DNA of 64,000 nt, taken from contig JADLHW010000045.1 in NCBI GenBank assembly GCA_020848615.1, positions 1 through 64,000 on the forward strand, read 5' to 3'. Of this stretch, positions 1-64,000 are shown piece after piece. The position numbers and the translations under genes were made by a program. The stretch is from Thermoleophilia bacterium (GTDB lineage Bacteria; Actinomycetota; Thermoleophilia; Miltoncostaeales; Miltoncostaeaceae). The notes under the pieces were generated by a model. It did not search any database, was not told the DNA's origin, and saw nothing but the letters and a program-made list of their open reading frames with translations. Within the stretch, counting starts at the first letter, position 1. Each line of letters opens with the position of its first letter.

Positions 1-626
1 AGGGCTGCTCGGAGAGCCTGCGCGCCCAGGGCGCCCGCGTGATCGTCACCGAGATCGACCCCATCTGCGCGCTGCAGGCCGCGATGCAGGGCTACCAGGT
101 CGCCACTCTCGAGGACGTCGTGGCCTCCGCGGACATCTTCATCACGGCGACCGGCAACAAGGACATCATCACCGCCGAGCACATGGTGCGGATGAAGCAC
201 CAGGCGATCGTCGGGAACATCGGCCACTTCGACAACGAAATCGACATGGCCGGCCTCGCGAAGCTCCCCGGCGTGACGAAGGAGAACGTCAAGCCGCAGG
301 TCGACGAGTGGGTGTTCCCCGACGGCCACCGCATCATCGTGCTGTCGGAGGGCCGCCTGCTGAACCTCGGGAACGCCACCGGCCACCCGTCGTTCGTGAT
401 GTCGAACTCGTTCAGCAACCAGGTGATCGCCCAGATCGAGCTGTTCACCAAGAACGACGACTACGACAGGCAGGTCTACATCCTGCCGAAGCACCTCGAC
501 GAGAAGGTCGCCCGCCTGCACCTGGACGCCCTGGGCGTGCGCCTCACCGAGCTCACCGAGGAGCAGGCCGCGTACATCGGCGTGCCGGTGTCCGGGCCCT
601 TCAAGGCGGACCACTACCGCTACTAG
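1..626 (+). CDS. ahcY: S-adenosylhomocysteinase, C-terminal part
   Basis: Partial gene: the reading frame is open to the window edge, so only about the last 207 residues are present. It hydrolyses S-adenosylhomocysteine to adenosine and homocysteine, relieving product inhibition of methyltransferases. The visible part carries the NAD-binding half ([14 protein letters not shown], then [11 protein letters not shown] and [11 protein letters not shown]) and ends in the conserved tail [10 protein letters not shown], whose Lys and Tyr reach the NAD of the neighbouring subunit. The first in-frame start-like codon (GTG at 39) lies inside the conserved fold and is not the true start. A strong hairpin follows the stop codon. 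Confidence 0.95.
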
Positions 627-637
627 CACGACCCGCC

Positions 638-669
638 GGGGAGGCGGGGCCCGGACGCCCCGCCTCCCC
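638..669. terminator. Bidirectional hairpin terminator
   Basis: A perfect 13-bp stem (arms 638-650 and 657-669) with a 6-nt loop sits between two convergent genes. There is no T-run on either side, as is common in very GC-rich genomes. A second perfect 8-bp hairpin at 676-696 overlaps the stop codon of the downstream minus-strand gene. Confidence 0.75.
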
Positions 670-683
670 GCAGGCGGTCGCCG

Positions 684-2156
684 TCAGTCGGCGACCAGCA
701 GCGGGTTCTGCGCGGGGTCGTAGACCCGCACGCAGTCCCGCCCCGCCGACTTGGCGGTGTACAGGGCCTCGTCGGCGTGCAGCAGCACGTCGGTGGGGTG
801 CAGGCCGTGCTGCGGGATGGAGGCGACGCCGAGGGAGCTGGTGACGCCGCCCCCGGGGATCACGGCGTCCGCGGCGTCCCGCACCGCCACGCGGATGCGC
901 TCCGCGATCTGCGTGCCGCCGGAGGCGTCCGCGTCGGGTGCGATCACGACGAACTCGTCGCCGCCGAGGCGGCACAGGACGTCCCCGGCGCGGATCACGC
1001 CGGTCGCGGCCGTGGACACCGCGGACAGCAGGTCGTCGCCCGCGCCGTGCCCGAACGTGTCGTTCACGGCCTTGAAGCGGTCCAGGTCGAACGAGATGAG
1101 CGCGAGCGGCTCACCGGACCGCATGGCCCGGGCGGCGGCGCGGGTGAGCTCCGCCTCGAAGTACCTGCGGTTGTTCACGCCGGTGAGCGGGTCGGTCACC
1201 AGCAGGCGGTCGCGTTCCTCGATGAGGCGCTGGTTGATGCGCATGGTCTCCACGATGCGGAGCCCCGCGAGGCACCACACGGCGCCGGCCACCAGCCCCA
1301 GGATCCGGTTCCCCGACAGGAACGCGGCGAACTGCACCGCGCCGGCGCCGAGGAACGGCAGGGCGCGGCTCCAGGGGGGCGGCGCGCTGTGCACACCGGG
1401 GCGCCAGCTGCGCTCGTGGCTGGCCATGCGGCGCCGGCCGGCGGACACCCACATGAGCGACGCCATCACGTAGGCGGCGCTGGTGACGGGGGCCGCGACG
1501 GTGGAGATGCCGACGGCGGAGCCCTCCAGGGCCGCGAGGCCGGCGACGGCCTGGCAGGCCAGGGCCGCCACGATCCAGCGCATCCAGTCCGGCGTGCTGC
1601 GGCCGTGGCGCACCAGGATCCAGCCCAGGCCGACCACCGACAGCAGGTCCAGCGCCGGGTACAGCGCGGAGACCGTCACCTCGAGGGTGTCACGGTCCGA
1701 CACCGCCGGCCGCAGCGTCGTGACCCACGCCAGGCACGCCACGCCGATGACCAGGGCGTGGGCGTCCAGCAGACCCTGCCAGCCGCGCTCGGGGCGCAGC
1801 CGCTCGTACAGCAGCACCACGCCGGCGAGCACCAGCGGGTAGAAGGCGATCCAGCCGATGTCGAGCGGGCCCAGCACCGGCAGCTCCGTGCCGCGCGCCA
1901 GCAGCGCCGCGGCCGTGAGGTCGGTGAGCGCCCAGCAGGACAGCCCGGCGGCGAACAGCGCCCACACGGTGCGGGCGCGTCCGCGCACGTGGCGCGCGGT
2001 GAGCAGGCAGGCGACCGCGGCGGCGACCTCAACCAGGCCCTGCACCAGCGACCCGGGCGCATGGCCGCGGGATCCGTCGGGAAGCAGGGCGAAGAACACG
2101 ACGAGCAGGCCGGCGGTGGGCAGCACCCAGCGCGGGCCGATGCGGGGAAGCGGCAT
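684..2156 (-). CDS. Membrane-bound diguanylate cyclase (GGDEF)
   Basis: 490 residues. The N-terminal two thirds are a series of hydrophobic segments (roughly eight membrane spans) of no family I recognise. The C-terminal ~170 residues are a GGDEF domain that would make cyclic di-GMP from two GTP. The active-site motif GGDEF is intact, as is the metal-binding FDLDRFK segment. An RxxD inhibitory site lies five residues before GGDEF (RAGD), so product feedback is likely. There is no EAL domain. It is convergent with ahcY and alone in its transcription unit. The signal sensed by the membrane part cannot be read from sequence. Confidence 0.9.
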   Translation of the reverse strand: MPLPRIGPRWVLPTAGLLVVFFALLPDGSRGHAPGSLVQGLVEVAAAVACLLTARHVRGRARTVWALFAAGLSCWALTDLTAAALLARGTELPVLGPLDIGWIAFYPLVLAGVVLLYERLRPERGWQGLLDAHALVIGVACLAWVTTLRPAVSDRDTLEVTVSALYPALDLLSVVGLGWILVRHGRSTPDWMRWIVAALACQAVAGLAALEGSAVGISTVAAPVTSAAYVMASLMWVSAGRRRMASHERSWRPGVHSAPPPWSRALPFLGAGAVQFAAFLSGNRILGLVAGAVWCLAGLRIVETMRINQRLIEERDRLLVTDPLTGVNNRRYFEAELTRAAARAMRSGEPLALISFDLDRFKAVNDTFGHGAGDDLLSAVSTAATGVIRAGDVLCRLGGDEFVVIAPDADASGGTQIAERIRVAVRDAADAVIPGGGVTSSLGVASIPQHGLHPTDVLLHADEALYTAKSAGRDCVRVYDPAQNPLLVAD

Positions 2157-2255
2157 GCGGGGAGGGAGGGCGTTCGGGAAACGGGGGGAGGCCCTCGGGG
2201 AGATGTATCGGTCCGGTGTTCCGAACGCTCAACACCCCTCGGGGCGCGAACCGCG

Positions 2256-3056
2256 TCAGCCGGCCCCGGGGCGGGTGCCCTCCAGGTTGAGCCGCCAGTG
2301 ATCGAGCGTGAACGGGTGCTCCGCCCGGGCGCTCAGCCCGGCGACCGCGTCCAGGAGCGCGTCGCGGGCGTCGTCGTCGCCCAGGCGCGCCAGGTGGGAG
2401 CGCAGCGTGACGGTGCGCGTGTACTCGCGGAACCGCGCCGCGTCGCCCAGGTCCACGGGCGCCGCCTCCACCCAGGTGCGCACCCCGGTGAAGCCGGCGG
2501 CGCGCAGACGGGCCGCGGCGGTGGGAGCGTCCGAGAACTCCCAGGGCCCCGGCCAGCCCCGCAGCGGCGCCAGGCGCGGGTCCTCCGCGGCGGCCACGGC
2601 GACCATCTCCCGGATCGCCGCGAGGTTCGCCCCGCCGCCGCACTGGGCCACCAGGCGCCCGCCGGGCCGCAGGCAGGCCAGCAGCACCCGGAACAGGCGG
2701 GGGTGGTCGGGGACGTGGTGGAACACGGCCGCGCTGAACACCACGTCCACGGGGTCGTCGAGGACGAGGTCCAGCAGGTCCGCCACCCCGACCCGCACCC
2801 GCGGGGCGAGGTCCGCGAGGTTCCGGCGGGCCTCCTCCACCATCTGCACGGACGCGTCGACGGCGAGGACCGTGCCGTCCGGCACCGCCGCGGCGAGTTC
2901 CCGCGTGAGGCGGCCGCTGCCGCACCCCGCGTCCAGGACGTCCTCGTCGCCGCCGAAGTGCACGCGCTGCAGCACCCGCAGGCCCCAGCCGGTCTGCGCG
3001 TCGGCCAGCCGGTGGTACGCGGCGGCGTCCCACTCACGCGGCGGCCCGCCGCTCAC
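2256..3056 (-). CDS. Class I SAM-dependent methyltransferase
   Basis: 266 residues with a Rossmann methyltransferase core: motif I VLDAGCGSGRLT, an acidic residue after strand 2 (LAVDAS), and the post-I and motif IV region VFSAAVFHHVPD. The substrate is unknown; the general shape resembles trans-aconitate or ubiquinone-type small-molecule methyltransferases. The GTG start overlaps the stop codon of the upstream HAD gene by 4 nt (GTGA), so the two are translationally coupled. A much longer minus-strand reading frame through here is an artefact of GC-rich open frames. Confidence 0.85.
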   Translation of the reverse strand: MSGGPPREWDAAAYHRLADAQTGWGLRVLQRVHFGGDEDVLDAGCGSGRLTRELAAAVPDGTVLAVDASVQMVEEARRNLADLAPRVRVGVADLLDLVLDDPVDVVFSAAVFHHVPDHPRLFRVLLACLRPGGRLVAQCGGGANLAAIREMVAVAAAEDPRLAPLRGWPGPWEFSDAPTAAARLRAAGFTGVRTWVEAAPVDLGDAARFREYTRTVTLRSHLARLGDDDARDALLDAVAGLSARAEHPFTLDHWRLNLEGTRPGAG

Positions 3057-3682
3057 GGGGCCGTCCCCAGCCGCTCGTCCACCCGGTCCGCCCATGTCCC
3101 CGCCGTGTCCGCCTGGATTGCCGCGATGCCCATCGCCCGAGCGGCGTGAACCGCCTGCGGGCGGTCGTCCACGTACAGGATGCGCTCCGCAGGGGTGCCC
3201 AGCACCGTGAGCTGCGCGAAGGCCGCTTCGGCCGGCTTCAGCAGGCCGGTCTCCGACGAGATGAACACCGGGCCCAGCACCTCCAGCAGCCCCTCGCGCT
3301 CCAGCACCGGGCGCACCCACTCGGCACGCTGGTTCGACAGCACCCCCACCGGCACGCGGGCCGCCCACCGCCGCACCGTGGCCGCCGGGAGCCGGAGCCC
3401 CAGCATCGACGGCACGAGCTCTCGCTGCCAGCGCCCCTCGATGCCCGGCACCCCCGCGTGCGCGGTGAATTCCGCCCAGAACGTCTCGACGTCCATCGCG
3501 CCGCCCCAGAAGGGGTGGAACAGCCGGTCGTTGAAGTACCGCCACAACGACTGCTCGCTGCGCCCCGAGCGCCCGGCGAGCTCCGCGACGATCCGGGGCA
3601 TCGCCGATGTCAGCACCACACCGCCCAGATCCAGCACAAGCCGCTCGACCGGTGCATCCCGAGGTTGATCCCGCCGTGCCAT
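3053..3682 (-). CDS. HAD-family hydrolase, YihX-like subclass
   Basis: 209 residues. HAD motifs in order: the nucleophile Asp in LVLDLGGVV, motif II in GVLSNQR, the motif III Lys in GLLKPAEAAF, and the acidic motif IV in ILYVDDRP. The DLGG form of motif I is typical of the YihX and epoxide-hydrolase N-domain group of phosphatases. The substrate is probably a phosphorylated metabolite. It heads a two-gene operon with the methyltransferase. The start is supported by a TAGACT box on the minus strand (3691-3696), 8 nt before the ATG. Confidence 0.85.
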   Translation of the reverse strand: MARRDQPRDAPVERLVLDLGGVVLTSAMPRIVAELAGRSGRSEQSLWRYFNDRLFHPFWGGAMDVETFWAEFTAHAGVPGIEGRWQRELVPSMLGLRLPAATVRRWAARVPVGVLSNQRAEWVRPVLEREGLLEVLGPVFISSETGLLKPAEAAFAQLTVLGTPAERILYVDDRPQAVHAARAMGIAAIQADTAGTWADRVDERLGTAP

Positions 3683-3690
3683 CGCCGCCC

Positions 3691-3733
3691 AGTCTAGGAA
3701 CGTTGGCGCGCGCGCAGCGGGTGCGCGTACATT
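3691..3733. promoter_or_regulatory. Divergent leaderless promoter pair
   Basis: Minus strand: TAGACT at 3691-3696 lies 8 nt before the HAD ATG. Plus strand: TACATT at 3728-3733 lies 7 nt before the GTG at 3741. Both distances put transcription starts at or next to the start codon, so both mRNAs are predicted to lack a 5' leader. Clear -35 boxes are not obvious. Confidence 0.45.
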
Positions 3734-3740
3734 GAGCCCC

Positions 3741-4928
3741 GTGTCCAGGTCCCAGCAGGAGCTGCGGGAGCGGCGGCGCCAGGCCCGGCGCCGCGTGGTC
3801 ATGCGCCGCCGCGTCGGGGCGGTCGGCGTGCTGGGCCTCGTCGTGGCCGGCGTGGTCGCGGTGGCGAGCGGCGGCGGGGGTGACGGCGCGCAGACCGCGT
3901 CCGCGGATGCCGGCGCCACCACGCGCGCCCGGGCGCTCCCGCCCCCGCGGACGCCGGACGACCCGTCGCGCCGCATCAGCATCTCCGCCACGGGCGACGT
4001 GATGATGGGCACCCCGCAGTTCGGCCTCCCGGCGGACGGCGGACGCGGACTGTTCGCGCAGGTCGCGCCGCTGCTCACCGGGGACGTGGTGTTCGGGAAC
4101 CTGGAGGGCACGCTCACCACGCGCGGCGCCTCCAAATGCGGCTCGGGCAGCCCCAACTGCTTCGCGTTCCGGTCCCCGCCGTCCTACGTCGCGAACCTCA
4201 CGCGGGCCGGCTACACGGTGGTGAACCTCGCGAACAACCACGGCTACGACTTCGGGGACGTCGGGGTGTCCGACACCGTGGCGGCACTCACCCGCGCCAA
4301 GCTCGCCGAGACCGGACGCCCCGGCCGGTACGCGGTGCTCGACCTGGACGGCGCGAAGGTCGCGGTGCTCGGCTTCACGACCTACAGGTGGGGCAACCGC
4401 ATGGAGCGCCTGCCCGCGGTGCGGCGCCTGGTCGCGAAGGCCGCCGCCGAGGCGGACCTGGTGATCGTGAGCATGCACGCCGGCGCGGAGGGGCGCGACG
4501 CCACGCACGTGCGGTCCGGCACCGAGTTCTTCCTGGGCGAGAACCGCGGCGACGTGAAGGCGTTCTCACGGGCGGCCATCGACGCGGGCGCGGATCTCGT
4601 GGTGGGCCACGGACCGCACGTCCTGCGCGGAATGGAGTTCTACCGGGGGCGGCTCATCGCCTACAGCCTCGGCAACTTCCTGGGGTGGAAGGCCTTCAGC
4701 CTCAGCGGCGCGTCCGGCGTGAGCGGCGTCCTGCAGGTCACGCTGCGCGCCGACGGCACCTACGTGTCGGGCCGGCTGCGGCCCACGGTGCTCGCGGGCG
4801 GCGGGGCGCCCCGGCCCGGCGGGGACGGCGTGGCGCGCGTCGCGAGGCTCTCCCGCGAGGACTTCGGCCGGACCGCCGCCCGGATCTCCGCCGACGGCGC
4901 GATCCGCCGTCCCGCGGCCGCCGGGTAG
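3741..4928 (+). CDS. CapA-like metallophosphatase, membrane-anchored
   Basis: About 395 residues: a basic N-terminus, one membrane span (about residues 22-40), a short low-complexity linker, then a CapA/PgsA-type calcineurin-like domain. Motifs are SATGDVMMG, GNLEGTL, NLANNHGYDFG, VSMHAGAE and a GHGPHV histidine pair followed by YSLGNFLG. Family members act outside the cell in capsule or polyglutamate assembly; the exact substrate is unknown. An in-frame TTG at 3732 is possible, but the promoter-like TACATT overlaps it and favours GTG 3741. No pgsBC genes are adjacent. Confidence 0.85.
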   Translation: MSRSQQELRERRRQARRRVVMRRRVGAVGVLGLVVAGVVAVASGGGGDGAQTASADAGATTRARALPPPRTPDDPSRRISISATGDVMMGTPQFGLPADGGRGLFAQVAPLLTGDVVFGNLEGTLTTRGASKCGSGSPNCFAFRSPPSYVANLTRAGYTVVNLANNHGYDFGDVGVSDTVAALTRAKLAETGRPGRYAVLDLDGAKVAVLGFTTYRWGNRMERLPAVRRLVAKAAAEADLVIVSMHAGAEGRDATHVRSGTEFFLGENRGDVKAFSRAAIDAGADLVVGHGPHVLRGMEFYRGRLIAYSLGNFLGWKAFSLSGASGVSGVLQVTLRADGTYVSGRLRPTVLAGGGAPRPGGDGVARVARLSREDFGRTAARISADGAIRRPAAAG

Positions 4929-4946
4929 CGGCTCCTCCCAGGCAGA

Positions 4947-4980
4947 GGAGGGCGACGACGCCCCCGTGTCGTCACCCTCC
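4947..4980 (+). terminator. Strong hairpin after the capA-like gene
   Basis: The stem has 12 pairs with one C-A mismatch: GGAGGG then GACGAC at 4947-4959 pair with GTCGTC then CCCTCC at 4968-4980, with an 8-nt loop. There is no T-run. An alternative hairpin, CTCCTC (4932-4937) with GAGGAG (4945-4950), would consume part of the 5' arm, so the two exclude each other. Confidence 0.5.
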
Positions 4981-5108
4981 AGGGTCCATCCGTGACTGCC
5001 GGGAGGTGGCACCGGTGCCCTCGGGGCCGGCTCCCGTCCCGCATCATGCGGGCTGATGAGCATGATGGGGCCTGCGCCGCCCGCTGGCTATGGGCAGCTG
5101 CTCTAGCC
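4981..5108 (+). other. Run of further stem-loops, function unknown
   Basis: Three more inverted repeats follow the terminator: CGGGAG 5000-5005 with CTCCCG 5031-5036, CCCGCA 5038-5043 with TGCGGG 5047-5052, and GGCTA 5086-5090 with TAGCC 5104-5108. Inside the first, TGGCACC at 5007-5013 resembles the bulge of a T-box antiterminator. A promoter-like box at 5129 starts a separate transcript downstream, so this region probably does not lead into the next gene. Confidence 0.25.
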
Positions 5109-5128
5109 ACCGGCGGGGGGACGGGCGG

Positions 5129-5134
5129 TAACCT
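5129..5134 (+). promoter_or_regulatory. Leaderless -10 box of the hydrolase gene
   Basis: TAACCT ends 7 nt before the ATG at 5142. There is no ribosome binding site upstream of this ATG, consistent with a leaderless transcript. Confidence 0.45.
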
Positions 5135-5141
5135 GCGGCGC

Positions 5142-6011
5142 ATGACGACCGAGCGCGTGAAGGCCGGGGACATCCGCCTGTCGGTGACCACCGAGGGCGA
5201 CGGCGAACCGGTGATCCTCCTGCACGGCTTCCCGGAGCTGGCGTACTCCTGGCGGCACCAGATCCCCGCGCTGGCGGCCGGCGGGTACCGGGCGGTCGCG
5301 CCCGACCTGCGCGGGTACGGCGCGTCCGACCGGCCGTCCCTGGTGGAGGACTACGGCATCCAGGCGCTCGCCGGCGACGTCGTGAACCTCATGGACGCCC
5401 TCGGCATCGAGCGCGCCCACGTGGTGGGGCACGACTGGGGCGGCAGCCTGGCGTGGGTCACCGCCGCGGTCCGGCCCGAGCGGGTGCGGAGCCTGGTGAT
5501 CCTCAACTCCCCGCATCCCGTGGCGTCGGCGGAGGCCCGCAACGACGACCCCGCCCAGCGCGCGAAGAGCTGGTACATGCTGCTGTTCCAGTTCCCCGGC
5601 GTCGCGGAGACCTGGTTGTCGAAGGACGACTTCCACGAGCTGCGGGAGATGGTGTTCCGCAACGCCGCCGCCGGCACGTTCACGCCGGAGGACGAGGCGG
5701 TGTTCACCGACGCCTTCCGGCGGGACGGGGCCCTCACCGCCGCCCTGAACTACTACCGGGCGAACATGCCCGCCGCGGCATGGCTGCGGCCCCCGCCGCA
5801 GCTGCCGCCGGTCACGGTCCCCACCATGATCGTGTGGGGCGACGGCGACACGTTCCTGGGCATCGGCCTGCTGGAGCGCTCCGCCGCGAAGGTCACCGGC
5901 CCCCTCCGGGTGGAGCGCCTGCCGGGCGTGAGCCACTGGGTGCAGCAGGAGGCCCCGGACCGGGTGAACGCGCTGCTGCTCGACTGGCTCGGGAACGTGC
6001 CGGGCGCCTGA
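5142..6011 (+). CDS. Alpha/beta hydrolase, epoxide-hydrolase-like
   Basis: 289 residues. The oxyanion motif HGFPE, the nucleophile Asp in GHDWGGSLAW, a distal Asp in WGDGDTFLG and the catalytic His in GVSHWVQQE fit the soluble epoxide hydrolase and haloalkane/fluoroacetate dehalogenase branch rather than serine esterases. Cap-domain tyrosines that would polarise an epoxide are plausible (SWYMLLF and NYYRANM). The ATG at 5142 was chosen because homologous sequence starts just after it; an in-frame codon at 4992 would add an unrelated stretch. A kinase-like gene follows 10 nt downstream, probably in the same transcript. Confidence 0.85.
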   Translation: MTTERVKAGDIRLSVTTEGDGEPVILLHGFPELAYSWRHQIPALAAGGYRAVAPDLRGYGASDRPSLVEDYGIQALAGDVVNLMDALGIERAHVVGHDWGGSLAWVTAAVRPERVRSLVILNSPHPVASAEARNDDPAQRAKSWYMLLFQFPGVAETWLSKDDFHELREMVFRNAAAGTFTPEDEAVFTDAFRRDGALTAALNYYRANMPAAAWLRPPPQLPPVTVPTMIVWGDGDTFLGIGLLERSAAKVTGPLRVERLPGVSHWVQQEAPDRVNALLLDWLGNVPGA

Positions 6012-6021
6012 GTCCAGGGCC

Positions 6022-6906
6022 GTGGACCCCGGCATCGACGCGGCGCATGCGGGGGCGCTCATCGCGGAGCGGTTCCCGGAGCTCGCCGCCCTGCCCCTGG
6101 TCCCCCTCGGCACCGGCACCGGCCACGCGGCATTCGGGGTGGGTGGCCGCGTGGTGGTGCGGTTCGCGCTCGACCGGGAGGCGGCCGGCGCGCTGGAGCG
6201 CGAGGCGGCCCTCACCGCGGTCCTCGCCCCGCTGCTGGACCTCGCGGTGCCCGCGTTCCGCTGGCTCGCCCCCGCCGCCCACGGGGACACCCCGGCGATG
6301 GGCGGCTACCCCCGGCTGCCGGGCGTGCCGGCGATCACCTGGAACGGGCCGCTGTCGACGCGGGCGTGCGGCGTCCCGGTCGGCGGGGCCCTGCGCGTCC
6401 TGCACGGCCTGGACACGGCGCGCTTCGCGCGCATGGACGTCCCGCGCGACCTCGACCCGACGCTCGCGGACTGGCGCGAGGAGGCATTCGAGGAGCTCGA
6501 CCTGGTGGGGTCGGCCGGCGCGGTCACCGACGACGAGGCCGCCCGGCTCGAGCGGCTGCTGGCGGCGCCCGTGAGCGCGGCCGGGGTGACCGCGCGGCTG
6601 CTGCACGGCGATCTCGCCGCCGAGCACGTGCTGCTGGACCCCGCCGGCGTCCCGGCGGGGATCATCGACTGGTCGGACGCGTGCCTGGGCGACCCCGCCC
6701 GGGACCTCGGCGGCCTGCTGCACTGGGGCGGCGAGCCGCTGCTGGACGCCGCGCTCACCGCATACGGGCCGGTGCCCCCCGGCACGCGGGAGCGTGCGCG
6801 GTGGTACGCCGCGTGCCGCGCCGTGGCGGACATCCGCTTCGGGCACGAGCGCGGCCTGCCGGCGTACGCGGCGGCCGGCCGGACGGCCCTGGCGCACCTG
6901 CGCTGA
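6022..6906 (+). CDS. Aminoglycoside-phosphotransferase-family kinase
   Basis: 294 residues, GTG start. Kinase-fold landmarks are the catalytic loop LLHGDLAAEHVLLD and the metal-binding segment IIDWSDA, followed by an aspartate-rich helix (GDPARDLGGLL). APH-family proteins phosphorylate hydroxyls of aminoglycosides, homoserine, choline, macrolides and others, so the substrate cannot be assigned. It lies directly after the hydrolase. Confidence 0.8.
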   Translation: MDPGIDAAHAGALIAERFPELAALPLVPLGTGTGHAAFGVGGRVVVRFALDREAAGALEREAALTAVLAPLLDLAVPAFRWLAPAAHGDTPAMGGYPRLPGVPAITWNGPLSTRACGVPVGGALRVLHGLDTARFARMDVPRDLDPTLADWREEAFEELDLVGSAGAVTDDEAARLERLLAAPVSAAGVTARLLHGDLAAEHVLLDPAGVPAGIIDWSDACLGDPARDLGGLLHWGGEPLLDAALTAYGPVPPGTRERARWYAACRAVADIRFGHERGLPAYAAAGRTALAHLR

Positions 6907-6912
6907 CGCGGC

Positions 6913-7251
6913 TCAGTCGTCGGGCAGCCGGAAACCCACGTGGACGGACTCCGGGGTCTCGGCCAGCAGCTCCAGGGTCCGGATGTCGGAGATCCGGACG
7001 ATCAGCTGGGTGGGCGTCACCCACAGCCCCGGCGCCGACTGCACGAGCTCGGTGAGGTCCGCCGGGATGGGGGACAGGGTGACCATCCCACCGCCCGGCT
7101 CCGGCTCCATCGCGGCGAGCAGGAAGTTCTCGCCGTTGGCCAGCGTGGCGCGCACAGCGGGGGTCTCGCAGTCCCGGCTGGCGGCGAAGGCCCGCACCCG
7201 GTCCGAGATCGCGGCGATGAACGCCCGCTCGCCGTCCAGATCCACCGTCAT
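6913..7251 (-). CDS. Small protein of unknown function
   Basis: 112 residues, not recognised. It is predicted to be a soluble alpha/beta protein with one Cys and no signal peptide or membrane span. Its ATG overlaps the stop codon of the LLM-ligase fusion gene (ATGA at 7248-7251), so it is the last gene of that minus-strand operon and probably linked to the function of the fusion enzyme. The sequence gives no hint of catalysis. Confidence 0.7.
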   Translation of the reverse strand: MTVDLDGERAFIAAISDRVRAFAASRDCETPAVRATLANGENFLLAAMEPEPGGGMVTLSPIPADLTELVQSAPGLWVTPTQLIVRISDIRTLELLAETPESVHVGFRLPDD

Positions 7252-9680
7252 GCCGTGCTCCCTCCCATCCGCAGTGACCGGCGGTCGAGTTTGCCGGACG
7301 GCAGGCGCGGCAGGGCGTCGAGCACCGTCACCGCCTGCGGGGCCGCATACGGCGCCAGCGCGCGGGCCACGTGGCGGCGCAGCTCATCGGCGAGGCCGTC
7401 GCCCGGCACGCCGTCCACCACGACCCAGGCGTGCACGCGCACCAGGCCGGCGTCGCCTGGGACGCCCGCCACCGCGGCCTCCCGCACGGCGGGATGGGCG
7501 AGCAGGCACGCCTCCACCTCGCCGGGGCTCACCCAGCGCGCATCGACCTTGAACAGGTCGTCCACGCGCCCCACGTGCCGGTACACGCCGCCCTCCTGCA
7601 CCAGCACGTCACCCATCCGGATCCAGTCACCGTGCACCAGGTCCCTCGTGAGCTCCGACCGGCGCCAGTACCCGGAGGTGTTCGACGCGCTGCGGATCCA
7701 CAGGCGCCCCGGCTCCCCGTCGCCGGTGACCCGGCCGTCGGGGTCCCGCAGCTCCACCTCCACGCCGGGCACGACCGTGCCCAGCGTCCCGCCGCCGCGT
7801 TCCCCGGGGCGCGTGGAGATGAGCACGTTGCTGCACTCCGAGCAGCCCAGTCCCTCCAGGATGCGCAGCCCCGTGAGGTCCTCCAGCCGGGCGGCCACGG
7901 GGGCGGGCAGGCCGTCGCCGGACGCCACGGCCAGGCGCACGCCGTCGAGCGCCCCGGGCATGGGATGGCGTGACAGGAACTCGGCGAGCTGCGCCCAGAA
8001 CGTCGGCACGCCCGTGAGGACGTTCACGCCGTGGTCGCGCACGACGCCGAGCGTGGTGCGCGGGTTCGGGCGCCCCCCGCTGAGCACGCAGGTCGCGCCG
8101 CGTCCCAGCACCCGGAAGAAGCCGTTGCCGAACCCCAGCGAGGTGAACAGCCGCGCGGCGGAATGGCACCGGTCGCCGGGACCCAGGCCCAGCACGTGGG
8201 CGGCGTACGTGTCGATGCCGGCCGCCATGTCCCGGTGGGCGTGCATCGCCCCCTTGGGCCGGCCCGTGGAGCCGGAGGAGTACACGAGGTACGCGAGGTC
8301 GTCGGAGTGCACCGCGGTGACCGGGCGCGACGGGCCGTCGTCCAGCAGGGCGGCCGGCGCGGACCGCCAGCCGGAGGCGTCCACCCCGGGCTCGGCGAGC
8401 ACCAGCGCCGGCTCGCAGTCGTCGAGGACGAGCCTCACCCGGTCGGCGGGGCTGGCGGGGTCGACGGGCACGGCGACGGCCCCCAGCGACGCGGTGCCCA
8501 GGAAGCCGGCGAGCCACGGCCGGCCGTCCCGCAGGGCGATCGCCACCCGGTCGCCGCGCCGCACCCCGGCCCCGGCGAGCGCCCCCGCGGCGCGGGCCGT
8601 GGCCGCCGACAGGTCGTCGTACGTCCACTCGCCGTCCTCGTCCACGGCCGCCACCCGGCCGCCGGCGCCGGCCTCCCGGTGCCGCTCGACCAGCAGCCGC
8701 ACCAGGTTGTCGCGCGGCGAGACGTCCGGGAGCGCGGGGAGCGCGGGCTGCGGGGCGGGTGCGGGCAGCAGGGCGTCCGCGAGGGCGTCGAACGCCTCGG
8801 CGGGCACCCGCGACGGCAGCGCGAGGATCGCGTCGGTGCCGCCCGCCGCGGCGTGCGCCGCGAGCACGTCACGCACCTCGTCCGGGGTGCCCACGATCCC
8901 GCCCCGGGCCCGCAGCCAGCGCAGCACCCCGGCGGGGCTGGAGCCCAGCTCGCGCGCCTCGCCGGCCAGCCAGCCGCGCAGCTCGGCGTCCGACCCGCCC
9001 ACCAGGCAGAACGTGTAGAGCGCGGCCGTCGGACGGGGCCGGCCCGCGGCCTCGGCGGCCTCGGCGGCGATGCGGATGCGGTCGCCGAACGCCGCCGGGT
9101 CGGTCCAGGCCGCCACGATGCCGTCGGCGGCGCGCCCGGCCAGGCGCAGCAGCACGGGGCCGTGGGCGGCGAGCCACACCGGGGGGCCTCCGGGGACCGC
9201 GGGGGCCGGGCGGTTGGGGGCGTCCGCGAGCACGCCCTCCAGGGTGGCGCCGTCCGGGTTGGCGCGCATGGCGTTCACCACCGCCAGCGCACGCTTCACG
9301 CCGGCGGTGCGCTCACCCGGGGTGCCCATCGGGAACCCGTAGGCGATGTGCTCCGGGCGGTCCGACCCCGTGCCGAGGCCCAGGATCATGCGTCCGCCGG
9401 ACATGACGTCCACGACGGTGGCCATCTTCGCGGCCAGCTGCGGCGGGCGGTACGCGGCGCACGCCACCGCGACGCCCAGCCGGGCCCGGGTCGTCACCTG
9501 GGCCAGGGCGGCGAGCGTCGTGAACGCCTCGAACACCGGCTCGCACTTCAGCCGGCCGGGGGACTGCAGATGGTCGTTCACCCACAGGGCGTCCACGCCG
9601 CGGCGGTCGAGGCGCTCCGCCACCGCCCGAAGGCCCGCCCAGTCGCCCCCGTACTGCGGGACCCGGACCCCGATGTTCAT
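7248..9680 (-). CDS. Fusion of LLM flavin monooxygenase and aryl-CoA ligase
   Basis: 810 residues in one uninterrupted frame. Residues 1-303 are a luciferase-like (LLM, F420- or FMN-dependent) oxidoreductase: VDALWVNDHL, AVACAAYRPP, SGGRMILGLGTGS and the C-terminal GTPDEVRDVLAAH. A Pro/Ala-rich linker (304-325) leads to an adenylate-forming ligase of the benzoate-CoA ligase type (326-810): A3 motif YSSGSTGRPKG (467-477), YWRRSELT, HVGRVDDLFKV and the catalytic Lys797 in LPSGKLDR. It would make an acyl- or aryl-CoA through an adenylate. Whether the flavin domain oxidises the same ligand is inference. The start is the ATG 4 nt after the LytR_C gene. Confidence 0.85.
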   Translation of the reverse strand: MNIGVRVPQYGGDWAGLRAVAERLDRRGVDALWVNDHLQSPGRLKCEPVFEAFTTLAALAQVTTRARLGVAVACAAYRPPQLAAKMATVVDVMSGGRMILGLGTGSDRPEHIAYGFPMGTPGERTAGVKRALAVVNAMRANPDGATLEGVLADAPNRPAPAVPGGPPVWLAAHGPVLLRLAGRAADGIVAAWTDPAAFGDRIRIAAEAAEAAGRPRPTAALYTFCLVGGSDAELRGWLAGEARELGSSPAGVLRWLRARGGIVGTPDEVRDVLAAHAAAGGTDAILALPSRVPAEAFDALADALLPAPAPQPALPALPDVSPRDNLVRLLVERHREAGAGGRVAAVDEDGEWTYDDLSAATARAAGALAGAGVRRGDRVAIALRDGRPWLAGFLGTASLGAVAVPVDPASPADRVRLVLDDCEPALVLAEPGVDASGWRSAPAALLDDGPSRPVTAVHSDDLAYLVYSSGSTGRPKGAMHAHRDMAAGIDTYAAHVLGLGPGDRCHSAARLFTSLGFGNGFFRVLGRGATCVLSGGRPNPRTTLGVVRDHGVNVLTGVPTFWAQLAEFLSRHPMPGALDGVRLAVASGDGLPAPVAARLEDLTGLRILEGLGCSECSNVLISTRPGERGGGTLGTVVPGVEVELRDPDGRVTGDGEPGRLWIRSASNTSGYWRRSELTRDLVHGDWIRMGDVLVQEGGVYRHVGRVDDLFKVDARWVSPGEVEACLLAHPAVREAAVAGVPGDAGLVRVHAWVVVDGVPGDGLADELRRHVARALAPYAAPQAVTVLDALPRLPSGKLDRRSLRMGGSTA

Positions 9681-9684
9681 GCGA

Positions 9685-10197
9685 TCAGCCTGGACCGAGG
9701 ACCACGACCACGTCCACCCCCGCGGGGGCGGCGGTCGCGATGGCACCACCGGTGGGCAGCGCCTGCACGGTGGTGTACCCCAGGTCCTTCGCCACCCGCT
9801 GCGCCGCGGGCCGCTTGCCGGTCCGGAAGTACACGATGGTGGGGCCGGCCTGGTCCGCGACGTTGCCCGTCGCGGGGGTGGGATAGCCCAGTCCGGCGGC
9901 CCGCGTGGCGGTCTGCGCCGCGAGCCCGTTGATCTTGGATCCGTTGAGCACGGCGAGCGTGACCTTCGCCGGGGTGATCTCGGCCGGCGGCGTGGGCGCC
10001 GTGGCCGTGGTGGTGCGCGGCTTGGTGGTGGCGGGCGCCGGCGCCTCGACGGTCGGCAATGCCTGCGCCGAGCCGCCGTCGCCCCGTGTGAGCCACCCGA
10101 CGACAAACCCGCCGACAAGGCATGCAAGGCCCACCGCGATGAACAGCGGCAGTGCGACGGGGGCTTTGCGGGAGGCGGGCTCGGGGTTCGTCGACAT
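9685..10197 (-). CDS. Membrane protein with LytR C-terminal domain
   Basis: 170 residues: a short cytoplasmic N-terminus, one membrane span (about 15-38), a Thr/Pro/Ala-rich linker, and a LytR_C domain (about 75-170: VTLAVLNGSKINGLA, then TIVYFRTGKRPAAQRVA). The LytR-CpsA-Psr transferase core is missing. Such stand-alone LytR_C proteins are common in actinomycetotes and are thought to act at the cell wall. TACCAT on the minus strand (10207-10212) lies 9 nt before the ATG. It is first gene of an operon with the LLM-ligase fusion. Confidence 0.8.
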   Translation of the reverse strand: MSTNPEPASRKAPVALPLFIAVGLACLVGGFVVGWLTRGDGGSAQALPTVEAPAPATTKPRTTTATAPTPPAEITPAKVTLAVLNGSKINGLAAQTATRAAGLGYPTPATGNVADQAGPTIVYFRTGKRPAAQRVAKDLGYTTVQALPTGGAIATAAPAGVDVVVVLGPG

Positions 10198-10287
10198 GCG
10201 CTCGCGATGGTAACGGGACCCCCGGTCGGCTCGTCCCGCGACCGCCGGGCGGCGCCCTGCGGCCCTTCACGACGCCGGAACGCGTGG

Positions 10288-10351
10288 TAACGTGCGTCCT
10301 GGTCGCCCCTTCAGGACGACGCCCTGCTCCGCTCGCAGCCCTCCGAGCAGG
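10288..10351 (+). promoter_or_regulatory. Candidate promoter and structured 5' leader of the helicase gene
   Basis: TAACGT at 10288-10293 is a possible -10 box. It is followed by two perfect hairpins in the would-be leader: GTCCTG 10296-10301 with CAGGAC 10312-10317, and CCTGCTC 10323-10329 with GAGCAGG 10345-10351. The leader to the ATG at 10440 would be about 140 nt, unlike the leaderless genes nearby. Confidence 0.35.
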
Positions 10352-10439
10352 CGTCACGCACGCGGCCCGAGGCGGATTCCACCCCTCGCCTGACCACGCC
10401 TACCCGCCGAACCCCCATACCGGCGGGACTCGTGACTGG

Positions 10440-13007
10440 ATGCCGGAAGGACTGCATTCCACGACCGAAGTGAGAGTTCCCACGTCGCCGGCCGACGCCC
10501 TCCGGGCAGCGCTGGACGACCCGTCGCGCGCCTGGCCCGACGTCGTCCTGCGCCCGCACCAGCTGGAGGCGCTCGACGAGCTGGCGGTGCGCCTGGGCCA
10601 TGGCGTCCAGCGCACATGGGTCGACTCCCCCACGGGCTCCGGGAAGACCGTGATGTTCTGCGCCCTCGCCTCCGCCCTGGGCGGGTCGGCGACGGTGCTG
10701 GTGCCCCGCCGGAACCTGGCCGAGCAGACGATCGCCCAGTTCAAGCGGCACTTCCCGTCCGTGCACGTCCACGCCGAGGGCCCCGAGGCGGTCGGCAGGC
10801 CGGGCGTGGCGGTGAGCACCTACCAGGCGGCCCTGCGCCACCAGGACAAGATGGACTGGGAGTCCCTCGACCTGCTCATCTGCGACGAGGCGCACACCGC
10901 CCTGGGCGCCCAGACCCGGTTGCTCCTCGACCGTGCCGTGAACGCCGTCGTGGTGGGCTTCACGGCGACGGGCAGCACCACCACCGGCCACGTCGAGCAG
11001 ATCTTCGGGCCCGTGGCCACCACCCTGGACCGGGGATCCGCCATCGAGCGGGGGATCCTCTGCCCGCTGCGCTCCCTCCGGGTCGAGCGCGCCGTGGACC
11101 TGTCCGACGTCGCCCGGGTGCGCGGCGACTTCGAGCAGGGCAGCCTGGGACGCGCCCTCGACAAGGCCCTGTGGCACAAGGCGTGCGCCGACGTGTGGGC
11201 CGAGCACTTCCAGCCGCTCGGGCTCGCCGGCGTCGCCTACACGGCCACGGTCGCCCAGGCGCACAACCTCGCCGACGAGCTCAGCCAGCGCGGCGTGAAG
11301 GCCGCCGCCGTGTCCGGGCAGACGCCGGCCCGCGATCTGCAGATGACGCTGAAGATGTTCGGCGAGGGCTTCATCGACGTGCTGTGCAACGCGGACCTGC
11401 TCACCGAGGGGTGGGACGAGACACGCGCGTCCGTGGTGATGCACCTGGCCCCCACCACCTCCGAGCGCGTGTTCGTGCAGCGCCTGGGCCGCGTGATGCG
11501 CCCCGCCCCCGACAAGGAGGCGGTGTCCGTCGAATTCCTGCCCAAGGGCGACCCGATGGGCGTGAAGACCAGCCACGAGATCTTCGGGATGGGCTGGTAC
11601 AAGCCGCTGGGCCGCGTCGCGGGACCGCCCGACGCCGGCGACGAGCGCCACCGGCTCGCGAAGGCCGCCAAGCTGCTCGCCGAACGCGAGGGGAACGTCT
11701 CCCAGCTGGTGAACACCGGCGCCGACCACCACGACATCGCCCGCGGCTTCGCCGACGGCGGGTGGCGGGAGGCGGACGCCGGGCAGCTGCGCGGCATCCT
11801 GGTGGAGGAGTGGATCGAGGCGGCCGCCTCGGAGGCCACCTGCCAGGATGTCGCCGACCGCGTCGCCGCCGGGCTGCCGTTCCAGGCGGCCCTCGCCTGG
11901 TGGGGCCTGTCCGGCGTGCTCGAGCGCCACGCCCGCGACGGCGCCGACCAGCCCATGTGGCGCGAATGGGCGATGGCGCTGGTGGTGCAGCCCGACCTGC
12001 GCATGGCGCTGCCCGACGACGTGCCGCGCAAGGTGCTCGACCGGCTGCGGATGACCGCCCGGGAGCGCCTGCGGTCGCTGTGGTACCACGCCAACGGCGC
12101 CGGCAAGTGGGACCGCATCACGGCCCTGGAGCAGCTGGGCCGTTCGGGCGACCGGCGCCGCCGCTGGAGCGCGCTGGAGGAGGCGTCCGCATGGGCGCCC
12201 GCCTGGGCCTGGGACGTGTCCCGCGGCCTCGCCGAGATCCACCGCCCCGGCCGCAACCAGGAGGCCGCGCGCATCGCCGCGTGGGAGGCCCGCCACCTCA
12301 TCGCCAACGGCGGCGAGGTGAACGTGATCGCCATGTGGCTGAAGGCCGCGGGAGGCCCGCCCCCCGAGCCCGTCCCGCCCGCCGAGGGCGAGCCGCCGCT
12401 GCGGCTCGGGCAGGCCGCGCGCCTCACCGTGGTGCTCGGCCCCGGCGACGTCCCGACCCGGCCCGAGCACGTGCGCCTGGCGGCGCGCGCCGCCGCCGCC
12501 TGCGGGGGATGGGCGCAGCTGCGCGGGTTCCTCGACTCCCTGGACTTCTCCACCGCCGATGCCCGCCGCGCCCTGCGGGCCGCCGTTGGCGCCACCCAGC
12601 CCAAGGCGCTGCTGTCGCGCCGCGCCTGGAATGCCCTGCGCACGAGGTTCCCGAGGCTGCCCGGCGCGGAGGAGGTCGGCATCGGCGAGGGCGGCGGGAA
12701 GCGACGTGAGGGCGAGGCCGGCGAGAACGGCACGGCCGCGACCCGGTCCCGCCGCCGCCGTCGCCGCCGTCTGAGCACCGCGATGGGGGACGGGACGTCC
12801 GCGAACGGCACCGCCTCGGCCGAGTCCGAGGCGCCCGCCGCGGAGGCCGCGGCGACCGGGTCCGATGGCGGCGAGGCCCCCGCCGAGGGTCCCGCGTCGT
12901 CACGTCCGCGCAGGCGCCGCAGGCGCCGCCGCTCCCGCGGGGCCGGCGGTGGCGGGGGTGCTCCCGACGCCCAGGGCGGCGACCCGCAGGATCCGGCGGA
13001 GGGCTAG
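10440..13007 (+). CDS. SF2 DEAD/DEAH-box helicase with basic disordered tail
   Basis: About 855 residues. The N-terminal ATPase lobe has Walker A SPTGSGKT (about 62-69), DEAH (149-152) and motif III-like TATGS. The second lobe ends in VQRLGRVMRP (motif VI). The architecture is of the ResIII/type III restriction-helicase kind. A middle region rich in Trp and Ala helices is unassigned. The last ~110 residues are low complexity with two blocks of consecutive arginines (RSRRRRRRR and RPRRRRRRRRS) separated by an acidic Ala/Glu-rich stretch, suited to RNA or DNA binding. The start could also be GTG 10470. No methylase or specificity gene is adjacent, so a restriction role is not supported. Confidence 0.85.
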   Translation: MPEGLHSTTEVRVPTSPADALRAALDDPSRAWPDVVLRPHQLEALDELAVRLGHGVQRTWVDSPTGSGKTVMFCALASALGGSATVLVPRRNLAEQTIAQFKRHFPSVHVHAEGPEAVGRPGVAVSTYQAALRHQDKMDWESLDLLICDEAHTALGAQTRLLLDRAVNAVVVGFTATGSTTTGHVEQIFGPVATTLDRGSAIERGILCPLRSLRVERAVDLSDVARVRGDFEQGSLGRALDKALWHKACADVWAEHFQPLGLAGVAYTATVAQAHNLADELSQRGVKAAAVSGQTPARDLQMTLKMFGEGFIDVLCNADLLTEGWDETRASVVMHLAPTTSERVFVQRLGRVMRPAPDKEAVSVEFLPKGDPMGVKTSHEIFGMGWYKPLGRVAGPPDAGDERHRLAKAAKLLAEREGNVSQLVNTGADHHDIARGFADGGWREADAGQLRGILVEEWIEAAASEATCQDVADRVAAGLPFQAALAWWGLSGVLERHARDGADQPMWREWAMALVVQPDLRMALPDDVPRKVLDRLRMTARERLRSLWYHANGAGKWDRITALEQLGRSGDRRRRWSALEEASAWAPAWAWDVSRGLAEIHRPGRNQEAARIAAWEARHLIANGGEVNVIAMWLKAAGGPPPEPVPPAEGEPPLRLGQAARLTVVLGPGDVPTRPEHVRLAARAAAACGGWAQLRGFLDSLDFSTADARRALRAAVGATQPKALLSRRAWNALRTRFPRLPGAEEVGIGEGGGKRREGEAGENGTAATRSRRRRRRRLSTAMGDGTSANGTASAESEAPAAEAAATGSDGGEAPAEGPASSRPRRRRRRRRSRGAGGGGGAPDAQGGDPQDPAEG

Positions 13008-13065
13008 GTTCCGCACCCCGAATGGCCGGTTGCGCGTGCGCCGGTCGCGGGGCCATGCTGTCCGC

Positions 13066-13326
13066 ATGCCGTTGTCTGATGGATCGGGACCGGACGCCGT
13101 CGCCGACGCGCTGTGGGACCGGGTGCGCCGGCTCGCGCGCCTGGCCGAGCAGCTCAGCGAGGCGGAGGCGGTGGGCGAACTGGACGAGAACGGGCAGGCC
13201 CGCCTCATGCGGGCGAGGGTGCGTTTGTCGCGGGCCGCCGCGCGGGCGCAGATGGCGGACGACCTGGCGGATCAGCTCGCGGACCTGCGCGCGGTGCGCG
13301 CCCGCACCGCCGCGTCCCGGACCTGA
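13066..13326 (+). CDS. Small helical protein of unknown function
   Basis: 86 residues, strongly helical and rich in Ala, Arg, Asp and Glu, with heptad-like spacing (RRLARLAEQLSEAEAV, ADDLADQLADLRAVRA) that suggests a coiled coil. It has no Cys, signal peptide or membrane span. The ATG at 13066 is preceded by CATGCT at 6 nt, a near match to the leaderless -10 pattern. I do not recognise a family. Confidence 0.6.
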   Translation: MPLSDGSGPDAVADALWDRVRRLARLAEQLSEAEAVGELDENGQARLMRARVRLSRAAARAQMADDLADQLADLRAVRARTAASRT

Positions 13327-13342
13327 CGGAACCGTCGTCCGC

Positions 13343-13363
13343 GAGCCGTTTCTTCGACGGCTC
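13343..13363 (+). terminator. Hairpin after the small helical protein gene
   Basis: GAGCCGT (13343-13349) pairs perfectly with ACGGCTC (13357-13363) around a 7-nt loop, 16 nt after the stop codon. Confidence 0.55.
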
Positions 13364-13396
13364 ACAACGGAGTCTTCACACAGCCGGGGTACAACC

Positions 13397-14302
13397 ATGC
13401 CCGTGAACAGCCAGCTGCCCCCGATCCCCCCGCGTCCCGAGCAGCCCGGAGGCCTGCCGCCCATCCCGTCCCGGCCCGCGCACCTCGGCGGCCTCCCACC
13501 GCTGAACACCCGCGAGCCGCGCGCCTGGAGCGCGCCGCGGCCCCGGCCCGCGCCCTCCGCCCGCCGGCCCCGCCGGGGCCTGCCGCCCCTGCCCGGCAAG
13601 GGCGCGGCCGTCGTCGCCGCCGTGCTGGCGGCCGGAGTGGTGGGCGGTGTCGCCGGTGCGCAGTTCGGCGGCGGCGATTCCCCGTCGTCGCCGGCCACCA
13701 CCGCCACCACCCCGACCGGGATCAGCAGCCCGGCCGGCCAGCTGGCCTCCGCCGTCGCGGCGGCCGCGCCGTCGGTGGTGCAGGTGCGGACCTCCACGGG
13801 CCAGGGCAGCGGCGTGGTCGTCGCCGACCGCGGCCTCATCGTGACCAACCACCACGTCGTCGCCGACAGCGAGCGCGTCGCGGTGATCACCGCCGACGAC
13901 CGCCAGGTGTCGGCCGTGGTGGTGCAGGACGACCCGGAGCAGGACCTGGCCATCCTCCAGCCGTCGGGTCCCACGGGCCCGGGGGCGCTCATCGCCGGCG
14001 AGGCGAACGGCGGCCTGCGGGTGGGTGACCAGGTGTTCGCCATCGGCAGCCCCTTCGGGCTGCAGAACACCGTGACCTCCGGGATCGTGAGCTACGTGGA
14101 CCGCCCCGGCGAGGGCGGCGTCCCGATGATCCAGACCGACGCCCCCATCAACCCCGGGACCTCCGGCGGTGGGCTCTTCGACCTGCGCGGCCGGCTGGTG
14201 GGCATCCCCACCGCCATCCGCGCGCCCATCAGCGGCAACGTGGGCATCGGCTTCGCCGTGCCCGCGTCCCGCGTGACCCAGCTGCTGGAGCGCGTCCCAT
14301 GA
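13397..14302 (+). CDS. HtrA-like S1C serine protease without PDZ domain
   Basis: 301 residues. A Pro-rich cytoplasmic N-terminus (1-65) precedes one membrane span (about 68-90), then an extracytoplasmic trypsin-like domain. The triad is His153 (TNHHVV), Asp183 (EQDLAIL) and Ser256 (NPGTSGGGLFDL; the usual GNSGGPL is altered but the Ser and oxyanion Gly remain). The protein stops right after the protease fold with no PDZ domain, shorter than DegP/HtrA. Its stop overlaps the moxR start (ATGA), so it belongs to the MoxR operon and may process envelope clients of that complex. Confidence 0.88.
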   Translation: MPVNSQLPPIPPRPEQPGGLPPIPSRPAHLGGLPPLNTREPRAWSAPRPRPAPSARRPRRGLPPLPGKGAAVVAAVLAAGVVGGVAGAQFGGGDSPSSPATTATTPTGISSPAGQLASAVAAAAPSVVQVRTSTGQGSGVVVADRGLIVTNHHVVADSERVAVITADDRQVSAVVVQDDPEQDLAILQPSGPTGPGALIAGEANGGLRVGDQVFAIGSPFGLQNTVTSGIVSYVDRPGEGGVPMIQTDAPINPGTSGGGLFDLRGRLVGIPTAIRAPISGNVGIGFAVPASRVTQLLERVP

Positions 14303-15357
14303 CCGACAGCCTCTTCCCTCAGGAGCCGAGCCCCGTGGAGGACACCCTCGCACCCACCCCGGTCCCCGGGCCCGCGGCCACGCCGCGCGACCGGCTGGAG
14401 GCGGTGCTGTACGAGCTGCGCCGAGTGATCGTGGGCCAGGACCGCCTCCTGGACCGCGTGCTGGTGGCCCTGGTCTCCCGCGGGCACATCCTGCTGGAGG
14501 GCGTGCCCGGCCTGGCGAAGACCCTCACCCTCGAAACCGTCGCGAAGGTCGTGGGCGGCCGGTTCGCGCGCATCCAGTTCACCCCGGACCTGGTGCCCAG
14601 CGACGTGGTGGGCGGCCAGGTCCTGGACCGCCACGGCGAGTTCACCACCCGGCTGGGCCCGGTGTTCGCGAACTTCGTGCTCGCCGACGAGATCAACCGC
14701 GCGCCCGCGAAGGTGCAGTCCGCGCTGCTCGAGGTGATGGCCGAGGGCCACGCGTCCATCGCGGGCGAGACCCACCCGGTGCCCCGGCCGTTCCTGGTGA
14801 TGGCCACCCAGAACCCCATCGAGAGCGAGGGCGTCTACGCGCTGCCGGAGGCGCAGGTCGACCGGTTCGCGATGAAGGTGGTGGTGGGCTACCCCACCTC
14901 GCAGGACGAGGAGGAGATCGTGCGCCGCATGGCCTCCGATCCCCCCGTCCCGCGGCAGCTCCTGTCCCCCGAGGACCTGGTGGAGCTGCAGCAGGCCGCC
15001 GACGCGGTGTTCGTGGACCACCGGGTGCGGCAGTACGCCGTCCACCTGGTGAGCGCCACGCGCGACCCGGCGTCCGAGGGCCTGGCGCACCTCGCCCCGT
15101 ACCTGGATCTGGGCGGCTCCCCCCGGGCCTCGCTGGGCCTCATCCGCGGCGGGCGGGCGCTCGCCGTGATGCGCGGCCGCAGCTTCGTGACGCCCGAGGA
15201 CGTCCACGCGCTGTTCCACGACGTGCTGCGGCACCGCGTGGTGCTGAGCTACGAGGCCCTCGCCGCCGACGTTCGCCCCGACCAGGTGCTCGACGCGATC
15301 CTGGACGCCATCCCGATGCCCGAGGTCGACCTTGGCCACGGTCGCGCCACCGCCTGA
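14299..15357 (+). CDS. moxR: MoxR-family AAA+ ATPase
   Basis: 352 residues. Walker A is EGVPGLAKT, Walker B is LADEINRAPAKVQSALLEVMAEG, sensor 1 is VMATQNPIESEG, followed by a helical lid. MoxR ATPases are thought to act as chaperones that insert metal or assemble von Willebrand factor A (VWA) proteins. The ATG overlaps the protease stop by 4 nt, and the 3' end overlaps the DUF58 gene by 26 nt. This protease-moxR-DUF58-VWA-VWA order is a single tightly coupled operon. Confidence 0.93.
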   Translation: MTDSLFPQEPSPVEDTLAPTPVPGPAATPRDRLEAVLYELRRVIVGQDRLLDRVLVALVSRGHILLEGVPGLAKTLTLETVAKVVGGRFARIQFTPDLVPSDVVGGQVLDRHGEFTTRLGPVFANFVLADEINRAPAKVQSALLEVMAEGHASIAGETHPVPRPFLVMATQNPIESEGVYALPEAQVDRFAMKVVVGYPTSQDEEEIVRRMASDPPVPRQLLSPEDLVELQQAADAVFVDHRVRQYAVHLVSATRDPASEGLAHLAPYLDLGGSPRASLGLIRGGRALAVMRGRSFVTPEDVHALFHDVLRHRVVLSYEALAADVRPDQVLDAILDAIPMPEVDLGHGRATA

Positions 15358-16258
15358 GGCCGCCGCGCGGCCGTCGGCCCGGGCCGACGCGCTGCTGCGC
15401 CGCGTGGAGCTCCGCGTGGGACGCCGCCTGGACGGCATCCTGCAGGGGGAGCGGCGCGGCCGGCGGCCGGGCCCCGGCGGCGAGCCGTCCCTGACGCGCC
15501 GCTACGAGCCCGGCGACGACGTCCGCTGGATCGACTGGCCGCTCACGGCCCGCACCCGGCAGGCGATGGTGCGCGTGCCGGAGCTGGAGCCGGTGCTCAC
15601 GGCGTGGGCGCTGGTGGACCGCAGCCCCAGCATGGACTTCGGGTCCGGCCAGGTCACGAAGGCCCAGCTGGCGACGGAGGCCCTCGCGGGCCTCGGCGTG
15701 GTGCTCAGGCGCCGTGGCGACCGGCTGGGCGTCGTGGCCACCACCGACGGCGGCCTCGACCTCGTGCGGCCGCCGCGCGGCGACCGCCGCGGCCTGGTGG
15801 CCGCCATCGCCGAGGTCAGCGCCGTCCGGTCCCCCGAGGAGCCGGGCCGCACGCAGCTCGCCCGCGCGCTCACCACCCTGGGCCGCGTGGCCCGCCACCG
15901 GGGCGCGATCGTGGTGATCTCCGACCTGCCGCCGTCGCCGGCGCTCGAGAACGCCCTGGGCACCCTCGCCCGGCGGCACGAGGTGATCGCCGTGGAGGTC
16001 CGGGACCCGCGGGAGCGGGAGCTGCCGGTGCTGGGCACCGTGCGCCTGCGGGACATGGAGACCGGGCAGACGCGCCTGGTGGACACCGCCGACCCGCGTT
16101 TCCGGCAGCGGCTGGAGGAGGTCCAGGCCCAGGAGCGCGCCCGCCGCGCGGGCATGCTCACCCGGGTCGGGGCCCGCCACGTGGTGCTGGACACCGAGGA
16201 CGACTGGGTGCTTCCCCTCGCGCGCGCCCTGTCGATGCCGCGCAGGCGGTCGCTGTGA
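15332..16258 (+). CDS. DUF58 protein, VWA-like MoxR partner
   Basis: 308 residues. The DUF58 signature RRYEPGDDVRWIDWPLTAR is followed by a VWA-like fold whose metal-site motif DRSPSM (DxSxS) is intact, with VVISDLPP as the second metal loop. The TTG start lies inside moxR (26-nt overlap); no later start precedes the conserved region. DUF58 proteins occur next to MoxR and are thought to be its clients. Confidence 0.88.
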   Translation: MATVAPPPEAAARPSARADALLRRVELRVGRRLDGILQGERRGRRPGPGGEPSLTRRYEPGDDVRWIDWPLTARTRQAMVRVPELEPVLTAWALVDRSPSMDFGSGQVTKAQLATEALAGLGVVLRRRGDRLGVVATTDGGLDLVRPPRGDRRGLVAAIAEVSAVRSPEEPGRTQLARALTTLGRVARHRGAIVVISDLPPSPALENALGTLARRHEVIAVEVRDPRERELPVLGTVRLRDMETGQTRLVDTADPRFRQRLEEVQAQERARRAGMLTRVGARHVVLDTEDDWVLPLARALSMPRRRSL

Positions 16259-17196
16259 CCGACCTGTCGTTCGCGAGCCCCCTCTTCCTGCTGCTGGTGC
16301 CGGCCGCGGCCCTGGCGGCCTGGCTGCTGGTGCGCTGGCGCCGGCGGCGCCCGGGCGGCGGCCTGCCGTACCCGGACCTGGACGAGCTCGCGGCCGTGGA
16401 CGTCCCGCCCCGCAGGCGCCGTCACCTGCCGGTGATCCTGGCGGCGCTCGCCGCGCTGCTGCTCACCGTGGCGGTCGCCCGCCCGCAGATGCCGCAGGAC
16501 CGGCCCCGCAAGCAGTCCACCATCATGCTCGCCATCGACGTGTCCGGCTCCATGGCCGCCGACGACGTCGAGCCGTACCGGCTGCGCGCGGCGCAGGACG
16601 CGGCGATCCGCTTCGCCCAGAAGGTTCCGCGGGCCTACGAGGTGGGCCTGGTGAGCTTCTCCGGGAGCGCGTCGGTGATCGTGCCGCCCACCACCGATCG
16701 GGATCAGCTGACCGCCGGGATCGAGACCCTGGTGCCGAACGGGGCGACGGCGATCGGCGAGGCGATCGTGACCTCCCTGCAGGCCATCGAGGAGCGCCAG
16801 GGCGGTGAGGTGCGCAAGGACTCCGCCCGCATCCTCCTGCTGTCCGACGGATCGAACACCGACGGCATCTCGGTGTCGGAGGCCATCGACCGGGCGCAGG
16901 GCATCGGGGTGCCGGTCTACACCGTCGCCCTCGGCACGCTGGACGGCACGCTCGCCGACGGCCGGCCGGTGCCGCCCGACGCCGAGGGGCTGAGGACCAT
17001 CGCGCAGGAGACCGGCGGGCAGGCGTACGAGAGCCGGGACGCCGCGTCGGTGTCCAAGGTCTACGAGAAGCTCGGTGCGTTCATCGGCACCGAGCGCGTG
17101 ACCTCGGAGGTGACCGGGGCGGTCGCCGGGCTGGGCGTGCTGGCACTGGTGCTGGCCGGGGCCGCGTGGTGGCGGTGGGGGGTGCGGCTCGGATGA
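16255..17196 (+). CDS. VWA-domain membrane protein (BatA-like)
   Basis: 313 residues. Two N-terminal membrane segments (about 7-25 and 60-77) are followed by a VWA domain with DVSGSM metal site, LLLSDGSNTDG, and a C-terminal membrane span (about 285-305). This is the BatA arrangement, with the VWA domain outside the membrane. GTG start with GTGA overlap with the DUF58 stop. Confidence 0.9.
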   Translation: MTDLSFASPLFLLLVPAAALAAWLLVRWRRRRPGGGLPYPDLDELAAVDVPPRRRRHLPVILAALAALLLTVAVARPQMPQDRPRKQSTIMLAIDVSGSMAADDVEPYRLRAAQDAAIRFAQKVPRAYEVGLVSFSGSASVIVPPTTDRDQLTAGIETLVPNGATAIGEAIVTSLQAIEERQGGEVRKDSARILLLSDGSNTDGISVSEAIDRAQGIGVPVYTVALGTLDGTLADGRPVPPDAEGLRTIAQETGGQAYESRDAASVSKVYEKLGAFIGTERVTSEVTGAVAGLGVLALVLAGAAWWRWGVRLG

Positions 17197-18158
17197 TCTG
17201 GCAGCGGCCGGAATACCTGTGGCTCCTCCCGGTGGTGGCGCTCGTCGCCATCGGGATGGTGCTCGCCGTCAAGCGCCGCCTGCGGCTCGCGGCGGCCTAC
17301 GCCAACCCGGCGCTGGTGCGCACCGGGGTGAGCGGCCGCACGCGGACCCTCCGCGCCGCCGCGGGCCTGGCGGTGCTGCTGGCGCTGGCCTCCGCGGTGG
17401 TCGCGATGGCGCGCCCCAGCATGGAGCGCACCGACCGGGAGCAGCGCGGGACGGTGGTCATCGCGATCGACGTCTCCAAGTCGATGCTGAAGACGGACCT
17501 CAGCCCGAGCCGGCTGGGCGCCGCGCTCGACGCCGCCCGCCGGTTCGTGCGGGACAAGCCCGACGGCGTGCAGGTGGGCCTGGTGGCGTTCAACAAGTCC
17601 GCGATCGTCGTGCAGTCGCCCACCACCGACACCGCGGCGCTGCTGGACACGTTGTCGCGCCGGTTCGGCGACATCGACACCGGCACCGCGATCGGCGACG
17701 CCGTGGTGACGGGCCTGGCGTCGATGCAGGCCTCCGGGCTGAAGGAGCCGGCGGCCACGCCGGACCAGTCCGCCTACCGGATGCTGCTGCTCAGCGACGG
17801 CGCCCAGTTCCTCGGCAACGTGCAGCCGCAGGCGGCGGCGATCCGCGCCCGGCAGCTCTCGGTCCCGGTGTACACGATCCTCCTGGGCGACGACCCGGGC
17901 CTGCCGGGCCAGGCGACGCCCGTCGACACCCTGGGCCAGCTGGCGTCGTCCACCGGTGGCGTGAGCGCGCAGACCACCACCACGGCGGACCTGCAGCGGG
18001 TCTTCGCCGACATGGGGACCTCCCTGGTGCCGGTGCGCCGCGTGGACGAGTACAGCGCGATCCCGGCGGGCATCGCCGCCGGGCTGCTGCTCATCGCCGC
18101 CGTCCTGGCGGTGGCGGGCGCGCCGCGGGGCCGTGCCCTGCGCGCCAGCGCCGCCTGA
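17193..18158 (+). CDS. VWA-domain membrane protein (BatB-like)
   Basis: 321 residues, paralogous to the preceding gene: two N-terminal spans, VWA metal site DVSKSM, LLLSDGAQF, and a C-terminal span (about 290-312). The ATG overlaps the previous stop by 4 nt. Two VWA proteins with MoxR and DUF58 form the canonical set; no BatD or TPR protein follows, as the next gene is on the opposite strand. Confidence 0.9.
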   Translation: MIWQRPEYLWLLPVVALVAIGMVLAVKRRLRLAAAYANPALVRTGVSGRTRTLRAAAGLAVLLALASAVVAMARPSMERTDREQRGTVVIAIDVSKSMLKTDLSPSRLGAALDAARRFVRDKPDGVQVGLVAFNKSAIVVQSPTTDTAALLDTLSRRFGDIDTGTAIGDAVVTGLASMQASGLKEPAATPDQSAYRMLLLSDGAQFLGNVQPQAAAIRARQLSVPVYTILLGDDPGLPGQATPVDTLGQLASSTGGVSAQTTTTADLQRVFADMGTSLVPVRRVDEYSAIPAGIAAGLLLIAAVLAVAGAPRGRALRASAA

Positions 18159-18177
18159 CCCCGGGTCCCGTTCAGGC
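18153..18177. terminator. Bidirectional hairpin built from two stop codons
   Basis: GCCTGA (18153-18158) pairs with TCAGGC (18172-18177). The left arm ends in the TGA of the VWA gene and the right arm contains the complement of the TGA of the convergent flippase-like gene. Confidence 0.55.
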
Positions 18178-19173
18178 CATGGGGGGTGCGGGGCCGTCCT
18201 CCGGGACGGCCGCCGCCATGTCCCGCAGCTCCCCCGGCCGCAGGCCCTCCACCGCGGCCGACACGGCGCCGCCCAGCAGGGCGCTCCCGGCCTCGATGCC
18301 CTGCAGCGCCAGCCCGTAGGCGATCCCCGTGGGCCGGGGGACGCCCGCCGGCCCCAGCGCGACGGCGACCGCCACCTGGAACAGGCCGACGTTCCCGGGC
18401 CACAGGGGGATGAGCGTGGCGGCGTTCGTGGCGATGACCACCGTCGCGGCGTCCGCGGCGCCGGCGTCCAGGCCGAACCCCCGCGTGCCGAGCCACACCA
18501 CGCCGACCTGCACGCCCCAGCCCACCGTCTCCAGCAGCGCCGCCCATCCCAGCGGCCCGCCGCGGCGCAGCACCAGGAACCCCTGGCGCAGGCCGTCCAG
18601 CAGCCGCAGGACCCGCCGGTCGCTGCCGGCGAACCGGCGGGCGCCCGCGAACCGCACGGCCGCCGCGATCGCGACGGCGCTCACCGCGAGGGTCACGATC
18701 ACGCTGGTCCTCAGGCCGCCCGGCAGGTCCCCGGCCGCGAGCACGAACGCGGTGGCGAGCGTGAGCGGCAGGACGTCCATGAGCCGGTGCGCGAACACCG
18801 ATCCCAGCAGGGCGGTGAACGTGGGCCCGGACGGGTCCAGGTGCCGCTGGGCCACCGCGCACTTGGCGAGCTCCCCGACCCGTCCGGGCACCACGGTGTT
18901 CACCGCCTGCCCGATGAGGAACGCACGCCCGGCGGGCAGGGCGCCGAGGGGGCGGTTCACCGCGGCCCGGGCCGCCACGGTCCAGCCCGCGCCGCGGATG
19001 ACCAGCGACACCAGGTTCAGCGCGAAGGCGGCGGCGAGCCAGGCGGGGTCCGCGTCGCGCATGGCGTCGGCGATCTCCCCCCAGTCCCCGCGCGTCGCCG
19101 CGAGCCACGCCACCAGGGCGAGCCCGGCGACCGCCGCGACCCGTCGCGGCACGGCTCCGGGGATTCGGGGCAC
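18172..19173 (-). CDS. Flippase-like membrane protein (UPF0104/AglD type)
   Basis: About 333 residues with some eight membrane spans and no soluble synthase domain. It resembles the membrane half of lysylphosphatidylglycerol synthase and AglD-type proteins (conserved PGRVGELAK and IPLWPGNVGLFQ). These are proposed to move lipids or lipid-linked sugars across the membrane. The GTG at 19173 is preferred because TACCGT (19180-19185, minus strand) lies 6 nt upstream, giving a leaderless start; a longer frame to 19290 adds an unlikely polar stretch. Confidence 0.8.
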   Translation of the reverse strand: MPRIPGAVPRRVAAVAGLALVAWLAATRGDWGEIADAMRDADPAWLAAAFALNLVSLVIRGAGWTVAARAAVNRPLGALPAGRAFLIGQAVNTVVPGRVGELAKCAVAQRHLDPSGPTFTALLGSVFAHRLMDVLPLTLATAFVLAAGDLPGGLRTSVIVTLAVSAVAIAAAVRFAGARRFAGSDRRVLRLLDGLRQGFLVLRRGGPLGWAALLETVGWGVQVGVVWLGTRGFGLDAGAADAATVVIATNAATLIPLWPGNVGLFQVAVAVALGPAGVPRPTGIAYGLALQGIEAGSALLGGAVSAAVEGLRPGELRDMAAAVPEDGPAPPMA

Positions 19174-19289
19174 CGGGTCACGGTAGCGCCCGTCCGGACG
19201 ACCGGCCCCCGCCGTCCGGACGTCCGGTGGGCACCCGGCGGTGGTCGTGGGACCGTGGAGGTCCTGGTTCGTTCGTGAGGGGATCCGCA

Positions 19290-19925
19290 ATGCCGCCGCT
19301 GCCGCCCGACCGCTCGCCCATCTACGCGGGGTTCTGGTCCCGGTTCGCGGGGTGGATCATCGACCTGATCGTGATCTACGCGATCCAGTTCGCCATCGGG
19401 TTCGCCTTCGGCCTCGTGCTGGGCCTCAACGCCGCGTTCACCGGGGCCCGCCCCGATGGCGAGTGGTTCTGGTGGTTCCTCGGCATCACCTCCCTCGTCG
19501 GCGCCTGGATCTACCGGGCCGCGGGGCAGAGCGCGTACGGGCGGACGGTGGGGCAGCGCGTGATGGGGTTGCGCGTGGTCACCGCCGACGGCGGTCACCC
19601 CACGTTCGGCCGCGCCACGGGGCGGTTCTTCGCGTCCTGGCTGTCGATCGTGCTGTACCTGGGGTACCTGTCGTCGCTGCTGCACCCGCGCCGCAACACG
19701 CTGCACGACTCCATCGCGGGCACCCACGTCGTGCGCGGCGACGAGTTCGACCACTGGCGGGCCGCCGCGCTGCTGCCGCCCCCGGCGCCGTTCACGCCGC
19801 CCCGGCCGGCGGTCCGGGCCGGCCATTCGCTGTCGGACTGGGTGCCACCCGCGCCGCCGGAGGTGACCGTGGAGGCCCGTGACCTGGGGATGAGCCTGGC
19901 GATCCGGCCCCGGCCCGGGCACTGA
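19290..19925 (+). CDS. RDD-family membrane protein
   Basis: 211 residues. The RDD domain covers about 10-155: GFWSRFAGWIIDLIVIY (Arg and Asp of the RDD motif), a second hydrophobic region (WFLGITSLVGAWIY), YGRTVGQRVMGLRVV, a further hydrophobic stretch at FFASWLSIVLYLGYLSSLL, and RNTLHDSIAGTHVV. The C-terminal tail is Pro-rich and polar. Role unknown; some RDD proteins exchange sodium for protons. The ATG has a good GAGGGGA site 5 nt upstream, which decides this start over the in-frame ATG at 19227. Confidence 0.85.
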   Translation: MPPLPPDRSPIYAGFWSRFAGWIIDLIVIYAIQFAIGFAFGLVLGLNAAFTGARPDGEWFWWFLGITSLVGAWIYRAAGQSAYGRTVGQRVMGLRVVTADGGHPTFGRATGRFFASWLSIVLYLGYLSSLLHPRRNTLHDSIAGTHVVRGDEFDHWRAAALLPPPAPFTPPRPAVRAGHSLSDWVPPAPPEVTVEARDLGMSLAIRPRPGH

Positions 19926-19989
19926 CCTCCTCCGAGCCGTGGAGACCGGCCCGAACCACACGGGAACCGGCGTGCGCTGGATCGGGACA

Positions 19990-20170
19990 CCTGGGTTGGC
20001 TCATCTCGTGCCCTCGCCGTCGGCACGACACCCAGAGCCCCAACCCGCGTAACCATGCTCGGCGGGTGGGTCGCCCTCGGTGAGTGTTGCGCAGCGGCTG
20101 CTGTTGTCGTAGGTCCTTCTGCTCACGGGCGAGGGGCTCCTGTGCCGGGATGTGCGACACCCGATTCCCG
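19990..20170 (+). other. Structured intergenic region, possible RNA
   Basis: The 300 bases between the RDD gene and the next gene hold no convincing reading frame but several long-range inverted repeats. GGGTT then GGCTC (19993-20002) pair with GAGCC then AACCC (20035-20046) around an inner hairpin TCGTGCC/GGCACGA (20006-20012/20022-20028). GCCCTCG then GTGAG (20073-20084) pair with CTCAC then CGAGGG (20122-20137). A third hairpin lies at 20146-20170 with two alternative pairings. It matches no RNA family I recognise. The first element may simply be the terminator of the RDD gene. Confidence 0.3.
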
Positions 20171-20190
20171 CCACCCCGCCCGAACGGCCC

Positions 20191-20219
20191 TTCAGAAGCA
20201 CAACCGGTTCTGGTACCCC
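20191..20219 (+). promoter_or_regulatory. Candidate leaderless promoter
   Basis: TTCAGA (20191-20196), a 17-bp spacer and TACCCC (20214-20219) stand 6 nt before the ATG at 20226. Confidence 0.35.
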
Positions 20220-20225
20220 TTCGCC

Positions 20226-21599
20226 ATGCCCGCTCTCCTCTCCCGCCGCCGCCGCCTCGCCCTGTGCGGAGCCGGCCTCGCGCTCCTCGGTCTGCCCGGC
20301 CTCGCCACGGCCGCGTCGGTGGCGTACATCGACAACGGCGAGGTCTGGTTGTCGACCACCGATGGCGCGAAGAAGGTGCGGCTGTCCGGCGGGCAGGGCA
20401 ACTGGACCGAGGTCGCCGCATCCGACAATGGTCGCGTCGCCGGGGTGCAGCGTGACGGCAGCTCCACCCGGGCGGCCACGTTCACGGTGTGGGGTCCGGA
20501 CGGCGGCGTGCTCAACACGGGTGGTCTCACCTCACCCGGTGGCTGGCTGATCTATGCATACCCGGTCGGGTTCGACATCTCCGGTGACGGTCAGGTGCTG
20601 GCCTACGGGTACTCGAACAGCGCCGGCTTCGGCATGAGTCAGACATTCCAGACCGGCCACTACCTGCGTAACGTCGCCCACGGGTACATCGACCCGTACG
20701 TCGGGAACCCCACCGGCCTCCAATGGCCGACCTTCTACGGCTCACGGCTGGTGACCGAGTCCGGGGGCACGGTCAACCTGCAGGCGGCGGCGAGCGCCCC
20801 GTTCAACTACGAGCACCCGGCGTGGTTCGGCACCACCGGCACCGGGCTGGAGCTCACGCGCAGCGAGATATCCGCGAATGGTGCGCTCGTCGCGTTCGAG
20901 CTCGTGCAGTGGACCACGGGGACGCGCACACAGGGCAAGATCGGCGTCATCGCCATCGACGCGCCGGGAGGGAACTTCACCGGCCCCGTCAACTGCTACC
21001 TGCCGGCCACGGGCGTCGCCACCGACGTGAGCCTCTCCCAGGACGCAACCCAGGTCGCCTGGCACGACGATCAGGGCGTGAAGGTCAGCGGCGCTCCGAC
21101 GGGGGCCGCCGACCCATGCCAGTTGAGCGCGCCGGCGGTGGTGCTCTCCGCGACGGGGAAGTTCCCGTCGATCGGCACGACGAGCGTGGATGCCGTGATC
21201 GCCGCCCGCAGTCCGGGCGGCGGCAATCCCGGTGGTGGCAATCCGGGCGGTGGTGGCGGTGGCGGCTCGACGACTCCGGCGCCGTTCACGGTGAAGACCC
21301 CGAAGACGGCCACGCTCCGCGTCCTCGCGGCGGCGGGTCTGGCACTCCCGGTGACCGCGCCGGCCGCGGGTGCGGTCGCGGTGACCGGCACCGTTCCCGC
21401 AAGGCGGGTGGGGCGCCGCGGCGCACCGGTGGTGGTGGCGAAGGCGCGTGCGAAGGCCGGCGGTGCGGGGACGATCACGATGCGTCTGCGACTCACGCCC
21501 GTCGGAAAGACGCTGCGCGCCAGGTTGAAGGGCGTGCCGATGAGTGTCCGCATCACCCAGGGCAGGAAGACCCTGACCCGTCGCATCGTGTTGCGCTGA
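20226..21599 (+). CDS. Secreted protein, TolB-like repeats with Gly-rich linker
   Basis: 457 residues. The signal peptide is clear (basic RRRR, then LALCGAGLALLGLPGLATA). The N-terminal ~350 residues show repeated blade-like units (SVAYIDNGEVWLST, DISGDGQVLAYGY, EISANGALVAFE, SLSQDATQVAWHD) resembling TolB/WD40-like propellers. A Gly/Asn/Pro linker (NPGGGNPGGGGGGG) joins a C-terminal all-beta region rich in basic residues. Function is unknown; surface or cell-wall location is likely. Its codon use is a little less GC-extreme than its neighbours. Confidence 0.75.
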   Translation: MPALLSRRRRLALCGAGLALLGLPGLATAASVAYIDNGEVWLSTTDGAKKVRLSGGQGNWTEVAASDNGRVAGVQRDGSSTRAATFTVWGPDGGVLNTGGLTSPGGWLIYAYPVGFDISGDGQVLAYGYSNSAGFGMSQTFQTGHYLRNVAHGYIDPYVGNPTGLQWPTFYGSRLVTESGGTVNLQAAASAPFNYEHPAWFGTTGTGLELTRSEISANGALVAFELVQWTTGTRTQGKIGVIAIDAPGGNFTGPVNCYLPATGVATDVSLSQDATQVAWHDDQGVKVSGAPTGAADPCQLSAPAVVLSATGKFPSIGTTSVDAVIAARSPGGGNPGGGNPGGGGGGGSTTPAPFTVKTPKTATLRVLAAAGLALPVTAPAAGAVAVTGTVPARRVGRRGAPVVVAKARAKAGGAGTITMRLRLTPVGKTLRARLKGVPMSVRITQGRKTLTRRIVLR

Positions 21600-21618
21600 C
21601 CACTCCCACCGGAGTCAG
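21596..21618. terminator. Hairpin between convergent genes
   Basis: ACTCC (21602-21606) pairs with GGAGT (21611-21615), extended by CTG/CAG across a 3-nt bulge. The left arm includes the stop codon region of the secreted protein gene. Confidence 0.4.
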
Positions 21619-21680
21619 GCGCGCGGGACCGTGACCCGGGGGTGAGGCCGGGGTGGACCCGGGGCGAACGGGGCCGCAAC

Positions 21681-22196
21681 CTACTCCAACGTGCTCACGA
21701 TCCAGATCACGACGAGCGCGGCGACCGCGAGGGTCGCGGCGAAGCCCAGCGCCGCCAGCCACATCGCGGCGGTGGCCCGCCGCCGCCCGGGGGACCCGTG
21801 CGGAGACCGCCCGCGGGCGATGGCCCCGGCGACCGCGCCGCCGGCGGACAGCACCACGGTGGCGGCGACGCCGATGAAGAAGCCGCCCTCCTCCCACGCG
21901 ACGAGGGCACCCACCCAGGGCGCCGCGACGGCGGCCACCGCCAGGCCCAGCGCGAGCGCCGCGATGCGGGGCGTGCCGCGGGCCCCGTCCGCCGCACTCC
22001 GCCGGCCCCACACCCAGAGGCCGATCCCCACCGCGAGCACGGGCACGCACACCAGCGCCGCCCCGAGCACCGAGTCCTCGAACGTGGCGTACTCGTCCGG
22101 CCAGAGGACCGCGACGCCCGGCGCCGCGGCCACCGCGAGCACGATGAGCACGATGCCGGCGATCCAGGCGGCACGGCGGCCGGCGGGGGAGTCCAT
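21681..22196 (-). CDS. Membrane protein of unknown function
   Basis: 171 residues with four predicted membrane spans (about 10-28, 45-63, 78-118 as one long or two short segments, 142-165) and no charged catalytic motif. I do not recognise a family. A GGTGAGG ribosome binding site lies just before the ATG. It is convergent with the secreted protein and stands alone; the 188 bp upstream of it (22197-22384) show nothing I can name. Confidence 0.7.
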   Translation of the reverse strand: MDSPAGRRAAWIAGIVLIVLAVAAAPGVAVLWPDEYATFEDSVLGAALVCVPVLAVGIGLWVWGRRSAADGARGTPRIAALALGLAVAAVAAPWVGALVAWEEGGFFIGVAATVVLSAGGAVAGAIARGRSPHGSPGRRRATAAMWLAALGFAATLAVAALVVIWIVSTLE

Positions 22197-22384
22197 GACC
22201 TCACCATCGGCGGGTCGCCCGTCCGCCTGACTCCGGCCCCGTGAGGCGGCATCGTGACCGTCCGCTCCCTCGCGCCTCGCCCGGACATCTCAGGGACGTT
22301 GGTCACCTCGGGGAGCGGGCACGGGTGTTCGTGAGCCGGCCTCGCGACGAGCCGCCGCTCCGTCTCCTGGCCTCCTCGTCGTCC

Positions 22385-23668
22385 TCATGGGCCGAGAAGT
22401 GCCGCGGGGACGACGCCGATCCCGTCCTGGCGGCGGTACGCCTCGGGGCCGGTGGTCATGACGAGCGCATCGGCGAGCCGATCGCCGAGGCGGTCCTGAA
22501 GCCAGCGCAGGTGGCGCACGTCGTGGCCGTCGACGGTTTGCGCCATCTTCACCTCGATCGCGATGACCCGGCCATCCGGCAGCTCGACGATCATGTCGAC
22601 CTCACGCTCGCCGTTCCTGGTGCGCAGGTGAAACACGCGGCCGTCGATGCGCTGGGCGTAGACCCGGACGCTCTGCACAGCGAGCGACTCGAAGAGCGCG
22701 CCGGCGAGCGTGCCGTCACGGGCGATGACCGGCATGCCTCCCGGCTGCGTCGCCCGCCCGAGCAGCACCGGCGCGCCGACCCCGAGCAGGCGCGCCGCAA
22801 GGGCCGTGTCGGTGAGCTGGTGGCGCGACGATGCGGTGAGACGCGTCAGACGGTTCCTGGTCGGCACCCACGCCTCCAGCGGGTCCAGGATCCACAGCCG
22901 CGTGAGCACGTCGCGGTAGTGCTGCGCCGTTTTTCGGTCCAGGACGTCGCCGCCCGAGTTCGGCGCGGCGGCCTCAGCGATCTTCTTGTAGTCGGCGGAG
23001 GTGGCGGTGGCCGCCGCGTAGGCGGCGAGCCACGCGCGAAGCGCCGCCGGCCGGCGCACCTTCAGGCCCGCTTCGTCCGGGACGTCCCGGTCGACGATGC
23101 GCTCGAGGTAGCCGTCCAGCTGCAGGTTGAGCGGCCGCCCGTTCAACCTGCGGATCTCCGGGAACCCGGAGCGGAGGATCTCATCGACATAGCCGTCGAG
23201 TCGCACCGGGCAACGGCCGTCAAGGCGCCCTTTTCCCCCCGCAGCGAGGTCGCGGAGGAAGACGGTCGGTGTGCACAGCCCCCGTTCGGAAAGCGCGAGC
23301 GGACGCATCCGGAGGATGAGGATGCGTCCCGCACCGGAGTGGCGCTGCTGGTCCGAGGACGCCGACCCGGTGAGCAAGAACGGTCCGGCCCCATCGTCGA
23401 CCGCGCGACGCACCCGATCCCATGCGCCATTCAGCCGCTGGTACTCGTCCACCAGGATCGGGGGCGCTCCCTCGGTGAGCCGCTCCATGTCGGCCTCGAG
23501 CAGCGCGAGCTGGGCCGGATCGTCGAGTCGATGGGTGGTTTTCGCTCGCCGTTTGGCGGTGAGGGTCTTCCCCACCGCTTTTGGCCCTTCAAGGGAGATC
23601 GCCCTGATGGAGGGAAGCAGTTCGTCCAGGTCGTCATCGACGACACGGTAGATGTAGTGGGTATCCAC
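22385..23668 (-). CDS. AAA_14/DUF4143 ATP-binding protein
   Basis: 427 residues. The AAA_14 P-loop domain has Walker A GPKAVGKT, Walker B PILVDEYQRL and sensor FLLTGSAS. The C-terminal DUF4143 domain carries a nuclease-like pattern EREVDMIVELPDG then AIEVKMA (D...ExK, as in PD-(D/E)XK folds). These proteins are widespread, sporadic and often multicopy in prokaryotes; their job is unresolved. The GTG start fits a TACACT box 7 nt upstream. Base composition is visibly lower in GC than the flanks, and its promoter region carries three phased repeats, both consistent with an acquired gene. Confidence 0.88.
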   Translation of the reverse strand: MDTHYIYRVVDDDLDELLPSIRAISLEGPKAVGKTLTAKRRAKTTHRLDDPAQLALLEADMERLTEGAPPILVDEYQRLNGAWDRVRRAVDDGAGPFLLTGSASSDQQRHSGAGRILILRMRPLALSERGLCTPTVFLRDLAAGGKGRLDGRCPVRLDGYVDEILRSGFPEIRRLNGRPLNLQLDGYLERIVDRDVPDEAGLKVRRPAALRAWLAAYAAATATSADYKKIAEAAAPNSGGDVLDRKTAQHYRDVLTRLWILDPLEAWVPTRNRLTRLTASSRHQLTDTALAARLLGVGAPVLLGRATQPGGMPVIARDGTLAGALFESLAVQSVRVYAQRIDGRVFHLRTRNGEREVDMIVELPDGRVIAIEVKMAQTVDGHDVRHLRWLQDRLGDRLADALVMTTGPEAYRRQDGIGVVPAALLGP

Positions 23669-23675
23669 GTGGCTG

Positions 23676-23704
23676 AGTGTAGCGGAAGCAGGGCCCTAAT
23701 CCCC
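23676..23704 (-). promoter_or_regulatory. Leaderless promoter of the DUF4143 gene
   Basis: On the minus strand TACACT (23676-23681) is 7 nt before the GTG start. A GGGGAT hexamer (23699-23704), part of the first repeat, is placed 17 bp upstream where a -35 element would be. Confidence 0.45.
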
Positions 23705-23764
23705 ATACTTCCCCGTTTCTACTCCCCATATCTCCGGATCTCTACTCCCCATTTCGTCCGGACG
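23696..23764. repeat. Three 23-bp phased direct repeats
   Basis: CTAATCCCCATA at 23696, CTACTCCCCATA at 23719 and CTACTCCCCATT at 23742 start exactly 23 bp apart; the intervening 11 bp are only loosely similar. On the minus strand the core reads ATGGGGAGTAG. The array begins at the -35 position of the DUF4143 promoter and runs upstream, so it looks like an operator or activator array. Confidence 0.8.
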
Positions 23765-23895
23765 GGCGCACCCCGGAGCCCCTCAACGCCCGGACGCAGC
23801 GACCACCGGTTTTCTCGATTGCCGAGGAAGGACACGGGGACACGGCCCTGCGCGCGATGCCGCTTCACGCCGACATGGGTGGGAGCATGGGTGCG

Positions 23896-24432
23896 ATGAG
23901 TGGCCAGGCCAGCGAGTCGCCGCGTCCGTCGCGCGTTGTGCTCATGTGCGGCATTGCCGGCGCCGGCAAGACGACCCACGCCAAGGAGCTTGAGGCTCAG
24001 GGCTTCGTGCGGCTGTCCATCGACGAGGAGGTCTGGGAGCGCTTCGGGCGCTACGGCATCGATTTCGACCCGTCGATGTACGAGCAGCACTCGGCCGAGG
24101 CCGAGGCCGTTCTGCAGGAGCGGCTCGTCGAGCTCATCGGTGCCGGACGAGACGTGGTTGTGGACTACAGCTTCTGGGAGCGCTCGGCGCGAGACCGGTA
24201 CAAGCGCCTCGTCGTCGCATCGGGCGGCCGCTGGGAGCTGGTCTATCTCAAGGTCAGTCCTGGGCGGTTGCGCGAGCGACTCGCCGCGCGCGCAGAACGG
24301 TTCGACGCGAACGCTGCGATCCCGATCACCGACGCGCTCTTCGAACGCTTCGTGGCCGGCTTCCAAGCGCCGGACGGAGAAGGCGAGACGATCATCGACG
24401 CCGACGAGACGACGAAGGACGGTGCGCTGTGA
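23896..24432 (+). CDS. Small P-loop kinase/ATPase (AAA_33 type)
   Basis: About 178 residues. Walker A is CGIAGAGKTTHAK; VVVDYSFWERSARDRYK and LVYLKVSPGRLRERLAAR follow in the order seen in AAA_33/Zeta-toxin-like and nucleotide kinase families. It phosphorylates an unknown small molecule or nucleic acid end. Alternative ATGs at 23857, 23875 and 23887 exist; 23896 has a GGGAG site 10 nt upstream. No antitoxin-like gene is adjacent. It shares the lower-GC look of the DUF4143 gene and is transcribed away from it. Confidence 0.75.
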   Translation: MSGQASESPRPSRVVLMCGIAGAGKTTHAKELEAQGFVRLSIDEEVWERFGRYGIDFDPSMYEQHSAEAEAVLQERLVELIGAGRDVVVDYSFWERSARDRYKRLVVASGGRWELVYLKVSPGRLRERLAARAERFDANAAIPITDALFERFVAGFQAPDGEGETIIDADETTKDGAL

Positions 24433-24459
24433 TTCGTCGGGCGTGCCATCTTCCGAACA

Positions 24460-24488
24460 TTCATGGAGGAACACGTGTTCGGTATGAT
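24460..24488 (+). promoter_or_regulatory. Promoter of the radical SAM gene
   Basis: TTCATG (24460-24465), a 17-bp spacer and a good TATGAT -10 (24483-24488). The -10 ends 7 nt before the ATG at 24496, so the mRNA is predicted leaderless. The spacer contains the LexA-like palindrome. Confidence 0.55.
24469..24480. promoter_or_regulatory. LexA-like (SOS) box
   Basis: GAACACGTGTTC is a perfect palindrome matching the Gram-positive and mycobacterial LexA core GAAC-N4-GTTC. It lies between -35 and -10, where a bound repressor would block polymerase. Confidence 0.55.
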
Positions 24489-24495
24489 CGCCCGC

Positions 24496-25527
24496 ATGGA
24501 GACGGCCCAGCAGACCCTGCGGTGGCGACTCGCCGACGACGACGGCGGCCAGACCGACCTGCTGGGCGACCCGGTCGACCGAATGCCCGGACGGGGCGAG
24601 CTGGTGGGCCTCGAGCTGCTGCACGTGCGCGCGGGACGGGTCATCAACCGCGTGCCGGAGGCGTCGGCGATGCCGTTCCGGTGGACGATCAACGCCTACC
24701 GGGGCTGCGGCCACGCCTGCGTCTACTGCTTCGCGCGCCCGACGCACGAGTACCTGGGCCTGGGTGCCGGCGAGGACTTCGACCGCCGCATCGTGGTGAA
24801 GGTGAACGCCGTGGAACGCGTGCGGGCGGAGGTCGCGTCGCCGCGCTGGCGGGGCGAGCACATCGCGATGGGCACCAACACCGACCCCTACCAGACCGCC
24901 GAGGGCCGGTACCGGCTCACCCGGGGCATCGTCGGGGCGCTGGGGGAGGCGGCCAACCCGTTCTCGGTGCTCACCAAGTCGACCCTCATCCTGCGCGACC
25001 TCGACGTGCTGGGGGCCGCCGTGGCGCGCACCGACGTGCGCACCGACCTGTCCATCGGCACGCTCGACCGGGAGGCCTGGCGGGCCACGGAGCCCGGCAC
25101 GCCGAACCCGCTGCGCCGCATGGACGCCGTCGCCCGGCTCAACGCGGCCGGGATCCCGTGCGGGGTGTTCATCGCACCCGTGCTGCCGGGCATCACCGAC
25201 GACCCGGCGATGCTGGAGGACGTGGTGCGCGCCGCCGTGCGGGCCGGCGCGGTGGGGATCAGCTCGATCCTGCTGCACCTGCGGCCCGGGGTGCGCGAGC
25301 ACTACATGGAATGGCTGCGCGAGACCCGCCCGGAGCTGGTGGCGGACTACGTCCGGCGGTACCCGCGCAGCCACGCCCCCCAGGACGCGCGGCGCGACCA
25401 CGAGGCGCTGATCCGCCGGATGATCCGCCGGGCAGGAGGCCTGCCGGCCACCCCCGCGACGCCGCGCGGCACCCGCCGTCCCGCGCGGCCCGCCCCCCAG
25501 GGCGAGCAGCTGCGCCTCATCGCGTAG
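24496..25527 (+). CDS. Rv2578c-family radical SAM protein
   Basis: About 343 residues. The [4Fe-4S] motif is Cys71, Cys75, Cys78 (GCGHACVYCFARPTHEY), characteristic of the SplB-like/Rv2578c group. Further conserved segments are AMGTNTDPYQ, SVLTKSTLILRD and APVLPGITDD. The SplB relatives repair spore photoproduct; the function of the Rv2578c group is not established. The promoter contains a LexA-like box, suggesting DNA-damage induction. Upstream in-frame ATGs at 24463 and 24484 lie within the promoter, which favours 24496. The C-terminus is Pro/Arg-rich. Confidence 0.88.
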   Translation: METAQQTLRWRLADDDGGQTDLLGDPVDRMPGRGELVGLELLHVRAGRVINRVPEASAMPFRWTINAYRGCGHACVYCFARPTHEYLGLGAGEDFDRRIVVKVNAVERVRAEVASPRWRGEHIAMGTNTDPYQTAEGRYRLTRGIVGALGEAANPFSVLTKSTLILRDLDVLGAAVARTDVRTDLSIGTLDREAWRATEPGTPNPLRRMDAVARLNAAGIPCGVFIAPVLPGITDDPAMLEDVVRAAVRAGAVGISSILLHLRPGVREHYMEWLRETRPELVADYVRRYPRSHAPQDARRDHEALIRRMIRRAGGLPATPATPRGTRRPARPAPQGEQLRLIA

Positions 25528-25530
25528 CGG

Positions 25531-26757
25531 TCAGATGAGCTCGGCCGGGTGGATCACCCGCACCGGCGCGCCGATCTCGCGCAGGCCGTTCTGGATCTGG
25601 ATGGCGCAGCCGGGGTTGGCGACGGCCACCAGCGTCGCGCCGCTCGCGGCGATCGCCCGGGCCTTCTGGAGCCGCAGATCGCCGGAGAGCTCCGGCTGCA
25701 GCACCGAGTACAGGCCGGCGGCGCCGCAGCAGCGGCCGTCGTCGGGGATCTCCACCGGCCGGGCGCCGGCGCGCCGCAGCACCTCGCGCAGCGGGGCACG
25801 CATGTCCTGGCCGTTCACGTGGTGGCAGGCGTCGTGCACGGCGATGGCCCCGCGCTCGGCGGTGCGGGGCTGCAGGTCGAGCTCCAGGAGGTCGCGCACC
25901 CTGGCGGCCACCCTGGCGGCGCGCTCGCCCCACTCCGGGTCGTCGGCCAGCAGGTGCCCGTAGGTCTTCATGTGGTTGCTGCAGCCGGCGGCGTTCACCA
26001 CGACCACGTCGGCACCCTCGAACTCGGCGATGCGCTCCCGGGCCATGGCCTTCGCGGCCTCCGGATGGCCGTGGTGCATGGCGAGCGCCCCACAGCAGCC
26101 CCGCGGCCGCCCGCGCACGGCCCGGTGGCCCGCCCCGGCGACGGCGCGCATCGTGGCGGCCTGCACGTCGCGGAAGGCCACGTCCATCACGCAGCCGGTG
26201 AGCACGCAGGCGGTGGGGCCGTCGCCCAGCTCGTCCGGGATGCGCCGCAGCAGCCCGCGCAGGCCCACCCGCGGGGCGGTGCGCGAGAACCGCGCCGGCA
26301 CCAGGCGCTCCAGGCGGGTGGCCTGCGACAGGGCCAGGCCCGTGCCCATGAGCCCGATCGCCCAGGGCCGCCCCAGCACCCACCCGATGCCCAGTCGCCG
26401 GGCGGTGCGCTCCGGCAGCGGCCGCCGGGCCTCGACCTGGGCGCGGGCCGCCTCGATCATGCGGCCGAACGGCACCCCGCTGGGGCAGGCCGTCTCACAC
26501 GCGCGGCACGCCAGGCACTCGTCCATCATCGTGGCGAACTCGCCGTCCACCTCGGCGCGGCCCTCGGTGACCGCCCGCATCGCGAAGATGCGCCCGCGCG
26601 GCGAGGCGGTCTCCCGGCCCGTCACCCGGAAGGTGGGGCAGTGCGGGAGGCACAGGCCGCAGGAGACGCAGCTCACCACGTCCTCCTCGTCGGGCGCGAG
26701 GACGCCCGGCAGCCAGTTGGGCGTGCCCCGCGGCGGGATGCGGACCTCATGGCTCAC
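25531..26757 (-). CDS. glcF: Glycolate oxidase iron-sulfur subunit
   Basis: 408 residues. Two [4Fe-4S] ferredoxin motifs (CVSCGLCLPHCP and CLACRACETACP) are followed by two CCG domains (RGCCGALAMHHG; GRCCGAAGLY). It passes electrons from the FAD subunits to the respiratory chain during oxidation of glycolate to glyoxylate. The GTG start overlaps the glcE stop by 4 nt. Last gene of the glcDEF operon. Confidence 0.93.
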   Translation of the reverse strand: MSHEVRIPPRGTPNWLPGVLAPDEEDVVSCVSCGLCLPHCPTFRVTGRETASPRGRIFAMRAVTEGRAEVDGEFATMMDECLACRACETACPSGVPFGRMIEAARAQVEARRPLPERTARRLGIGWVLGRPWAIGLMGTGLALSQATRLERLVPARFSRTAPRVGLRGLLRRIPDELGDGPTACVLTGCVMDVAFRDVQAATMRAVAGAGHRAVRGRPRGCCGALAMHHGHPEAAKAMARERIAEFEGADVVVVNAAGCSNHMKTYGHLLADDPEWGERAARVAARVRDLLELDLQPRTAERGAIAVHDACHHVNGQDMRAPLREVLRRAGARPVEIPDDGRCCGAAGLYSVLQPELSGDLRLQKARAIAASGATLVAVANPGCAIQIQNGLREIGAPVRVIHPAELI

Positions 26758-27818
26758 GCGGCCGACCGTACCGCGTCGCCGATGAACAGGCCCGGGTTCA
26801 GGACGTGAGCCGGGTCGAAGGCGTCGCGCAGGCGCTCCATGAGCCGCACCCCCGGCGGCGGCGGGCCCCACGGGTCGGCGCGGAGCTCCGGCGGGGCGTC
26901 GGCGACCACGGCGTGGCCCTCCTGCTCCAGCGCCGCGGCGCGCACCGCGGCGACGTCCTCCGCGGTCTCCACGCCCACGCGGCAGGTGCCCACCCCCAGC
27001 TCGGCCTGGAACGGGCGGCCCAGGGCGGTGAGCGCCGCGGCGAGCGCCGGCAGCCGCGTGGGCGGCACGCCCACCAGCACCTCGGCGCCCCACGCGGGCT
27101 CGGGCGGGGCGTCCGCGGCGGCCATCCCGGGGGGCGGCACCAGGTCGGCGGGCGGCCCGATGATCTCGGCGCTCAGACGGCCGGGCTCCAGCAGCACCGC
27201 GGCGGGCAGGTGCAGGTCGCGGCGCAGCGCCTCCCCGAGCTCCGCCAGCGCGGCGACGTCTCCGGTGGCGGTGAACCACCCGGACGACGGGGGCACCGGC
27301 CACAGCTTGAGCGTGACCTCCAGGATCACCCCGAGGGTGCCCAGCGCCCCCACCACCAGACGCGGGATGTCGTAGCCCGCCACGCCCTTCACGGTCTTGC
27401 CGCCCGCCGAGACGATGCGGCCGTCGCCGGTGGCGAGCACCACCTGCAGCAGGCTGTCGCGCACCGGCCCGTACCGCAGCCGGCGCCGGCCCGACGCGGC
27501 GGTGGACAGCACGCCGCCCACCGTCGCGCCCGGCCGTGCCGGCGCCTGCATCCACGTCTGGCCGCGTTCGGCGAGCGCCGCCTGCAGGGTCTGCAGGCGG
27601 CAGCCGGCCTCCACGGTCACCGTCAGGTCGGCGGGCTCGTGGCCGATGATCCGGTCCAGGCCCAGCGTCGAGATGACCCGTTCCGGCGGGTCCGTGGCCG
27701 GCCCGCGGCGGGAGGCCGTGCCGGCCCCGGCGACGGCCACCGGCGCGCCCTCGGCCGACGCGGCGCGCAGGAGCTCCGCCAGCTCCTCCCGGGTGGCGGG
27801 GGTCCGCACCGTGGTCAC
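26754..27818 (-). CDS. glcE: Glycolate oxidase FAD-binding subunit
   Basis: 354 residues. A truncated FAD_binding_4 domain: VAVAGAGTASRRG, LTVTVEAGCRLQTLQ, ATVGGVLSTAASG, VKGVAGYDIPRLVVGALGTLG. Lacks the long C-terminal oxidase region of GlcD, as is normal for GlcE. The GTG start overlaps the glcD stop (GTGA). Confidence 0.93.
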   Translation of the reverse strand: MTTVRTPATREELAELLRAASAEGAPVAVAGAGTASRRGPATDPPERVISTLGLDRIIGHEPADLTVTVEAGCRLQTLQAALAERGQTWMQAPARPGATVGGVLSTAASGRRRLRYGPVRDSLLQVVLATGDGRIVSAGGKTVKGVAGYDIPRLVVGALGTLGVILEVTLKLWPVPPSSGWFTATGDVAALAELGEALRRDLHLPAAVLLEPGRLSAEIIGPPADLVPPPGMAAADAPPEPAWGAEVLVGVPPTRLPALAAALTALGRPFQAELGVGTCRVGVETAEDVAAVRAAALEQEGHAVVADAPPELRADPWGPPPPGVRLMERLRDAFDPAHVLNPGLFIGDAVRSAA

Positions 27819-29257
27819 AGCCAGGTCCCCTCGGGGAGGGAGCCGGCGTCCAGCACCAGCTCCCCGCACTTGGCGCCGGCGGGCAGGACCTTGCGCGGGT
27901 TGAGCCGGCCGTCGGGGTCGAACGCCTCCCGGGCGCGGCACTGGGCGTCCAGGTCGAGCGGCGCGAACTGCAGGGGCATGTAGTCCCGCTTCTCCAGGCC
28001 GATGCCGTGCTCACCGGACAGGGTCCCGCCCACCGCGACGCACGCCTCGATGATGTCCGTGCCGGCGGCGAGCACCCTGTCCACCTGCACGGGGTCGCGG
28101 CGGTCGAACGCGATGAGGGGGTGCAGGTTGCCGTCGCCCGCGTGGAACACGTTCATGATCACCAGGCCGTGCTTCTCGCCGATCGCGGCGATGCTCTCCA
28201 GCACCTCCACCAGCCGGGTGCGCGGCACGACGCAGTCGTGCAGGTAGTAGTTCGGCGCGATGCGCGCCACCGCGCCGAACGCGTTCTTCCGGGCCTTCCA
28301 GAACAGGGCCCGCTCGGCCTCGTCGCGGGCGGTGCGGACGCTCGCGGCGCCGCTGTCACGGCAGATGCGCTCCACGGCGGCGGCCTGCTCGGCCACCTGC
28401 GCGGGCGTGCCGTCCACCTCCACCAGCAGCAGCGCGGCGGAGTCCACCGGCAGACCGGCGTTCACGAACTGCTCCACGGCCCGCACCATCACGCGGTCCA
28501 TCATCTCCATGGCGGCCGGGATGACCCCCTCCGCGATGATGTCCCGTACCGCCGCCCCGGCGGACGCCACCGACGGGAAGTCCACGAGCAGGGTCGTGAC
28601 GGCCGGCGGGTCGCGGGTGAGCTTCACGCAGACCTTCGTGACCACGCCCAGGGTGCCCTCGCCGCCCACCACGAACCCGCGCAGGTCGTACCCGGCGGGG
28701 TCGGGCGCCGGACCGCCGATCGTGAGCACCTCGCCGTCGGGCAGCACGATCTCGACGCCCAGGATGTGCTGGGAGGTGACCCCGGAGGCCAGGCAGTGCG
28801 GGCCGCCCGCGTTGGTCGCGACGTTGCCGCCGATGCTGCACGCCGCCTGGCTGGACGGGTCGGGCGCGTAGTGCAGGCCCAGGTGCGCCACGGCGGTGCT
28901 GATGTCGAGGTTCAGCACGCCCGGCTCCACCCACGCGCAGGGGGTGAGCGGGTCGACGGAGATGACCCGCCGCATCCGGGCCACCGACAGCACCACCGAG
29001 CCGTCCAGCGGGATCGCCCCGCCTGCGAGGCCCGTGCCGGACCCGCGCGGCACGACGGGCAGGCCCTCCTCGGCGGCGGCCCGCAGGCACGCCGACACCT
29101 CCCCGGTGGTCTCGCACAGCAGCACCAGGCCGCAGTCGCCCTCGGCGATGGAGCCGTCCTTGCCGTACAGCAGTCGCTCGGTGGGGGCCTGCAGCACCCG
29201 GTCGTCGCCCAGGATCGCCCGGAACCGGTCGACCGCGGTCATCGGGATCGTCGCCAT
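27815..29257 (-). CDS. glcD: Glycolate oxidase, FAD-linked catalytic subunit
   Basis: 480 residues. The PCMH-type FAD domain has PRGSGTGLAGGA, GGNVATNAGGPH and VVGGEGTLGVVTK; the FAD-oxidase C-terminal domain has NVFHAGDGNLHP, SGEHGIGLEK and the closing FDPDGRLNPRKVLP. It oxidises glycolate (or D-lactate in close relatives). Its start is fixed by the ATG at 29257 with TAGCCT 7 nt upstream. The order D-E-F with overlaps is canonical. Confidence 0.94.
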   Translation of the reverse strand: MATIPMTAVDRFRAILGDDRVLQAPTERLLYGKDGSIAEGDCGLVLLCETTGEVSACLRAAAEEGLPVVPRGSGTGLAGGAIPLDGSVVLSVARMRRVISVDPLTPCAWVEPGVLNLDISTAVAHLGLHYAPDPSSQAACSIGGNVATNAGGPHCLASGVTSQHILGVEIVLPDGEVLTIGGPAPDPAGYDLRGFVVGGEGTLGVVTKVCVKLTRDPPAVTTLLVDFPSVASAGAAVRDIIAEGVIPAAMEMMDRVMVRAVEQFVNAGLPVDSAALLLVEVDGTPAQVAEQAAAVERICRDSGAASVRTARDEAERALFWKARKNAFGAVARIAPNYYLHDCVVPRTRLVEVLESIAAIGEKHGLVIMNVFHAGDGNLHPLIAFDRRDPVQVDRVLAAGTDIIEACVAVGGTLSGEHGIGLEKRDYMPLQFAPLDLDAQCRAREAFDPDGRLNPRKVLPAGAKCGELVLDAGSLPEGTWL

Positions 29258-29264
29258 GGCGCCC

Positions 29265-29270
29265 AGGCTA
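29265..29270 (-). promoter_or_regulatory. Leaderless -10 box of glcDEF
   Basis: On the minus strand TAGCCT ends 7 nt before the glcD ATG, in the 23-bp gap after the FAD oxidoreductase gene. The operon can therefore be transcribed independently of the upstream gene. Confidence 0.4.
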
Positions 29271-29280
29271 CCGCCCGGTG

Positions 29281-30519
29281 TCAGGGGGCCGCCACGGCCG
29301 CCTCGCCGTGCTCGACCGCCTCGATCACGGCGGCGCCCGGCGCGAGCACGACCCCCTCGACCCCCGCCAGGATCCGCGCCCCCGCCCCCGCGGCTTCCAG
29401 CTGGGCGAGGTCGGGCAGGGGATAGGCCACCGGCAGGCGCACGACCGCCACGCACCGGGCGCGGGCCGGGTCGTCCAGCCACCCCAGGGGCGCGGCGAGC
29501 GAAGCGGCGCACCGGGTCGCCAGGTCCGCGTCGGAGGCGCCCCACACCGGGTCCTCCGGGAGCGGGTGGCAGTAGCACTCGAACCCGATCACCGTGTCGC
29601 CGCCCGGCGCCATGTCCGGGCTCCAGTTGCCCATCTCGAAGATCCGGGCCGCCGGCACCGCGGGGTCGTCCACCTGCACCCACGCCTCGCCGGTGAGCGG
29701 TCCGCCGGACACGGCGAGCACCACGATGACCACGGCGCGCATGCGCAGGTCCGGAAGGTCCGGCGGGTCCGGCCGCAACAGCACGGCGGCGCGGCCCGGC
29801 GCGGCGCTCACCACCAGGCGGTCCGTGACGATGCGGTCCGGCGCCCCCGGCCCCTCCAGCGCGACGCCTGCGACCCGGCCGCCCGGCGCCTCGATGCCCC
29901 GCACCCGCGTGCCCGTGTGGACGGTCCCGCCCGCCGCGGCGATGGCCTCCGCCATGGCGTCCATGAGCCGGCCGATGCCCAGTCGCGGGAACCAGAAGCC
30001 GTCGGGGGCGGCCTGGTCGCGCATGAGCCGCAGCGGCCGGGGACCCGGGATGCGGGCCAGCGGCACCCCGTCGATCTTCTCCAGGTACGGGCGCATCTCC
30101 CGGTCCACCAGGGCGGCGCCGAAGGTCTCGTTCAGCACGTCCTGCGCCGAGCTCGACGGCGGGGGCGGGTCGACCGCAGGTCCCGCCGGGGTGCCCAGCC
30201 GCCCGTCGGCCCGCTGGTCGAGGTACCTGCCGGGGCGCACGCGGCCGTCCCGGAACGAGGCCACCGGCCGGGGCACCCACACCAGGTCGTCGCCCAGGAG
30301 CCCCCGCAGCCAGCGCAGCCGCGCCGCGTCGCGGACGAACGGCACGTGGCCGCCCCAGTCGAACCGCACGTCCCCGCGCCGGTCGGTGACGCACAGCCCT
30401 CCCACGCGCTCACGGGCCTCGACCACCACGACCCGCGCGCCGGCCCGTGCGGCCGCCAGCCCGGCGCCCAGCCCGGCGGGTCCCGCACCCAGGACGACGA
30501 TGTCGGCGGTGTCCCCCAT
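29281..30519 (-). CDS. FAD-dependent amine-oxidase-type oxidoreductase
   Basis: 412 residues. The N-terminal dinucleotide-binding fold is VVLGAGPAGLGAGLAAARAG, followed by VVEARERVGGLC. A C-terminal LAGVEGV stands where the second FAD motif normally lies. The family (COG1232/1233) includes protoporphyrinogen oxidases, phytoene desaturases and UDP-galactopyranose mutases. A Pro/Ser-rich insertion occurs near residue 115. Adjacent haem genes are 1 kb away and divergent, so a link to haem synthesis is only a possibility. Confidence 0.75.
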   Translation of the reverse strand: MGDTADIVVLGAGPAGLGAGLAAARAGARVVVVEARERVGGLCVTDRRGDVRFDWGGHVPFVRDAARLRWLRGLLGDDLVWVPRPVASFRDGRVRPGRYLDQRADGRLGTPAGPAVDPPPPSSSAQDVLNETFGAALVDREMRPYLEKIDGVPLARIPGPRPLRLMRDQAAPDGFWFPRLGIGRLMDAMAEAIAAAGGTVHTGTRVRGIEAPGGRVAGVALEGPGAPDRIVTDRLVVSAAPGRAAVLLRPDPPDLPDLRMRAVVIVVLAVSGGPLTGEAWVQVDDPAVPAARIFEMGNWSPDMAPGGDTVIGFECYCHPLPEDPVWGASDADLATRCAASLAAPLGWLDDPARARCVAVVRLPVAYPLPDLAQLEAAGAGARILAGVEGVVLAPGAAVIEAVEHGEAAVAAP

Positions 30520-30648
30520 CGGTCGTGAAGTCTGCCGCGGAGCGGCCCGCGGCGTGATCGCGTACGGGAAGCCCGCATGTGGAAAACGGGGTCGGCCGTA
30601 CCCCGAAACCGTGACCTCGACGCTCGTCGCCGGCCGGGTTCGCTGGGG

Positions 30649-30654
30649 TATCCT
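30649..30654 (+). promoter_or_regulatory. Leaderless -10 box of the ctaB operon
   Basis: TATCCT ends 8 nt before the ATG at 30663; no ribosome binding site is seen. Confidence 0.45.
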
Positions 30655-30662
30655 CGGGTTCT

Positions 30663-30872
30663 ATGAGCGACCTGGCCCACTCGCCGCTCCGGTTGACGGC
30701 GCTCGTCATCGCCGCGATCGCGATCGTGCCGACCGCACTTCTCATCCTCCGCCACCTGGTGACCCTCCGCGACCCGGCGCTCACCCGGCGCGCCCAGTTG
30801 CTGGACGTCGTCTGGACCGTCGTGCCGCTGCTGGCGGTCGTCGGCCTGCTCGCCGCATCGGGGCTCGCGTGA
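30663..30872 (+). CDS. Microprotein like the subunit II membrane hairpin of cytochrome oxidase
   Basis: 69 residues with two membrane spans (about 9-29 and 46-66). The second span, LLDVVWTVVPLLAVVGLL, closely resembles the second membrane helix region of CtaC in this same window (LEIVWTVIPVLLLAVIG). There is no CuA domain. It overlaps the ctaB start (GTGA), so the two are co-translated. I infer a role in oxidase assembly or a vestigial subunit II fragment; no experiment-based function is known to me. Confidence 0.7.
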   Translation: MSDLAHSPLRLTALVIAAIAIVPTALLILRHLVTLRDPALTRRAQLLDVVWTVVPLLAVVGLLAASGLA

Positions 30873-31768
30873 GCACCGAGGTGGTCACCGCCACCCGCGC
30901 CCACGGCGGGATCGCCGCCGTGGTGAGCGACTACGTCAAGCTCACCAAGCCCCGGGTCATCTCGCTGCTGCTGGTCACCACCGCGATGGCCATGTTCATC
31001 GCGGCCCACGGCGCGCCGGACGGCATGCTCCTGCTGTGGACCATGGTGGGCGGCTACCTCGCCGCGGGCGGGGCGAACGCCATCAACCACTACGTCGACC
31101 GCGACATCGACGGCCACATGAAGCGCACCGACGGCCGCCCGGTGGTCGCGGGCCGCGTCACCCCCGCGCGGGCGCTGGTGTTCGGCGTCGCCTGCGGCGT
31201 CGCCTCCGCGGTGATCCTCGGGCTCGCCGCGAACGCGCTCACCGCCGCGATGGGCCTGGCCGGCCTCGTCGTGTACGTGGGGATCTACACGCTCTGGCTC
31301 AAGCGCAGCACGGTCCACAACATCGTGATCGGCGGCGCCGCCGGCGCGTTCCCGCCGCTGGTGGGCTGGGCCGCGGTCACCGGGAACCTGGGCCTGTACG
31401 CCTGGCTCCTGTTCGCGGTGATCTTCTACTGGACCCCGCCGCACTTCTGGGCCCTCGCCCTCCTGCTCAAGCGCGACTACGCCGCGGCGGGGGTGCCCAT
31501 GCTGCCGGTCGTGCACGGCGACGACGCCACCCGGCTGCAGATCCTGCTGTGGACCGTCGTGATGATCGGCGTCACGGTGCTGCCCGCCGCCGCGGGCGTC
31601 GCCGGGCTCTTCTACCTCGTCTCCGCGCTGGTGCTGGGCGGGGTGTTCCTCACGCTCGCGTGGATGCTGTGGCGCAGGCCCGGCGTCGGGATGGCACGCG
31701 CCACGTTCCACTACTCCCTGCTGTACCTGGCGCTGCTGTTCGTCGCGATGGCCATCGACGCCGCGTGA
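30869..31768 (+). CDS. ctaB: Protohaem IX farnesyltransferase (haem O synthase)
   Basis: 299 residues, UbiA superfamily, about nine membrane spans. The prenyl-diphosphate-binding motif is NHYVDRDIDGHMKRTDGRP, followed by the second conserved segment YWTPPHFWALALLLKRDY, diagnostic for CtaB/CyoE. It makes haem O for the A-type oxidase encoded just downstream. The haem A synthase ctaA is not in the window. GTG start. Confidence 0.95.
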   Translation: MSTEVVTATRAHGGIAAVVSDYVKLTKPRVISLLLVTTAMAMFIAAHGAPDGMLLLWTMVGGYLAAGGANAINHYVDRDIDGHMKRTDGRPVVAGRVTPARALVFGVACGVASAVILGLAANALTAAMGLAGLVVYVGIYTLWLKRSTVHNIVIGGAAGAFPPLVGWAAVTGNLGLYAWLLFAVIFYWTPPHFWALALLLKRDYAAAGVPMLPVVHGDDATRLQILLWTVVMIGVTVLPAAAGVAGLFYLVSALVLGGVFLTLAWMLWRRPGVGMARATFHYSLLYLALLFVAMAIDAA

Positions 31769-31775
31769 CCCGCCG

Positions 31776-32960
31776 GTGAGCCCGCGACGGGGCTCGGGGC
31801 GCGTGAACACGCCCCTGATGATCGTCTTCACGACGGTCCTGATCGACCTCATCGGATTCGGCATCGTCCTGCCGATCCTGCCGCTGTGGGCCGAGACGTT
31901 CGGCGCGTCGCCCACCGAGATCGGCCTGCTGTCGGCGTCCTACTCGCTCATGCAGGTGCTGTTCGCCCCCCTGTGGGGCCGCCTGTCGGACCGGGTGGGC
32001 CGGCGCCCGGTGATCCTGGTGACCCTCGCCGGCAGCGCCGTCTCGTCGCTGCTCATCGGCGTCGCGAACAGCCTGTTGGTGCTGTTCGTGGCCCGCATCC
32101 TCAACGGCATCTCCGGCGCGTCCTACGGGGCGGCGCAGGCGTACGTCGCGGACGTGACCACCCGCGAGGAGCGGGCGAAGGGCATGGGGATGATCGGCGC
32201 GGCCTTCGGGCTGGGCTTCATCCTGGGCCCCGCGATCGGCGCCGGCCTGTCGGCGATCGACCAGGCCGCGCCCTTCTACTTCGCCGCGGCCCTCGCCGCC
32301 GCGAACTTCGCGCTGGCCTGGGTCCGGCTGCCGGAGTCGCGGAAGCCCGGCACCGAGACCCCGCACGTGCCGCGCATCGAGCAGTTCCGGCGGGCGTTCG
32401 CCAGCCACGACCTGGGGCCCCTCATCGCCCTGTCGTTCCTGGCGACGTTCGCGTTCGTCGGCATGGAGTCCACGTTCGCGCTGCTGGGCGACCGGCGGTT
32501 CGGCTACGACGCCGTCGACATGGGGATGCTCTTCGTGGTGGTCGGCATCGCGGCCGCCGCCAGTCAGGGCGGGCTCGTGGGGCGCCTCGTCGCCGCGCAG
32601 GGGGAGCGGCAGGTGATGCTGTGGGGGCTCGCCGGCACCGCCGCCGGCCTGGGCCTCATGGCCGCCGCCCAGCAGCTGTGGCTGCTGCTCATCGCGCTGG
32701 TGGTGCTGGGCCTCGCCTCCGGGCTCGCGTTCGCCACCCTGTCGGCGCTCATCTCCCACGCCGCCCCCGAGGAGGAGCAGGGCGGCATCCTCGGCCTCGC
32801 CGCCTCCACGAGCGGCATCGCCCGGATCGCGGGCCCGGTGACCGCCGGGGCCCTGTTCGACTACGTGACCCCCGGGGCGCCGCTCGCCGTGGGCGCGGTC
32901 CTCATGGGGCTCTGCCTGGCCTTCGCCCTGTCACGGATCCCCCGCCCGGCCGCAGCCTGA
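31776..32960 (+). CDS. MFS transporter, DHA1/TetA-like
   Basis: 394 residues, 12 predicted spans. Motif A between spans 2 and 3 is LWGRLSDRVGRRP, and FGLGFILGPAIGAGL matches the antiporter motif C. Drug/proton antiporters of this group export small hydrophobic compounds; the substrate is unknown. It lies 7 nt after ctaB and is likely co-transcribed, interrupting the oxidase gene order. GTG start. Confidence 0.88.
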   Translation: MSPRRGSGRVNTPLMIVFTTVLIDLIGFGIVLPILPLWAETFGASPTEIGLLSASYSLMQVLFAPLWGRLSDRVGRRPVILVTLAGSAVSSLLIGVANSLLVLFVARILNGISGASYGAAQAYVADVTTREERAKGMGMIGAAFGLGFILGPAIGAGLSAIDQAAPFYFAAALAAANFALAWVRLPESRKPGTETPHVPRIEQFRRAFASHDLGPLIALSFLATFAFVGMESTFALLGDRRFGYDAVDMGMLFVVVGIAAAASQGGLVGRLVAAQGERQVMLWGLAGTAAGLGLMAAAQQLWLLLIALVVLGLASGLAFATLSALISHAAPEEEQGGILGLAASTSGIARIAGPVTAGALFDYVTPGAPLAVGAVLMGLCLAFALSRIPRPAAA

Positions 32961-32969
32961 GCACAAGGT

Positions 32970-32988
32970 TCGGTGCGATCCGCACCGA
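32970..32988 (+). terminator. Hairpin after the MFS gene
   Basis: TCGGTGC (32970-32976) pairs perfectly with GCACCGA (32982-32988), 5-nt loop, between the MFS gene and ctaC. Confidence 0.55.
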
Positions 32989-33041
32989 CGCGGGGACACT
33001 TGACATCCCGACTGCGGATCACCCGCAATCTCACCGGGTGA

Positions 33042-33047
33042 TACCTT
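33042..33047 (+). promoter_or_regulatory. Candidate -10 box of ctaCDE
   Basis: TACCTT ends 9 nt before the ctaC ATG. A perfect TTGACA at 33000-33005 also exists but is not well spaced for it. Confidence 0.35.
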
Positions 33048-33056
33048 CGCCCGGCG

Positions 33057-33803
33057 ATGAAGAACCGTCATCTGGCCCCCCTGGTGGTCCTCCACCTTGT
33101 CATCGGGGCGATCACAGCAGCAGTCATCTTCGGCGTCGACTGGTGGCCCGACCAGGCATCCGAGCAGGCGGTCCGCGCGGACCACCTCATGTGGTTCCTG
33201 GTCATCGCCTCCGGCGTCATCTTCACCGGCGTCACGGCCTTCCTCGTGTACGCCACCTGGCGCTTCCGCGCCCCCCCCGGCGACGAGAGCGACGGCCCGC
33301 CGAGCCATGGCAACACCCGCCTCGAGATCGTCTGGACCGTCATCCCGGTGCTCCTCCTGGCCGTCATCGGCATCTGGTCGTCCGTCACGACGGGCCGGAA
33401 CGAGGCGGTGGCGAGCGACCGGGAGATCATCGAGGTCCACGCCTGGCAGTTCGCGTGGGAGTTCACGTACCGCGACGCCGGCTTCACCACCGGCGACCTG
33501 GTGCTCCCGCAGGGTCGTCAGGTCGAGCTGATCATGCGCTCCTCCGACGTCATCCACGACCTCTGGGTCCCGGAGTTCCGGCTGAAGGAGGACGTGGTCC
33601 CCGGCGTCACGACGAACCTCCTGATCGACCCGACACGCGTGGGCACGTACCCGCTCATCTGCGCCGAGCTCTGCGGCGCCGGTCACGGGATCATGCGCTC
33701 CCAGGCGATCGTGAAGACCCAGGCCGACTACGAGGCGTGGAAGCGGCAGTCCGCGGCGACGGCCAGGGCCGCCGGCGCGCCCGCCCCCGCTCCCACCAAC
33801 TGA
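33057..33803 (+). CDS. ctaC: Cytochrome c oxidase subunit II
   Basis: 248 residues. An N-terminal hydrophobic segment (8-26), then two membrane spans (44-66 and 90-110), and the periplasmic-side cupredoxin domain. The CuA ligands are all present: His167, Cys202, Glu204 (backbone), Cys206, His210, Met213. No fused cytochrome c domain is present; a separate lipoprotein cytochrome c follows ctaE. Electrons from cytochrome c enter here and pass to CtaD. Confidence 0.95.
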   Translation: MKNRHLAPLVVLHLVIGAITAAVIFGVDWWPDQASEQAVRADHLMWFLVIASGVIFTGVTAFLVYATWRFRAPPGDESDGPPSHGNTRLEIVWTVIPVLLLAVIGIWSSVTTGRNEAVASDREIIEVHAWQFAWEFTYRDAGFTTGDLVLPQGRQVELIMRSSDVIHDLWVPEFRLKEDVVPGVTTNLLIDPTRVGTYPLICAELCGAGHGIMRSQAIVKTQADYEAWKRQSAATARAAGAPAPAPTN

Positions 33804-33804
33804 C

Positions 33805-33820
33805 CTGAGGATGCCCTCAG
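33805..33820 (+). terminator. Small hairpin between ctaC and ctaD
   Basis: CTGAGG (33805-33810) pairs with CCTCAG (33815-33820) with a 4-nt loop, starting one base after the ctaC stop codon. It may set subunit ratios by partial termination or protect the upstream mRNA. Confidence 0.4.
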
Positions 33821-33856
33821 CCCGCACCACGGCAGACCACGAGGACAGCTAGCGAG

Positions 33857-36616
33857 ATGGCGACACACGCACCCACACACGCGCACACCGAACACGGCCA
33901 CGGCCACCACGCGCCGCCCAAGCCGCTGTGGTACTGGTGGAAGCGCGCGATCGTGTGGACGATCTCCGGCGCGATCGCAGGTATCGCGCTGGTGTACTTC
34001 TTCCGGCTGGTCTTCGGGATGGACCCGCTGTGGCAGCCGCAGGCCTACTACGCGGCCATCACCATGTTCGCCGGCATGGGCTTCGTGATCGGCATCGGCT
34101 GCTTCGACTGGTGGTGGGCGTACCTCCGGGGCAAGCGCGTCGACTTCGAGGACCACTCACTCCACGGCGCCAAGAGCTGGCGGGACTACCTCCGGCCGAA
34201 CACCGACCACAAGGTGATCGGCATCCAGTACATGGTCGCCACCTTCTCCTTCTTCGTGGTCGGTGGCCTGCTCGCCGAGCTCGTCCGCCTCGAGCTCGCC
34301 CAGCCGGGCATGCAGTTCGCGGACGCCGAGACGTACAACGGGTACTTCTCGGCACACGCCACCATCATGATCTTCGGCTTCGTGATCCCGTCCTTCGCGG
34401 GCCTGGCGAACTACGTGCTGCCCGTGATGATCGGCGCGAAGGACATGGCGTTCCCGCGCCTCAACGCGCTGTCGTTCTGGCTGCTCCTCCCGGCCGGCGT
34501 CATGCTGGCGGTGGCGCCGTTCGTGGGCTCCTTCAGCTCCGGCTGGACGGCGTACCCGCCGTTGTCGGTGCAGGGCACCACCGGCCAGACGCTGTTCGAG
34601 TGCGCGGTGCAGTTCGCCGGCGCCTCGTCCATCGCCACCGCGCTGAACTTCCTGGTCACGATCATGACCATGCGCGCGCCGGGCATGACGGTGTGGCGCA
34701 TGCCGCTGCTGGTGTGGGCCAACGCCACGACCTCCGGGCTGGTGGTCTTCGGCACGCCCTTCATCGCCGGGTCGCAGTTCATGACCTTCTTCGACCGCGT
34801 CGTGGGAACGAACTTCTTCAACGCGGCGAACGGCGGGGACGTGATCATGTACCAGCACGTCTTCTGGTTCTATTCACATCCAGCCGTGTACATCATGATG
34901 TTGCCCGGCTTCGGCATCATCAGCGAGGTCGTGTCGACCTTCGCCAGGAAACCCATCTTCGGGTATCGCGCCGTCGCCTTCTCGACGGTCGCCATCGCCC
35001 TGCTGGGCTTCGGCGTGTGGGCGCACCACATGTTCGTGAGCGGCATGGCCTCATGGCTGCGCATCCCCATGATGATCACCACGATCGTCATCGCGGTGCC
35101 GACCGGCGTGAAGATCTTCTCGTGGCTCGGGACGATCTGGAACGGGAAGATCCACCTGAAGACACCCATGATCTGGGCGCTCGGGTTCATCTTCACGTTC
35201 GTGATCGGCGGGCTCTCCGGGGTCTTCCTGGGCACGCTCACCAGCGACATCGCCCTCACCGACACCTACTTCGTGGTGGCGCACATCCACTACGTGTTCT
35301 TCGGCGGGTCGGTGTTCACCATCTTCGCCGGTACGTACTACTGGTTCCCGAAGATGACCGGGAAGATGTACAGCGAGACGCTCGGCAAGTGGCACTTCTG
35401 GCTGACGTTCGTGGGCTTCAACGGCACGTTCTTCCCACAGCACTGGCTGGGGGCGCTGGGCATGCCGCGGCGCGTGGCCGACTACGACGAGCGGTTCGCC
35501 GACATGAACCTCATCGTCTCCATCTCCAGCCTCGGGATGGTGATCGGGACGGCGATCTTCTTCTACAACATGATCTACAGCTGGAAGAAGGGCGCGCCGG
35601 CCCCGTGGAACCCGTGGCGCGGGCGCAGCCTGGAGTGGCTGGTCTCGTCCCCGCCCAGCCTGTTCAACTTCGACGCCGAGCCCCAGGTCGTGGGCGGCCC
35701 GTACCAGTACGGCATCCCCGGCGCGCGCCACGCGGTGGTGTACGCGGGGGACCACCTGGGCGGCGGCGAGCTCACCGAGACCGAGAAGCGGACCATCCTC
35801 GTGGTCGCCAACCGCACCATCGCGTCGTCGGGCCTGCTGGACCAGGTGCGCGCGAAGGCCGCCGAAGGCTTCTGGCGCTTCACCCTCGTGGTGCCCGCCA
35901 AGGGCGAGGACCACAGGGCCGCCGAGCGCCGCCTGCAGATCGCCCTCGCCGTGCTCGCAGAGGCCGGCATCGACGCCAGCGGCACGGTCGAGGACCTCAG
36001 CCCGCTGGAGGCGGTGAAGCGCGTGCAGGAGGAGGAGCCGGCGCACGAGATCTTCCTGGCGACCCTCCCGCTCGCCGAGTCGGCGTGGATGCGGCAGGAC
36101 ATGGTCGACCGCATCCGCAAGGCCTCGGGCCTGGCCGTGACCCGCGTCACCGTGCTCGGTGACGACGCGCGCACCGCGGTGCGCTCCGGCGCCGTCCGCC
36201 GGGTCGCGGTGATCGCGAACGACACCATCGGGGACGCCGGCCTGGTGGCCGCGCTGCGCTCCCGCGCCGACGAGCAGCCGCTGGGCGTCGTCATCCTCTG
36301 CCCGCTGTCGCTCGACAGCCCGGGCTGTAGCGACGACGCCGACCGCGCGCGCGACGAGGCCACGGTGCGCACACGCGCCCTCATCGAGCAGCTGCAGGAC
36401 TCGGGCATCCAGGCCGCCGGCGAGGTGGTCGACGGTGACCCGGGCGCGGCCGCGAAGATCGCCCGCACGGACTACGGGGTGGACACCGTCCTGGTGGCCA
36501 GCTACCGCCGCAGCACCGGCTGGGTGGTCGGGCAGGTGCGCGCCGCCGTGGGCGACACCGCCGTGGAACACGTCGTCGTCGACACCGAGGCGCCGGCCGC
36601 GCCGTCGGGCGCGTAG
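33857..36616 (+). CDS. ctaD: Cytochrome c oxidase subunit I fused to a tandem soluble domain
   Basis: 919 residues. A His-rich N-terminus (1-20) precedes a 12-plus-span oxidase core. Ligands are present: His167 (haem a), His341 with Tyr345, His390 and His391 (CuB), His476 (haem a3), His478 (haem a). The motif YSHPAVY (339-345) marks an A2-type oxidase, in which Tyr-Ser replaces the D-channel glutamate. From residue 646 follow two homologous Rossmann-like units (TILVVANRTIASSG... at 646 and VAVIANDTIGDAG... at 783) of universal-stress-protein appearance. The fusion is continuous, with no stop or frameshift. Normal subunit I ends near residue 600-650. Confidence 0.92.
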   Translation: MATHAPTHAHTEHGHGHHAPPKPLWYWWKRAIVWTISGAIAGIALVYFFRLVFGMDPLWQPQAYYAAITMFAGMGFVIGIGCFDWWWAYLRGKRVDFEDHSLHGAKSWRDYLRPNTDHKVIGIQYMVATFSFFVVGGLLAELVRLELAQPGMQFADAETYNGYFSAHATIMIFGFVIPSFAGLANYVLPVMIGAKDMAFPRLNALSFWLLLPAGVMLAVAPFVGSFSSGWTAYPPLSVQGTTGQTLFECAVQFAGASSIATALNFLVTIMTMRAPGMTVWRMPLLVWANATTSGLVVFGTPFIAGSQFMTFFDRVVGTNFFNAANGGDVIMYQHVFWFYSHPAVYIMMLPGFGIISEVVSTFARKPIFGYRAVAFSTVAIALLGFGVWAHHMFVSGMASWLRIPMMITTIVIAVPTGVKIFSWLGTIWNGKIHLKTPMIWALGFIFTFVIGGLSGVFLGTLTSDIALTDTYFVVAHIHYVFFGGSVFTIFAGTYYWFPKMTGKMYSETLGKWHFWLTFVGFNGTFFPQHWLGALGMPRRVADYDERFADMNLIVSISSLGMVIGTAIFFYNMIYSWKKGAPAPWNPWRGRSLEWLVSSPPSLFNFDAEPQVVGGPYQYGIPGARHAVVYAGDHLGGGELTETEKRTILVVANRTIASSGLLDQVRAKAAEGFWRFTLVVPAKGEDHRAAERRLQIALAVLAEAGIDASGTVEDLSPLEAVKRVQEEEPAHEIFLATLPLAESAWMRQDMVDRIRKASGLAVTRVTVLGDDARTAVRSGAVRRVAVIANDTIGDAGLVAALRSRADEQPLGVVILCPLSLDSPGCSDDADRARDEATVRTRALIEQLQDSGIQAAGEVVDGDPGAAAKIARTDYGVDTVLVASYRRSTGWVVGQVRAAVGDTAVEHVVVDTEAPAAPSGA

Positions 36617-36624
36617 GAGGTCCG

Positions 36625-37257
36625 ATGGCAGCCGAGCACACCGCAACGATCGCGTCGCACGGCGATGTCGCGACCCCCGGCCGGGGGTCGGGGATCAGCC
36701 GGGGCATGCTGGCGATGATCATCTTCATCGGCTCGGAGGCGATGCTGTTCGCATCGTTCTTCGCCGCGTACTTCATGGTCCGCTACAACATCGCGGACAA
36801 CGACTGGCCGCCGGTCAAGGACATCGCGACCGGCGAGCGGTTCGAGCCCCCGGTCGTCCTGACCGGCGTGAACACCCTGTTCCTGGTGTTCTCCTCGTTC
36901 ACGGTGTGGTTCGCGGAGCACCGCCTGAAGCACGGTGACCGGAAGGGCCTCGAGCGCGGCCTGCTCGTGACCATGTTCCTGGGCCTCACGTTCCTCGTGG
37001 TCCAGATCAACGAGTACGTGCACCTGGGCTTCACGCCGCAGGACAAGGCGTTCGGTGCCGCGTTCTACACCCTCACCGGGTTCCACGGCCTCCACGTGTT
37101 CGTGGGTCTGTGCCTGCTGCTCATCTGCTACCTGCGGGTGAAGCGGGCGCACGACTTCACGCCGCAGTGGTCGACGCCGCTGAACGCGGCATCCCTGTAC
37201 TGGCACTTCGTCGACGTGGTCTGGGTCTTCCTCTACGTCGTGGTGTACCTCATCTGA
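36625..37257 (+). CDS. ctaE: Cytochrome c oxidase subunit III
   Basis: 210 residues with five predicted membrane spans, the short form common in actinomycetotes. Conserved segments are FIGSEAMLFASFFAAYF, QINEYVH, FYTLTGFHGLHVFVG and YWHFVDVVWVFLYVVVYL. A strong AGGAGG site lies 5-8 nt before the ATG, so this gene is translated with a leader. Its stop overlaps the first possible ATG of the next gene. Confidence 0.95.
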   Translation: MAAEHTATIASHGDVATPGRGSGISRGMLAMIIFIGSEAMLFASFFAAYFMVRYNIADNDWPPVKDIATGERFEPPVVLTGVNTLFLVFSSFTVWFAEHRLKHGDRKGLERGLLVTMFLGLTFLVVQINEYVHLGFTPQDKAFGAAFYTLTGFHGLHVFVGLCLLLICYLRVKRAHDFTPQWSTPLNAASLYWHFVDVVWVFLYVVVYLI

Positions 37258-37274
37258 TGCGCGAAGGGCGGTCC

Positions 37275-37709
37275 ATGCGAGGAGTTCGGGGCGCGGCGGT
37301 CGCGCTCGCCAGCGGTGTCGTGATGGTCATCGCGTCGGGCTGCGGGCAGCCGGCGGCGGACACCGCGAACGGGAAGAAGCTGTTCACCGCGTCGTGTGGC
37401 GGCTGCCACGCGCTGAGCGACGCCGGCACGAAGGGTCAGCAGGGTCCCAACCTCGACGACGCGTGGCGCGGGTCGCGGCTGTCCGGCATGCCGGACGACC
37501 AGTTCCGCGGCGTCGTCCACCGGTGGATCTCGTGGGCCCAGCCGCCCATGCCGCGCGACCTGGTGAGCGGCCAGGACGCGCATGACATCGCGGCCTACGT
37601 CGCGAGCGTCGCGGGCAGGGACGCGGAGAGCACCCCCATCCCGGCGAAGAAGCAGATCGACGAGTCCACCCCGGCGCAGTTCGTGCAGGGGACACCCCCC
37701 GGGAGCTGA
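37275..37709 (+). CDS. Lipoprotein cytochrome c
   Basis: About 144 residues. The signal peptide ends in a lipobox-like VIASGC, so the mature protein is probably lipid-anchored outside. One haem-attachment motif, CGGCH, and a distal Met in QPPMPRDL define a class I monohaem cytochrome. Position after ctaE suggests it donates electrons to the CuA site. An in-frame ATG at 37257 is possible, but 37275 has a GAAGGGCGG site close upstream. It functionally replaces the cytochrome domain fused to subunit II in caa3 oxidases. Confidence 0.88.
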   Translation: MRGVRGAAVALASGVVMVIASGCGQPAADTANGKKLFTASCGGCHALSDAGTKGQQGPNLDDAWRGSRLSGMPDDQFRGVVHRWISWAQPPMPRDLVSGQDAHDIAAYVASVAGRDAESTPIPAKKQIDESTPAQFVQGTPPGS

Positions 37710-37717
37710 CCGCGGCC

Positions 37718-38422
37718 GTGGGCGCACCGCGCCTGCACGGCGTCCGCGCCATCGTGACCGGCGCCTCACGGGGCGTCGGCCGCGCGGTGGCCGAGGCCTT
37801 CGTGGCCGAGGGCGCCCACGTGGTCGGGACCGCGCGCGAGGCGGGCCGGCTGGACGCGTTCCTGCGCGCCGCGCGCGGGCCGGGGGATCCGCCGTCCGGC
37901 GTGGTGCTGGACCTCGCCGACCCGGGCGGCGTCGCGGCGGCGGCGCGGGCGGCGATCCTGGCGCTGGGACGGGTGGACGTGCTGGTGAACAACGCCGGGA
38001 TGCTGGGCTCCCGGGTGCCGCTCGAGGACGTCCCGCCTGGCGAGCTGGAGGCCGTCGTGGCCGCGAACCTGGTGGGCACGCTGCGCTTCACGCAGGCCAT
38101 ACTCCCGGCGATGGGGCACGGCGGCGCGATCGTGAACGTGAGCTCGGGTGCCGCCGGCCGTGCCGGGTGGGCGGGGTACGGCGTGACGAAGGCCGCGATG
38201 GACGCCGCCACCCGCATGCTGCGCGAGGAGCTCGCGGATCGCGGGATCCGCTGCGTGGCGGTGAACCCCGGCGGGACCCGCACGGCGATGCGGGCCGCCG
38301 CGTACCCGCACGAGGACCCGGCGACGGTGCCGCACCCCCGCGGCGTGGTGCCGCCGTTCGTGGCGATCGCCGAGGGCGCCGATCCCGGCTGGCACGTGGA
38401 GGCCCGCGAGTGGACGGGCTGA
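37718..38422 (+). CDS. Short-chain dehydrogenase/reductase
   Basis: 234 residues. NAD(P)-binding TGASRGVG, the NNAG motif, catalytic Ser (NVSSGAAG) and YxxxK (YGVTKAAM) are all present. A basic residue in the first beta-alpha-beta unit (AREAGR) hints at NADP. The substrate is unknown. GTG start; the gene follows the cytochrome c gene by 8 nt and overlaps the next by 13 nt. Confidence 0.88.
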   Translation: MGAPRLHGVRAIVTGASRGVGRAVAEAFVAEGAHVVGTAREAGRLDAFLRAARGPGDPPSGVVLDLADPGGVAAAARAAILALGRVDVLVNNAGMLGSRVPLEDVPPGELEAVVAANLVGTLRFTQAILPAMGHGGAIVNVSSGAAGRAGWAGYGVTKAAMDAATRMLREELADRGIRCVAVNPGGTRTAMRAAAYPHEDPATVPHPRGVVPPFVAIAEGADPGWHVEAREWTG

Positions 38423-39099
38423 GGCCCATCCCGCACCTGCTGCCGAACTTCGGGTGGCGGGAGGTCCCCATCGAGGCGGTCGACGAGCCGCTGGTGGCCG
38501 TGGACGGACTGCACCCGCGCATCGCGGACCGCGCCGAGTACCACCGGTGGGGCATCCCCGGCGCGATGCCCCGGTCGTGGGTGCGGCGGGGCGTGGCGGA
38601 GCGCCTGGTGGCGGCGGCGGAGTCCCTGCCGGACGGCATGGGCCTGGCGGTGTGGGACGGCTACCGGCCGCTGGAGGTCCAGCGGGCCCTGTTCGACCGG
38701 TACCTGGCGGAGCTCATCGCGGTGCACCCGGAGATGCCGGCCGACGCCGTGGAGGAGGCCGCCGCGAAGTACGTGACGCCGCCTTCGCGCTCGGTGTACG
38801 CGCCCCCGCCGCACCTCACCGGCGGCGCGGTGGACCTCACCCTGACCGGCGCCGACGGGGCGCCCCTGGACCTGGGCACCGGCTTCGACGCGTTCGGCCC
38901 CGAGGCCGGCACCCGCGCGCTGGAGGACGTCCCGGGCCGTGAGCGCGACCTGCGCCGCCTGCTGTTCTGGGCGATGCACGACGCCGGGTTCACGAACTAC
39001 GCCGAGGAGTGGTGGCACTTCGACCACGGCGACCAGTTCTGGGCCCTGGCCACCGGCGGCGTGGCGCGGTACGGGCCGGCCGACCCGCCGTCCCCGTGA
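38410..39099 (+). CDS. VanX-like D-Ala-D-Ala dipeptidase (M15 family)
   Basis: 229 residues, GTG start inside the SDR gene. Zinc site: the His and Asp of HLTGGAVDLTL and the His of EEWWHFDHG, with catalytic Glu in EEWWH; the Arg of WDGYRPLEVQ is the VanX substrate-binding arginine. VanX-type enzymes split D-Ala-D-Ala; in non-resistant bacteria they are thought to recycle peptidoglycan peptides. No vanHA genes are nearby, so glycopeptide resistance is not indicated. Confidence 0.85.
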   Translation: MDGLRPIPHLLPNFGWREVPIEAVDEPLVAVDGLHPRIADRAEYHRWGIPGAMPRSWVRRGVAERLVAAAESLPDGMGLAVWDGYRPLEVQRALFDRYLAELIAVHPEMPADAVEEAAAKYVTPPSRSVYAPPPHLTGGAVDLTLTGADGAPLDLGTGFDAFGPEAGTRALEDVPGRERDLRRLLFWAMHDAGFTNYAEEWWHFDHGDQFWALATGGVARYGPADPPSP

Positions 39100-39100
39100 G

Positions 39101-39121
39101 CCCGGCGCCCGGCGTGCCGGG
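39101..39121 (+). terminator. Hairpin after the VanX-like gene
   Basis: CCCGGC (39101-39106) pairs with GCCGGG (39116-39121), 2 nt after the stop codon. Confidence 0.45.
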
Positions 39122-39124
39122 GGA

Positions 39125-39130
39125 TACCAT
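39125..39130 (+). promoter_or_regulatory. Leaderless -10 box of the ubiA-ccm-hem operon
   Basis: TACCAT ends 7 nt before the GTG at 39138. From here to the end of the cobA-hemD gene all genes run the same way with gaps of at most about 100 bp. Confidence 0.45.
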
Positions 39131-39137
39131 CCGGGGC

Positions 39138-40028
39138 GTGTCGACGACCTCACGCGCCGCCCGCCCGGCCACCGGGCTCGCGATCGTGCCGGCCCTGCTG
39201 GGCCTGGTGCGGTTCAAGCACACGGTGTTCGCATTGCCGTTCGCGCTCGCGGGCGCGCTGCTGGCGCGCCTGGAGTGGCCGTCCGCCGCCACCATCGGGT
39301 GGGTGCTGCTGGCGATGGTGGGGGCACGGTCCCTGGCCATGGCGCTGAACCGCCTGGTGGACGCGCGCATCGACGCCGCGAACCCGCGCACCGCCGGCCG
39401 GGAGATCCCCAGCGGACGGCTCACCGCCGCTCAGGTCCTGTGGTTCAGCGCGGGGAGTCTCGCGGCGCTGCTGGTGGCGGTGAGCCGCCTGCCGGAGATC
39501 ACCTGGTACCTGTGGCCCGTCCCGGTCGCCGGGTTCTGGCTGTACCCGTACACCAAGCGCTTCACGTGGGCATGCCACCTGGTGCTGGGCGTGGTGATCG
39601 GCCTGGCGCCGGTGGGCGGCTGGATCGCCGTGACCGGGTCCTTCGCCCTCGCGCCGGTGCTGCTGGGCCTGGCGGTGGCCGCCTGGATCGGCGGGTTCGA
39701 CGTCATCTACGCGCTGCTGGACGTGGAGTTCGACCGCGCGCACGGCATCAACTCGGTGCCCGCCAGGTTCGGTCCCGTCCGTGCGCTCTGGATCACGCGG
39801 GGCCTGCACGCCGCCTCCGTGGCCCTGCTCGCCGGTGCGGGCGCCGCGGCCGGCACCTCGTGGGTGTACTTCGCGGGCGTCGCGGCGTGCGCGGCGGTGC
39901 TGCTGTTCGAGAACCTGCACGTGGACCCCGCCGACCAGGGCCGCATCCAGGCCGCGTTCGGCAGGGCGAACGGCATCCTGGCCCTCATCTTCATCGCGTT
40001 CGTGGTCCTCGAGGTGACCCTCCCGTAG
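39138..40028 (+). CDS. UbiA-family aromatic prenyltransferase
   Basis: 296 residues, about eight spans. The motif NRLVDARIDAANPRT then REIPSGRL and the second Asp motif DVEFDRAHGINSVPARFG are typical of 4-hydroxybenzoate polyprenyltransferase and of the futalosine-pathway enzyme MqnP. In a menaquinone-using actinomycetote a quinone role is likely. Which aromatic substrate is used cannot be told from sequence. The GTG is decided by the leaderless box upstream. Confidence 0.85.
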   Translation: MSTTSRAARPATGLAIVPALLGLVRFKHTVFALPFALAGALLARLEWPSAATIGWVLLAMVGARSLAMALNRLVDARIDAANPRTAGREIPSGRLTAAQVLWFSAGSLAALLVAVSRLPEITWYLWPVPVAGFWLYPYTKRFTWACHLVLGVVIGLAPVGGWIAVTGSFALAPVLLGLAVAAWIGGFDVIYALLDVEFDRAHGINSVPARFGPVRALWITRGLHAASVALLAGAGAAAGTSWVYFAGVAACAAVLLFENLHVDPADQGRIQAAFGRANGILALIFIAFVVLEVTLP

Positions 40029-40045
40029 CCGCCGCCGCGGAACCG

Positions 40046-40750
40046 GTGACCGCCCTGGTGCGCGCGCGGGGACTGGTGCGGGCGTTCGGCGGCCGTCGCG
40101 CCGTGGACGGCGTGGACCTGGACCTCCTCCCGGGCCGCCGCCTGTCGGTGGTGGGCCCCAACGGCGCGGGCAAGAGCACGCTGCTGCGCATGCTCGCCAC
40201 CCTGCTACGGCCCGACACCGGCACGATCGAGCTGGTGGGTCACGACATCGGGGCGCGCGCCCAGCGCGCTCGCCCGCACCTGGGCTACCTGGGCCACGAC
40301 CCCCTGGTGTACCTCGACCTCACGGCCTGGCAGAACCTGGAGCTGTTCGGCGACCTCTACGGCGTGCCGGCCCTCCGGGAGCGCATCCCGGAGGCGCTGT
40401 CCCGCGTGGGGCTCCTGCCCCGCGCCCACGACCCGGTGCGCACCTTCAGCCGCGGCATGGCGCAGCGCATGGGCATCGCCCGCCTCACGCTCCACGAGCC
40501 CACCCTGCTGGTGCTCGACGAGCCGTACACGGGGCTGGACGCGCAGGGCGCCCGCCTGCTGGACGATCTGCTGGCGGGGTTCTCCACCGGGGGCCGCGGG
40601 GCCGTGATGGTGACCCACGAGCTCACCCGCGCCGTGGAGCTCGCGGACGAGGTGATGGTCATGCGGGCCGGCAGGTCCGTGGGCCGCATGGAGACCGCCG
40701 GCCTCGGCGCCGCGGCGTTCGCGGACCGCTACCGGGAGCTCACCTCGTGA
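40046..40750 (+). CDS. ccmA: ABC transporter ATP-binding protein, haem exporter type
   Basis: 234 residues. Walker A GPNGAGKST, Q-loop region, signature FSRGMAQRMGIAR, Walker B LLVLDEPYTGLD and H-loop VTHE. With the membrane subunit CcmB and CcmC next door it forms the CcmABCD complex that releases haem from the CcmE chaperone during cytochrome c maturation. GTG start 18 bases after the ubiA stop codon. Confidence 0.88.
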   Translation: MTALVRARGLVRAFGGRRAVDGVDLDLLPGRRLSVVGPNGAGKSTLLRMLATLLRPDTGTIELVGHDIGARAQRARPHLGYLGHDPLVYLDLTAWQNLELFGDLYGVPALRERIPEALSRVGLLPRAHDPVRTFSRGMAQRMGIARLTLHEPTLLVLDEPYTGLDAQGARLLDDLLAGFSTGGRGAVMVTHELTRAVELADEVMVMRAGRSVGRMETAGLGAAAFADRYRELTS

Positions 40751-41436
40751 ACCCGGCGATGGCGCGCCAGCTGCGGGCGCTGCTCACCAAAGACCTGCGC
40801 CTGGAGCTGCGCACGCGGGAGACCGCCGTCGCCATGGGCCTGTTCGCCCTGGTGGGGATGGTGATCTTCCAGTTCGCGATCGGCACCCGCACCGACGACG
40901 CGACGCCGTTCGCCGGCGGCATCATCTGGGCGACCCTCGCCCTCACCGCGGTGCTGGGGGTGGGCCGCACCTGGGTGGCGGAGCGCGAGCAGCGCGTGCT
41001 CGACGCCCTGCTGGCGGCGCCCGTGCCGCGCCTGGTGCTCATGAGCGCGCGGGCCGTGGCGCTGGTGCTGTACCTGCTGGCGGTGCAGGTGGTGGTCGTG
41101 CCGCTGGCGATGATCTTCTTCGTGCGGGAGGGGAGCTTCGCCGACCTGGGGCTCACGGTGGTGGTGTGCCTGCTGGCGGACGTCGCGATCGCCCTGGTGG
41201 GCGCGCTCCTGGCGTCGATGAGCGTGTTCTCCCGGGCCCGGGAGCTGCTGCTGCCGGTGCTGCTGCTGCCATCGTTGATCCCCGTGGTGATCGCCGCGGC
41301 GGGCGCCACGCATGCCGTTCTGGGACCGGCGCACGCGCTGGACGAGTACTGGCGCTACTGCGTCTTCCTCGCCGTCTACGCGGTAGTGTTCGGACTCGTT
41401 GCCTTCGCCACCTTCGACCACATCCTCGACGATTGA
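40747..41436 (+). CDS. ccmB: Haem exporter membrane subunit CcmB
   Basis: 229 residues, six spans. Conserved segments are LLTKDLRLELRTRE at the N-terminus, GGIIWATLALTAVLG and LLLPVLLLPSLIPVVIAA. The GTG overlaps the ccmA stop by 4 nt. Confidence 0.9.
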   Translation: MNPAMARQLRALLTKDLRLELRTRETAVAMGLFALVGMVIFQFAIGTRTDDATPFAGGIIWATLALTAVLGVGRTWVAEREQRVLDALLAAPVPRLVLMSARAVALVLYLLAVQVVVVPLAMIFFVREGSFADLGLTVVVCLLADVAIALVGALLASMSVFSRARELLLPVLLLPSLIPVVIAAAGATHAVLGPAHALDEYWRYCVFLAVYAVVFGLVAFATFDHILDD

Positions 41437-42130
41437 CGCGTCGCGCCGGCGGCTCGTCGGCCTCGGCACCGTCACGGCGCTGCTCACCGGGCTGGCGGTG
41501 ATCGGCCTGTTCCTCGTGGCCCCCGAGGACGCCGACCAGGGCGTCATCCAGCGCATCTTCTACTTCCACGTGCCCATCGCCCTGGTGTCGCTGGTGGCGT
41601 TCGGCGTGGCGTGCGTCGCGGGGATCCTGTACCTGCGCGGCGGCAGGGAGCACTGGGACGAGGTGGGCGTGGTGTCGGTGGGGCTCGGGATGCTGTTCAG
41701 CGTCCTCACGGTGATCACGGGGTCCATCTGGGCGAAGGCGTCGTGGGGCACCTGGTGGGTGTGGGACGACCCGCGCCTGGTGACCTACCTGGTCGTGATC
41801 CTGCTGTACGCCGCGTACTTCGTGCTGCGCTCCTCCGCGGAGGACAACCGTCGCGCCCGGTACTCCGCGGTGTACGGGATCTTCGCCTTCGCCGGCGTCC
41901 CGCTGTCGTTCTACTCGGTGCGGGTCGCCCAGTCGTTCGTGCACCCCGTGGTGTTCACCCGGGGCGGCGCGGACATGCCCGGGAGCATGCTCATCTGGTT
42001 CGTCATCAGCCTCGTCGCGATGTTCGGCGTGTTCGCCACCCTCCTGCAGCTCGAGCTCCTGCAGCGCCGCGCGGACCGCGCGATGCGCGACCTCAAGACG
42101 CGCCTCGAGGCGCTGATGGCGGGCGCATGA
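41399..42130 (+). CDS. ccmC: Cytochrome c biogenesis protein CcmC
   Basis: Up to 243 residues, six spans, with the haem-handling WGTWWVWDDPR signature and flanking histidines (YFHVPIA and SFVHPVVF). The listed TTG at 41399 lies well inside ccmB. An in-frame ATT at 41432, overlapping the ccmB TGA (ATTGA), would start the protein just before the first span and fits the coupling seen in this operon. No ATG or GTG is available at the expected place. Confidence 0.9.
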   Translation: MPSPPSTTSSTIDASRRRLVGLGTVTALLTGLAVIGLFLVAPEDADQGVIQRIFYFHVPIALVSLVAFGVACVAGILYLRGGREHWDEVGVVSVGLGMLFSVLTVITGSIWAKASWGTWWVWDDPRLVTYLVVILLYAAYFVLRSSAEDNRRARYSAVYGIFAFAGVPLSFYSVRVAQSFVHPVVFTRGGADMPGSMLIWFVISLVAMFGVFATLLQLELLQRRADRAMRDLKTRLEALMAGA

Positions 42131-42324
42131 GCGGGGGCGACCAGTACGTGGTGGCCGCGTACGCGGTGATCTGGGTGGTCCTCCTGCTCTACGTCGTGGT
42201 GAACGGCATGAAGACCGCGAGGCTCGCCCGGGAGGCCGAGCTGCTGTCCCGCCTGGTCGCGGAGCGCGAGGGCGATGCCGGCGCGGCACCGGCCGCGGCG
42301 CCCGCGGAGCACGGCGGGGAATGA
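42127..42324 (+). CDS. ccmD: Small CcmD-like membrane protein
   Basis: 65 residues: one membrane span (about 8-26) followed by a charged helix and an Ala-rich tail. Size, topology and position after ccmC match CcmD, which tethers CcmC, CcmAB and CcmE. ATG overlaps the ccmC stop by 4 nt. CcmE, F, G and H are not in the window. Confidence 0.75.
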   Translation: MSGGDQYVVAAYAVIWVVLLLYVVVNGMKTARLAREAELLSRLVAEREGDAGAAPAAAPAEHGGE

Positions 42325-42427
42325 CCTTCGTCCACCCGCCGGGGCATTCCGCCCCTGGTGGGGACGGCGCCCCCGCCACTACCCTGCACCTGCCGGCATT
42401 CGCCGGGGCGGTCCGCGGGGTGCGCGG

Positions 42428-43069
42428 TTGAGCAGGCTCTACCCCATGTACGTGGACGTCGGGGAGCGCACGTGCTGTGTCGTCGGCGGTGGACCGATCG
42501 CCGAGGGCAGAGCCCGGACGCTCGCCGAGCACGGCGCACGGGTGCGCCTGGTCGCCCCGGTCCTCACGCCGGGCCTCCAGACCATGCTCGCTCAGAACGC
42601 GATCCACGAATACCGACAGCGCAGGTATGAGGCGCATGACGTCACCGGGTGCACACTGGTGATCGCCGCGACGGACGACCCCGCGGTGAACCTCGCGGTC
42701 CGCGACGACGCCCGGGCGGCCGGCGCCCTGTGCAACGTCGCCGACGACCCGTCCGCCTGCGACTTCATGGTGCCCGCCCTCGTGCGGCGAGGGGACCTGT
42801 CGTTCGCCGTCACCACCGGCGGCGCGGCCCCCGCGGTGACCGCCGGCGTGCGCCGCCGCCTGGAGGACGTGTTCGGACCGGAATGGGGCGATCTGCTGGA
42901 GCTGCTGTCAGAGTTCCGTCCTGCGATGAAGCGCCGGTATCCCGACACCGCCGCCCGTTCCGCCGCCGTCCGCGGCCTGCTGGACGGTGACGTCCTGCGG
43001 CTCCTCGCCGAGGGACGGCGCGACGCGGCCCGGGCGGCGGTCGCCGCGGCCGCCGGGGAGGGTTCCTGA
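42428..43069 (+). CDS. Precorrin-2 dehydrogenase (Met8/CysG N-domain type)
   Basis: 213 residues. It starts LYPMYVDVGERTCCVVGGGPIAEGRARTL, the NAD-binding fold of bacterial siroheme synthase N-domains, followed by ACDFMVPALVRRGDLSFAVTTGG. It oxidises precorrin-2 to sirohydrochlorin with NAD; single-domain forms usually lack strong chelatase activity. TTG at 42428 gives the usual N-terminus; ATG 42446 would cut six residues. It works with the CobA domain encoded four genes later counting itself. Its stop overlaps the hemA ATG. Confidence 0.88.
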   Translation: MSRLYPMYVDVGERTCCVVGGGPIAEGRARTLAEHGARVRLVAPVLTPGLQTMLAQNAIHEYRQRRYEAHDVTGCTLVIAATDDPAVNLAVRDDARAAGALCNVADDPSACDFMVPALVRRGDLSFAVTTGGAAPAVTAGVRRRLEDVFGPEWGDLLELLSEFRPAMKRRYPDTAARSAAVRGLLDGDVLRLLAEGRRDAARAAVAAAAGEGS

Positions 43070-44361
43070 TGCACGTCGTCGTCGTCGGCCTGTCGCACAA
43101 GACCGCGCCGGTCGAGATGCGCGAGAAGGCCGCGCTGTCCGACCGCGCCACGCGCGCCCTGGTGCGGGGCCTCATCGAGCACGGGGAGATCGTGGAGGCG
43201 GTGGCGCTGTCCACCTGCAACCGCACCGAGCTCTACGCGGCCACCAAGGACCCCGTGATCGCGGAGCGGCTGCTCGTGGAGGCGCTTGTGGAGCGCACCA
43301 GCATCAGCCGCAGCGAGCTGGACTGCGCCCGCTACCAGGAGCGCGACGACCGGGCGGCCACCCAGCTGTTCCGCGTGGCGTCGAGCCTGGACTCCATGGT
43401 GCTGGGCGAGAGCGAGATCCAGGGCCAGGTCCTCGCCGCCTGGGAGCTGGCCATGGAGGAGGGCGCCTCCGGCCCCGTCATGAACCAGCTGTTCCGGCAG
43501 GCCATCGAGGTGGGCAAGCGCGTGCGCACCGACACGCGCATCAGCCGCGGCCCGTCGTCGGTGCCGGCCGTCGCGGTGGGGATCGCCACGCGGGCGTTCA
43601 CCGACCTGCCGCAGCGGCGCGTGCTGGTGATCGGCGCCGGCCAGATGGCCGAGGCCGTGCTCACGAGCCTGGTCGACCACGGGGTGGGCGAGGTGCGGGT
43701 CGTGAACCGCACGGTCAGCACCGCCCGGATGCTGGCGTCCGGCTTCGGCGGCGAGGGATTCGGCTTCGACCGGCTCGCCGACGAGCTGCGGCTCGCGGAC
43801 ATCGTCATCAGCTCCACCGACGCGCCGCACACCATCCTCGACCGCGCCGTGCTCGAGGGGGCGCTGGGCGACCAGGACGGCCGCCGCGTGATGATCGTGG
43901 ACATCTCGGTGCCGCGGGACGTGGACGCCGACGTCGCGCGCATCCCCGGCGTCGAGCTGCACGACATCGACGACCTGGAGCGCGTGGTGGAGGCCAACCT
44001 CAACGGCCGCCGCCAGGAGGCGCTCATGGGCGAGCACCTGGTGGTGGAGGCCGTCGCCGGCTTCTGCGACTGGCGCGCCGGGCTCGCCGCCGCGCCCGCC
44101 ATCCGCGACCTGCGCGACTGGGCCGAGCGGGTCCGGGCCGACGAGGTGCAGCGCCTGTCGGGCAGCTGGGACTCCATGTCGGACGCCGACCGGGAGCGCG
44201 TGGAGGCCCTCACCCGGGCGCTCGTGAACAAGCTCCTGCACGAGCCCACGGTGCGCGCCCGCGCCGCCCTGGGCCAGGCGGACGGCATCCGGCACATCGA
44301 GAGCCTGCGCCACCTGTTCGGCCTCGAGGCCCCGGCCGAGTCCGGCCACGCCGCCAACTAG
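43069..44361 (+). CDS. hemA: Glutamyl-tRNA reductase
   Basis: 430 residues. Begins VVGLSHKTAPVEMREK; the catalytic Cys is in LSTCNRTELY; the substrate and NADPH domains (SLDSMVLGESEIQGQV, VLVIGAGQMAE) and the C-terminal dimerisation helices are all present. It reduces glutamyl-tRNA to glutamate-1-semialdehyde, the first committed step of C5 tetrapyrrole synthesis. TGATG junction with the upstream gene. Confidence 0.95.
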   Translation: MHVVVVGLSHKTAPVEMREKAALSDRATRALVRGLIEHGEIVEAVALSTCNRTELYAATKDPVIAERLLVEALVERTSISRSELDCARYQERDDRAATQLFRVASSLDSMVLGESEIQGQVLAAWELAMEEGASGPVMNQLFRQAIEVGKRVRTDTRISRGPSSVPAVAVGIATRAFTDLPQRRVLVIGAGQMAEAVLTSLVDHGVGEVRVVNRTVSTARMLASGFGGEGFGFDRLADELRLADIVISSTDAPHTILDRAVLEGALGDQDGRRVMIVDISVPRDVDADVARIPGVELHDIDDLERVVEANLNGRRQEALMGEHLVVEAVAGFCDWRAGLAAAPAIRDLRDWAERVRADEVQRLSGSWDSMSDADRERVEALTRALVNKLLHEPTVRARAALGQADGIRHIESLRHLFGLEAPAESGHAAN

Positions 44362-44371
44362 GACCGGTCCC

Positions 44372-45253
44372 GTCCGCCTCGTCCTCGCCACCCGGCGTTC
44401 GCCCCTGGCACTGGCCCAGAGCCGCATGGTCGCGGCGGCGCTCGCGGAGCACGGGCACGAGGCCGAACTGCTGGAGCTCGTCACCACCGGCGACCGCTGG
44501 AGCGCGGAGGGCCGCGCCGCCGCCGCGGACCGCGGGATGTTCGTGAAGGAGCTGGAGGAGGCCCTGCTGGACGGGCGGGCGCATCTTGCCGTGCACTCCG
44601 CGAAGGACCTCCCCACCGAGCTGCCGCCCGGCCTGGCGGTGCTCGCCGTGCCTCCGCGGGAGGACCCGCGGGACGTCCTCGTGGGGGCCCCGTCGCTGGC
44701 GGCCCTGCCGTCAGGCGCCCGGGTGGGCACCGGCAGCCCCCGCCGCTCCGCCCAGCTGCTCCTCGCCCGGCCGGACCTCGAGGTGGTACCGGTCCGCGGG
44801 AACGTGGACACCCGCCTGGGCAAGCTGGACCGTGGTGAGGTGGATGCGCTGGTGCTGGCCGCCGCCGGCCTGGCGCGCCTGGGCATCGCGCGCCCCGACG
44901 CCGTGCCGCTCGACCCGGCGGTCTCGACCCCCGCCCCGGGGCAGGGCCTGCTGGCCGTGGAGGGCAGGACGGACGACGCGGAGACCGCCGCCGCGGTGGC
45001 GGTGCTCGACGACGCCGGCGCGGCGGAGGCGCTGCGCGCCGAGCGGGCGCTGCTCGCCGCCCTCGGCGGCGGGTGCATGACGCCCGCCGGCGCGCTGTGC
45101 GACCCCGCCGACGGCGGCCTGCGCCTGCGCATGGTGGCCTTCCGGGCCGACGACGCGGCGGGCGCCGCCGGCAGGCGCGTCACGGTGGCGGGACCCGGCG
45201 GCGACCCCCTGTCCCGGGCGGCGCGCGCCGCCGCGGAGCTGGGCGCCGGGTGA
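44372..45253 (+). CDS. hemC: Porphobilinogen deaminase, start codon unclear
   Basis: Up to 294 codons. It polymerises four porphobilinogens to hydroxymethylbilane; the dipyrromethane cofactor Cys is in GGGCMTPAGA. The conserved N-terminus LATRRSPLALAQSR is encoded from 44378, but the first ATG in frame is at 44426, after it; no ATG, GTG or TTG occurs in frame back into hemA. AGGA at 44360-44363 stands 8 nt before a GTC codon at 44372, used here as the nominal boundary. Either a non-standard start or a base error is likely. Internal sites SAKDLPTELPPGL and GTGSPRRSAQL are normal. Confidence 0.9.
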   Translation, partial: VRLVLATRRSPLALAQSRMVAAALAEHGHEAELLELVTTGDRWSAEGRAAAADRGMFVKELEEALLDGRAHLAVHSAKDLPTELPPGLAVLAVPPREDPRDVLVGAPSLAALPSGARVGTGSPRRSAQLLLARPDLEVVPVRGNVDTRLGKLDRGEVDALVLAAAGLARLGIARPDAVPLDPAVSTPAPGQGLLAVEGRTDDAETAAAVAVLDDAGAAEALRAERALLAALGGGCMTPAGALCDPADGGLRLRMVAFRADDAAGAAGRRVTVAGPGGDPLSRAARAAAELGAG

Positions 45254-46770
45254 GCACGCCGGTGGGCCACGTCGCGCTGGTGGGCGCGGGTCCCGGCGAC
45301 CCGGGCCTGCTCACCGTGCGGGGCCGGGAGCTGCTGGGCTCCGCGGAGGCCGTGGTGCTCGACCGCCTCGGCACGGCCCAGCTCATCCCGTTCATCAACC
45401 CGTCGGCGCGGCTGGTGGACGCCGGGAAGGCCCCGGGCCGTCAGGCGCTCACCCAGGACCAGACGAACCGCACGCTCGTGGACCTCGCCCGAGAGGGACT
45501 GCGCGTGGTGCGGCTGAAGGGCGGCGACCCGTTCGTGTTCGGCCGCGGCGGGGAGGAGGCCATCGCGCTGCGCGACGCCGGCATCCCCTACGAGGTCGTG
45601 CCCGGCATCACCAGCTCCATCGCCGCCCCCGCGTACGCCGGGATCCCCGTGACCCACCGCGCGGTCGCCACCAGCTTCACGGTGGTGACCGGCCACGAGG
45701 ACCCCACCAAGGACGGCGACCAGACCGACTGGGAGGTCCTCGCCCGGGTCCCCGGCACGCTGGTGGTGCTCATGGGCATGGGGCGCCTGCAGGGCATCGC
45801 CGACCGGCTCATCGCCGGCGGGCGGCCCGCGGACCAGCCGGCGGCCGCCGTGCAGTGGGGCACCACCCCGCGCCAGCGGCAGGTGGTGGCGACCCTCGCG
45901 ACCCTCCCCGCCGCCGTCGCGGAGGCGGGCCTGGGGAACCCCGCGGTGGTGGTGATCGGGGATGTCGCCGGCCTGTCGGGCAGCGTCGGGTGGCTGGGAG
46001 ACCGGCCCCTGGCCGGCCGGCGCGTGGTCGTCACCCGTGCCCGGGCTCAGGCCAGCGGCCTCAGCGCGAGCCTCGCCCGGCTGGGCGCCGAGGTGGTGGA
46101 GCTGCCGGTCATCCGCGTCGCCCCCATCGCGTCGTCGCCGGACATCGACGCGATGGCCGCGCGGATCGGGGAGTACCGCATGGTGGTCCTCACCAGCGTC
46201 AACGGCGTGGAGCAGCTCTTCGCGCGCCTGCGCGACCACGGGCGGGACGCCCGCTCCATCTCCCCGGACGCCCTCGCGGTGGCCATCGGCCCGGCGACCG
46301 CCGAGGCCCTGGACGCCCACGGGGTGGTGCCCGGGCTCGTGCCGGAGCGCTTCGTCGCCGAGGGCATCCTCGAGGCCCTCGGCGGCCGCGACCTCACCGG
46401 CGTGACGGTGCTGGTCGCCCGGGCGAGGGGGTCGCGCCCCGAGCTGGTGGACGGGTTGCGCGCCCTGGGTGCCGACGTCCACGAGGTGCACCTGTACGAG
46501 ACCCTCGCCGAGGCCCCGCCGGAGCAGGAGCTGGAGCGGGCCCGCGACGCCGACTACCTCACCTTCACCGCGTCGTCCACGGTGCGGCGGTTCGTGGACC
46601 TGCTGGGTCCCGGCGGCGCCGCGACCCGCGGGCGCGGCCGGGTGGTGTCCATCGGGCCGGTCACCAGCGCCACCGCCCGCGAGCTGGGCATGGACGTGCA
46701 GGTGGAGGCCGCCGAGCACACGATCCCCGGGCTGCTGGACGCGCTGCTGGCGGACGCGGCCGGAGGCTGA
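45250..46770 (+). CDS. cobA-hemD: Fused uroporphyrinogen-III C-methyltransferase and synthase
   Basis: 506 residues. Residues 1-245 are a SUMT: VALVGAGPGDPGLLT, VRLKGGDPFVFGRGGEE, VPGITSSIAAPAYAGIPVTHR. Residues 255-506 are a HemD domain: VVVTRARAQASGLSASL, VVLTSVNGVEQLF, LTFTASSTVRRF. The protein would cyclise hydroxymethylbilane to uroporphyrinogen III and methylate it twice with SAM to precorrin-2. This fusion is known from other Gram-positive bacteria. GTG start overlaps the hemC stop. Confidence 0.94.
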   Translation: MSTPVGHVALVGAGPGDPGLLTVRGRELLGSAEAVVLDRLGTAQLIPFINPSARLVDAGKAPGRQALTQDQTNRTLVDLAREGLRVVRLKGGDPFVFGRGGEEAIALRDAGIPYEVVPGITSSIAAPAYAGIPVTHRAVATSFTVVTGHEDPTKDGDQTDWEVLARVPGTLVVLMGMGRLQGIADRLIAGGRPADQPAAAVQWGTTPRQRQVVATLATLPAAVAEAGLGNPAVVVIGDVAGLSGSVGWLGDRPLAGRRVVVTRARAQASGLSASLARLGAEVVELPVIRVAPIASSPDIDAMAARIGEYRMVVLTSVNGVEQLFARLRDHGRDARSISPDALAVAIGPATAEALDAHGVVPGLVPERFVAEGILEALGGRDLTGVTVLVARARGSRPELVDGLRALGADVHEVHLYETLAEAPPEQELERARDADYLTFTASSTVRRFVDLLGPGGAATRGRGRVVSIGPVTSATARELGMDVQVEAAEHTIPGLLDALLADAAGG

Positions 46771-46776
46771 CCGCCG

Positions 46777-47628
46777 GTGCGCCCCGCGGTCACGTTCCTC
46801 ACCGACTACGGGCCGCACTCCGAGCACGCCGGGGCCCTGCACGCGGTGATCGTGGCGCGCTGCCCGGGCGTGGAGCGCGTGGACCTCGCCCACGACGTGC
46901 CGCCGGGGGACGTGCGGTGGGGCGCCATCCTCCTGGCGCGCCTGGCGCCGCTGCTGCCCGACGCCGTGCACCTGGCGGTCGTCGACCCGGGGGTGGGGAC
47001 GTCCCGGCGCGGCGCCGCGGTGCGCCTGGCCGCCGGCGGGGCGCTGGTGGGTCCCGACAACGGCCTGCTGGGCGCCGCCGCCGACCGGCTGGGCGCCACC
47101 GGGGCCGTGTGCCTCGACCCGGCCCGGCTGGGCGCCGCCGGCGCCCCCGCCACGTTCCACGGGAGGGACCTGTTCGCGCCCGCCGCGGCCCGGCTGGTGC
47201 TGGGCGAACCCGTCGACGCGCTCGGCGACCGCATCCCCGTCGCCGACCTCCTGCGCCCGGACCTGCCGGAACCCGAGGTGGCCCCCGGCGGGATCATCAC
47301 CGAGACCGCCGGCCTGGACCGGTTCGGCAACGTCGCGCTGCTGGCCCGCCCGGAGCACCTGGACCTCGCCCGCATCGCCCGCGGGGACCGGGTCGCGGTG
47401 ATCTGCGGCGGACGGGAGCTTCCGGCGGTGGCGGGCCGCACGTTCGGGGACGTCCCGGTGGGCACCGCGGTGCTGCACGCCGACAGCCACGGGTTCCTGG
47501 CCGTCGCCGTGAACCTGGGGGACGCCGCGGCGGCGCTCGGGGTCACCAGGTCGGGTGCGCGGATCGCGATCACCCGCGTGCGCGGACCCGCCGGGCGGCT
47601 GCCCGGCGGGTCCGGCGCGGGGTCCTAG
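46777..47628 (+). CDS. SAM hydrolase (DUF62 family)
   Basis: 283 residues, GTG start 6 nt after cobA-hemD. N-domain TFLTDYGPHSEHAGALHAV, HDVPPGDVRWGA, VVDPGVGTSRR; C-domain ETAGLDRFGNVAL. It belongs to the adenosine-forming S-adenosylmethionine hydrolases, which use a D-R-H water-activating triad (FHGRDLFAP carries the His/Arg/Asp). The insertion loop typical of fluorinase and chlorinase is absent, so halogenation is not expected. Link with the SAM-using neighbour is suggestive only. Confidence 0.88.
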   Translation: MRPAVTFLTDYGPHSEHAGALHAVIVARCPGVERVDLAHDVPPGDVRWGAILLARLAPLLPDAVHLAVVDPGVGTSRRGAAVRLAAGGALVGPDNGLLGAAADRLGATGAVCLDPARLGAAGAPATFHGRDLFAPAAARLVLGEPVDALGDRIPVADLLRPDLPEPEVAPGGIITETAGLDRFGNVALLARPEHLDLARIARGDRVAVICGGRELPAVAGRTFGDVPVGTAVLHADSHGFLAVAVNLGDAAAALGVTRSGARIAITRVRGPAGRLPGGSGAGS

Positions 47629-47630
47629 GA

Positions 47631-47644
47631 GGCGGTCAGCCGCC
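47631..47644. terminator. Hairpin over the stop codon of the TRAP receptor gene
   Basis: GGCGG (47631-47635) pairs with CCGCC (47640-47644) around TCAG, which contains the complement of the TGA stop of the minus-strand gene, in a 7-bp convergent gap. Confidence 0.45.
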
Positions 47645-48772
47645 CAGGGCGCACTTGGCGTCCGGCGAGGACTTCTTCGTCGGGAGCGCCGCGGGGGCGG
47701 CCGGCGGAGCGGCCGAGGCCTTCAGGTCCTGGATCTGCTTGATGAAGTCCGCGGTGGTGGCGTCGGCCTTGGAGAGGGCGTTCACCGCCACATCGGCGGC
47801 CTTCGCGAGCGCGGCCCTGTCCGCGTCCGTCGCGGTGACGAACTCGATGCCGCAGTCCACGAGCGACTGGGGCAGCTCGGAGGGCGCCGAGACGATCTCC
47901 AGGGACTTCGCCGGCACCTTCGCGGCGGCGTCCGTGAGGATCTTCTGGTCGTCGGCCGACAGGGCGTCGAACGTGTTCTTGTTGATCGTGAGCGCGGTCG
48001 GGAACGGCCAGAAGTTCACGTTGCCCGTCACGTACTTCGCGACCTCGTAGTACTTGTTCGTCGCGATGAGCCCGAGGTTGGCCTCCATGCCGTCCACGGT
48101 GCCGTTCTTCATGGCCTGGTAGACCTCGGGGAGCGGCAGCGGGTCGGCCTCGGCGCCCAGGGCCTGCAGGCCCTCCGCGAGCACCTTCGAGCCGGGGGCG
48201 CGGATCTTCGCGCCCTTGAAGCTGGCGGGGTTGGTGAACTTCTTCTTCGCGCCGAGGGGCTTGCGGAGCCCGCCCTCGTGCACGCTCAGCACGACGATGT
48301 CCCCGGCCTTCGTGGAGGCGTCGTCCGCCATCGCGGTGCCGATGTCACCGTCGAGGATCTGGCCCTCGAGGCCGTAGTTGCTCACCAGGAACGGTGCCTG
48401 CAGCGCCTGGAAGCTGTTGATGCCGGCCGAGTCCCAGATGGCGGTCGAGATGGTGCCCATCTCGACGGACCCCGCCCGGACGTCCGAGAGCAGCTGGGGC
48501 TCCGGGTTCGGGTAGCTCGGGAGGCCGGTGATCTTGATGCGGCCGTTGGACGCGGTGTTCACCTCGTCGATGAAGTAGTCCACGGCCAGGCCGTACGGGT
48601 GCTGCTGCGTGGTGACGTAGGCGAGCGTGAGCTCAACCTCGGCCCCCTCGCCGCCACCGGTGTTGGTGTCGCCGCCGCTGTCGCTGTCGCTGCCGCAGCC
48701 GGCGACCCCCAGTGCGAGCGTGCAGCCGGATGCCACGGCCGCCGCACGCCACGCCCAGGAGCGTCGTCTCAC
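47636..48772 (-). CDS. TRAP transporter solute-binding protein (DctP type), lipoprotein
   Basis: 378 residues. Lipoprotein signal with lipobox LGVAGC, a Ser/Gly/Asp linker, then the DctP fold: ELTLAYVTTQQHPYGLAVDYF, RIKITGLPSYPN, KIRAPGSKVLAEGLQALGAEADPLP, then EVYQAMKNGTVDGMEAN. Family members bind organic acids. The membrane subunits DctQ and DctM are not beside it, so it is an orphan receptor here. GTG start with an AAGGGGG site upstream and a leader, unlike its leaderless neighbours. Confidence 0.9.
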   Translation of the reverse strand: MRRRSWAWRAAAVASGCTLALGVAGCGSDSDSGGDTNTGGGEGAEVELTLAYVTTQQHPYGLAVDYFIDEVNTASNGRIKITGLPSYPNPEPQLLSDVRAGSVEMGTISTAIWDSAGINSFQALQAPFLVSNYGLEGQILDGDIGTAMADDASTKAGDIVVLSVHEGGLRKPLGAKKKFTNPASFKGAKIRAPGSKVLAEGLQALGAEADPLPLPEVYQAMKNGTVDGMEANLGLIATNKYYEVAKYVTGNVNFWPFPTALTINKNTFDALSADDQKILTDAAAKVPAKSLEIVSAPSELPQSLVDCGIEFVTATDADRAALAKAADVAVNALSKADATTADFIKQIQDLKASAAPPAAPAALPTKKSSPDAKCALGG

Positions 48773-48905
48773 GTCCTGTCCCCCTTGTCTGAACGGAAAC
48801 ACTGATCCGACGGGCGTGGAGCCCGCACGGGGCAGCGTATGACGGGCACCGGACGGACGCATAGGGGGGATTCCCAGGTTTCGTCCCGCATGGTGAGCCC
48901 CCGGC

Positions 48906-48927
48906 GGGGGATGCCGCGGCATCCCCC
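48906..48927. promoter_or_regulatory. Perfect 22-bp palindrome, candidate operator
   Basis: Eleven bases starting GGGGGATGCCG are followed at once by their exact reverse complement. It lies in the divergent region between the TRAP receptor gene and the LuxR-type regulator, 47 bp before the regulator start. Confidence 0.5.
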
Positions 48928-48973
48928 TGGGGTGGGTGGCGATCCCGGGTCGTTGCGCGCATGATGGCCGGCG

Positions 48974-51766
48974 ATGTTCACGTCCGACGTCGCCGCGCCC
49001 CAGCTCGTGGGACGCCGCCCCGAGCTCGCCATGGCCGCCCGGGCGGTCGACGGCGCGCGCGGCGGCCGCAGCACCGCCCTGGTGGTGTCCGGCGGACCGG
49101 GGATCGGCAAGACCGCCCTGCTCGCGGCCACGCACGACCTCGCGCACGACTTCCAGGTGGTGTCGGCGCGCGGGATCCAGAGTGAGTCGGCCCTCGCGTA
49201 CGCGGGCCTCGCCGAGCTGCTGCGCCCGCTGGTGGGCCTGCTGCCGAGGCTCCCGGGACCGCAGCGCACGGCGCTGGAGGGCGCCCTCGCCATCGCCCCG
49301 CCGGGCCGCGGTGACCGGTTCGCGGTGTACGCGGCGACCGTGGGGTTGCTGTCCGCCGCCGCCGAGCAGGGGCCGCTCCTGTGCCTGGTGGACGACGCCC
49401 ACGCCATGGACACCCCCTCGGTCGAGGCCGTGCTGTTCGCGGCCCGCCGCCTGGGGCACGAGGGCGTCGTGATGCTCGTGGCCACGCGGCCCGCGACGTT
49501 CGGCGGCCCGCGCATGTCGGGGCTCCCCACCGTGCACCTCGGGGGCCTCGCCGACGACGACGCGCGCCGGCTCCTGCGGTCGTCGCGGGTGGCGGCGGAG
49601 CTCGCCCCGTGGGTGGAGGAGGCGATCCTCGCCGCCGCGGCCGGGAATCCGCTGGCGTTGCGCGAGCTGCCCGAGGCCCTCCCCGGGGATCAGCGCGCCG
49701 GCTGCGCGCCCCTCTCGGAGCCCCTGCGGCCCGGGGGTGTGGTCACCGCGGCGTTCCGCGACCGGCTGGAGTCGCTGTCCGCGGGCGCCCGCCGGGCCGC
49801 GCTGCTGGCGGCCTGCAGCACCGACGGCGACCCGGGTGCGGTGCTCGCGGCGCTCGCCGTCATGGGCGGCGGCGCCGCGGACCTCGACGCGGCGGAGGCG
49901 GCGGGGGTCGTGGAGGTCATGCCGGACCGGGTCCTGATGAGCCACCCGGTGCTGCGGTCGGTGGCGGTGGAGCTCGCCGGCGGGCCGGAGCGTCGCGCCG
50001 CCCACCGCGCCATGGCCGAGGCCCTCGGCCCGCAGGCCCGGGAGCGGTGGGCGTGGCATCGCGCGCAGAGCGCGCTGGGCCCGGACGAGGAGGCCGCGTC
50101 GGCGCTCGCGGCGTACGCCGCGAGCGCGGGGAGCCGCACGGGGTCCGCGGCCGCCGCCGCGGGGTACGACCGCTCCGCCCGCCTCACGGGCGATCCGGAC
50201 CTGCGGGCCGCCCGCCTGCTGGCGGCGTCCGGCGCCGCGCTGGAGGCCGGCCGGCCGTCGTGGGCGCTGCAGCTCGCCGGCGAGGCGCTCATGCTCACGG
50301 GCGATCCCATGGTGCGGGACGGCGCCGAGTACATCCGCGGCATGGCGCTCCTGACCACCGGCGACGTGGCCGTGGCGCACCGCCTGCTGGTGCAGGGCGT
50401 GAGCGACCGGATGCCGGAGGAGCACGCGGTGGACCGGCTCGCGAACGGCGCGTACTGCGCGGTGATGTCCGACGACCCCACGGGGGCGTTCGCCGCCGCC
50501 CGCCGTGCCCTGGCGGTCGCGCGGCGGCTCGGTGAGGCCGAGTGCACCGCGCAGGCGATGGTCGCGCTGGCGACGGCGCGCAGCATCACCGGCGACCTCC
50601 GGGGGGCCCGCGAGCACCTGAACGTCGCCAGGGCGCTCACGCGCGGGGTCGAGCGCACCGCCCGGACGGTGCAGCTGTTCGCGTGCATGTCGCTGGTGGA
50701 GGCGTTCACGGAGGACCTCGCGCCGGCGGATGCCGGCATCCGGGCCCTCATCGACGCGCTGCGGGCGCAGGGCGCGGTGGGCGGGCTGGCGTTCCCGCTG
50801 GGCGTGGCGGCCGAGATCGCCCTCCGCATGGGCGCCTGGCCGGAGGCGCTGGCGGCCGCCCAGGAGGCGCAGGTGATCGCCGAGGAGGCCGGGCAGGACA
50901 CCTCCGGGCTGTACGCGCTGGCCGTGCTCACCCGCCTGGAGGCCTGCCTGGGCCACGACGTGGACTGCCGGCGCACGGCGGCCCGCTGCGGCGAGATGGT
51001 GGAGCGCACCGGCGCCCGGAACTTCGAGGCGTTCCGCCTGTCGGGGCTCGGCCTGCTGGAGCTGGGCCGCGGGAACCCGGAGGCGGCGCGGGAGCACCTG
51101 GTGATCCTCGCGGGGCGGCGGGCCGGCACCGGGGTGGGGTCGCCCACCGTGGTGCAGTGGCGGCCGGACCTCATCGAGGCGCTGGTGCGCCTCGGGCGCC
51201 GCGACGAGGCGGTGCTGCAGCTGCGCGTGTTCGCCGAGGAGGCCCATCGCAGCGGCAGCCGGTGGGCCGCGGCGTGCGTGTCGCGGTGCCGCGGGCTCCT
51301 GGCGGGCCCGGACCACGACCAGCACTTCGCGCAGGCGCTGCACGTGCACCGGTCGCTGCGCCAGCAGCCGTTCGAGCGGGCCCGCACCCTGCTCGCGTAC
51401 GGCGAGCGGCTGCGGCGCGACCGGCGGCGCGCGGAGGCCCGCACGCTGCTGTCGGACGCGCTCGCGACGTTCGAGGCGCTGGGCGCGACCCCATGGGCGC
51501 ACCGCGCCCGCGAGGAGCTCGACGCCAGCGGCCTCCGCGCCCGCACCCGGGACCCGGCCGTGACCGACCGGCTCACCCCCCGGGAGCTGCAGGTGGCCCT
51601 CGCCGTCGCGCGCGGGGCGACGAACCGGGAGGCCGCGGCGAAGATGTTCCTCTCCGAGAAGACCATCGAGCGGCACCTCGGCAACGTGTACCGCAAGCTC
51701 GGGCTGCGGTCCCGCAGCCAGCTGGCGCGCCGCTTCGCCGACCGGGCGGGCGACGACCCGGCCTGA
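48974..51766 (+). CDS. Large LuxR-family ATPase regulator (LAL type)
   Basis: 930 residues. The N-terminal STAND ATPase has Walker A SGGPGIGKTALL and Walker B PLLCLVDDAHAMD. A long helical-repeat middle (about 330-840, TPR-like) is followed by the C-terminal LuxR helix-turn-helix LTPRELQVALAVARGATNREAAAKMF with recognition helix SEKTIERHLGNVYRKLGL. These ATP- and ligand-dependent activators often control catabolic or secondary-metabolite genes. The divergent TRAP receptor and the palindrome between them are candidates for its target. ATG with CATGAT 8 nt upstream. Confidence 0.92.
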   Translation: MFTSDVAAPQLVGRRPELAMAARAVDGARGGRSTALVVSGGPGIGKTALLAATHDLAHDFQVVSARGIQSESALAYAGLAELLRPLVGLLPRLPGPQRTALEGALAIAPPGRGDRFAVYAATVGLLSAAAEQGPLLCLVDDAHAMDTPSVEAVLFAARRLGHEGVVMLVATRPATFGGPRMSGLPTVHLGGLADDDARRLLRSSRVAAELAPWVEEAILAAAAGNPLALRELPEALPGDQRAGCAPLSEPLRPGGVVTAAFRDRLESLSAGARRAALLAACSTDGDPGAVLAALAVMGGGAADLDAAEAAGVVEVMPDRVLMSHPVLRSVAVELAGGPERRAAHRAMAEALGPQARERWAWHRAQSALGPDEEAASALAAYAASAGSRTGSAAAAAGYDRSARLTGDPDLRAARLLAASGAALEAGRPSWALQLAGEALMLTGDPMVRDGAEYIRGMALLTTGDVAVAHRLLVQGVSDRMPEEHAVDRLANGAYCAVMSDDPTGAFAAARRALAVARRLGEAECTAQAMVALATARSITGDLRGAREHLNVARALTRGVERTARTVQLFACMSLVEAFTEDLAPADAGIRALIDALRAQGAVGGLAFPLGVAAEIALRMGAWPEALAAAQEAQVIAEEAGQDTSGLYALAVLTRLEACLGHDVDCRRTAARCGEMVERTGARNFEAFRLSGLGLLELGRGNPEAAREHLVILAGRRAGTGVGSPTVVQWRPDLIEALVRLGRRDEAVLQLRVFAEEAHRSGSRWAAACVSRCRGLLAGPDHDQHFAQALHVHRSLRQQPFERARTLLAYGERLRRDRRRAEARTLLSDALATFEALGATPWAHRAREELDASGLRARTRDPAVTDRLTPRELQVALAVARGATNREAAAKMFLSEKTIERHLGNVYRKLGLRSRSQLARRFADRAGDDPA

Positions 51767-51896
51767 CCCGGCCCCGGGGGTTTCTCCTCATGCGGCGGCG
51801 GAGCGCGGCCACGGCGACCCGGCGCTCACGCGGCGCGCGCTGAGTCCCCGCAGGGGAGGCGTGCGGCGGCCGGGGCCGCCCGGGGAGCTGGTGGCG

Positions 51897-52124
51897 ATGC
51901 CGTCATCCGCCGGGCTGGTGGGGGTGCGGTCGCGGGACGTGGTCACCGAGGCCCGCGGCCGGGCGGCGGTGGAGGACCTGCCGCAGCCGTCCGCGCCGGC
52001 GGCGCCAGGCGACGTGCCGGCGGCCGTGGCACGCGCGTGGTGGGCGGCGTACGCCGGCATCCCGGACGACCGTGTGGCGGGCCGCCCGCCCGGCATCGTG
52101 ACCGCCGGCACCGTCCCGGGCTGA
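51897..52124 (+). CDS. Possible small protein, unknown function
   Basis: 75 residues, no recognised family. Codon third positions are almost all G or C as in real genes here, and GGGGAG stands about 9 nt before the ATG. An in-frame GTG at 51861 would add 12 residues. Composition is rich in Ala, Pro and Val with a WWAAY segment. A reading frame on the other strand also spans this region, so this could be chance. Confidence 0.4.
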   Translation: MPSSAGLVGVRSRDVVTEARGRAAVEDLPQPSAPAAPGDVPAAVARAWWAAYAGIPDDRVAGRPPGIVTAGTVPG

Positions 52125-52214
52125 TCCGAACCGCCAGAGCCCGCGGCGCGCCATTCACCCCGGGCCGCGCGACGGGCAGGATCCCGCGGGGGAAACCGGG
52201 AGAGGGGGACAGGG

Positions 52215-52649
52215 ATGCGTCGATCGGTCTGGGGCGCCTGCGTCGCCGTGGCCGCGATCTGGTGGGCCGCGCCGTCCGCGGCGGGCGCCACCGCGGTGCT
52301 GGACGCCCGGCGCGGGCAGGAGTTCCGGACGCGGGACGCCAACGTGCGGTGCCGGTACGCGCCCGCCGCCCACGGCCGCCGCGCGAACATGCGGTGCGAC
52401 GTGATCCGCACGGACCGCGGCGCGCGCGTGGCGGGGTGGTTCACCGCCACCGGCCGCGCCCGCGTCTACCGGCCGCGCGACGCCGTGCCCCGCATCGCCC
52501 CGCGGGTGGTGCGCAACAACAACACCGTGGCGGTGGGACCCTTCCGGTGCACCCTGTCCGACCGGGTGATGGTGTGCATGAGCATCCGCTCGCCGTACGG
52601 CTTCGCGGTGGGCGCCTCCGCGCAGGCGGCGCTGGCCGCCGCCGCCTGA
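52215..52649 (+). CDS. Small secreted Cys-containing protein
   Basis: 144 residues with a clear signal peptide (MRRSVWGACVAVAAIWW... ending PSAAGA). The mature part has four Cys (NVRCRYAP, NMRCDVIR, PFRCTLSD, MVCMSIRS) that could form two disulfides, and is basic and beta-rich. Unknown family. A strong GAGAGGGGGAC site precedes the ATG. A terminator hairpin overlaps its stop codon. Confidence 0.7.
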   Translation: MRRSVWGACVAVAAIWWAAPSAAGATAVLDARRGQEFRTRDANVRCRYAPAAHGRRANMRCDVIRTDRGARVAGWFTATGRARVYRPRDAVPRIAPRVVRNNNTVAVGPFRCTLSDRVMVCMSIRSPYGFAVGASAQAALAAAA

Positions 52650-52665
52650 CGCACCCCCGTGCGTC
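52648..52665 (+). terminator. Hairpin overlapping the stop codon of the secreted protein gene
   Basis: GACGCAC (52648-52654) pairs perfectly with GTGCGTC (52659-52665) with a CCCC loop; the left arm shares two bases with the TGA stop. Confidence 0.6.
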
Positions 52666-52693
52666 CCGCCGGGCGCCGCGTCAGGATCACCGC

Positions 52694-54205
52694 ATGCTCC
52701 TCGCCCGGCTCGCCGAGACCTCCGCGCGGGTCGCCGCCACCTCCTCCCGGCGCGCGAAGACGGCCCTGCTGGCCGCGGCCGTCCGGGAGCTGGCGCCGCA
52801 CGAGGTCCCCGCGGGGGTGGCGCTCCTGGCGGGGGAGCCCCGGCAGCGCCAGACCGGCGTGGGGTGGGCCGCCGCCCGGGACGTCGATGCGCCCCCCGCC
52901 GCCGGGCCGGCGCTCACCGTCGCCGACCTGGACCGGGCGTTGGATGAGCTGGGGGCGCTGGCCGGGCCCGGTTCGCAGCGCGCGCGGCGGGACCGCCTGG
53001 GGGCGCTCCTCGCGGCCGCGACGGCACCCGAGCAGGTGTTCATCCGGGCGCTCCTGGCCGGCGGGGTCCGCCAGGGGGCACTGCGAGGCCTGCTCACCGA
53101 CGCGGTCGCGGAGGCCGCCGCCGTCCCCGTGGACGCGGTGCGACGCGCCCTGATGCTGCGCGGCGACCTGGGGGAGGTGGCCGTCACGGCCCTGCGCGAC
53201 GGCGCGGCCGGGCTCTCCGCCCTGGGCCTGCGGGTCGGCACCCCCCTGCTGCCCATGCTCGCCTCACCCGCCGCCGGGGCCGCGGAGGCCGTGGACGGCA
53301 TGGCCGCGGCCGCCGTGGAGTGGAAGCTCGACGGCGTGCGCGTGCAGGTGCACCGCGACGGCGGTGAGGTGGCGGTCTTCACCCGCAGCCTCGACGACGT
53401 CACCGGGCGGGTACCGGAGATCGTGCGCGCCGCGCGGGCCCTGCCGGCCGGATCCGCGGTGCTCGACGGGGAGGCGATCCTCCTGCGCCCCGACGGCCGG
53501 CCCGAGCGGTTCCAGGCCACCGGTGCGCGGGTCGCGCGGCGCGGGGAGGGGCCGGAGCTCGCCCTCATGCTGTTCGACGTCCTGCACGCCGACGGCGCGG
53601 ACCTCCTGGACCTGCCCGGTGCCGCGCGGAACGCCGAGCTGGTGCGGCTCGTGCCCGAGGACATGCGCATGCCGCGGCGCGACGCCGCGGGCCCGGAGGA
53701 CGTCGCCGCGATGCTCGCCGACGCCCTGGCGCACGGCCACGAGGGCGTGGTGGTGAAGGACGCCGCCGCCCCCTACGCGGCGGGCCGCCGCGGCGCGGCG
53801 TGGCGCAAGGTCAAGCCCGTGCACACCCTGGACCTGGTGGTGCTGGCCGCCGAGTGGGGTAGCGGGCGGCGCACCGGGCTCCTGTCGAACCTGCACCTCG
53901 GCGCCCGCGACCCCGCCTCGGGCGGATACGTGATGCTCGGCAAGACGTTCAAGGGGCTCACCGATGCGACCCTGCGATGGCAGACGGCGGAGCTGCTGGC
54001 ACGGGAGGCGTCGCGCGACCGCTACGTGGTGCACGTGCGGCCCGAGCTGGTGGTGGAGATCGCCTTCGACGGGGTGCAGACCAGCCGCCGCTACCCCGGC
54101 GGGGTGGCCCTGCGGTTCGCCCGGGTCGTGCGGTACCGGCCCGACAAGTCCCCGGCGGAGGCGGACACCATCGACGCGGTGCGGGCGCTGCACGCCGCCG
54201 GCTGA
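52694..54205 (+). CDS. ATP-dependent DNA ligase
   Basis: 503 residues, the three-domain form (N-terminal DNA-binding, adenylation, OB-fold) like mycobacterial LigB. The adenylated Lys is in VEWKLDGVRVQVHR; further motifs are VFTRSLDDVTGRVPE, LDGEAIL, HEGVVVKD and WRKVKPVHTLDLVV. It seals nicks using ATP; such ligases are accessory to the essential NAD-dependent LigA. No Ku or primase gene is adjacent, so a role in end joining is not indicated. ATG start preceded by CAGGAT, a near match to the leaderless pattern. Confidence 0.92.
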   Translation: MLLARLAETSARVAATSSRRAKTALLAAAVRELAPHEVPAGVALLAGEPRQRQTGVGWAAARDVDAPPAAGPALTVADLDRALDELGALAGPGSQRARRDRLGALLAAATAPEQVFIRALLAGGVRQGALRGLLTDAVAEAAAVPVDAVRRALMLRGDLGEVAVTALRDGAAGLSALGLRVGTPLLPMLASPAAGAAEAVDGMAAAAVEWKLDGVRVQVHRDGGEVAVFTRSLDDVTGRVPEIVRAARALPAGSAVLDGEAILLRPDGRPERFQATGARVARRGEGPELALMLFDVLHADGADLLDLPGAARNAELVRLVPEDMRMPRRDAAGPEDVAAMLADALAHGHEGVVVKDAAAPYAAGRRGAAWRKVKPVHTLDLVVLAAEWGSGRRTGLLSNLHLGARDPASGGYVMLGKTFKGLTDATLRWQTAELLAREASRDRYVVHVRPELVVEIAFDGVQTSRRYPGGVALRFARVVRYRPDKSPAEADTIDAVRALHAAG

Positions 54206-54215
54206 CGCCGGCGGC
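54194..54215. terminator. Bidirectional terminator over the ligase stop codon
   Basis: GCCGCCGGC (54194-54202) pairs perfectly with GCCGGCGGC (54207-54215); the TGAC loop contains the ligase stop codon. It separates the ligase gene from the convergent holin-like gene. Confidence 0.65.
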
Positions 54216-54218
54216 GGC

Positions 54219-54602
54219 TCACACCGCGGTCTTCTCCTTGGGCTTGCCGTCCCCCAGGGCATCCGCCACGGCGTCCGCGCCGATCACGGCGGCCCACACG
54301 ATGACCGTCGAGAGGATCCACGTGCCGATCCCCTCGATCTGGATGCCGTCGGACACCATGTCGGTGACCAGCAGCGTCACCCACGTGGCGATGAGGCCCG
54401 TGGCCCAGTAGACCTCCCGGGCGTGCCGGCGGACCAGGGACTCGGTGAGCGGTTTCGCGACGAGCGAGACCAGGGTGAAGATGACCACGACGATCGGGAA
54501 GCCGAGGGTCGAGATGGTGAAGCGGTCGAAGATCAGGGCCGCCACCAGCAGGGCGACGGCGCCTGAGGCCAGCACGAGGCCGGCGCGCTGGGCGTAGTTC
54601 AT
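54219..54602 (-). CDS. Small four-span membrane protein (superfamily IV holin-like)
   Basis: 127 residues with four predicted spans (about 8-27, 32-50, 66-84, 95-115). Pattern resembles the phage-holin superfamily IV/YvlD group of chromosomal membrane proteins; there is no lysin or phage gene around, so lysis is not implied. TAGGTT (minus strand, 54609-54614) lies 6 nt before the ATG, predicting a leaderless mRNA. Confidence 0.7.
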   Translation of the reverse strand: MNYAQRAGLVLASGAVALLVAALIFDRFTISTLGFPIVVVIFTLVSLVAKPLTESLVRRHAREVYWATGLIATWVTLLVTDMVSDGIQIEGIGTWILSTVIVWAAVIGADAVADALGDGKPKEKTAV

Positions 54603-54608
54603 GTGCCC

Positions 54609-54614
54609 AACCTA
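54609..54614 (-). promoter_or_regulatory. Leaderless -10 box of the holin-like gene
   Basis: TAGGTT on the minus strand ends 6 nt before the ATG at 54602. Confidence 0.4.
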
Positions 54615-54645
54615 GTGCGCGCCGGCCCCGTCCCTCAACTCCCGG

Positions 54646-56706
54646 TCAGCGGAACCCCACCCAGCCCGTCGTGGCGAGGGTGTCCAGCCGGCTGGTCTTC
54701 ACCCCCGCGTCCGAGACGGTGAGCAGGGACCGCCCCACCACCACCGACCGCCGGATGTTGCCCTGCCAGCCGTTCGGCCTGGGATGCGTGACCACGCCGG
54801 CCCGGGTGATCCCGTCCGCCCGGCTCACGCGCAGCCCCACCGCCTCGGCGCCCCACGTGCCGCCCTCGTAGGAGTTCACCGGCACGACGGTGAGCCGGGT
54901 GGGCGGCCAGTACAGGAACGCGTGGTGGTCGCTCTCGGCCTCCGACCACCCCCTGGCGAGGTGCTCGGTGGCCAGGCGCCGCGGCCTCGTGGGGTCGGAG
55001 ACGTCGAACAGGGACACCTGCGTACCCTTCACCCGGCCGTTGAGGTCGGCGTCCTGGCCCACGCCCAGCAGCAGGTCCTCGCCCACCGGGTGCAGGTACG
55101 CCGAGTACCCGGGGATCTTCAGCTCGCCCTTCACGCGCGGGGCCTCCGGGTCGGAGACGTCCACGACGTACAGCGGGTCGACCTGCCGGAACGTGACGAC
55201 GTACCCGGTGTCGCCGATGAACCGCACGGCGTAGATGCGCTCGCCCTTGCCGAGGCCGTTCACCTGCCCGGCCCTGGTGAGCGTGCCGCCGCGTTCGCGC
55301 AGCGTGGTGACCTGGCTCTGGCTCGCGCTGATCTCGGCGCCGTCCGTGCCCCACATGGGCTCGTCGGTGCTGGCGACGCGCAGCACGCCGGCCTGTTCGC
55401 TCATCGACCACTGGCTCATGAGGAACCCGGGCACGTGGCCGCTCGACCGGTACCGGGTGGCGGTGCGGGAGGTCACCTCGAAGCGGTGGATCTGGGTGGA
55501 TGCGCCGGCCGGCACGTCCTGCTGGCCGGAGAGCACCTCGGGGGCCATCCACCGCGGGGTGGTGACGTACAGGGAGGTCGTGGAGCCGTAGACGATGTCG
55601 CCGTCGGTGAGCACGGCGTCGCGGTCGACGGGGTCCAGGCCCTTCGCCGGGTCGATGGTGAGCACCGACAGGGTGCCGAGCCCCGAGAACCGGGTGGGGT
55701 ACGCGACGTCCCGGCAGCGCACCGCGCGCTTCACCGCGGACGCGGCCTGGCCCGCCCGCTGGGTGGTGTAGACCGGCAGCCAGGTGGTGACCGGCGCGCC
55801 CTTCACGGCCGCCCGGTTCGCGGCGGTCGCCACCCGGGCGGCGATCTGCGTGCCGTCCGCGGGGTACACGATCCCGGTGAAGTCGGGGCTGGAGGAGATG
55901 ACCAGCCGCACGGTGCCGTCGGTCTCGCGGGCGGCCAGGTACCGGCCCTCCAGGCGCATCGTCTCGACGAGCGTCATGTGCGCGGGGTCGCTCACGTCGA
56001 TGAGGCGCACCACGGTGCCGGTGTTGTACGGGTACATCGCGCCGGGGGCGATCGCGATCTCGGATGAGGACGGTGCGCTGTCCGACCCGGAGGTCCCCGA
56101 CCCCGTGGCGGGCGACTCGACGGCCGGGACGGGGACCGGGCCGCTGCCCGCGGAGATGACCAGGAGGCGGTCCCCGGCGAGCATGATCTGCTGGTCGCCG
56201 TAGGCCTCGTCCAGCTTCAGGGTACCCGCCAGGCTGGTTCCGCCGGCGCCCACCGAGAGGGCGCGAACCTGCCCGTCGGTCGCGACGAACATCGTGCGGC
56301 CGTCGGTCTTCACGATGTCCGGCTCGTCGACGCCCTCCTCCTGCACGTTCGTGCCGGAGTAGTCGACGCCCTGGGTCCCGCCGCTTCCCGCGGCGCTGTC
56401 CGCGGGCGCCGCGGCCGGGACCGTCGCCTCCGGCATCGCGGTGCGCGGCACGCCGACGCCGTCGCCCACCGCGTACCCGGAGACGTATCCGGCGACCCCG
56501 TACGGGCCGACGATGCTCAGCGCCCGCGCCCGTGCGTACGCCTCCAGCCGGGCGCAGCTGTCGAAGGACACCAGCCGGTCCTTCGCGACCGCCTTCTTCT
56601 TGGGCGCCGGCTTCGCGCTGCCGCCCGTCGCCCCCAGCACGATGCCGGTCGCGCACACCCCGCACAGGGCCGCGATCCCCGTCACCCGCATCCACCTGGT
56701 CCGCAC
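54646..56706 (-). CDS. Secreted beta-propeller protein (PF09826 type)
   Basis: 686 residues, GTG start. An N-terminal hydrophobic segment (about 7-28) serves as signal or anchor. The hallmark SGTNVQEEGVDEPDIVKTDG is followed by repeated blades (MLAGDRLLVISAG, VRLIDVSDPAHMTLVE, VVTFRQVDPLYVVDVSDPEAP, VSLFDVSDPTRPR). The family is widespread in archaea and actinomycetotes; function is unknown, probably extracellular. A GGAGG site lies just upstream of the start. Confidence 0.88.
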   Translation of the reverse strand: MRTRWMRVTGIAALCGVCATGIVLGATGGSAKPAPKKKAVAKDRLVSFDSCARLEAYARARALSIVGPYGVAGYVSGYAVGDGVGVPRTAMPEATVPAAAPADSAAGSGGTQGVDYSGTNVQEEGVDEPDIVKTDGRTMFVATDGQVRALSVGAGGTSLAGTLKLDEAYGDQQIMLAGDRLLVISAGSGPVPVPAVESPATGSGTSGSDSAPSSSEIAIAPGAMYPYNTGTVVRLIDVSDPAHMTLVETMRLEGRYLAARETDGTVRLVISSSPDFTGIVYPADGTQIAARVATAANRAAVKGAPVTTWLPVYTTQRAGQAASAVKRAVRCRDVAYPTRFSGLGTLSVLTIDPAKGLDPVDRDAVLTDGDIVYGSTTSLYVTTPRWMAPEVLSGQQDVPAGASTQIHRFEVTSRTATRYRSSGHVPGFLMSQWSMSEQAGVLRVASTDEPMWGTDGAEISASQSQVTTLRERGGTLTRAGQVNGLGKGERIYAVRFIGDTGYVVTFRQVDPLYVVDVSDPEAPRVKGELKIPGYSAYLHPVGEDLLLGVGQDADLNGRVKGTQVSLFDVSDPTRPRRLATEHLARGWSEAESDHHAFLYWPPTRLTVVPVNSYEGGTWGAEAVGLRVSRADGITRAGVVTHPRPNGWQGNIRRSVVVGRSLLTVSDAGVKTSRLDTLATTGWVGFR

Positions 56707-56824
56707 AGCGGCCTCCTCGTCCGGTGACGCCGGTCCCCGTGGCGGGACGGCACCAACAGTACGTCGCCGCCCGCGGGCCGGTCACCGCCCGAAGGTCCAG
56801 GGACCCGCCGCGCCCGCGGGTGCC

Positions 56825-56840
56825 GCCCGCCCCGGCGGGC
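56825..56840 (-). terminator. Hairpin after ilvD
   Basis: GCCCGCC and GGCGGGC arms (56825-56840) directly follow the ilvD stop on the minus strand; the tight loop means the closing pair is probably open. Confidence 0.45.
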
Positions 56841-56841
56841 C

Positions 56842-58731
56842 TCAGGCCGTGGCGGCCTCCGCCGAGGTGGCGTCACGCATCGCGCGCTCCACGGCGTCCA
56901 CGTCGCGCACCGCGCCGGTGTCCGCGGAGGTCGCCATCGCCGCATACGCCCGCAGCGCGGCCGACACCGGCCGGTTCCGGTGCGCGGGCCGGTAGCCGCC
57001 GTTCGCCTCCAGGTGCTCGCGGCGTGCGTCCAGCTCGCCCTGCGGGACGTCGAGGGTGATGACGCGGGCCGGGATGTCGATGTCGATCATGTCCCCGGTC
57101 TCCACCAGGGCGATGACCCCGCCGGAGGCCGCCTCCGGTGAGACGTGCCCGATCGACAGGCCCGAGGTGCCCCCGGAGAACCGGCCGTCGGTGACCAGCG
57201 CGCACGCCGCCCCCAGGCCGCGGCCCTTGAGGTAGGAGGTGGGGTACAGCATCTCCTGCATGCCCGGGCCGCCGCGCGGGCCCTCGTACCGGATGACGAC
57301 GACGTCGCCCTCCTTCACCCCGCCGTTCAGGATGACCGAGACGGCGTCCTCCTGGGACTCCACCACCACCGCGGGGCCCCGGAACCGCAGGATCGACTCG
57401 TCGACGCCGGCGGTCTTCACCACGCACCCGCGCTCGGCGAGGTTGCCGGAGAGGATCGCCAGGCCGCCGTCCACCGAGTACGCGTGGCCGGTGTCGCGGA
57501 TGCAGCCGTCCGCGGCGTCGGTGTCCAGCGACTCCCAGCGCTCCGACTGGGAGAACGCGGCGGCGGAGCGCACGCAGCCGGGGGCGGCGTGGAACAGGTC
57601 CACGGCCTCGGGCGACGGGTTCCCGCCGCGGACGTCCCAGGCGCCGAGCCACTCGTCGACGGTGCGGGAGTGGACCGTGGTGACGTCCTCGCGCAGCAGG
57701 CCGCCGCGCCGCAGCTCGCCGAGGATGGCCGGGATGCCGCCGGCCCGGTGGACGTCCTCCATCAGGTACGTGCCGTTGGGGGCCACCTTCGACAGGCACG
57801 GCACGCGGCGGGAGACCTCGTCGATGTCGCGCATCGTGAAGTCCATCTCCGCCTCGCGGGCCGCCGCGAGGATGTGCAGGACCGTGTTGGTGGAGCCGCC
57901 CATCGCGACGTCCAGGGCCATGGCGTTCTCGAACGCGGCGCGGGACGCCACCGAGCGCGGCAGCACGGAGGCGTCGTCCTCGTCGTACCAGCGGCGGCAG
58001 ATCTCCACGACGGTGCGGCCGGCGTCCTCGTACAGCCGCCTGCGGGCCGTGTGGGTGGCGAGCACCGAGCCGTTGCCCGGCAGGGCCAGGCCGAGGGCCT
58101 CGGTGAGGCAGTTCATGGAGTTCGCGGTGAACATGCCGGAGCACGACCCGCAGGTGGGGCAGGCGGACTCCTCCAGGATCGCGATGTCCTGGTCGGACAC
58201 CTCGTCCGCCACGGCGTCGGCGATCGCGGTGATGAGGTTCACGCGCCGCCGCACGGTGCCGTCCACCAGCACCGCGGTGCCGCCCTCCATGGGGCCGCCG
58301 GACACGAACACCGCGGGGATGTTCAGCCGCAGGGCGGCGTTCAGCATGCCCGGGGTGATCTTGTCGCAGTTCGAGATGCACACCATGGCGTCCGCGCAGT
58401 GGGCCTGCACCATGTACTCGACGCTGTCGGCGATGATGTCGCGCGACGGCAGCGAGTAGAGCATCCCGCCGTGACCCATGGCGATGCCGTCGTCCACGGC
58501 GATGGTGTTGAACTCCCGCGCGACGCCCCCGGCGGCGTGGATCGCCTGGGCGACGATCTCGCCCACGGGCTTGAGGTGCGTGTGGCCCGGGACGAACTGG
58601 GTGTAGGAGTTCGCGACCGCGATGATCGGCTTGCCGAAGTCCTCGCGGGCGACGCCGGCGGCGCGCAGCAGGGCCCTGGCACCGGCCATGTTCCGGCCGT
58701 GGGTGACGGTGCGGGATCTGAGAGCAGGCAT
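56842..58731 (-). CDS. ilvD: Dihydroxy-acid dehydratase
   Basis: 629 residues. It dehydrates dihydroxy acids in valine, isoleucine and leucine synthesis. Iron-sulfur ligands appear in [12 protein letters not shown] and [32 protein letters not shown] and the C-terminal [22 protein letters not shown] are conserved. Length and sequence order match the E. coli-like long form, which carries an oxygen-sensitive [4Fe-4S] cluster. TAGCCT (58738-58743, minus strand) lies 6 nt before the ATG. No other ilv gene is adjacent. Confidence 0.95.
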
Positions 58732-58737
58732 GGCCGC

Positions 58738-58743
58738 AGGCTA
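58738..58743 (-). promoter_or_regulatory. Leaderless -10 box of ilvD
   Basis: TAGCCT on the minus strand ends 6 nt before the ilvD ATG. Confidence 0.4.
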
Positions 58744-58770
58744 GCCGGTTCCGGCCCGCGGCGCCGGTGC

Positions 58771-59595
58771 TCAGCCGGGCCTGCGGGCCACCGCGTACAG
58801 CTTGCAGAACGTGTAGGCGAAGCCCCGGGGGCCCGACGCCGCCCGCATGGCCTCGTCGAGCCGCCGGCCCAGGTCCTCGAGCTCCTCCGCCGGGATGTCC
58901 GACGGTGTCACGTGGCTCGCCACCACCCGCATCCGCTCCAGGTACGCCTCCGGGGTGCTGTGACGCAGGCGCTTCTCGATCCAGACGTCCAGCGGCTCCA
59001 GGCCGGCCTGCACCAGGTACGCCTCCATCGCCTCGACGTCGCGCTGGGTGAAGTCGAACGCCGCGTCCCACTCGCGCGGCGCGGGCGGGTCCAGCGACCG
59101 CACGACGTCCCGGAACTCCTGCTCGCCCCCGGCGCCGGAGGCCAGGATGCCCAGCACCCCGCCGGGTGCGAGCGGCGCGGCCATCGCGTGCACCGCGCCC
59201 TGCTTGTCGGGGAACCAGTGGAACGCCATCGACGACACCACCGCGTCGTACGCGCCGGCGGGCACCCCCATGTCCATCACGCCGGCCACGCGCAGGTCGA
59301 ACTCCACGCCGCCACGCTCGGCCGCCTTCCCCCGGAACACCTCCAGCATCCCCCCGGCCGGGTCCACGCCCGTGATGTGCGTGATGCCCGGGAACCGCTC
59401 CAGCATGGCCAGCGACGCCCACCCGGTGCCGCAGCCCACGTCGAGGACGCGGCGGTGGTCGCCCGGCGGCAGCGACATCACCAGGCGCCAGGCGCCCTGG
59501 ATGTTGTGGCGCACCGTGGCGTCGTAGTCGTGCGCGGTGCTGGTGAAGCCCTCGGCGACGCCCTGGCTGGCGTCGTAGACGTGCAGCTCGCTCAT
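58771..59595 (-). CDS. Class I SAM-dependent methyltransferase
   Basis: 274 residues. Motif I VLDVGCGTGWASLAML, acidic residue after strand 2 (TGVDPAGG), motif IV AVVSSMAFHWFPDK. The arrangement resembles UbiE/trans-aconitate-type small-molecule methyltransferases. It is upstream of ilvD on the same strand with a 39-bp gap, but ilvD appears to have its own promoter. A GGGGGGA stretch before the ATG acts as ribosome binding site. Confidence 0.85.
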   Translation of the reverse strand: MSELHVYDASQGVAEGFTSTAHDYDATVRHNIQGAWRLVMSLPPGDHRRVLDVGCGTGWASLAMLERFPGITHITGVDPAGGMLEVFRGKAAERGGVEFDLRVAGVMDMGVPAGAYDAVVSSMAFHWFPDKQGAVHAMAAPLAPGGVLGILASGAGGEQEFRDVVRSLDPPAPREWDAAFDFTQRDVEAMEAYLVQAGLEPLDVWIEKRLRHSTPEAYLERMRVVASHVTPSDIPAEELEDLGRRLDEAMRAASGPRGFAYTFCKLYAVARRPG

Positions 59596-59712
59596 GGTCC
59601 CCCCGGGTGACGTCGTGCGCCGCGCTCCTGGCGGTCTCCGGGAGGATGGCACAGGGACCCCGCCCTGCGTACGGCGTACGGGGAACCGGTGCGGGCGGTG
59701 CGATAGAACCCG

Positions 59713-59732
59713 GTCCTCCCGACCTGGAGGAC
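59713..59732 (+). promoter_or_regulatory. Hairpin enclosing the ribosome binding site
   Basis: GTCCTCC (59713-59719) pairs perfectly with GGAGGAC (59726-59732). The 3' arm holds the GGAGG ribosome binding site for the GTG at 59739, so the closed hairpin would mask it. GATAGA at 59702-59707 is a possible -10 placing the RNA 5' end next to the hairpin. Confidence 0.4.
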
Positions 59733-59738
59733 GTACAC

Positions 59739-60824
59739 GTGAAGCGCTTCCCCGCCGAGGTCATCCGGGCGCAGATCCGTTCGGTGCTGAGCGCCTGGGG
59801 GTTCCCCGCGGATCACGCGGAGACCTCGTCGGAGATCATGACCGAGACCGACCTGCGCGGGGTCGACTCCCACGGCATCTCGATGCTGGCGAGCTACGAG
59901 AAGCAGATCGCCAGGGGACACATCCGGGTGGGCGGCGAGGTGACGCTGGTGCGGGAGACCGCCTCCACCGCACTGCTCGACGCCGGTGGCGGGCTCGGGC
60001 ACCCGGTGTCGGTTCGGGCGATGGACCTCGCCGTGGACAAGTGCCTGGAGTCCGGCGTCGCCGTGGTGACCGTCCGCAACTCCAGCCACTTCGGGGCCGC
60101 CGGCGCGTACTCGGCCAGGGCCGCCCGCCGGGGGTGCGTGGGCATGGTGACCTCCGCGACGCGCGGGGTGCTCATGGTCCCCACCTTCGGGGCGGAGGCC
60201 GTGATGGGCACCAACCCGCTGGCGTTCGCCGCCCCCGCCGGACAGAACCCGCCGTTCGAGCTGGACATGGCGACCACCACGGTCGCGATGAACCGGGTGA
60301 AGGTGCACGACCTGCGGCACGACCCGCTGCCGGAGGGGTGGGTGGTGGACGGCGCGGGCAACCCGGTCACCGACCCCGCCGTCGCGATGGAGTACCTCAA
60401 CGAGGAGTCCCAGGGCGGCCTCACCCCCCTGGGCATGACCCGCGAGCACGGCGGCCACAAGGGCTACGGCCTGGCGGTGATGGTGCACATCCTGGCGGGC
60501 GCCCTGTCGGGGGCGTCGTTCTCGCCCATCCGGAACCGCACCCAGACCGAGGGGCAGCCCCATGACCTGGGGCACTTCTTCATGGCGATCGATCCGCGGG
60601 CGTTCCGTGAGGAGGGGGCGTTCGAGGACGACCTGGACCAGGTTGTCGACACGCTGCACGGCAGCGCCCGGGCGAACCCGGACCGGCCGGTGCTGGTGGC
60701 CGGCGACCCGGAGCGGGCGAACCGCGAGGAGCGCCTGCACGACGGCATCCCGCTGCCCGGTGACCTGCTGGCCCAGGTGGAGCAGATCGCGGCGCGTGCC
60801 GGCGTGCCGTTCCTGCTGAGCTGA
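59739..60824 (+). CDS. Malate/L-lactate dehydrogenase-family oxidoreductase
   Basis: 361 residues of the NAD(P)-dependent Ldh_2 family (YlbC/AllD, ComC, delta1-piperideine-2-carboxylate reductase), unrelated to classic lactate dehydrogenases. Conserved are DLRGVDSHG near the N-terminus, the catalytic His in NSSHFGAAG, GTNPLAFAAP and GGHKGYGLA. The substrate is a 2-hydroxy or 2-amino acid relative that cannot be fixed from sequence. The downstream MFS gene follows at 8 nt and could move the substrate or product. Confidence 0.88.
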   Translation: MKRFPAEVIRAQIRSVLSAWGFPADHAETSSEIMTETDLRGVDSHGISMLASYEKQIARGHIRVGGEVTLVRETASTALLDAGGGLGHPVSVRAMDLAVDKCLESGVAVVTVRNSSHFGAAGAYSARAARRGCVGMVTSATRGVLMVPTFGAEAVMGTNPLAFAAPAGQNPPFELDMATTTVAMNRVKVHDLRHDPLPEGWVVDGAGNPVTDPAVAMEYLNEESQGGLTPLGMTREHGGHKGYGLAVMVHILAGALSGASFSPIRNRTQTEGQPHDLGHFFMAIDPRAFREEGAFEDDLDQVVDTLHGSARANPDRPVLVAGDPERANREERLHDGIPLPGDLLAQVEQIAARAGVPFLLS

Positions 60825-60832
60825 CCGGCGCG

Positions 60833-62017
60833 ATGCGCGACGGGGGGATGCCGGGCGCCGCGGTCGCGGCGCTGGCCGCCGCCTGCGCGCTCGTCCCGCT
60901 GAACTCCTCGATGGTCACCCTCGCGCTGCTGGACGTGGAGGCCGACCTCGGGGTCCCGGTGAGCCGTGCGGTGTGGCTGGTGACCGGCTACCTGGCGGTG
61001 ATGGCCCTCGCCCAGCCCCTGGGCGGCAGGCTGGGCGACGCCGCCGGCCACCGCCGCACCTTCCTGGCGGGGTTCGCCGTGTTCGTCGTGTGCTCGGTCC
61101 TGGCCGCGGCCGCGCCGGGGTTCGCGGTGCTGGTGGCGGCCCGCGCGGGTCAGGCGGTGGGCGGCGCGCTGATGCTGCCGAGCGTCGCCGCGATCATCCG
61201 CAACGGGGTCCGGGCGGACCGGCGCGGCCGGGCGTTCGGCGTGCTGGCGACCGCGCTCGCCCTGTCGGCGGCGGTGGGCCCCACGGTGGGCGGCGTGGTG
61301 ACCGGCGTCGGCGGCTGGCGGGCGGTGTTCCTGGTGCCGGTGCCCCTGGGGCTCCTCGCCCTCCCCGTGCTGCTCCGCATCCCGGCGGTCCCCGCCACGC
61401 ACGAGGACCACTCGGGCGACGCCGCCCGGGCGCTGGCGGTGCTCACCCGGCGGCCGTTCGCGCTGGGCTCCGCGGCGATCCTGTTGCACAACCTGGTGCT
61501 GTACACGGTGCTCCTCACCGTCCCGGTGCTGGCGACCGCGGGCCTCGGGCTGGGTGCGGGCACGGCGGGCGTCCTCGCCGGCGCGGTCACCGCCGGGGTG
61601 CTCCTGGGGTCGTTGCGCGGCGGGCGCATGAGCGACCGCCACGGCCGCCGCCGCCCGGCGCTGCTGGGCGGTGCGATCGCCGCCGCCGGCGGCGCGCCCC
61701 TGCCGCTGGTCGCCGGGCACCCGTCGGTGTGGGCCCTGGTGCCGCCCCTGCTGGTGCTGGGCACGGGCATCGGCCTGGCGGGCCCGGCGCTGCAGGCCGC
61801 CGCCCTGGACGCCGCCCCGCCGGAGGCAGCGGCGGTCGCCGGCGGGCTCTACATGTCGGCCCGCTACGTGGGCGGCATCCTGGCCGGGCTGGTGGCGTCC
61901 GCCGCCCTGGAGGCCGGCGGCGAGGTCAGGTTGCTCGCCGTCGCCGCGGCCGGCGCGGCGCTGTCGGCCGCCGCCGCCGCGGGGCTGCCGGGCAGCCCCC
62001 GGCGCGGGTCCGCGTGA
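60833..62017 (+). CDS. MFS transporter, DHA2-like
   Basis: 394 residues, about 12 spans. The N-terminus (LNSSMVTLALLDVEADLG, then WLVTGYLAVMALAQPLGGRLGD) is typical of EmrB/QacA-type exporters, which usually have 14 spans and about 480-520 residues; this one is shorter. Substrate unknown. Co-transcribed with the dehydrogenase. Confidence 0.87.
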   Translation: MRDGGMPGAAVAALAAACALVPLNSSMVTLALLDVEADLGVPVSRAVWLVTGYLAVMALAQPLGGRLGDAAGHRRTFLAGFAVFVVCSVLAAAAPGFAVLVAARAGQAVGGALMLPSVAAIIRNGVRADRRGRAFGVLATALALSAAVGPTVGGVVTGVGGWRAVFLVPVPLGLLALPVLLRIPAVPATHEDHSGDAARALAVLTRRPFALGSAAILLHNLVLYTVLLTVPVLATAGLGLGAGTAGVLAGAVTAGVLLGSLRGGRMSDRHGRRRPALLGGAIAAAGGAPLPLVAGHPSVWALVPPLLVLGTGIGLAGPALQAAALDAAPPEAAAVAGGLYMSARYVGGILAGLVASAALEAGGEVRLLAVAAAGAALSAAAAAGLPGSPRRGSA

Positions 62018-62018
62018 G

Positions 62019-63158
62019 TCAGTCGCCTGAGGCGGCGTCCCGGAACGCCGCCGCCGCGGGCTTCTGGGCGCCGTTCTCGTCCAGCAGCCCGCTGGACCAC
62101 TCCACGTGGTCCTGCAGCAGGTACCACACGAACACCCGCACCCGGCGGTCGGCCCGGACGCGCCGGAACGCGTCGTCGAGCATCTCCGCCTGCCGCCGCT
62201 GGCTCACGAAGAACGGGTAGTTCGACACGGCCCGGGTGCCCACCCCGAACTCGGTGAGCCACAGGGGCCTGCCGGCCAGGTACCCGACGTCGAGCTCGCG
62301 CTCCAGCACGTCCAGGTTGTAGAGGTCCACGTAGCTGGCGCGCGGGTTGTTCCGGGTGCGCGGCGGGGTGATGGGGTACGGGTGGTGGGCGTACGCGTCC
62401 ATGGGGGGTTCCAGGTCGTTCAGCGCCCGCAGGAACCGCTGCGGCGGCACGCGCGAGGTGGCCTCCGAGGGCTCCTTGTTCCCCGCGGGCGCGGTGACGC
62501 CGCCGGCGACCACGGCCGCCGGGTCGGCGTGCTTGATGCCCCGGTACATGGCGGTGAGCAGCGCGGCGTAGGTGCCGGGCGAGGCCGCGGCCCACGTGCC
62601 GCCCCTGCGCACGTACTGTGGCCGCAGGAACAGCGGGATGTTCGGTTCGTTCCACGCCTCCCACATGTGGACGCCCTCCGGCGCGTACCGCCGGGCGGCG
62701 GCCTCGGCGAACGCCCCGGCGTCGGCGGCGTCCTTCGGGCGCGCGCCCCAGGCGGGGAAGCGCGGATCGGCCCCCGCGGGGTCCGCCGCCCACGCGGGCG
62801 TGCCCCAGATCGTGAACATCACCTCGATGCCCACGGCCGTGGCGTCGTCCATCACCGCGTCGTAGTGAGACCAGTCGTAGGCGGGGTCGTCCGGGTCCCG
62901 CGGGTTCGCGGGGCGGCCGGAGGCGGCCACCAGATCCCACCGCAGGTCGACGCGCACCAGGCCCGCGCCCAGCGACTCCGCGAGGTCGAGCCGCTCGGCG
63001 GGGTCGACCTCGGGGGCGGCCAGCCGGTCGTCCTGGATCCCCACGCGCAGGGCGTCCCCCGCGGGCCTCGGCGGGTCGCCGCCGTCGCCGCCGCAGCCGG
63101 CGAGCACCGCCGCGGCGGCGGCGAGGACGGCGAGCACGGTGCGGACGCGGGGGGTCAG
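62019..63158 (-). CDS. Glycoside hydrolase clan A-like lipoprotein
   Basis: About 379 residues. The acid/base Glu is in MWEAWNEPNIP and the nucleophile Glu in LWLTEFGVGT, the spacing of clan A TIM-barrel hydrolases (GH5/GH39-like). A lipobox VLAGC makes it a surface lipoprotein. The first standard start is GTG 63137, giving a signal without charge. An in-frame CTG at 63158 adds TPRVRT before the hydrophobic core, a proper lipoprotein signal, and TAGGCT lies 9 nt upstream of it; I use that CTG. The substrate is probably a plant or microbial beta-glycan. Confidence 0.82.
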   Translation of the reverse strand: MTPRVRTVLAVLAAAAAVLAGCGGDGGDPPRPAGDALRVGIQDDRLAAPEVDPAERLDLAESLGAGLVRVDLRWDLVAASGRPANPRDPDDPAYDWSHYDAVMDDATAVGIEVMFTIWGTPAWAADPAGADPRFPAWGARPKDAADAGAFAEAAARRYAPEGVHMWEAWNEPNIPLFLRPQYVRRGGTWAAASPGTYAALLTAMYRGIKHADPAAVVAGGVTAPAGNKEPSEATSRVPPQRFLRALNDLEPPMDAYAHHPYPITPPRTRNNPRASYVDLYNLDVLERELDVGYLAGRPLWLTEFGVGTRAVSNYPFFVSQRRQAEMLDDAFRRVRADRRVRVFVWYLLQDHVEWSSGLLDENGAQKPAAAAFRDAASGD

Positions 63159-63167
63159 GGGCGCGGA

Positions 63168-63173
63168 AGCCTA
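63168..63173 (-). promoter_or_regulatory. Candidate -10 box of the glycoside hydrolase gene
   Basis: TAGGCT on the minus strand, 9 nt before the CTG at 63158 and 30 nt before the GTG at 63137. Confidence 0.35.
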
Positions 63174-63288
63174 TCCGCGTCCCGCCGCCCGGTCCCGCCC
63201 CGTGGTCGCTCCGTGCCCGCACGGAGGCGTCGGGCGTCCCGTCCGCGGGAAGGTGGCGCCTGCGGCCACGTCGACCGAGGAGGCGGTG

Positions 63289-63432
63289 ATGGACACGTCC
63301 GACCTGGCGCTGCGCCTGGACGCCATGGACGAGGAGATGGCCCGGCTCACCATGCAGGTGGAGGATCTGCGGGAGCAGCTGCGGGCGCTCGCCACGCTGG
63401 TCTCCTCGCGGCTGGACGGCGACGGCGGCTGA
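63289..63432 (+). CDS. 47-residue coiled-coil microprotein
   Basis: 47 residues, an amphipathic heptad helix (ALRLDAMDEEMARLTMQVEDLREQ split over leucine/methionine positions) ending in a short Gly/Asp tail. A textbook GAGGAGG ribosome binding site lies 6-7 nt before the ATG, which argues it is real. Unknown function; a small partner or oligomerisation peptide. An upstream in-frame codon at 63139 is an artefact. Confidence 0.65.
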   Translation: MDTSDLALRLDAMDEEMARLTMQVEDLREQLRALATLVSSRLDGDGG

Positions 63433-63621
63433 GTCGTGCCGCCGGGACGGGCGCTCCGCGCCCTGACCGGTCCGCCCGGCGCCTCGCGGGGTCGATCGCC
63501 CCCGGGCCGATACCGGACGGAATGGTGTGGCGTGGGATTCAAGCACCCCGCTCCCCCGGGCGATTGCGTCGGGGCCGCCTCCCCCCGCAGGCCGGTTGCC
63601 GCGAACGAATCTGGAGGAGAC

Positions 63622-64000
63622 ATGGAGCTTGCCGTCGAGCCCCGCGGGGGTTCCGGATCCCACGGGGTGGATGCCGACACCCGCATGCGCATGGCCGGGG
63701 TCACGCAGGAGACGTTCGCGGCGATGCGGGAGGCCGCGCCCCTGCTGAAGGAACACGTCGACGAGATCGTGGCGGGGTTCTACGGGAAGCTGCAGGAGTT
63801 CCCGCTGCTGGTCGACATCGTGCGGCGGCACAGCACGGTGGAGCGCCTGTCGCTGACGCTGCGTCAGTACATCCTGGACTTCGCCACCACCGACCTCGGG
63901 GCGTCCCACGTGGAGTCCCGCACCCGCATCGCGATGGTCCACGACCGCATCGACCTGCCGCTCGACGCGTACATGTTGCAGCTCGAGGTGATCCGGGAGC
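63622..64000 (+). CDS. Protoglobin-domain sensor, 5' part
   Basis: Partial: cut by the window end after 126 codons. A GGAGGAG site precedes the ATG. After a polar leader comes a protoglobin/globin-sensor fold: AGVTQETFAAMREAAPLLKEHVDEIVAGFYGKL (written in parts: helix to FYGKLQEFP), STVERLSLTLRQYIL, and RIAMVHDRIDLPLDAYM, whose His is the likely proximal haem ligand. In such proteins the output domain (GGDEF, chemotaxis or kinase) follows and is not visible here. The 189 bp upstream show no clear promoter. Confidence 0.8.
   Translation, partial: MELAVEPRGGSGSHGVDADTRMRMAGVTQETFAAMREAAPLLKEHVDEIVAGFYGKLQEFPLLVDIVRRHSTVERLSLTLRQYILDFATTDLGASHVESRTRIAMVHDRIDLPLDAYMLQLEVIRE

Follow-up and report, generated by a model that had tools for sequence, protein, structure and literature searches.

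Enzymes of the luciferase-like monooxygenase (LLM) class use either FMN or F420 as a cofactor, and some F420-dependent reductases also bind FMN (PMC6279831). LLM domains are also embedded in PKS/NRPS chains, for example in module 9 of the palmerolide PKS-NRPS, where their proposed role is the oxidation of an acyl group held as a thioester (PMC8739492). In the benzoate-CoA ligase BadA, the residues Y228, G327, S328, T329, H333 and I334 form the cavity that takes up benzoate (PMC7277991). A 64,000-nucleotide stretch of DNA from a member of the Miltoncostaeaceae, hereafter called the window, carries a gene in which an LLM domain and an adenylate-forming ligase are joined in one polypeptide. The gene is best read as encoding a new bifunctional architecture that combines two known classes of enzyme. 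The original prediction, made from the letters of the window alone, did not know this combination as a characterised enzyme. Consistently, no published fusion of an LLM with a benzoate-CoA ligase was found in the literature, with most subscription journals lying outside the scope of the search.

The fused gene lies at 7248-9680 on the minus strand, with its ATG at 9680 and its TGA at 7250-7248, and encodes 810 amino acids. The protein has three Pfam domains only, all of them above their cut-offs: Bac_luciferase at residues 10-238 (2e-37; 129.6 bits against a cut-off of 27.9), AMP-binding at residues 337-672 (1.8e-71; 241 bits) and AMP-binding_C at residues 721-797 (1.5e-16; 61 bits). Pfam, the structural model and conservation assign residues 1-303 to the LLM domain (8772-9680, minus strand), and Pfam, PDB sequence matches and Foldseek assign residues 326-810 to an adenylate-forming acyl/aryl-CoA ligase domain (7251-8705, minus strand). 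The two are connected by a Pro/Ala-rich flexible linker of residues 304-325 (8706-8771, minus strand), which is hypervariable in length across orthologues, with roughly 15 to 45 residues and no conservation of its sequence. The original prediction was exact in placing one open frame with two enzymes at these positions, leaving only the minus strand unstated. Its domain limits are matched by Pfam, by the alignment and by the low confidence of the AlphaFold2 model around residues 305-320, and the A3 motif and catalytic lysine that it called intact (S468-K476 and Lys797) are both there, with little or no variation.

The LLM half is modelled as a confident TIM barrel (pLDDT 94), and this fold together with the above-cut-off domain match makes it a member of PF00296. 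W33, N35, D36, H37, G101, G103, G105, S106, E110 and H111 are invariant across Miltoncostaeaceae, and H37 of the invariant WxNDH motif (9570-9572, minus strand) aligns with the DH of the FGD family. The TIM barrel, WxNDH, GxGxGS and the size of about 300 residues are common to this half and the LLM oxidoreductases of TIGR03560/LLHT (Mer, FGD and the Rv1855c family). However, it stays below every listed LLM subfamily cut-off, including that of TIGR03560, is a clade of its own in the tree, is kept in genomes with no detected F420 biosynthesis, and is followed by a C-terminal ligase. With the LLM proteins embedded in NRPS/PKS systems (MupA/Atu3671, TIGR04020) the fusion has in common that an LLM stands on one chain with acyl-activating machinery. 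It differs from them in consisting of two domains, with a ligase of the benzoate-CoA-ligase type and without carrier, condensation or ketosynthase domains, and its TIGR04020 match, 24.6 bits where the cut-off is 244, places it outside the NRPS-embedded LLM family. The PKS/NRPS LLM domains are the nearest precedent for an LLM beside acyl-activating machinery, one that lacks the architecture of the fusion.

The ligase half belongs to the adenylate-forming ligases, having the A3 P-loop SSGSTGxPK, the core GxGxxE, the A7 Asp, the A8 Arg and the A10 Lys. The A3 motif SSGSTGRPK of residues 468-476 is encoded at 8253-8279 and the catalytic lysine K797 (A10, PSGK) at 7290-7292, both on the minus strand. 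Across about 40 homologues, S468-G473, P475-K476, G610, G612, E615, D691, R705 and K797 are invariant, R474 alone varying within A3. The best PDB sequence matches are the benzoate-CoA ligases 2v7b and 4eat, and a Foldseek search gives 4rlf first, with benzoate- and anthranilate-CoA ligases as the best fold matches. Because the motifs in both halves of the fusion are invariant, both halves look catalytically competent.

The reading that is favoured, with moderate confidence, is a bifunctional enzyme of Miltoncostaeaceae in which the ligase activates an acid and a flavin-dependent barrel, with FMN more probable than F420, acts on the same molecule. The C-terminal half would convert a carboxylic acid and ATP into an acyl-adenylate and then, most likely, into a CoA thioester. 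The N-terminal TIM barrel would perform flavin-dependent redox chemistry, by oxygenation or by hydride transfer, and would do so on that same molecule, either prior to its activation or afterwards. The flexible linker would keep the two active sites close to each other. The chemistry predicted for each domain follows from its enzyme family. The fusion, co-retention and co-loss of the two halves suggest that they act on one substrate, and channelling of this substrate between the domains is plausible. More tentatively, an FMN-dependent barrel might oxidise the acid as its adenylate or CoA thioester on the tethered ligase, for example by hydroxylation or oxidative cleavage, which would make the fusion the start of a route for acid degradation or modification that has no described counterpart.

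The sample consisted of 42 genomes of Miltoncostaeaceae, including the window's own. Both halves are in one frame in 30 of these, the 29 other fusions being about 52-65% identical to the window fusion. A 31st, in G001, is 86% identical and is open through both halves to residue 696, where the contig ends. The fusion is cut by contig ends or partial in 5 further genomes, the halves are separate genes in 3 (G006, G007 and G016), and the LLM-ligase is absent from 3. The fused protein is nearly universal in the family. In G007 and G016, the halves form a two-gene operon of adjacent genes with 4-nt overlaps (GTGA and ATGA). These pairs have been relocated to two different neighbourhoods of generic context, aconitase and GGDEF genes in one and malate synthase and methylmalonyl-CoA mutase genes in the other, and no genes common to both were found. 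In G006, the halves are about 4 kb apart. At this locus (L055; G006:C10:80000-99000), they have the conserved helicase between them, an arrangement that would fit duplication of the locus followed by loss of one half from each copy. Trees of the two domains give the same main subclades. The separate-gene forms are nested among the fused forms in the LLM tree, and their position is open in the ligase tree; they may be fissions or may represent the pre-fusion state. A second, diverged copy of the fusion (L044, on G011:C71; 53% identity) is present in a genome with 7% contamination and is either a paralogue or a contaminant.

The gene for a LytR_C-domain protein, recognised by Pfam, lies at 9685-10197 on the same minus strand, 4 nt upstream of the fusion, and is its conserved upstream neighbour in most Miltoncostaeaceae genomes. 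A DEAD/ResIII helicase in divergent orientation (10143-13004 on the plus strand, as open-frame limits) is the syntenic anchor of the locus. The LytR_C gene remains at the locus where the pair has been relocated or the fusion lost. In G016, it still stands beside the helicase after relocation of the pair. In the near-complete genome of G002, the whole fused gene is cleanly gone, and the LytR_C and abhydrolase genes are 43 nt apart; its sister G020 has the 2.4-kb fusion at this site. Because the halves are retained or lost jointly, and the pair is kept after separation and relocated without LytR_C, the most economical interpretation is mutual dependence of the halves, with LytR_C as a neighbour and no required partner. 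The small 112-residue open frame at 6913-7251 on the minus strand, whose ATG overlaps the stop codon of the fusion (ATGA), had been proposed as a partner. It has a coding-like composition, and searches of the sister species and of orthologous loci found no homologue of it. It is rejected as a conserved partner. No pathway genes were found at the fusion locus, where the neighbours are the helicase, LytR_C, MoxR, abhydrolase and APH genes, and the syntenic neighbours may reflect vertical inheritance only.

Conservation, joint loss and retention of the separated pair support a coupled function of the two halves. Coupling of a looser kind would also be conceivable, the fusion serving as a device for co-expression or stoichiometry within one pathway, with no substrate passing between the active sites. 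Such a device would tolerate the hypervariable length and sequence of the linker, the separate genes of G006 and the plain operons of G007 and G016. However, fusion is the predominant state (at least 30 of the 42 genomes), even among streamlined genomes of 1.5-2 Mb, and G002 lost the whole gene as a unit. This explanation is considered possible, and a bifunctional enzyme acting on one molecule is retained as the preferred reading.

The cofactor of the LLM half had been predicted to be either a flavin or F420. The LLM half is not confined to genomes in which F420 is made: CofH and CofD are both undetected in 14 of the 42 genomes, most of them drafts, and all 14 keep the LLM-ligase. Of these, G012 is a single 3.37-Mb contig that is 99% complete, and G010, G004, G026, G015 and G005 are 93-98% complete. 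Conversely, the 3 genomes without the LLM-ligase have both CofH and CofD. A second LLM (L092), run as a positive control for tracking F420, is also present in genomes without detected F420 genes and so could not serve as one. The F420 genes of G025 are located outside its chromosome-sized contig, so a second replicon that failed to assemble could be missed elsewhere. Because the LLM-ligase persists in the 14 genomes and the 3 genomes lacking it have the F420 genes, FMN is more likely than F420, and a requirement of the LLM half for F420 is unlikely; the flavin alternative of the original prediction is thereby favoured and the F420 alternative weakened. The nearest folds to the model are F420-dependent Mer and FGD, and then also FMN monooxygenases; judged by the model, the LLM half is as close to F420-enzyme folds as to FMN ones, which speaks against FMN. 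An F420-dependent reductase or dehydrogenase working on the CoA-activated acid would agree with Mer and FGD as the best PDB matches, with the presence of CofH and CofD in the window's own genome, and with TIGR03560 F420_Rv1855c as the best NCBIfam match. However, this match has 134 bits against a cut-off of 231, and the 14 genomes that keep the LLM-ligase without detected CofH and CofD include the single-contig one. Such an enzyme is regarded as rather improbable, and FMN is taken as the presumptive cofactor. F420 biosynthesis is patchy in Miltoncostaeaceae: most genomes have it, but it is undetected in G012, G010, G004, G015, G005, G019, G026 and others, some of them near-complete, and LLM genes persist there.

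The substrate of the ligase half was approached through its likeness to benzoate-CoA ligases (TIGR02262; BadA, 4eat; B. xenovorans BCL, 2v7b), with which it has the fold, A3, GxGxxE, the hinge region and the catalytic Lys in common. However, the ligase half scores 335 bits against the TIGR02262 cut-off of 375, stands behind an LLM barrel, and differs in its pocket. Y228, G327, S328, T329, H333 and I334 of BadA align to L515, G612, C613, S614, N618 and V619 of the fusion; only the Gly is kept. Because five of the six pocket residues are replaced, the benzoate pocket is not preserved. Across homologues, C613 and S614 are invariant, L515 is nearly so, and N618 is found in 90% or more, and this conserved non-BadA pocket suggests one shared but different substrate among the orthologues. 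PaaA/PaaC and BoxB were not detected in any of the 42 Miltoncostaeaceae genomes, and a context of Paa or Box aryl-CoA degradation is rejected. Because most benzoate-pocket residues differ and Paa/Box ring-oxidation genes are not detectable in the family, benzoate is an unlikely substrate, and the benzoate-type specificity of the original prediction did not hold. The substrate is presumably bulkier or more polar than benzoate.

The acceptor of the acyl group is presumed to be CoA. The A8 region reads KVDA (A714) in place of the KVSG of benzoate-CoA ligases, and with A714 in place of Gly, CoA as the acceptor is not certain. A ligase half that makes no CoA ester, and instead transfers the acyl group to an amine or a carrier protein or goes no further than the adenylate, would be compatible with this change and with the occurrence of the adenylate-forming fold in amide synthetases such as McbA (6sq8). 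It is unlikely, however, as CoA ligases are the closest relatives by sequence and by fold and no carrier-protein domain is found in the fusion by Pfam. A CoA thioester is retained as the predicted product.

Outside Miltoncostaeaceae, the LLM-ligase architecture was found neither in the other families among 399 genomes of the class nor around the 20 closest LLM relatives from the phylum, and no plasmid records cover both domains. A scan of 84,980 species with exact peptide patterns, which misses distant cases, returned apparent Miltoncostaeaceae members only. In these searches the architecture is thus confined to the one family. Two public MAG records (L063 and L076) titled Bifidobacterium breve contain Miltoncostaeaceae sequence and are apparently mislabelled. 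Looser relatives of the ligase half outside the family (36-39% identity) adjoin genes for aromatic amino acid lyase, aldehyde dehydrogenase, enoyl-CoA hydratase and PaaX, that is, aromatic or organic-acid catabolic neighbourhoods. A separate LLM gene lies near the ligase relative at 2 of 20 such loci (L119 and L127), directly upstream of it in L119. Because LLM genes are abundant, this adjacency is hardly above chance and is rejected as strong evidence. In another family of the class, L127:9295-14272 holds a run of a PaaX regulator, an LLM, a MaoC-like protein, a creatininase-like protein and a ligase of the benzoate-CoA-ligase type. This operon-like run may be a catabolic operon that has no published description.

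The GC content of the fusion region is about 77%, at which chance long frames are common on both strands, and an open frame of 692 residues is also present on the strand opposite the fusion. The length of the frame is therefore no proof, and homology is needed to decide. Read in the register of the fusion (7248-9680), the plus strand is broken by stops. Between the window fusion and that of G001, codon position 3 holds most changes, and dN/dS is about 0.17 in the LLM domain, 0.18 in the linker and 0.16 in the ligase; purifying selection acts on both halves. On the evidence of its homologues, the 810-residue fusion is confirmed as a genuine gene, and a stop or frameshift between the domains is refuted by the 30 genomes with both halves in one frame. 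An artefact of frameshift, misassembly or a chance open frame, which the frequency of long chance frames at very high GC might suggest, is ruled out by the recurrence of the architecture in about 30 genomes that were assembled independently, and by purifying selection across the domain junction.

The fusion ties together two large enzyme classes, each with numerous uncharacterised members, and the substrate of one half would point to that of the other. The persistence of its LLM without detected F420 biosynthesis genes calls for caution in inferring F420 dependence from LLM family names. Retention in streamlined genomes of 1.5-2 Mb indicates that the fusion is probably central in this poorly studied actinobacterial family.
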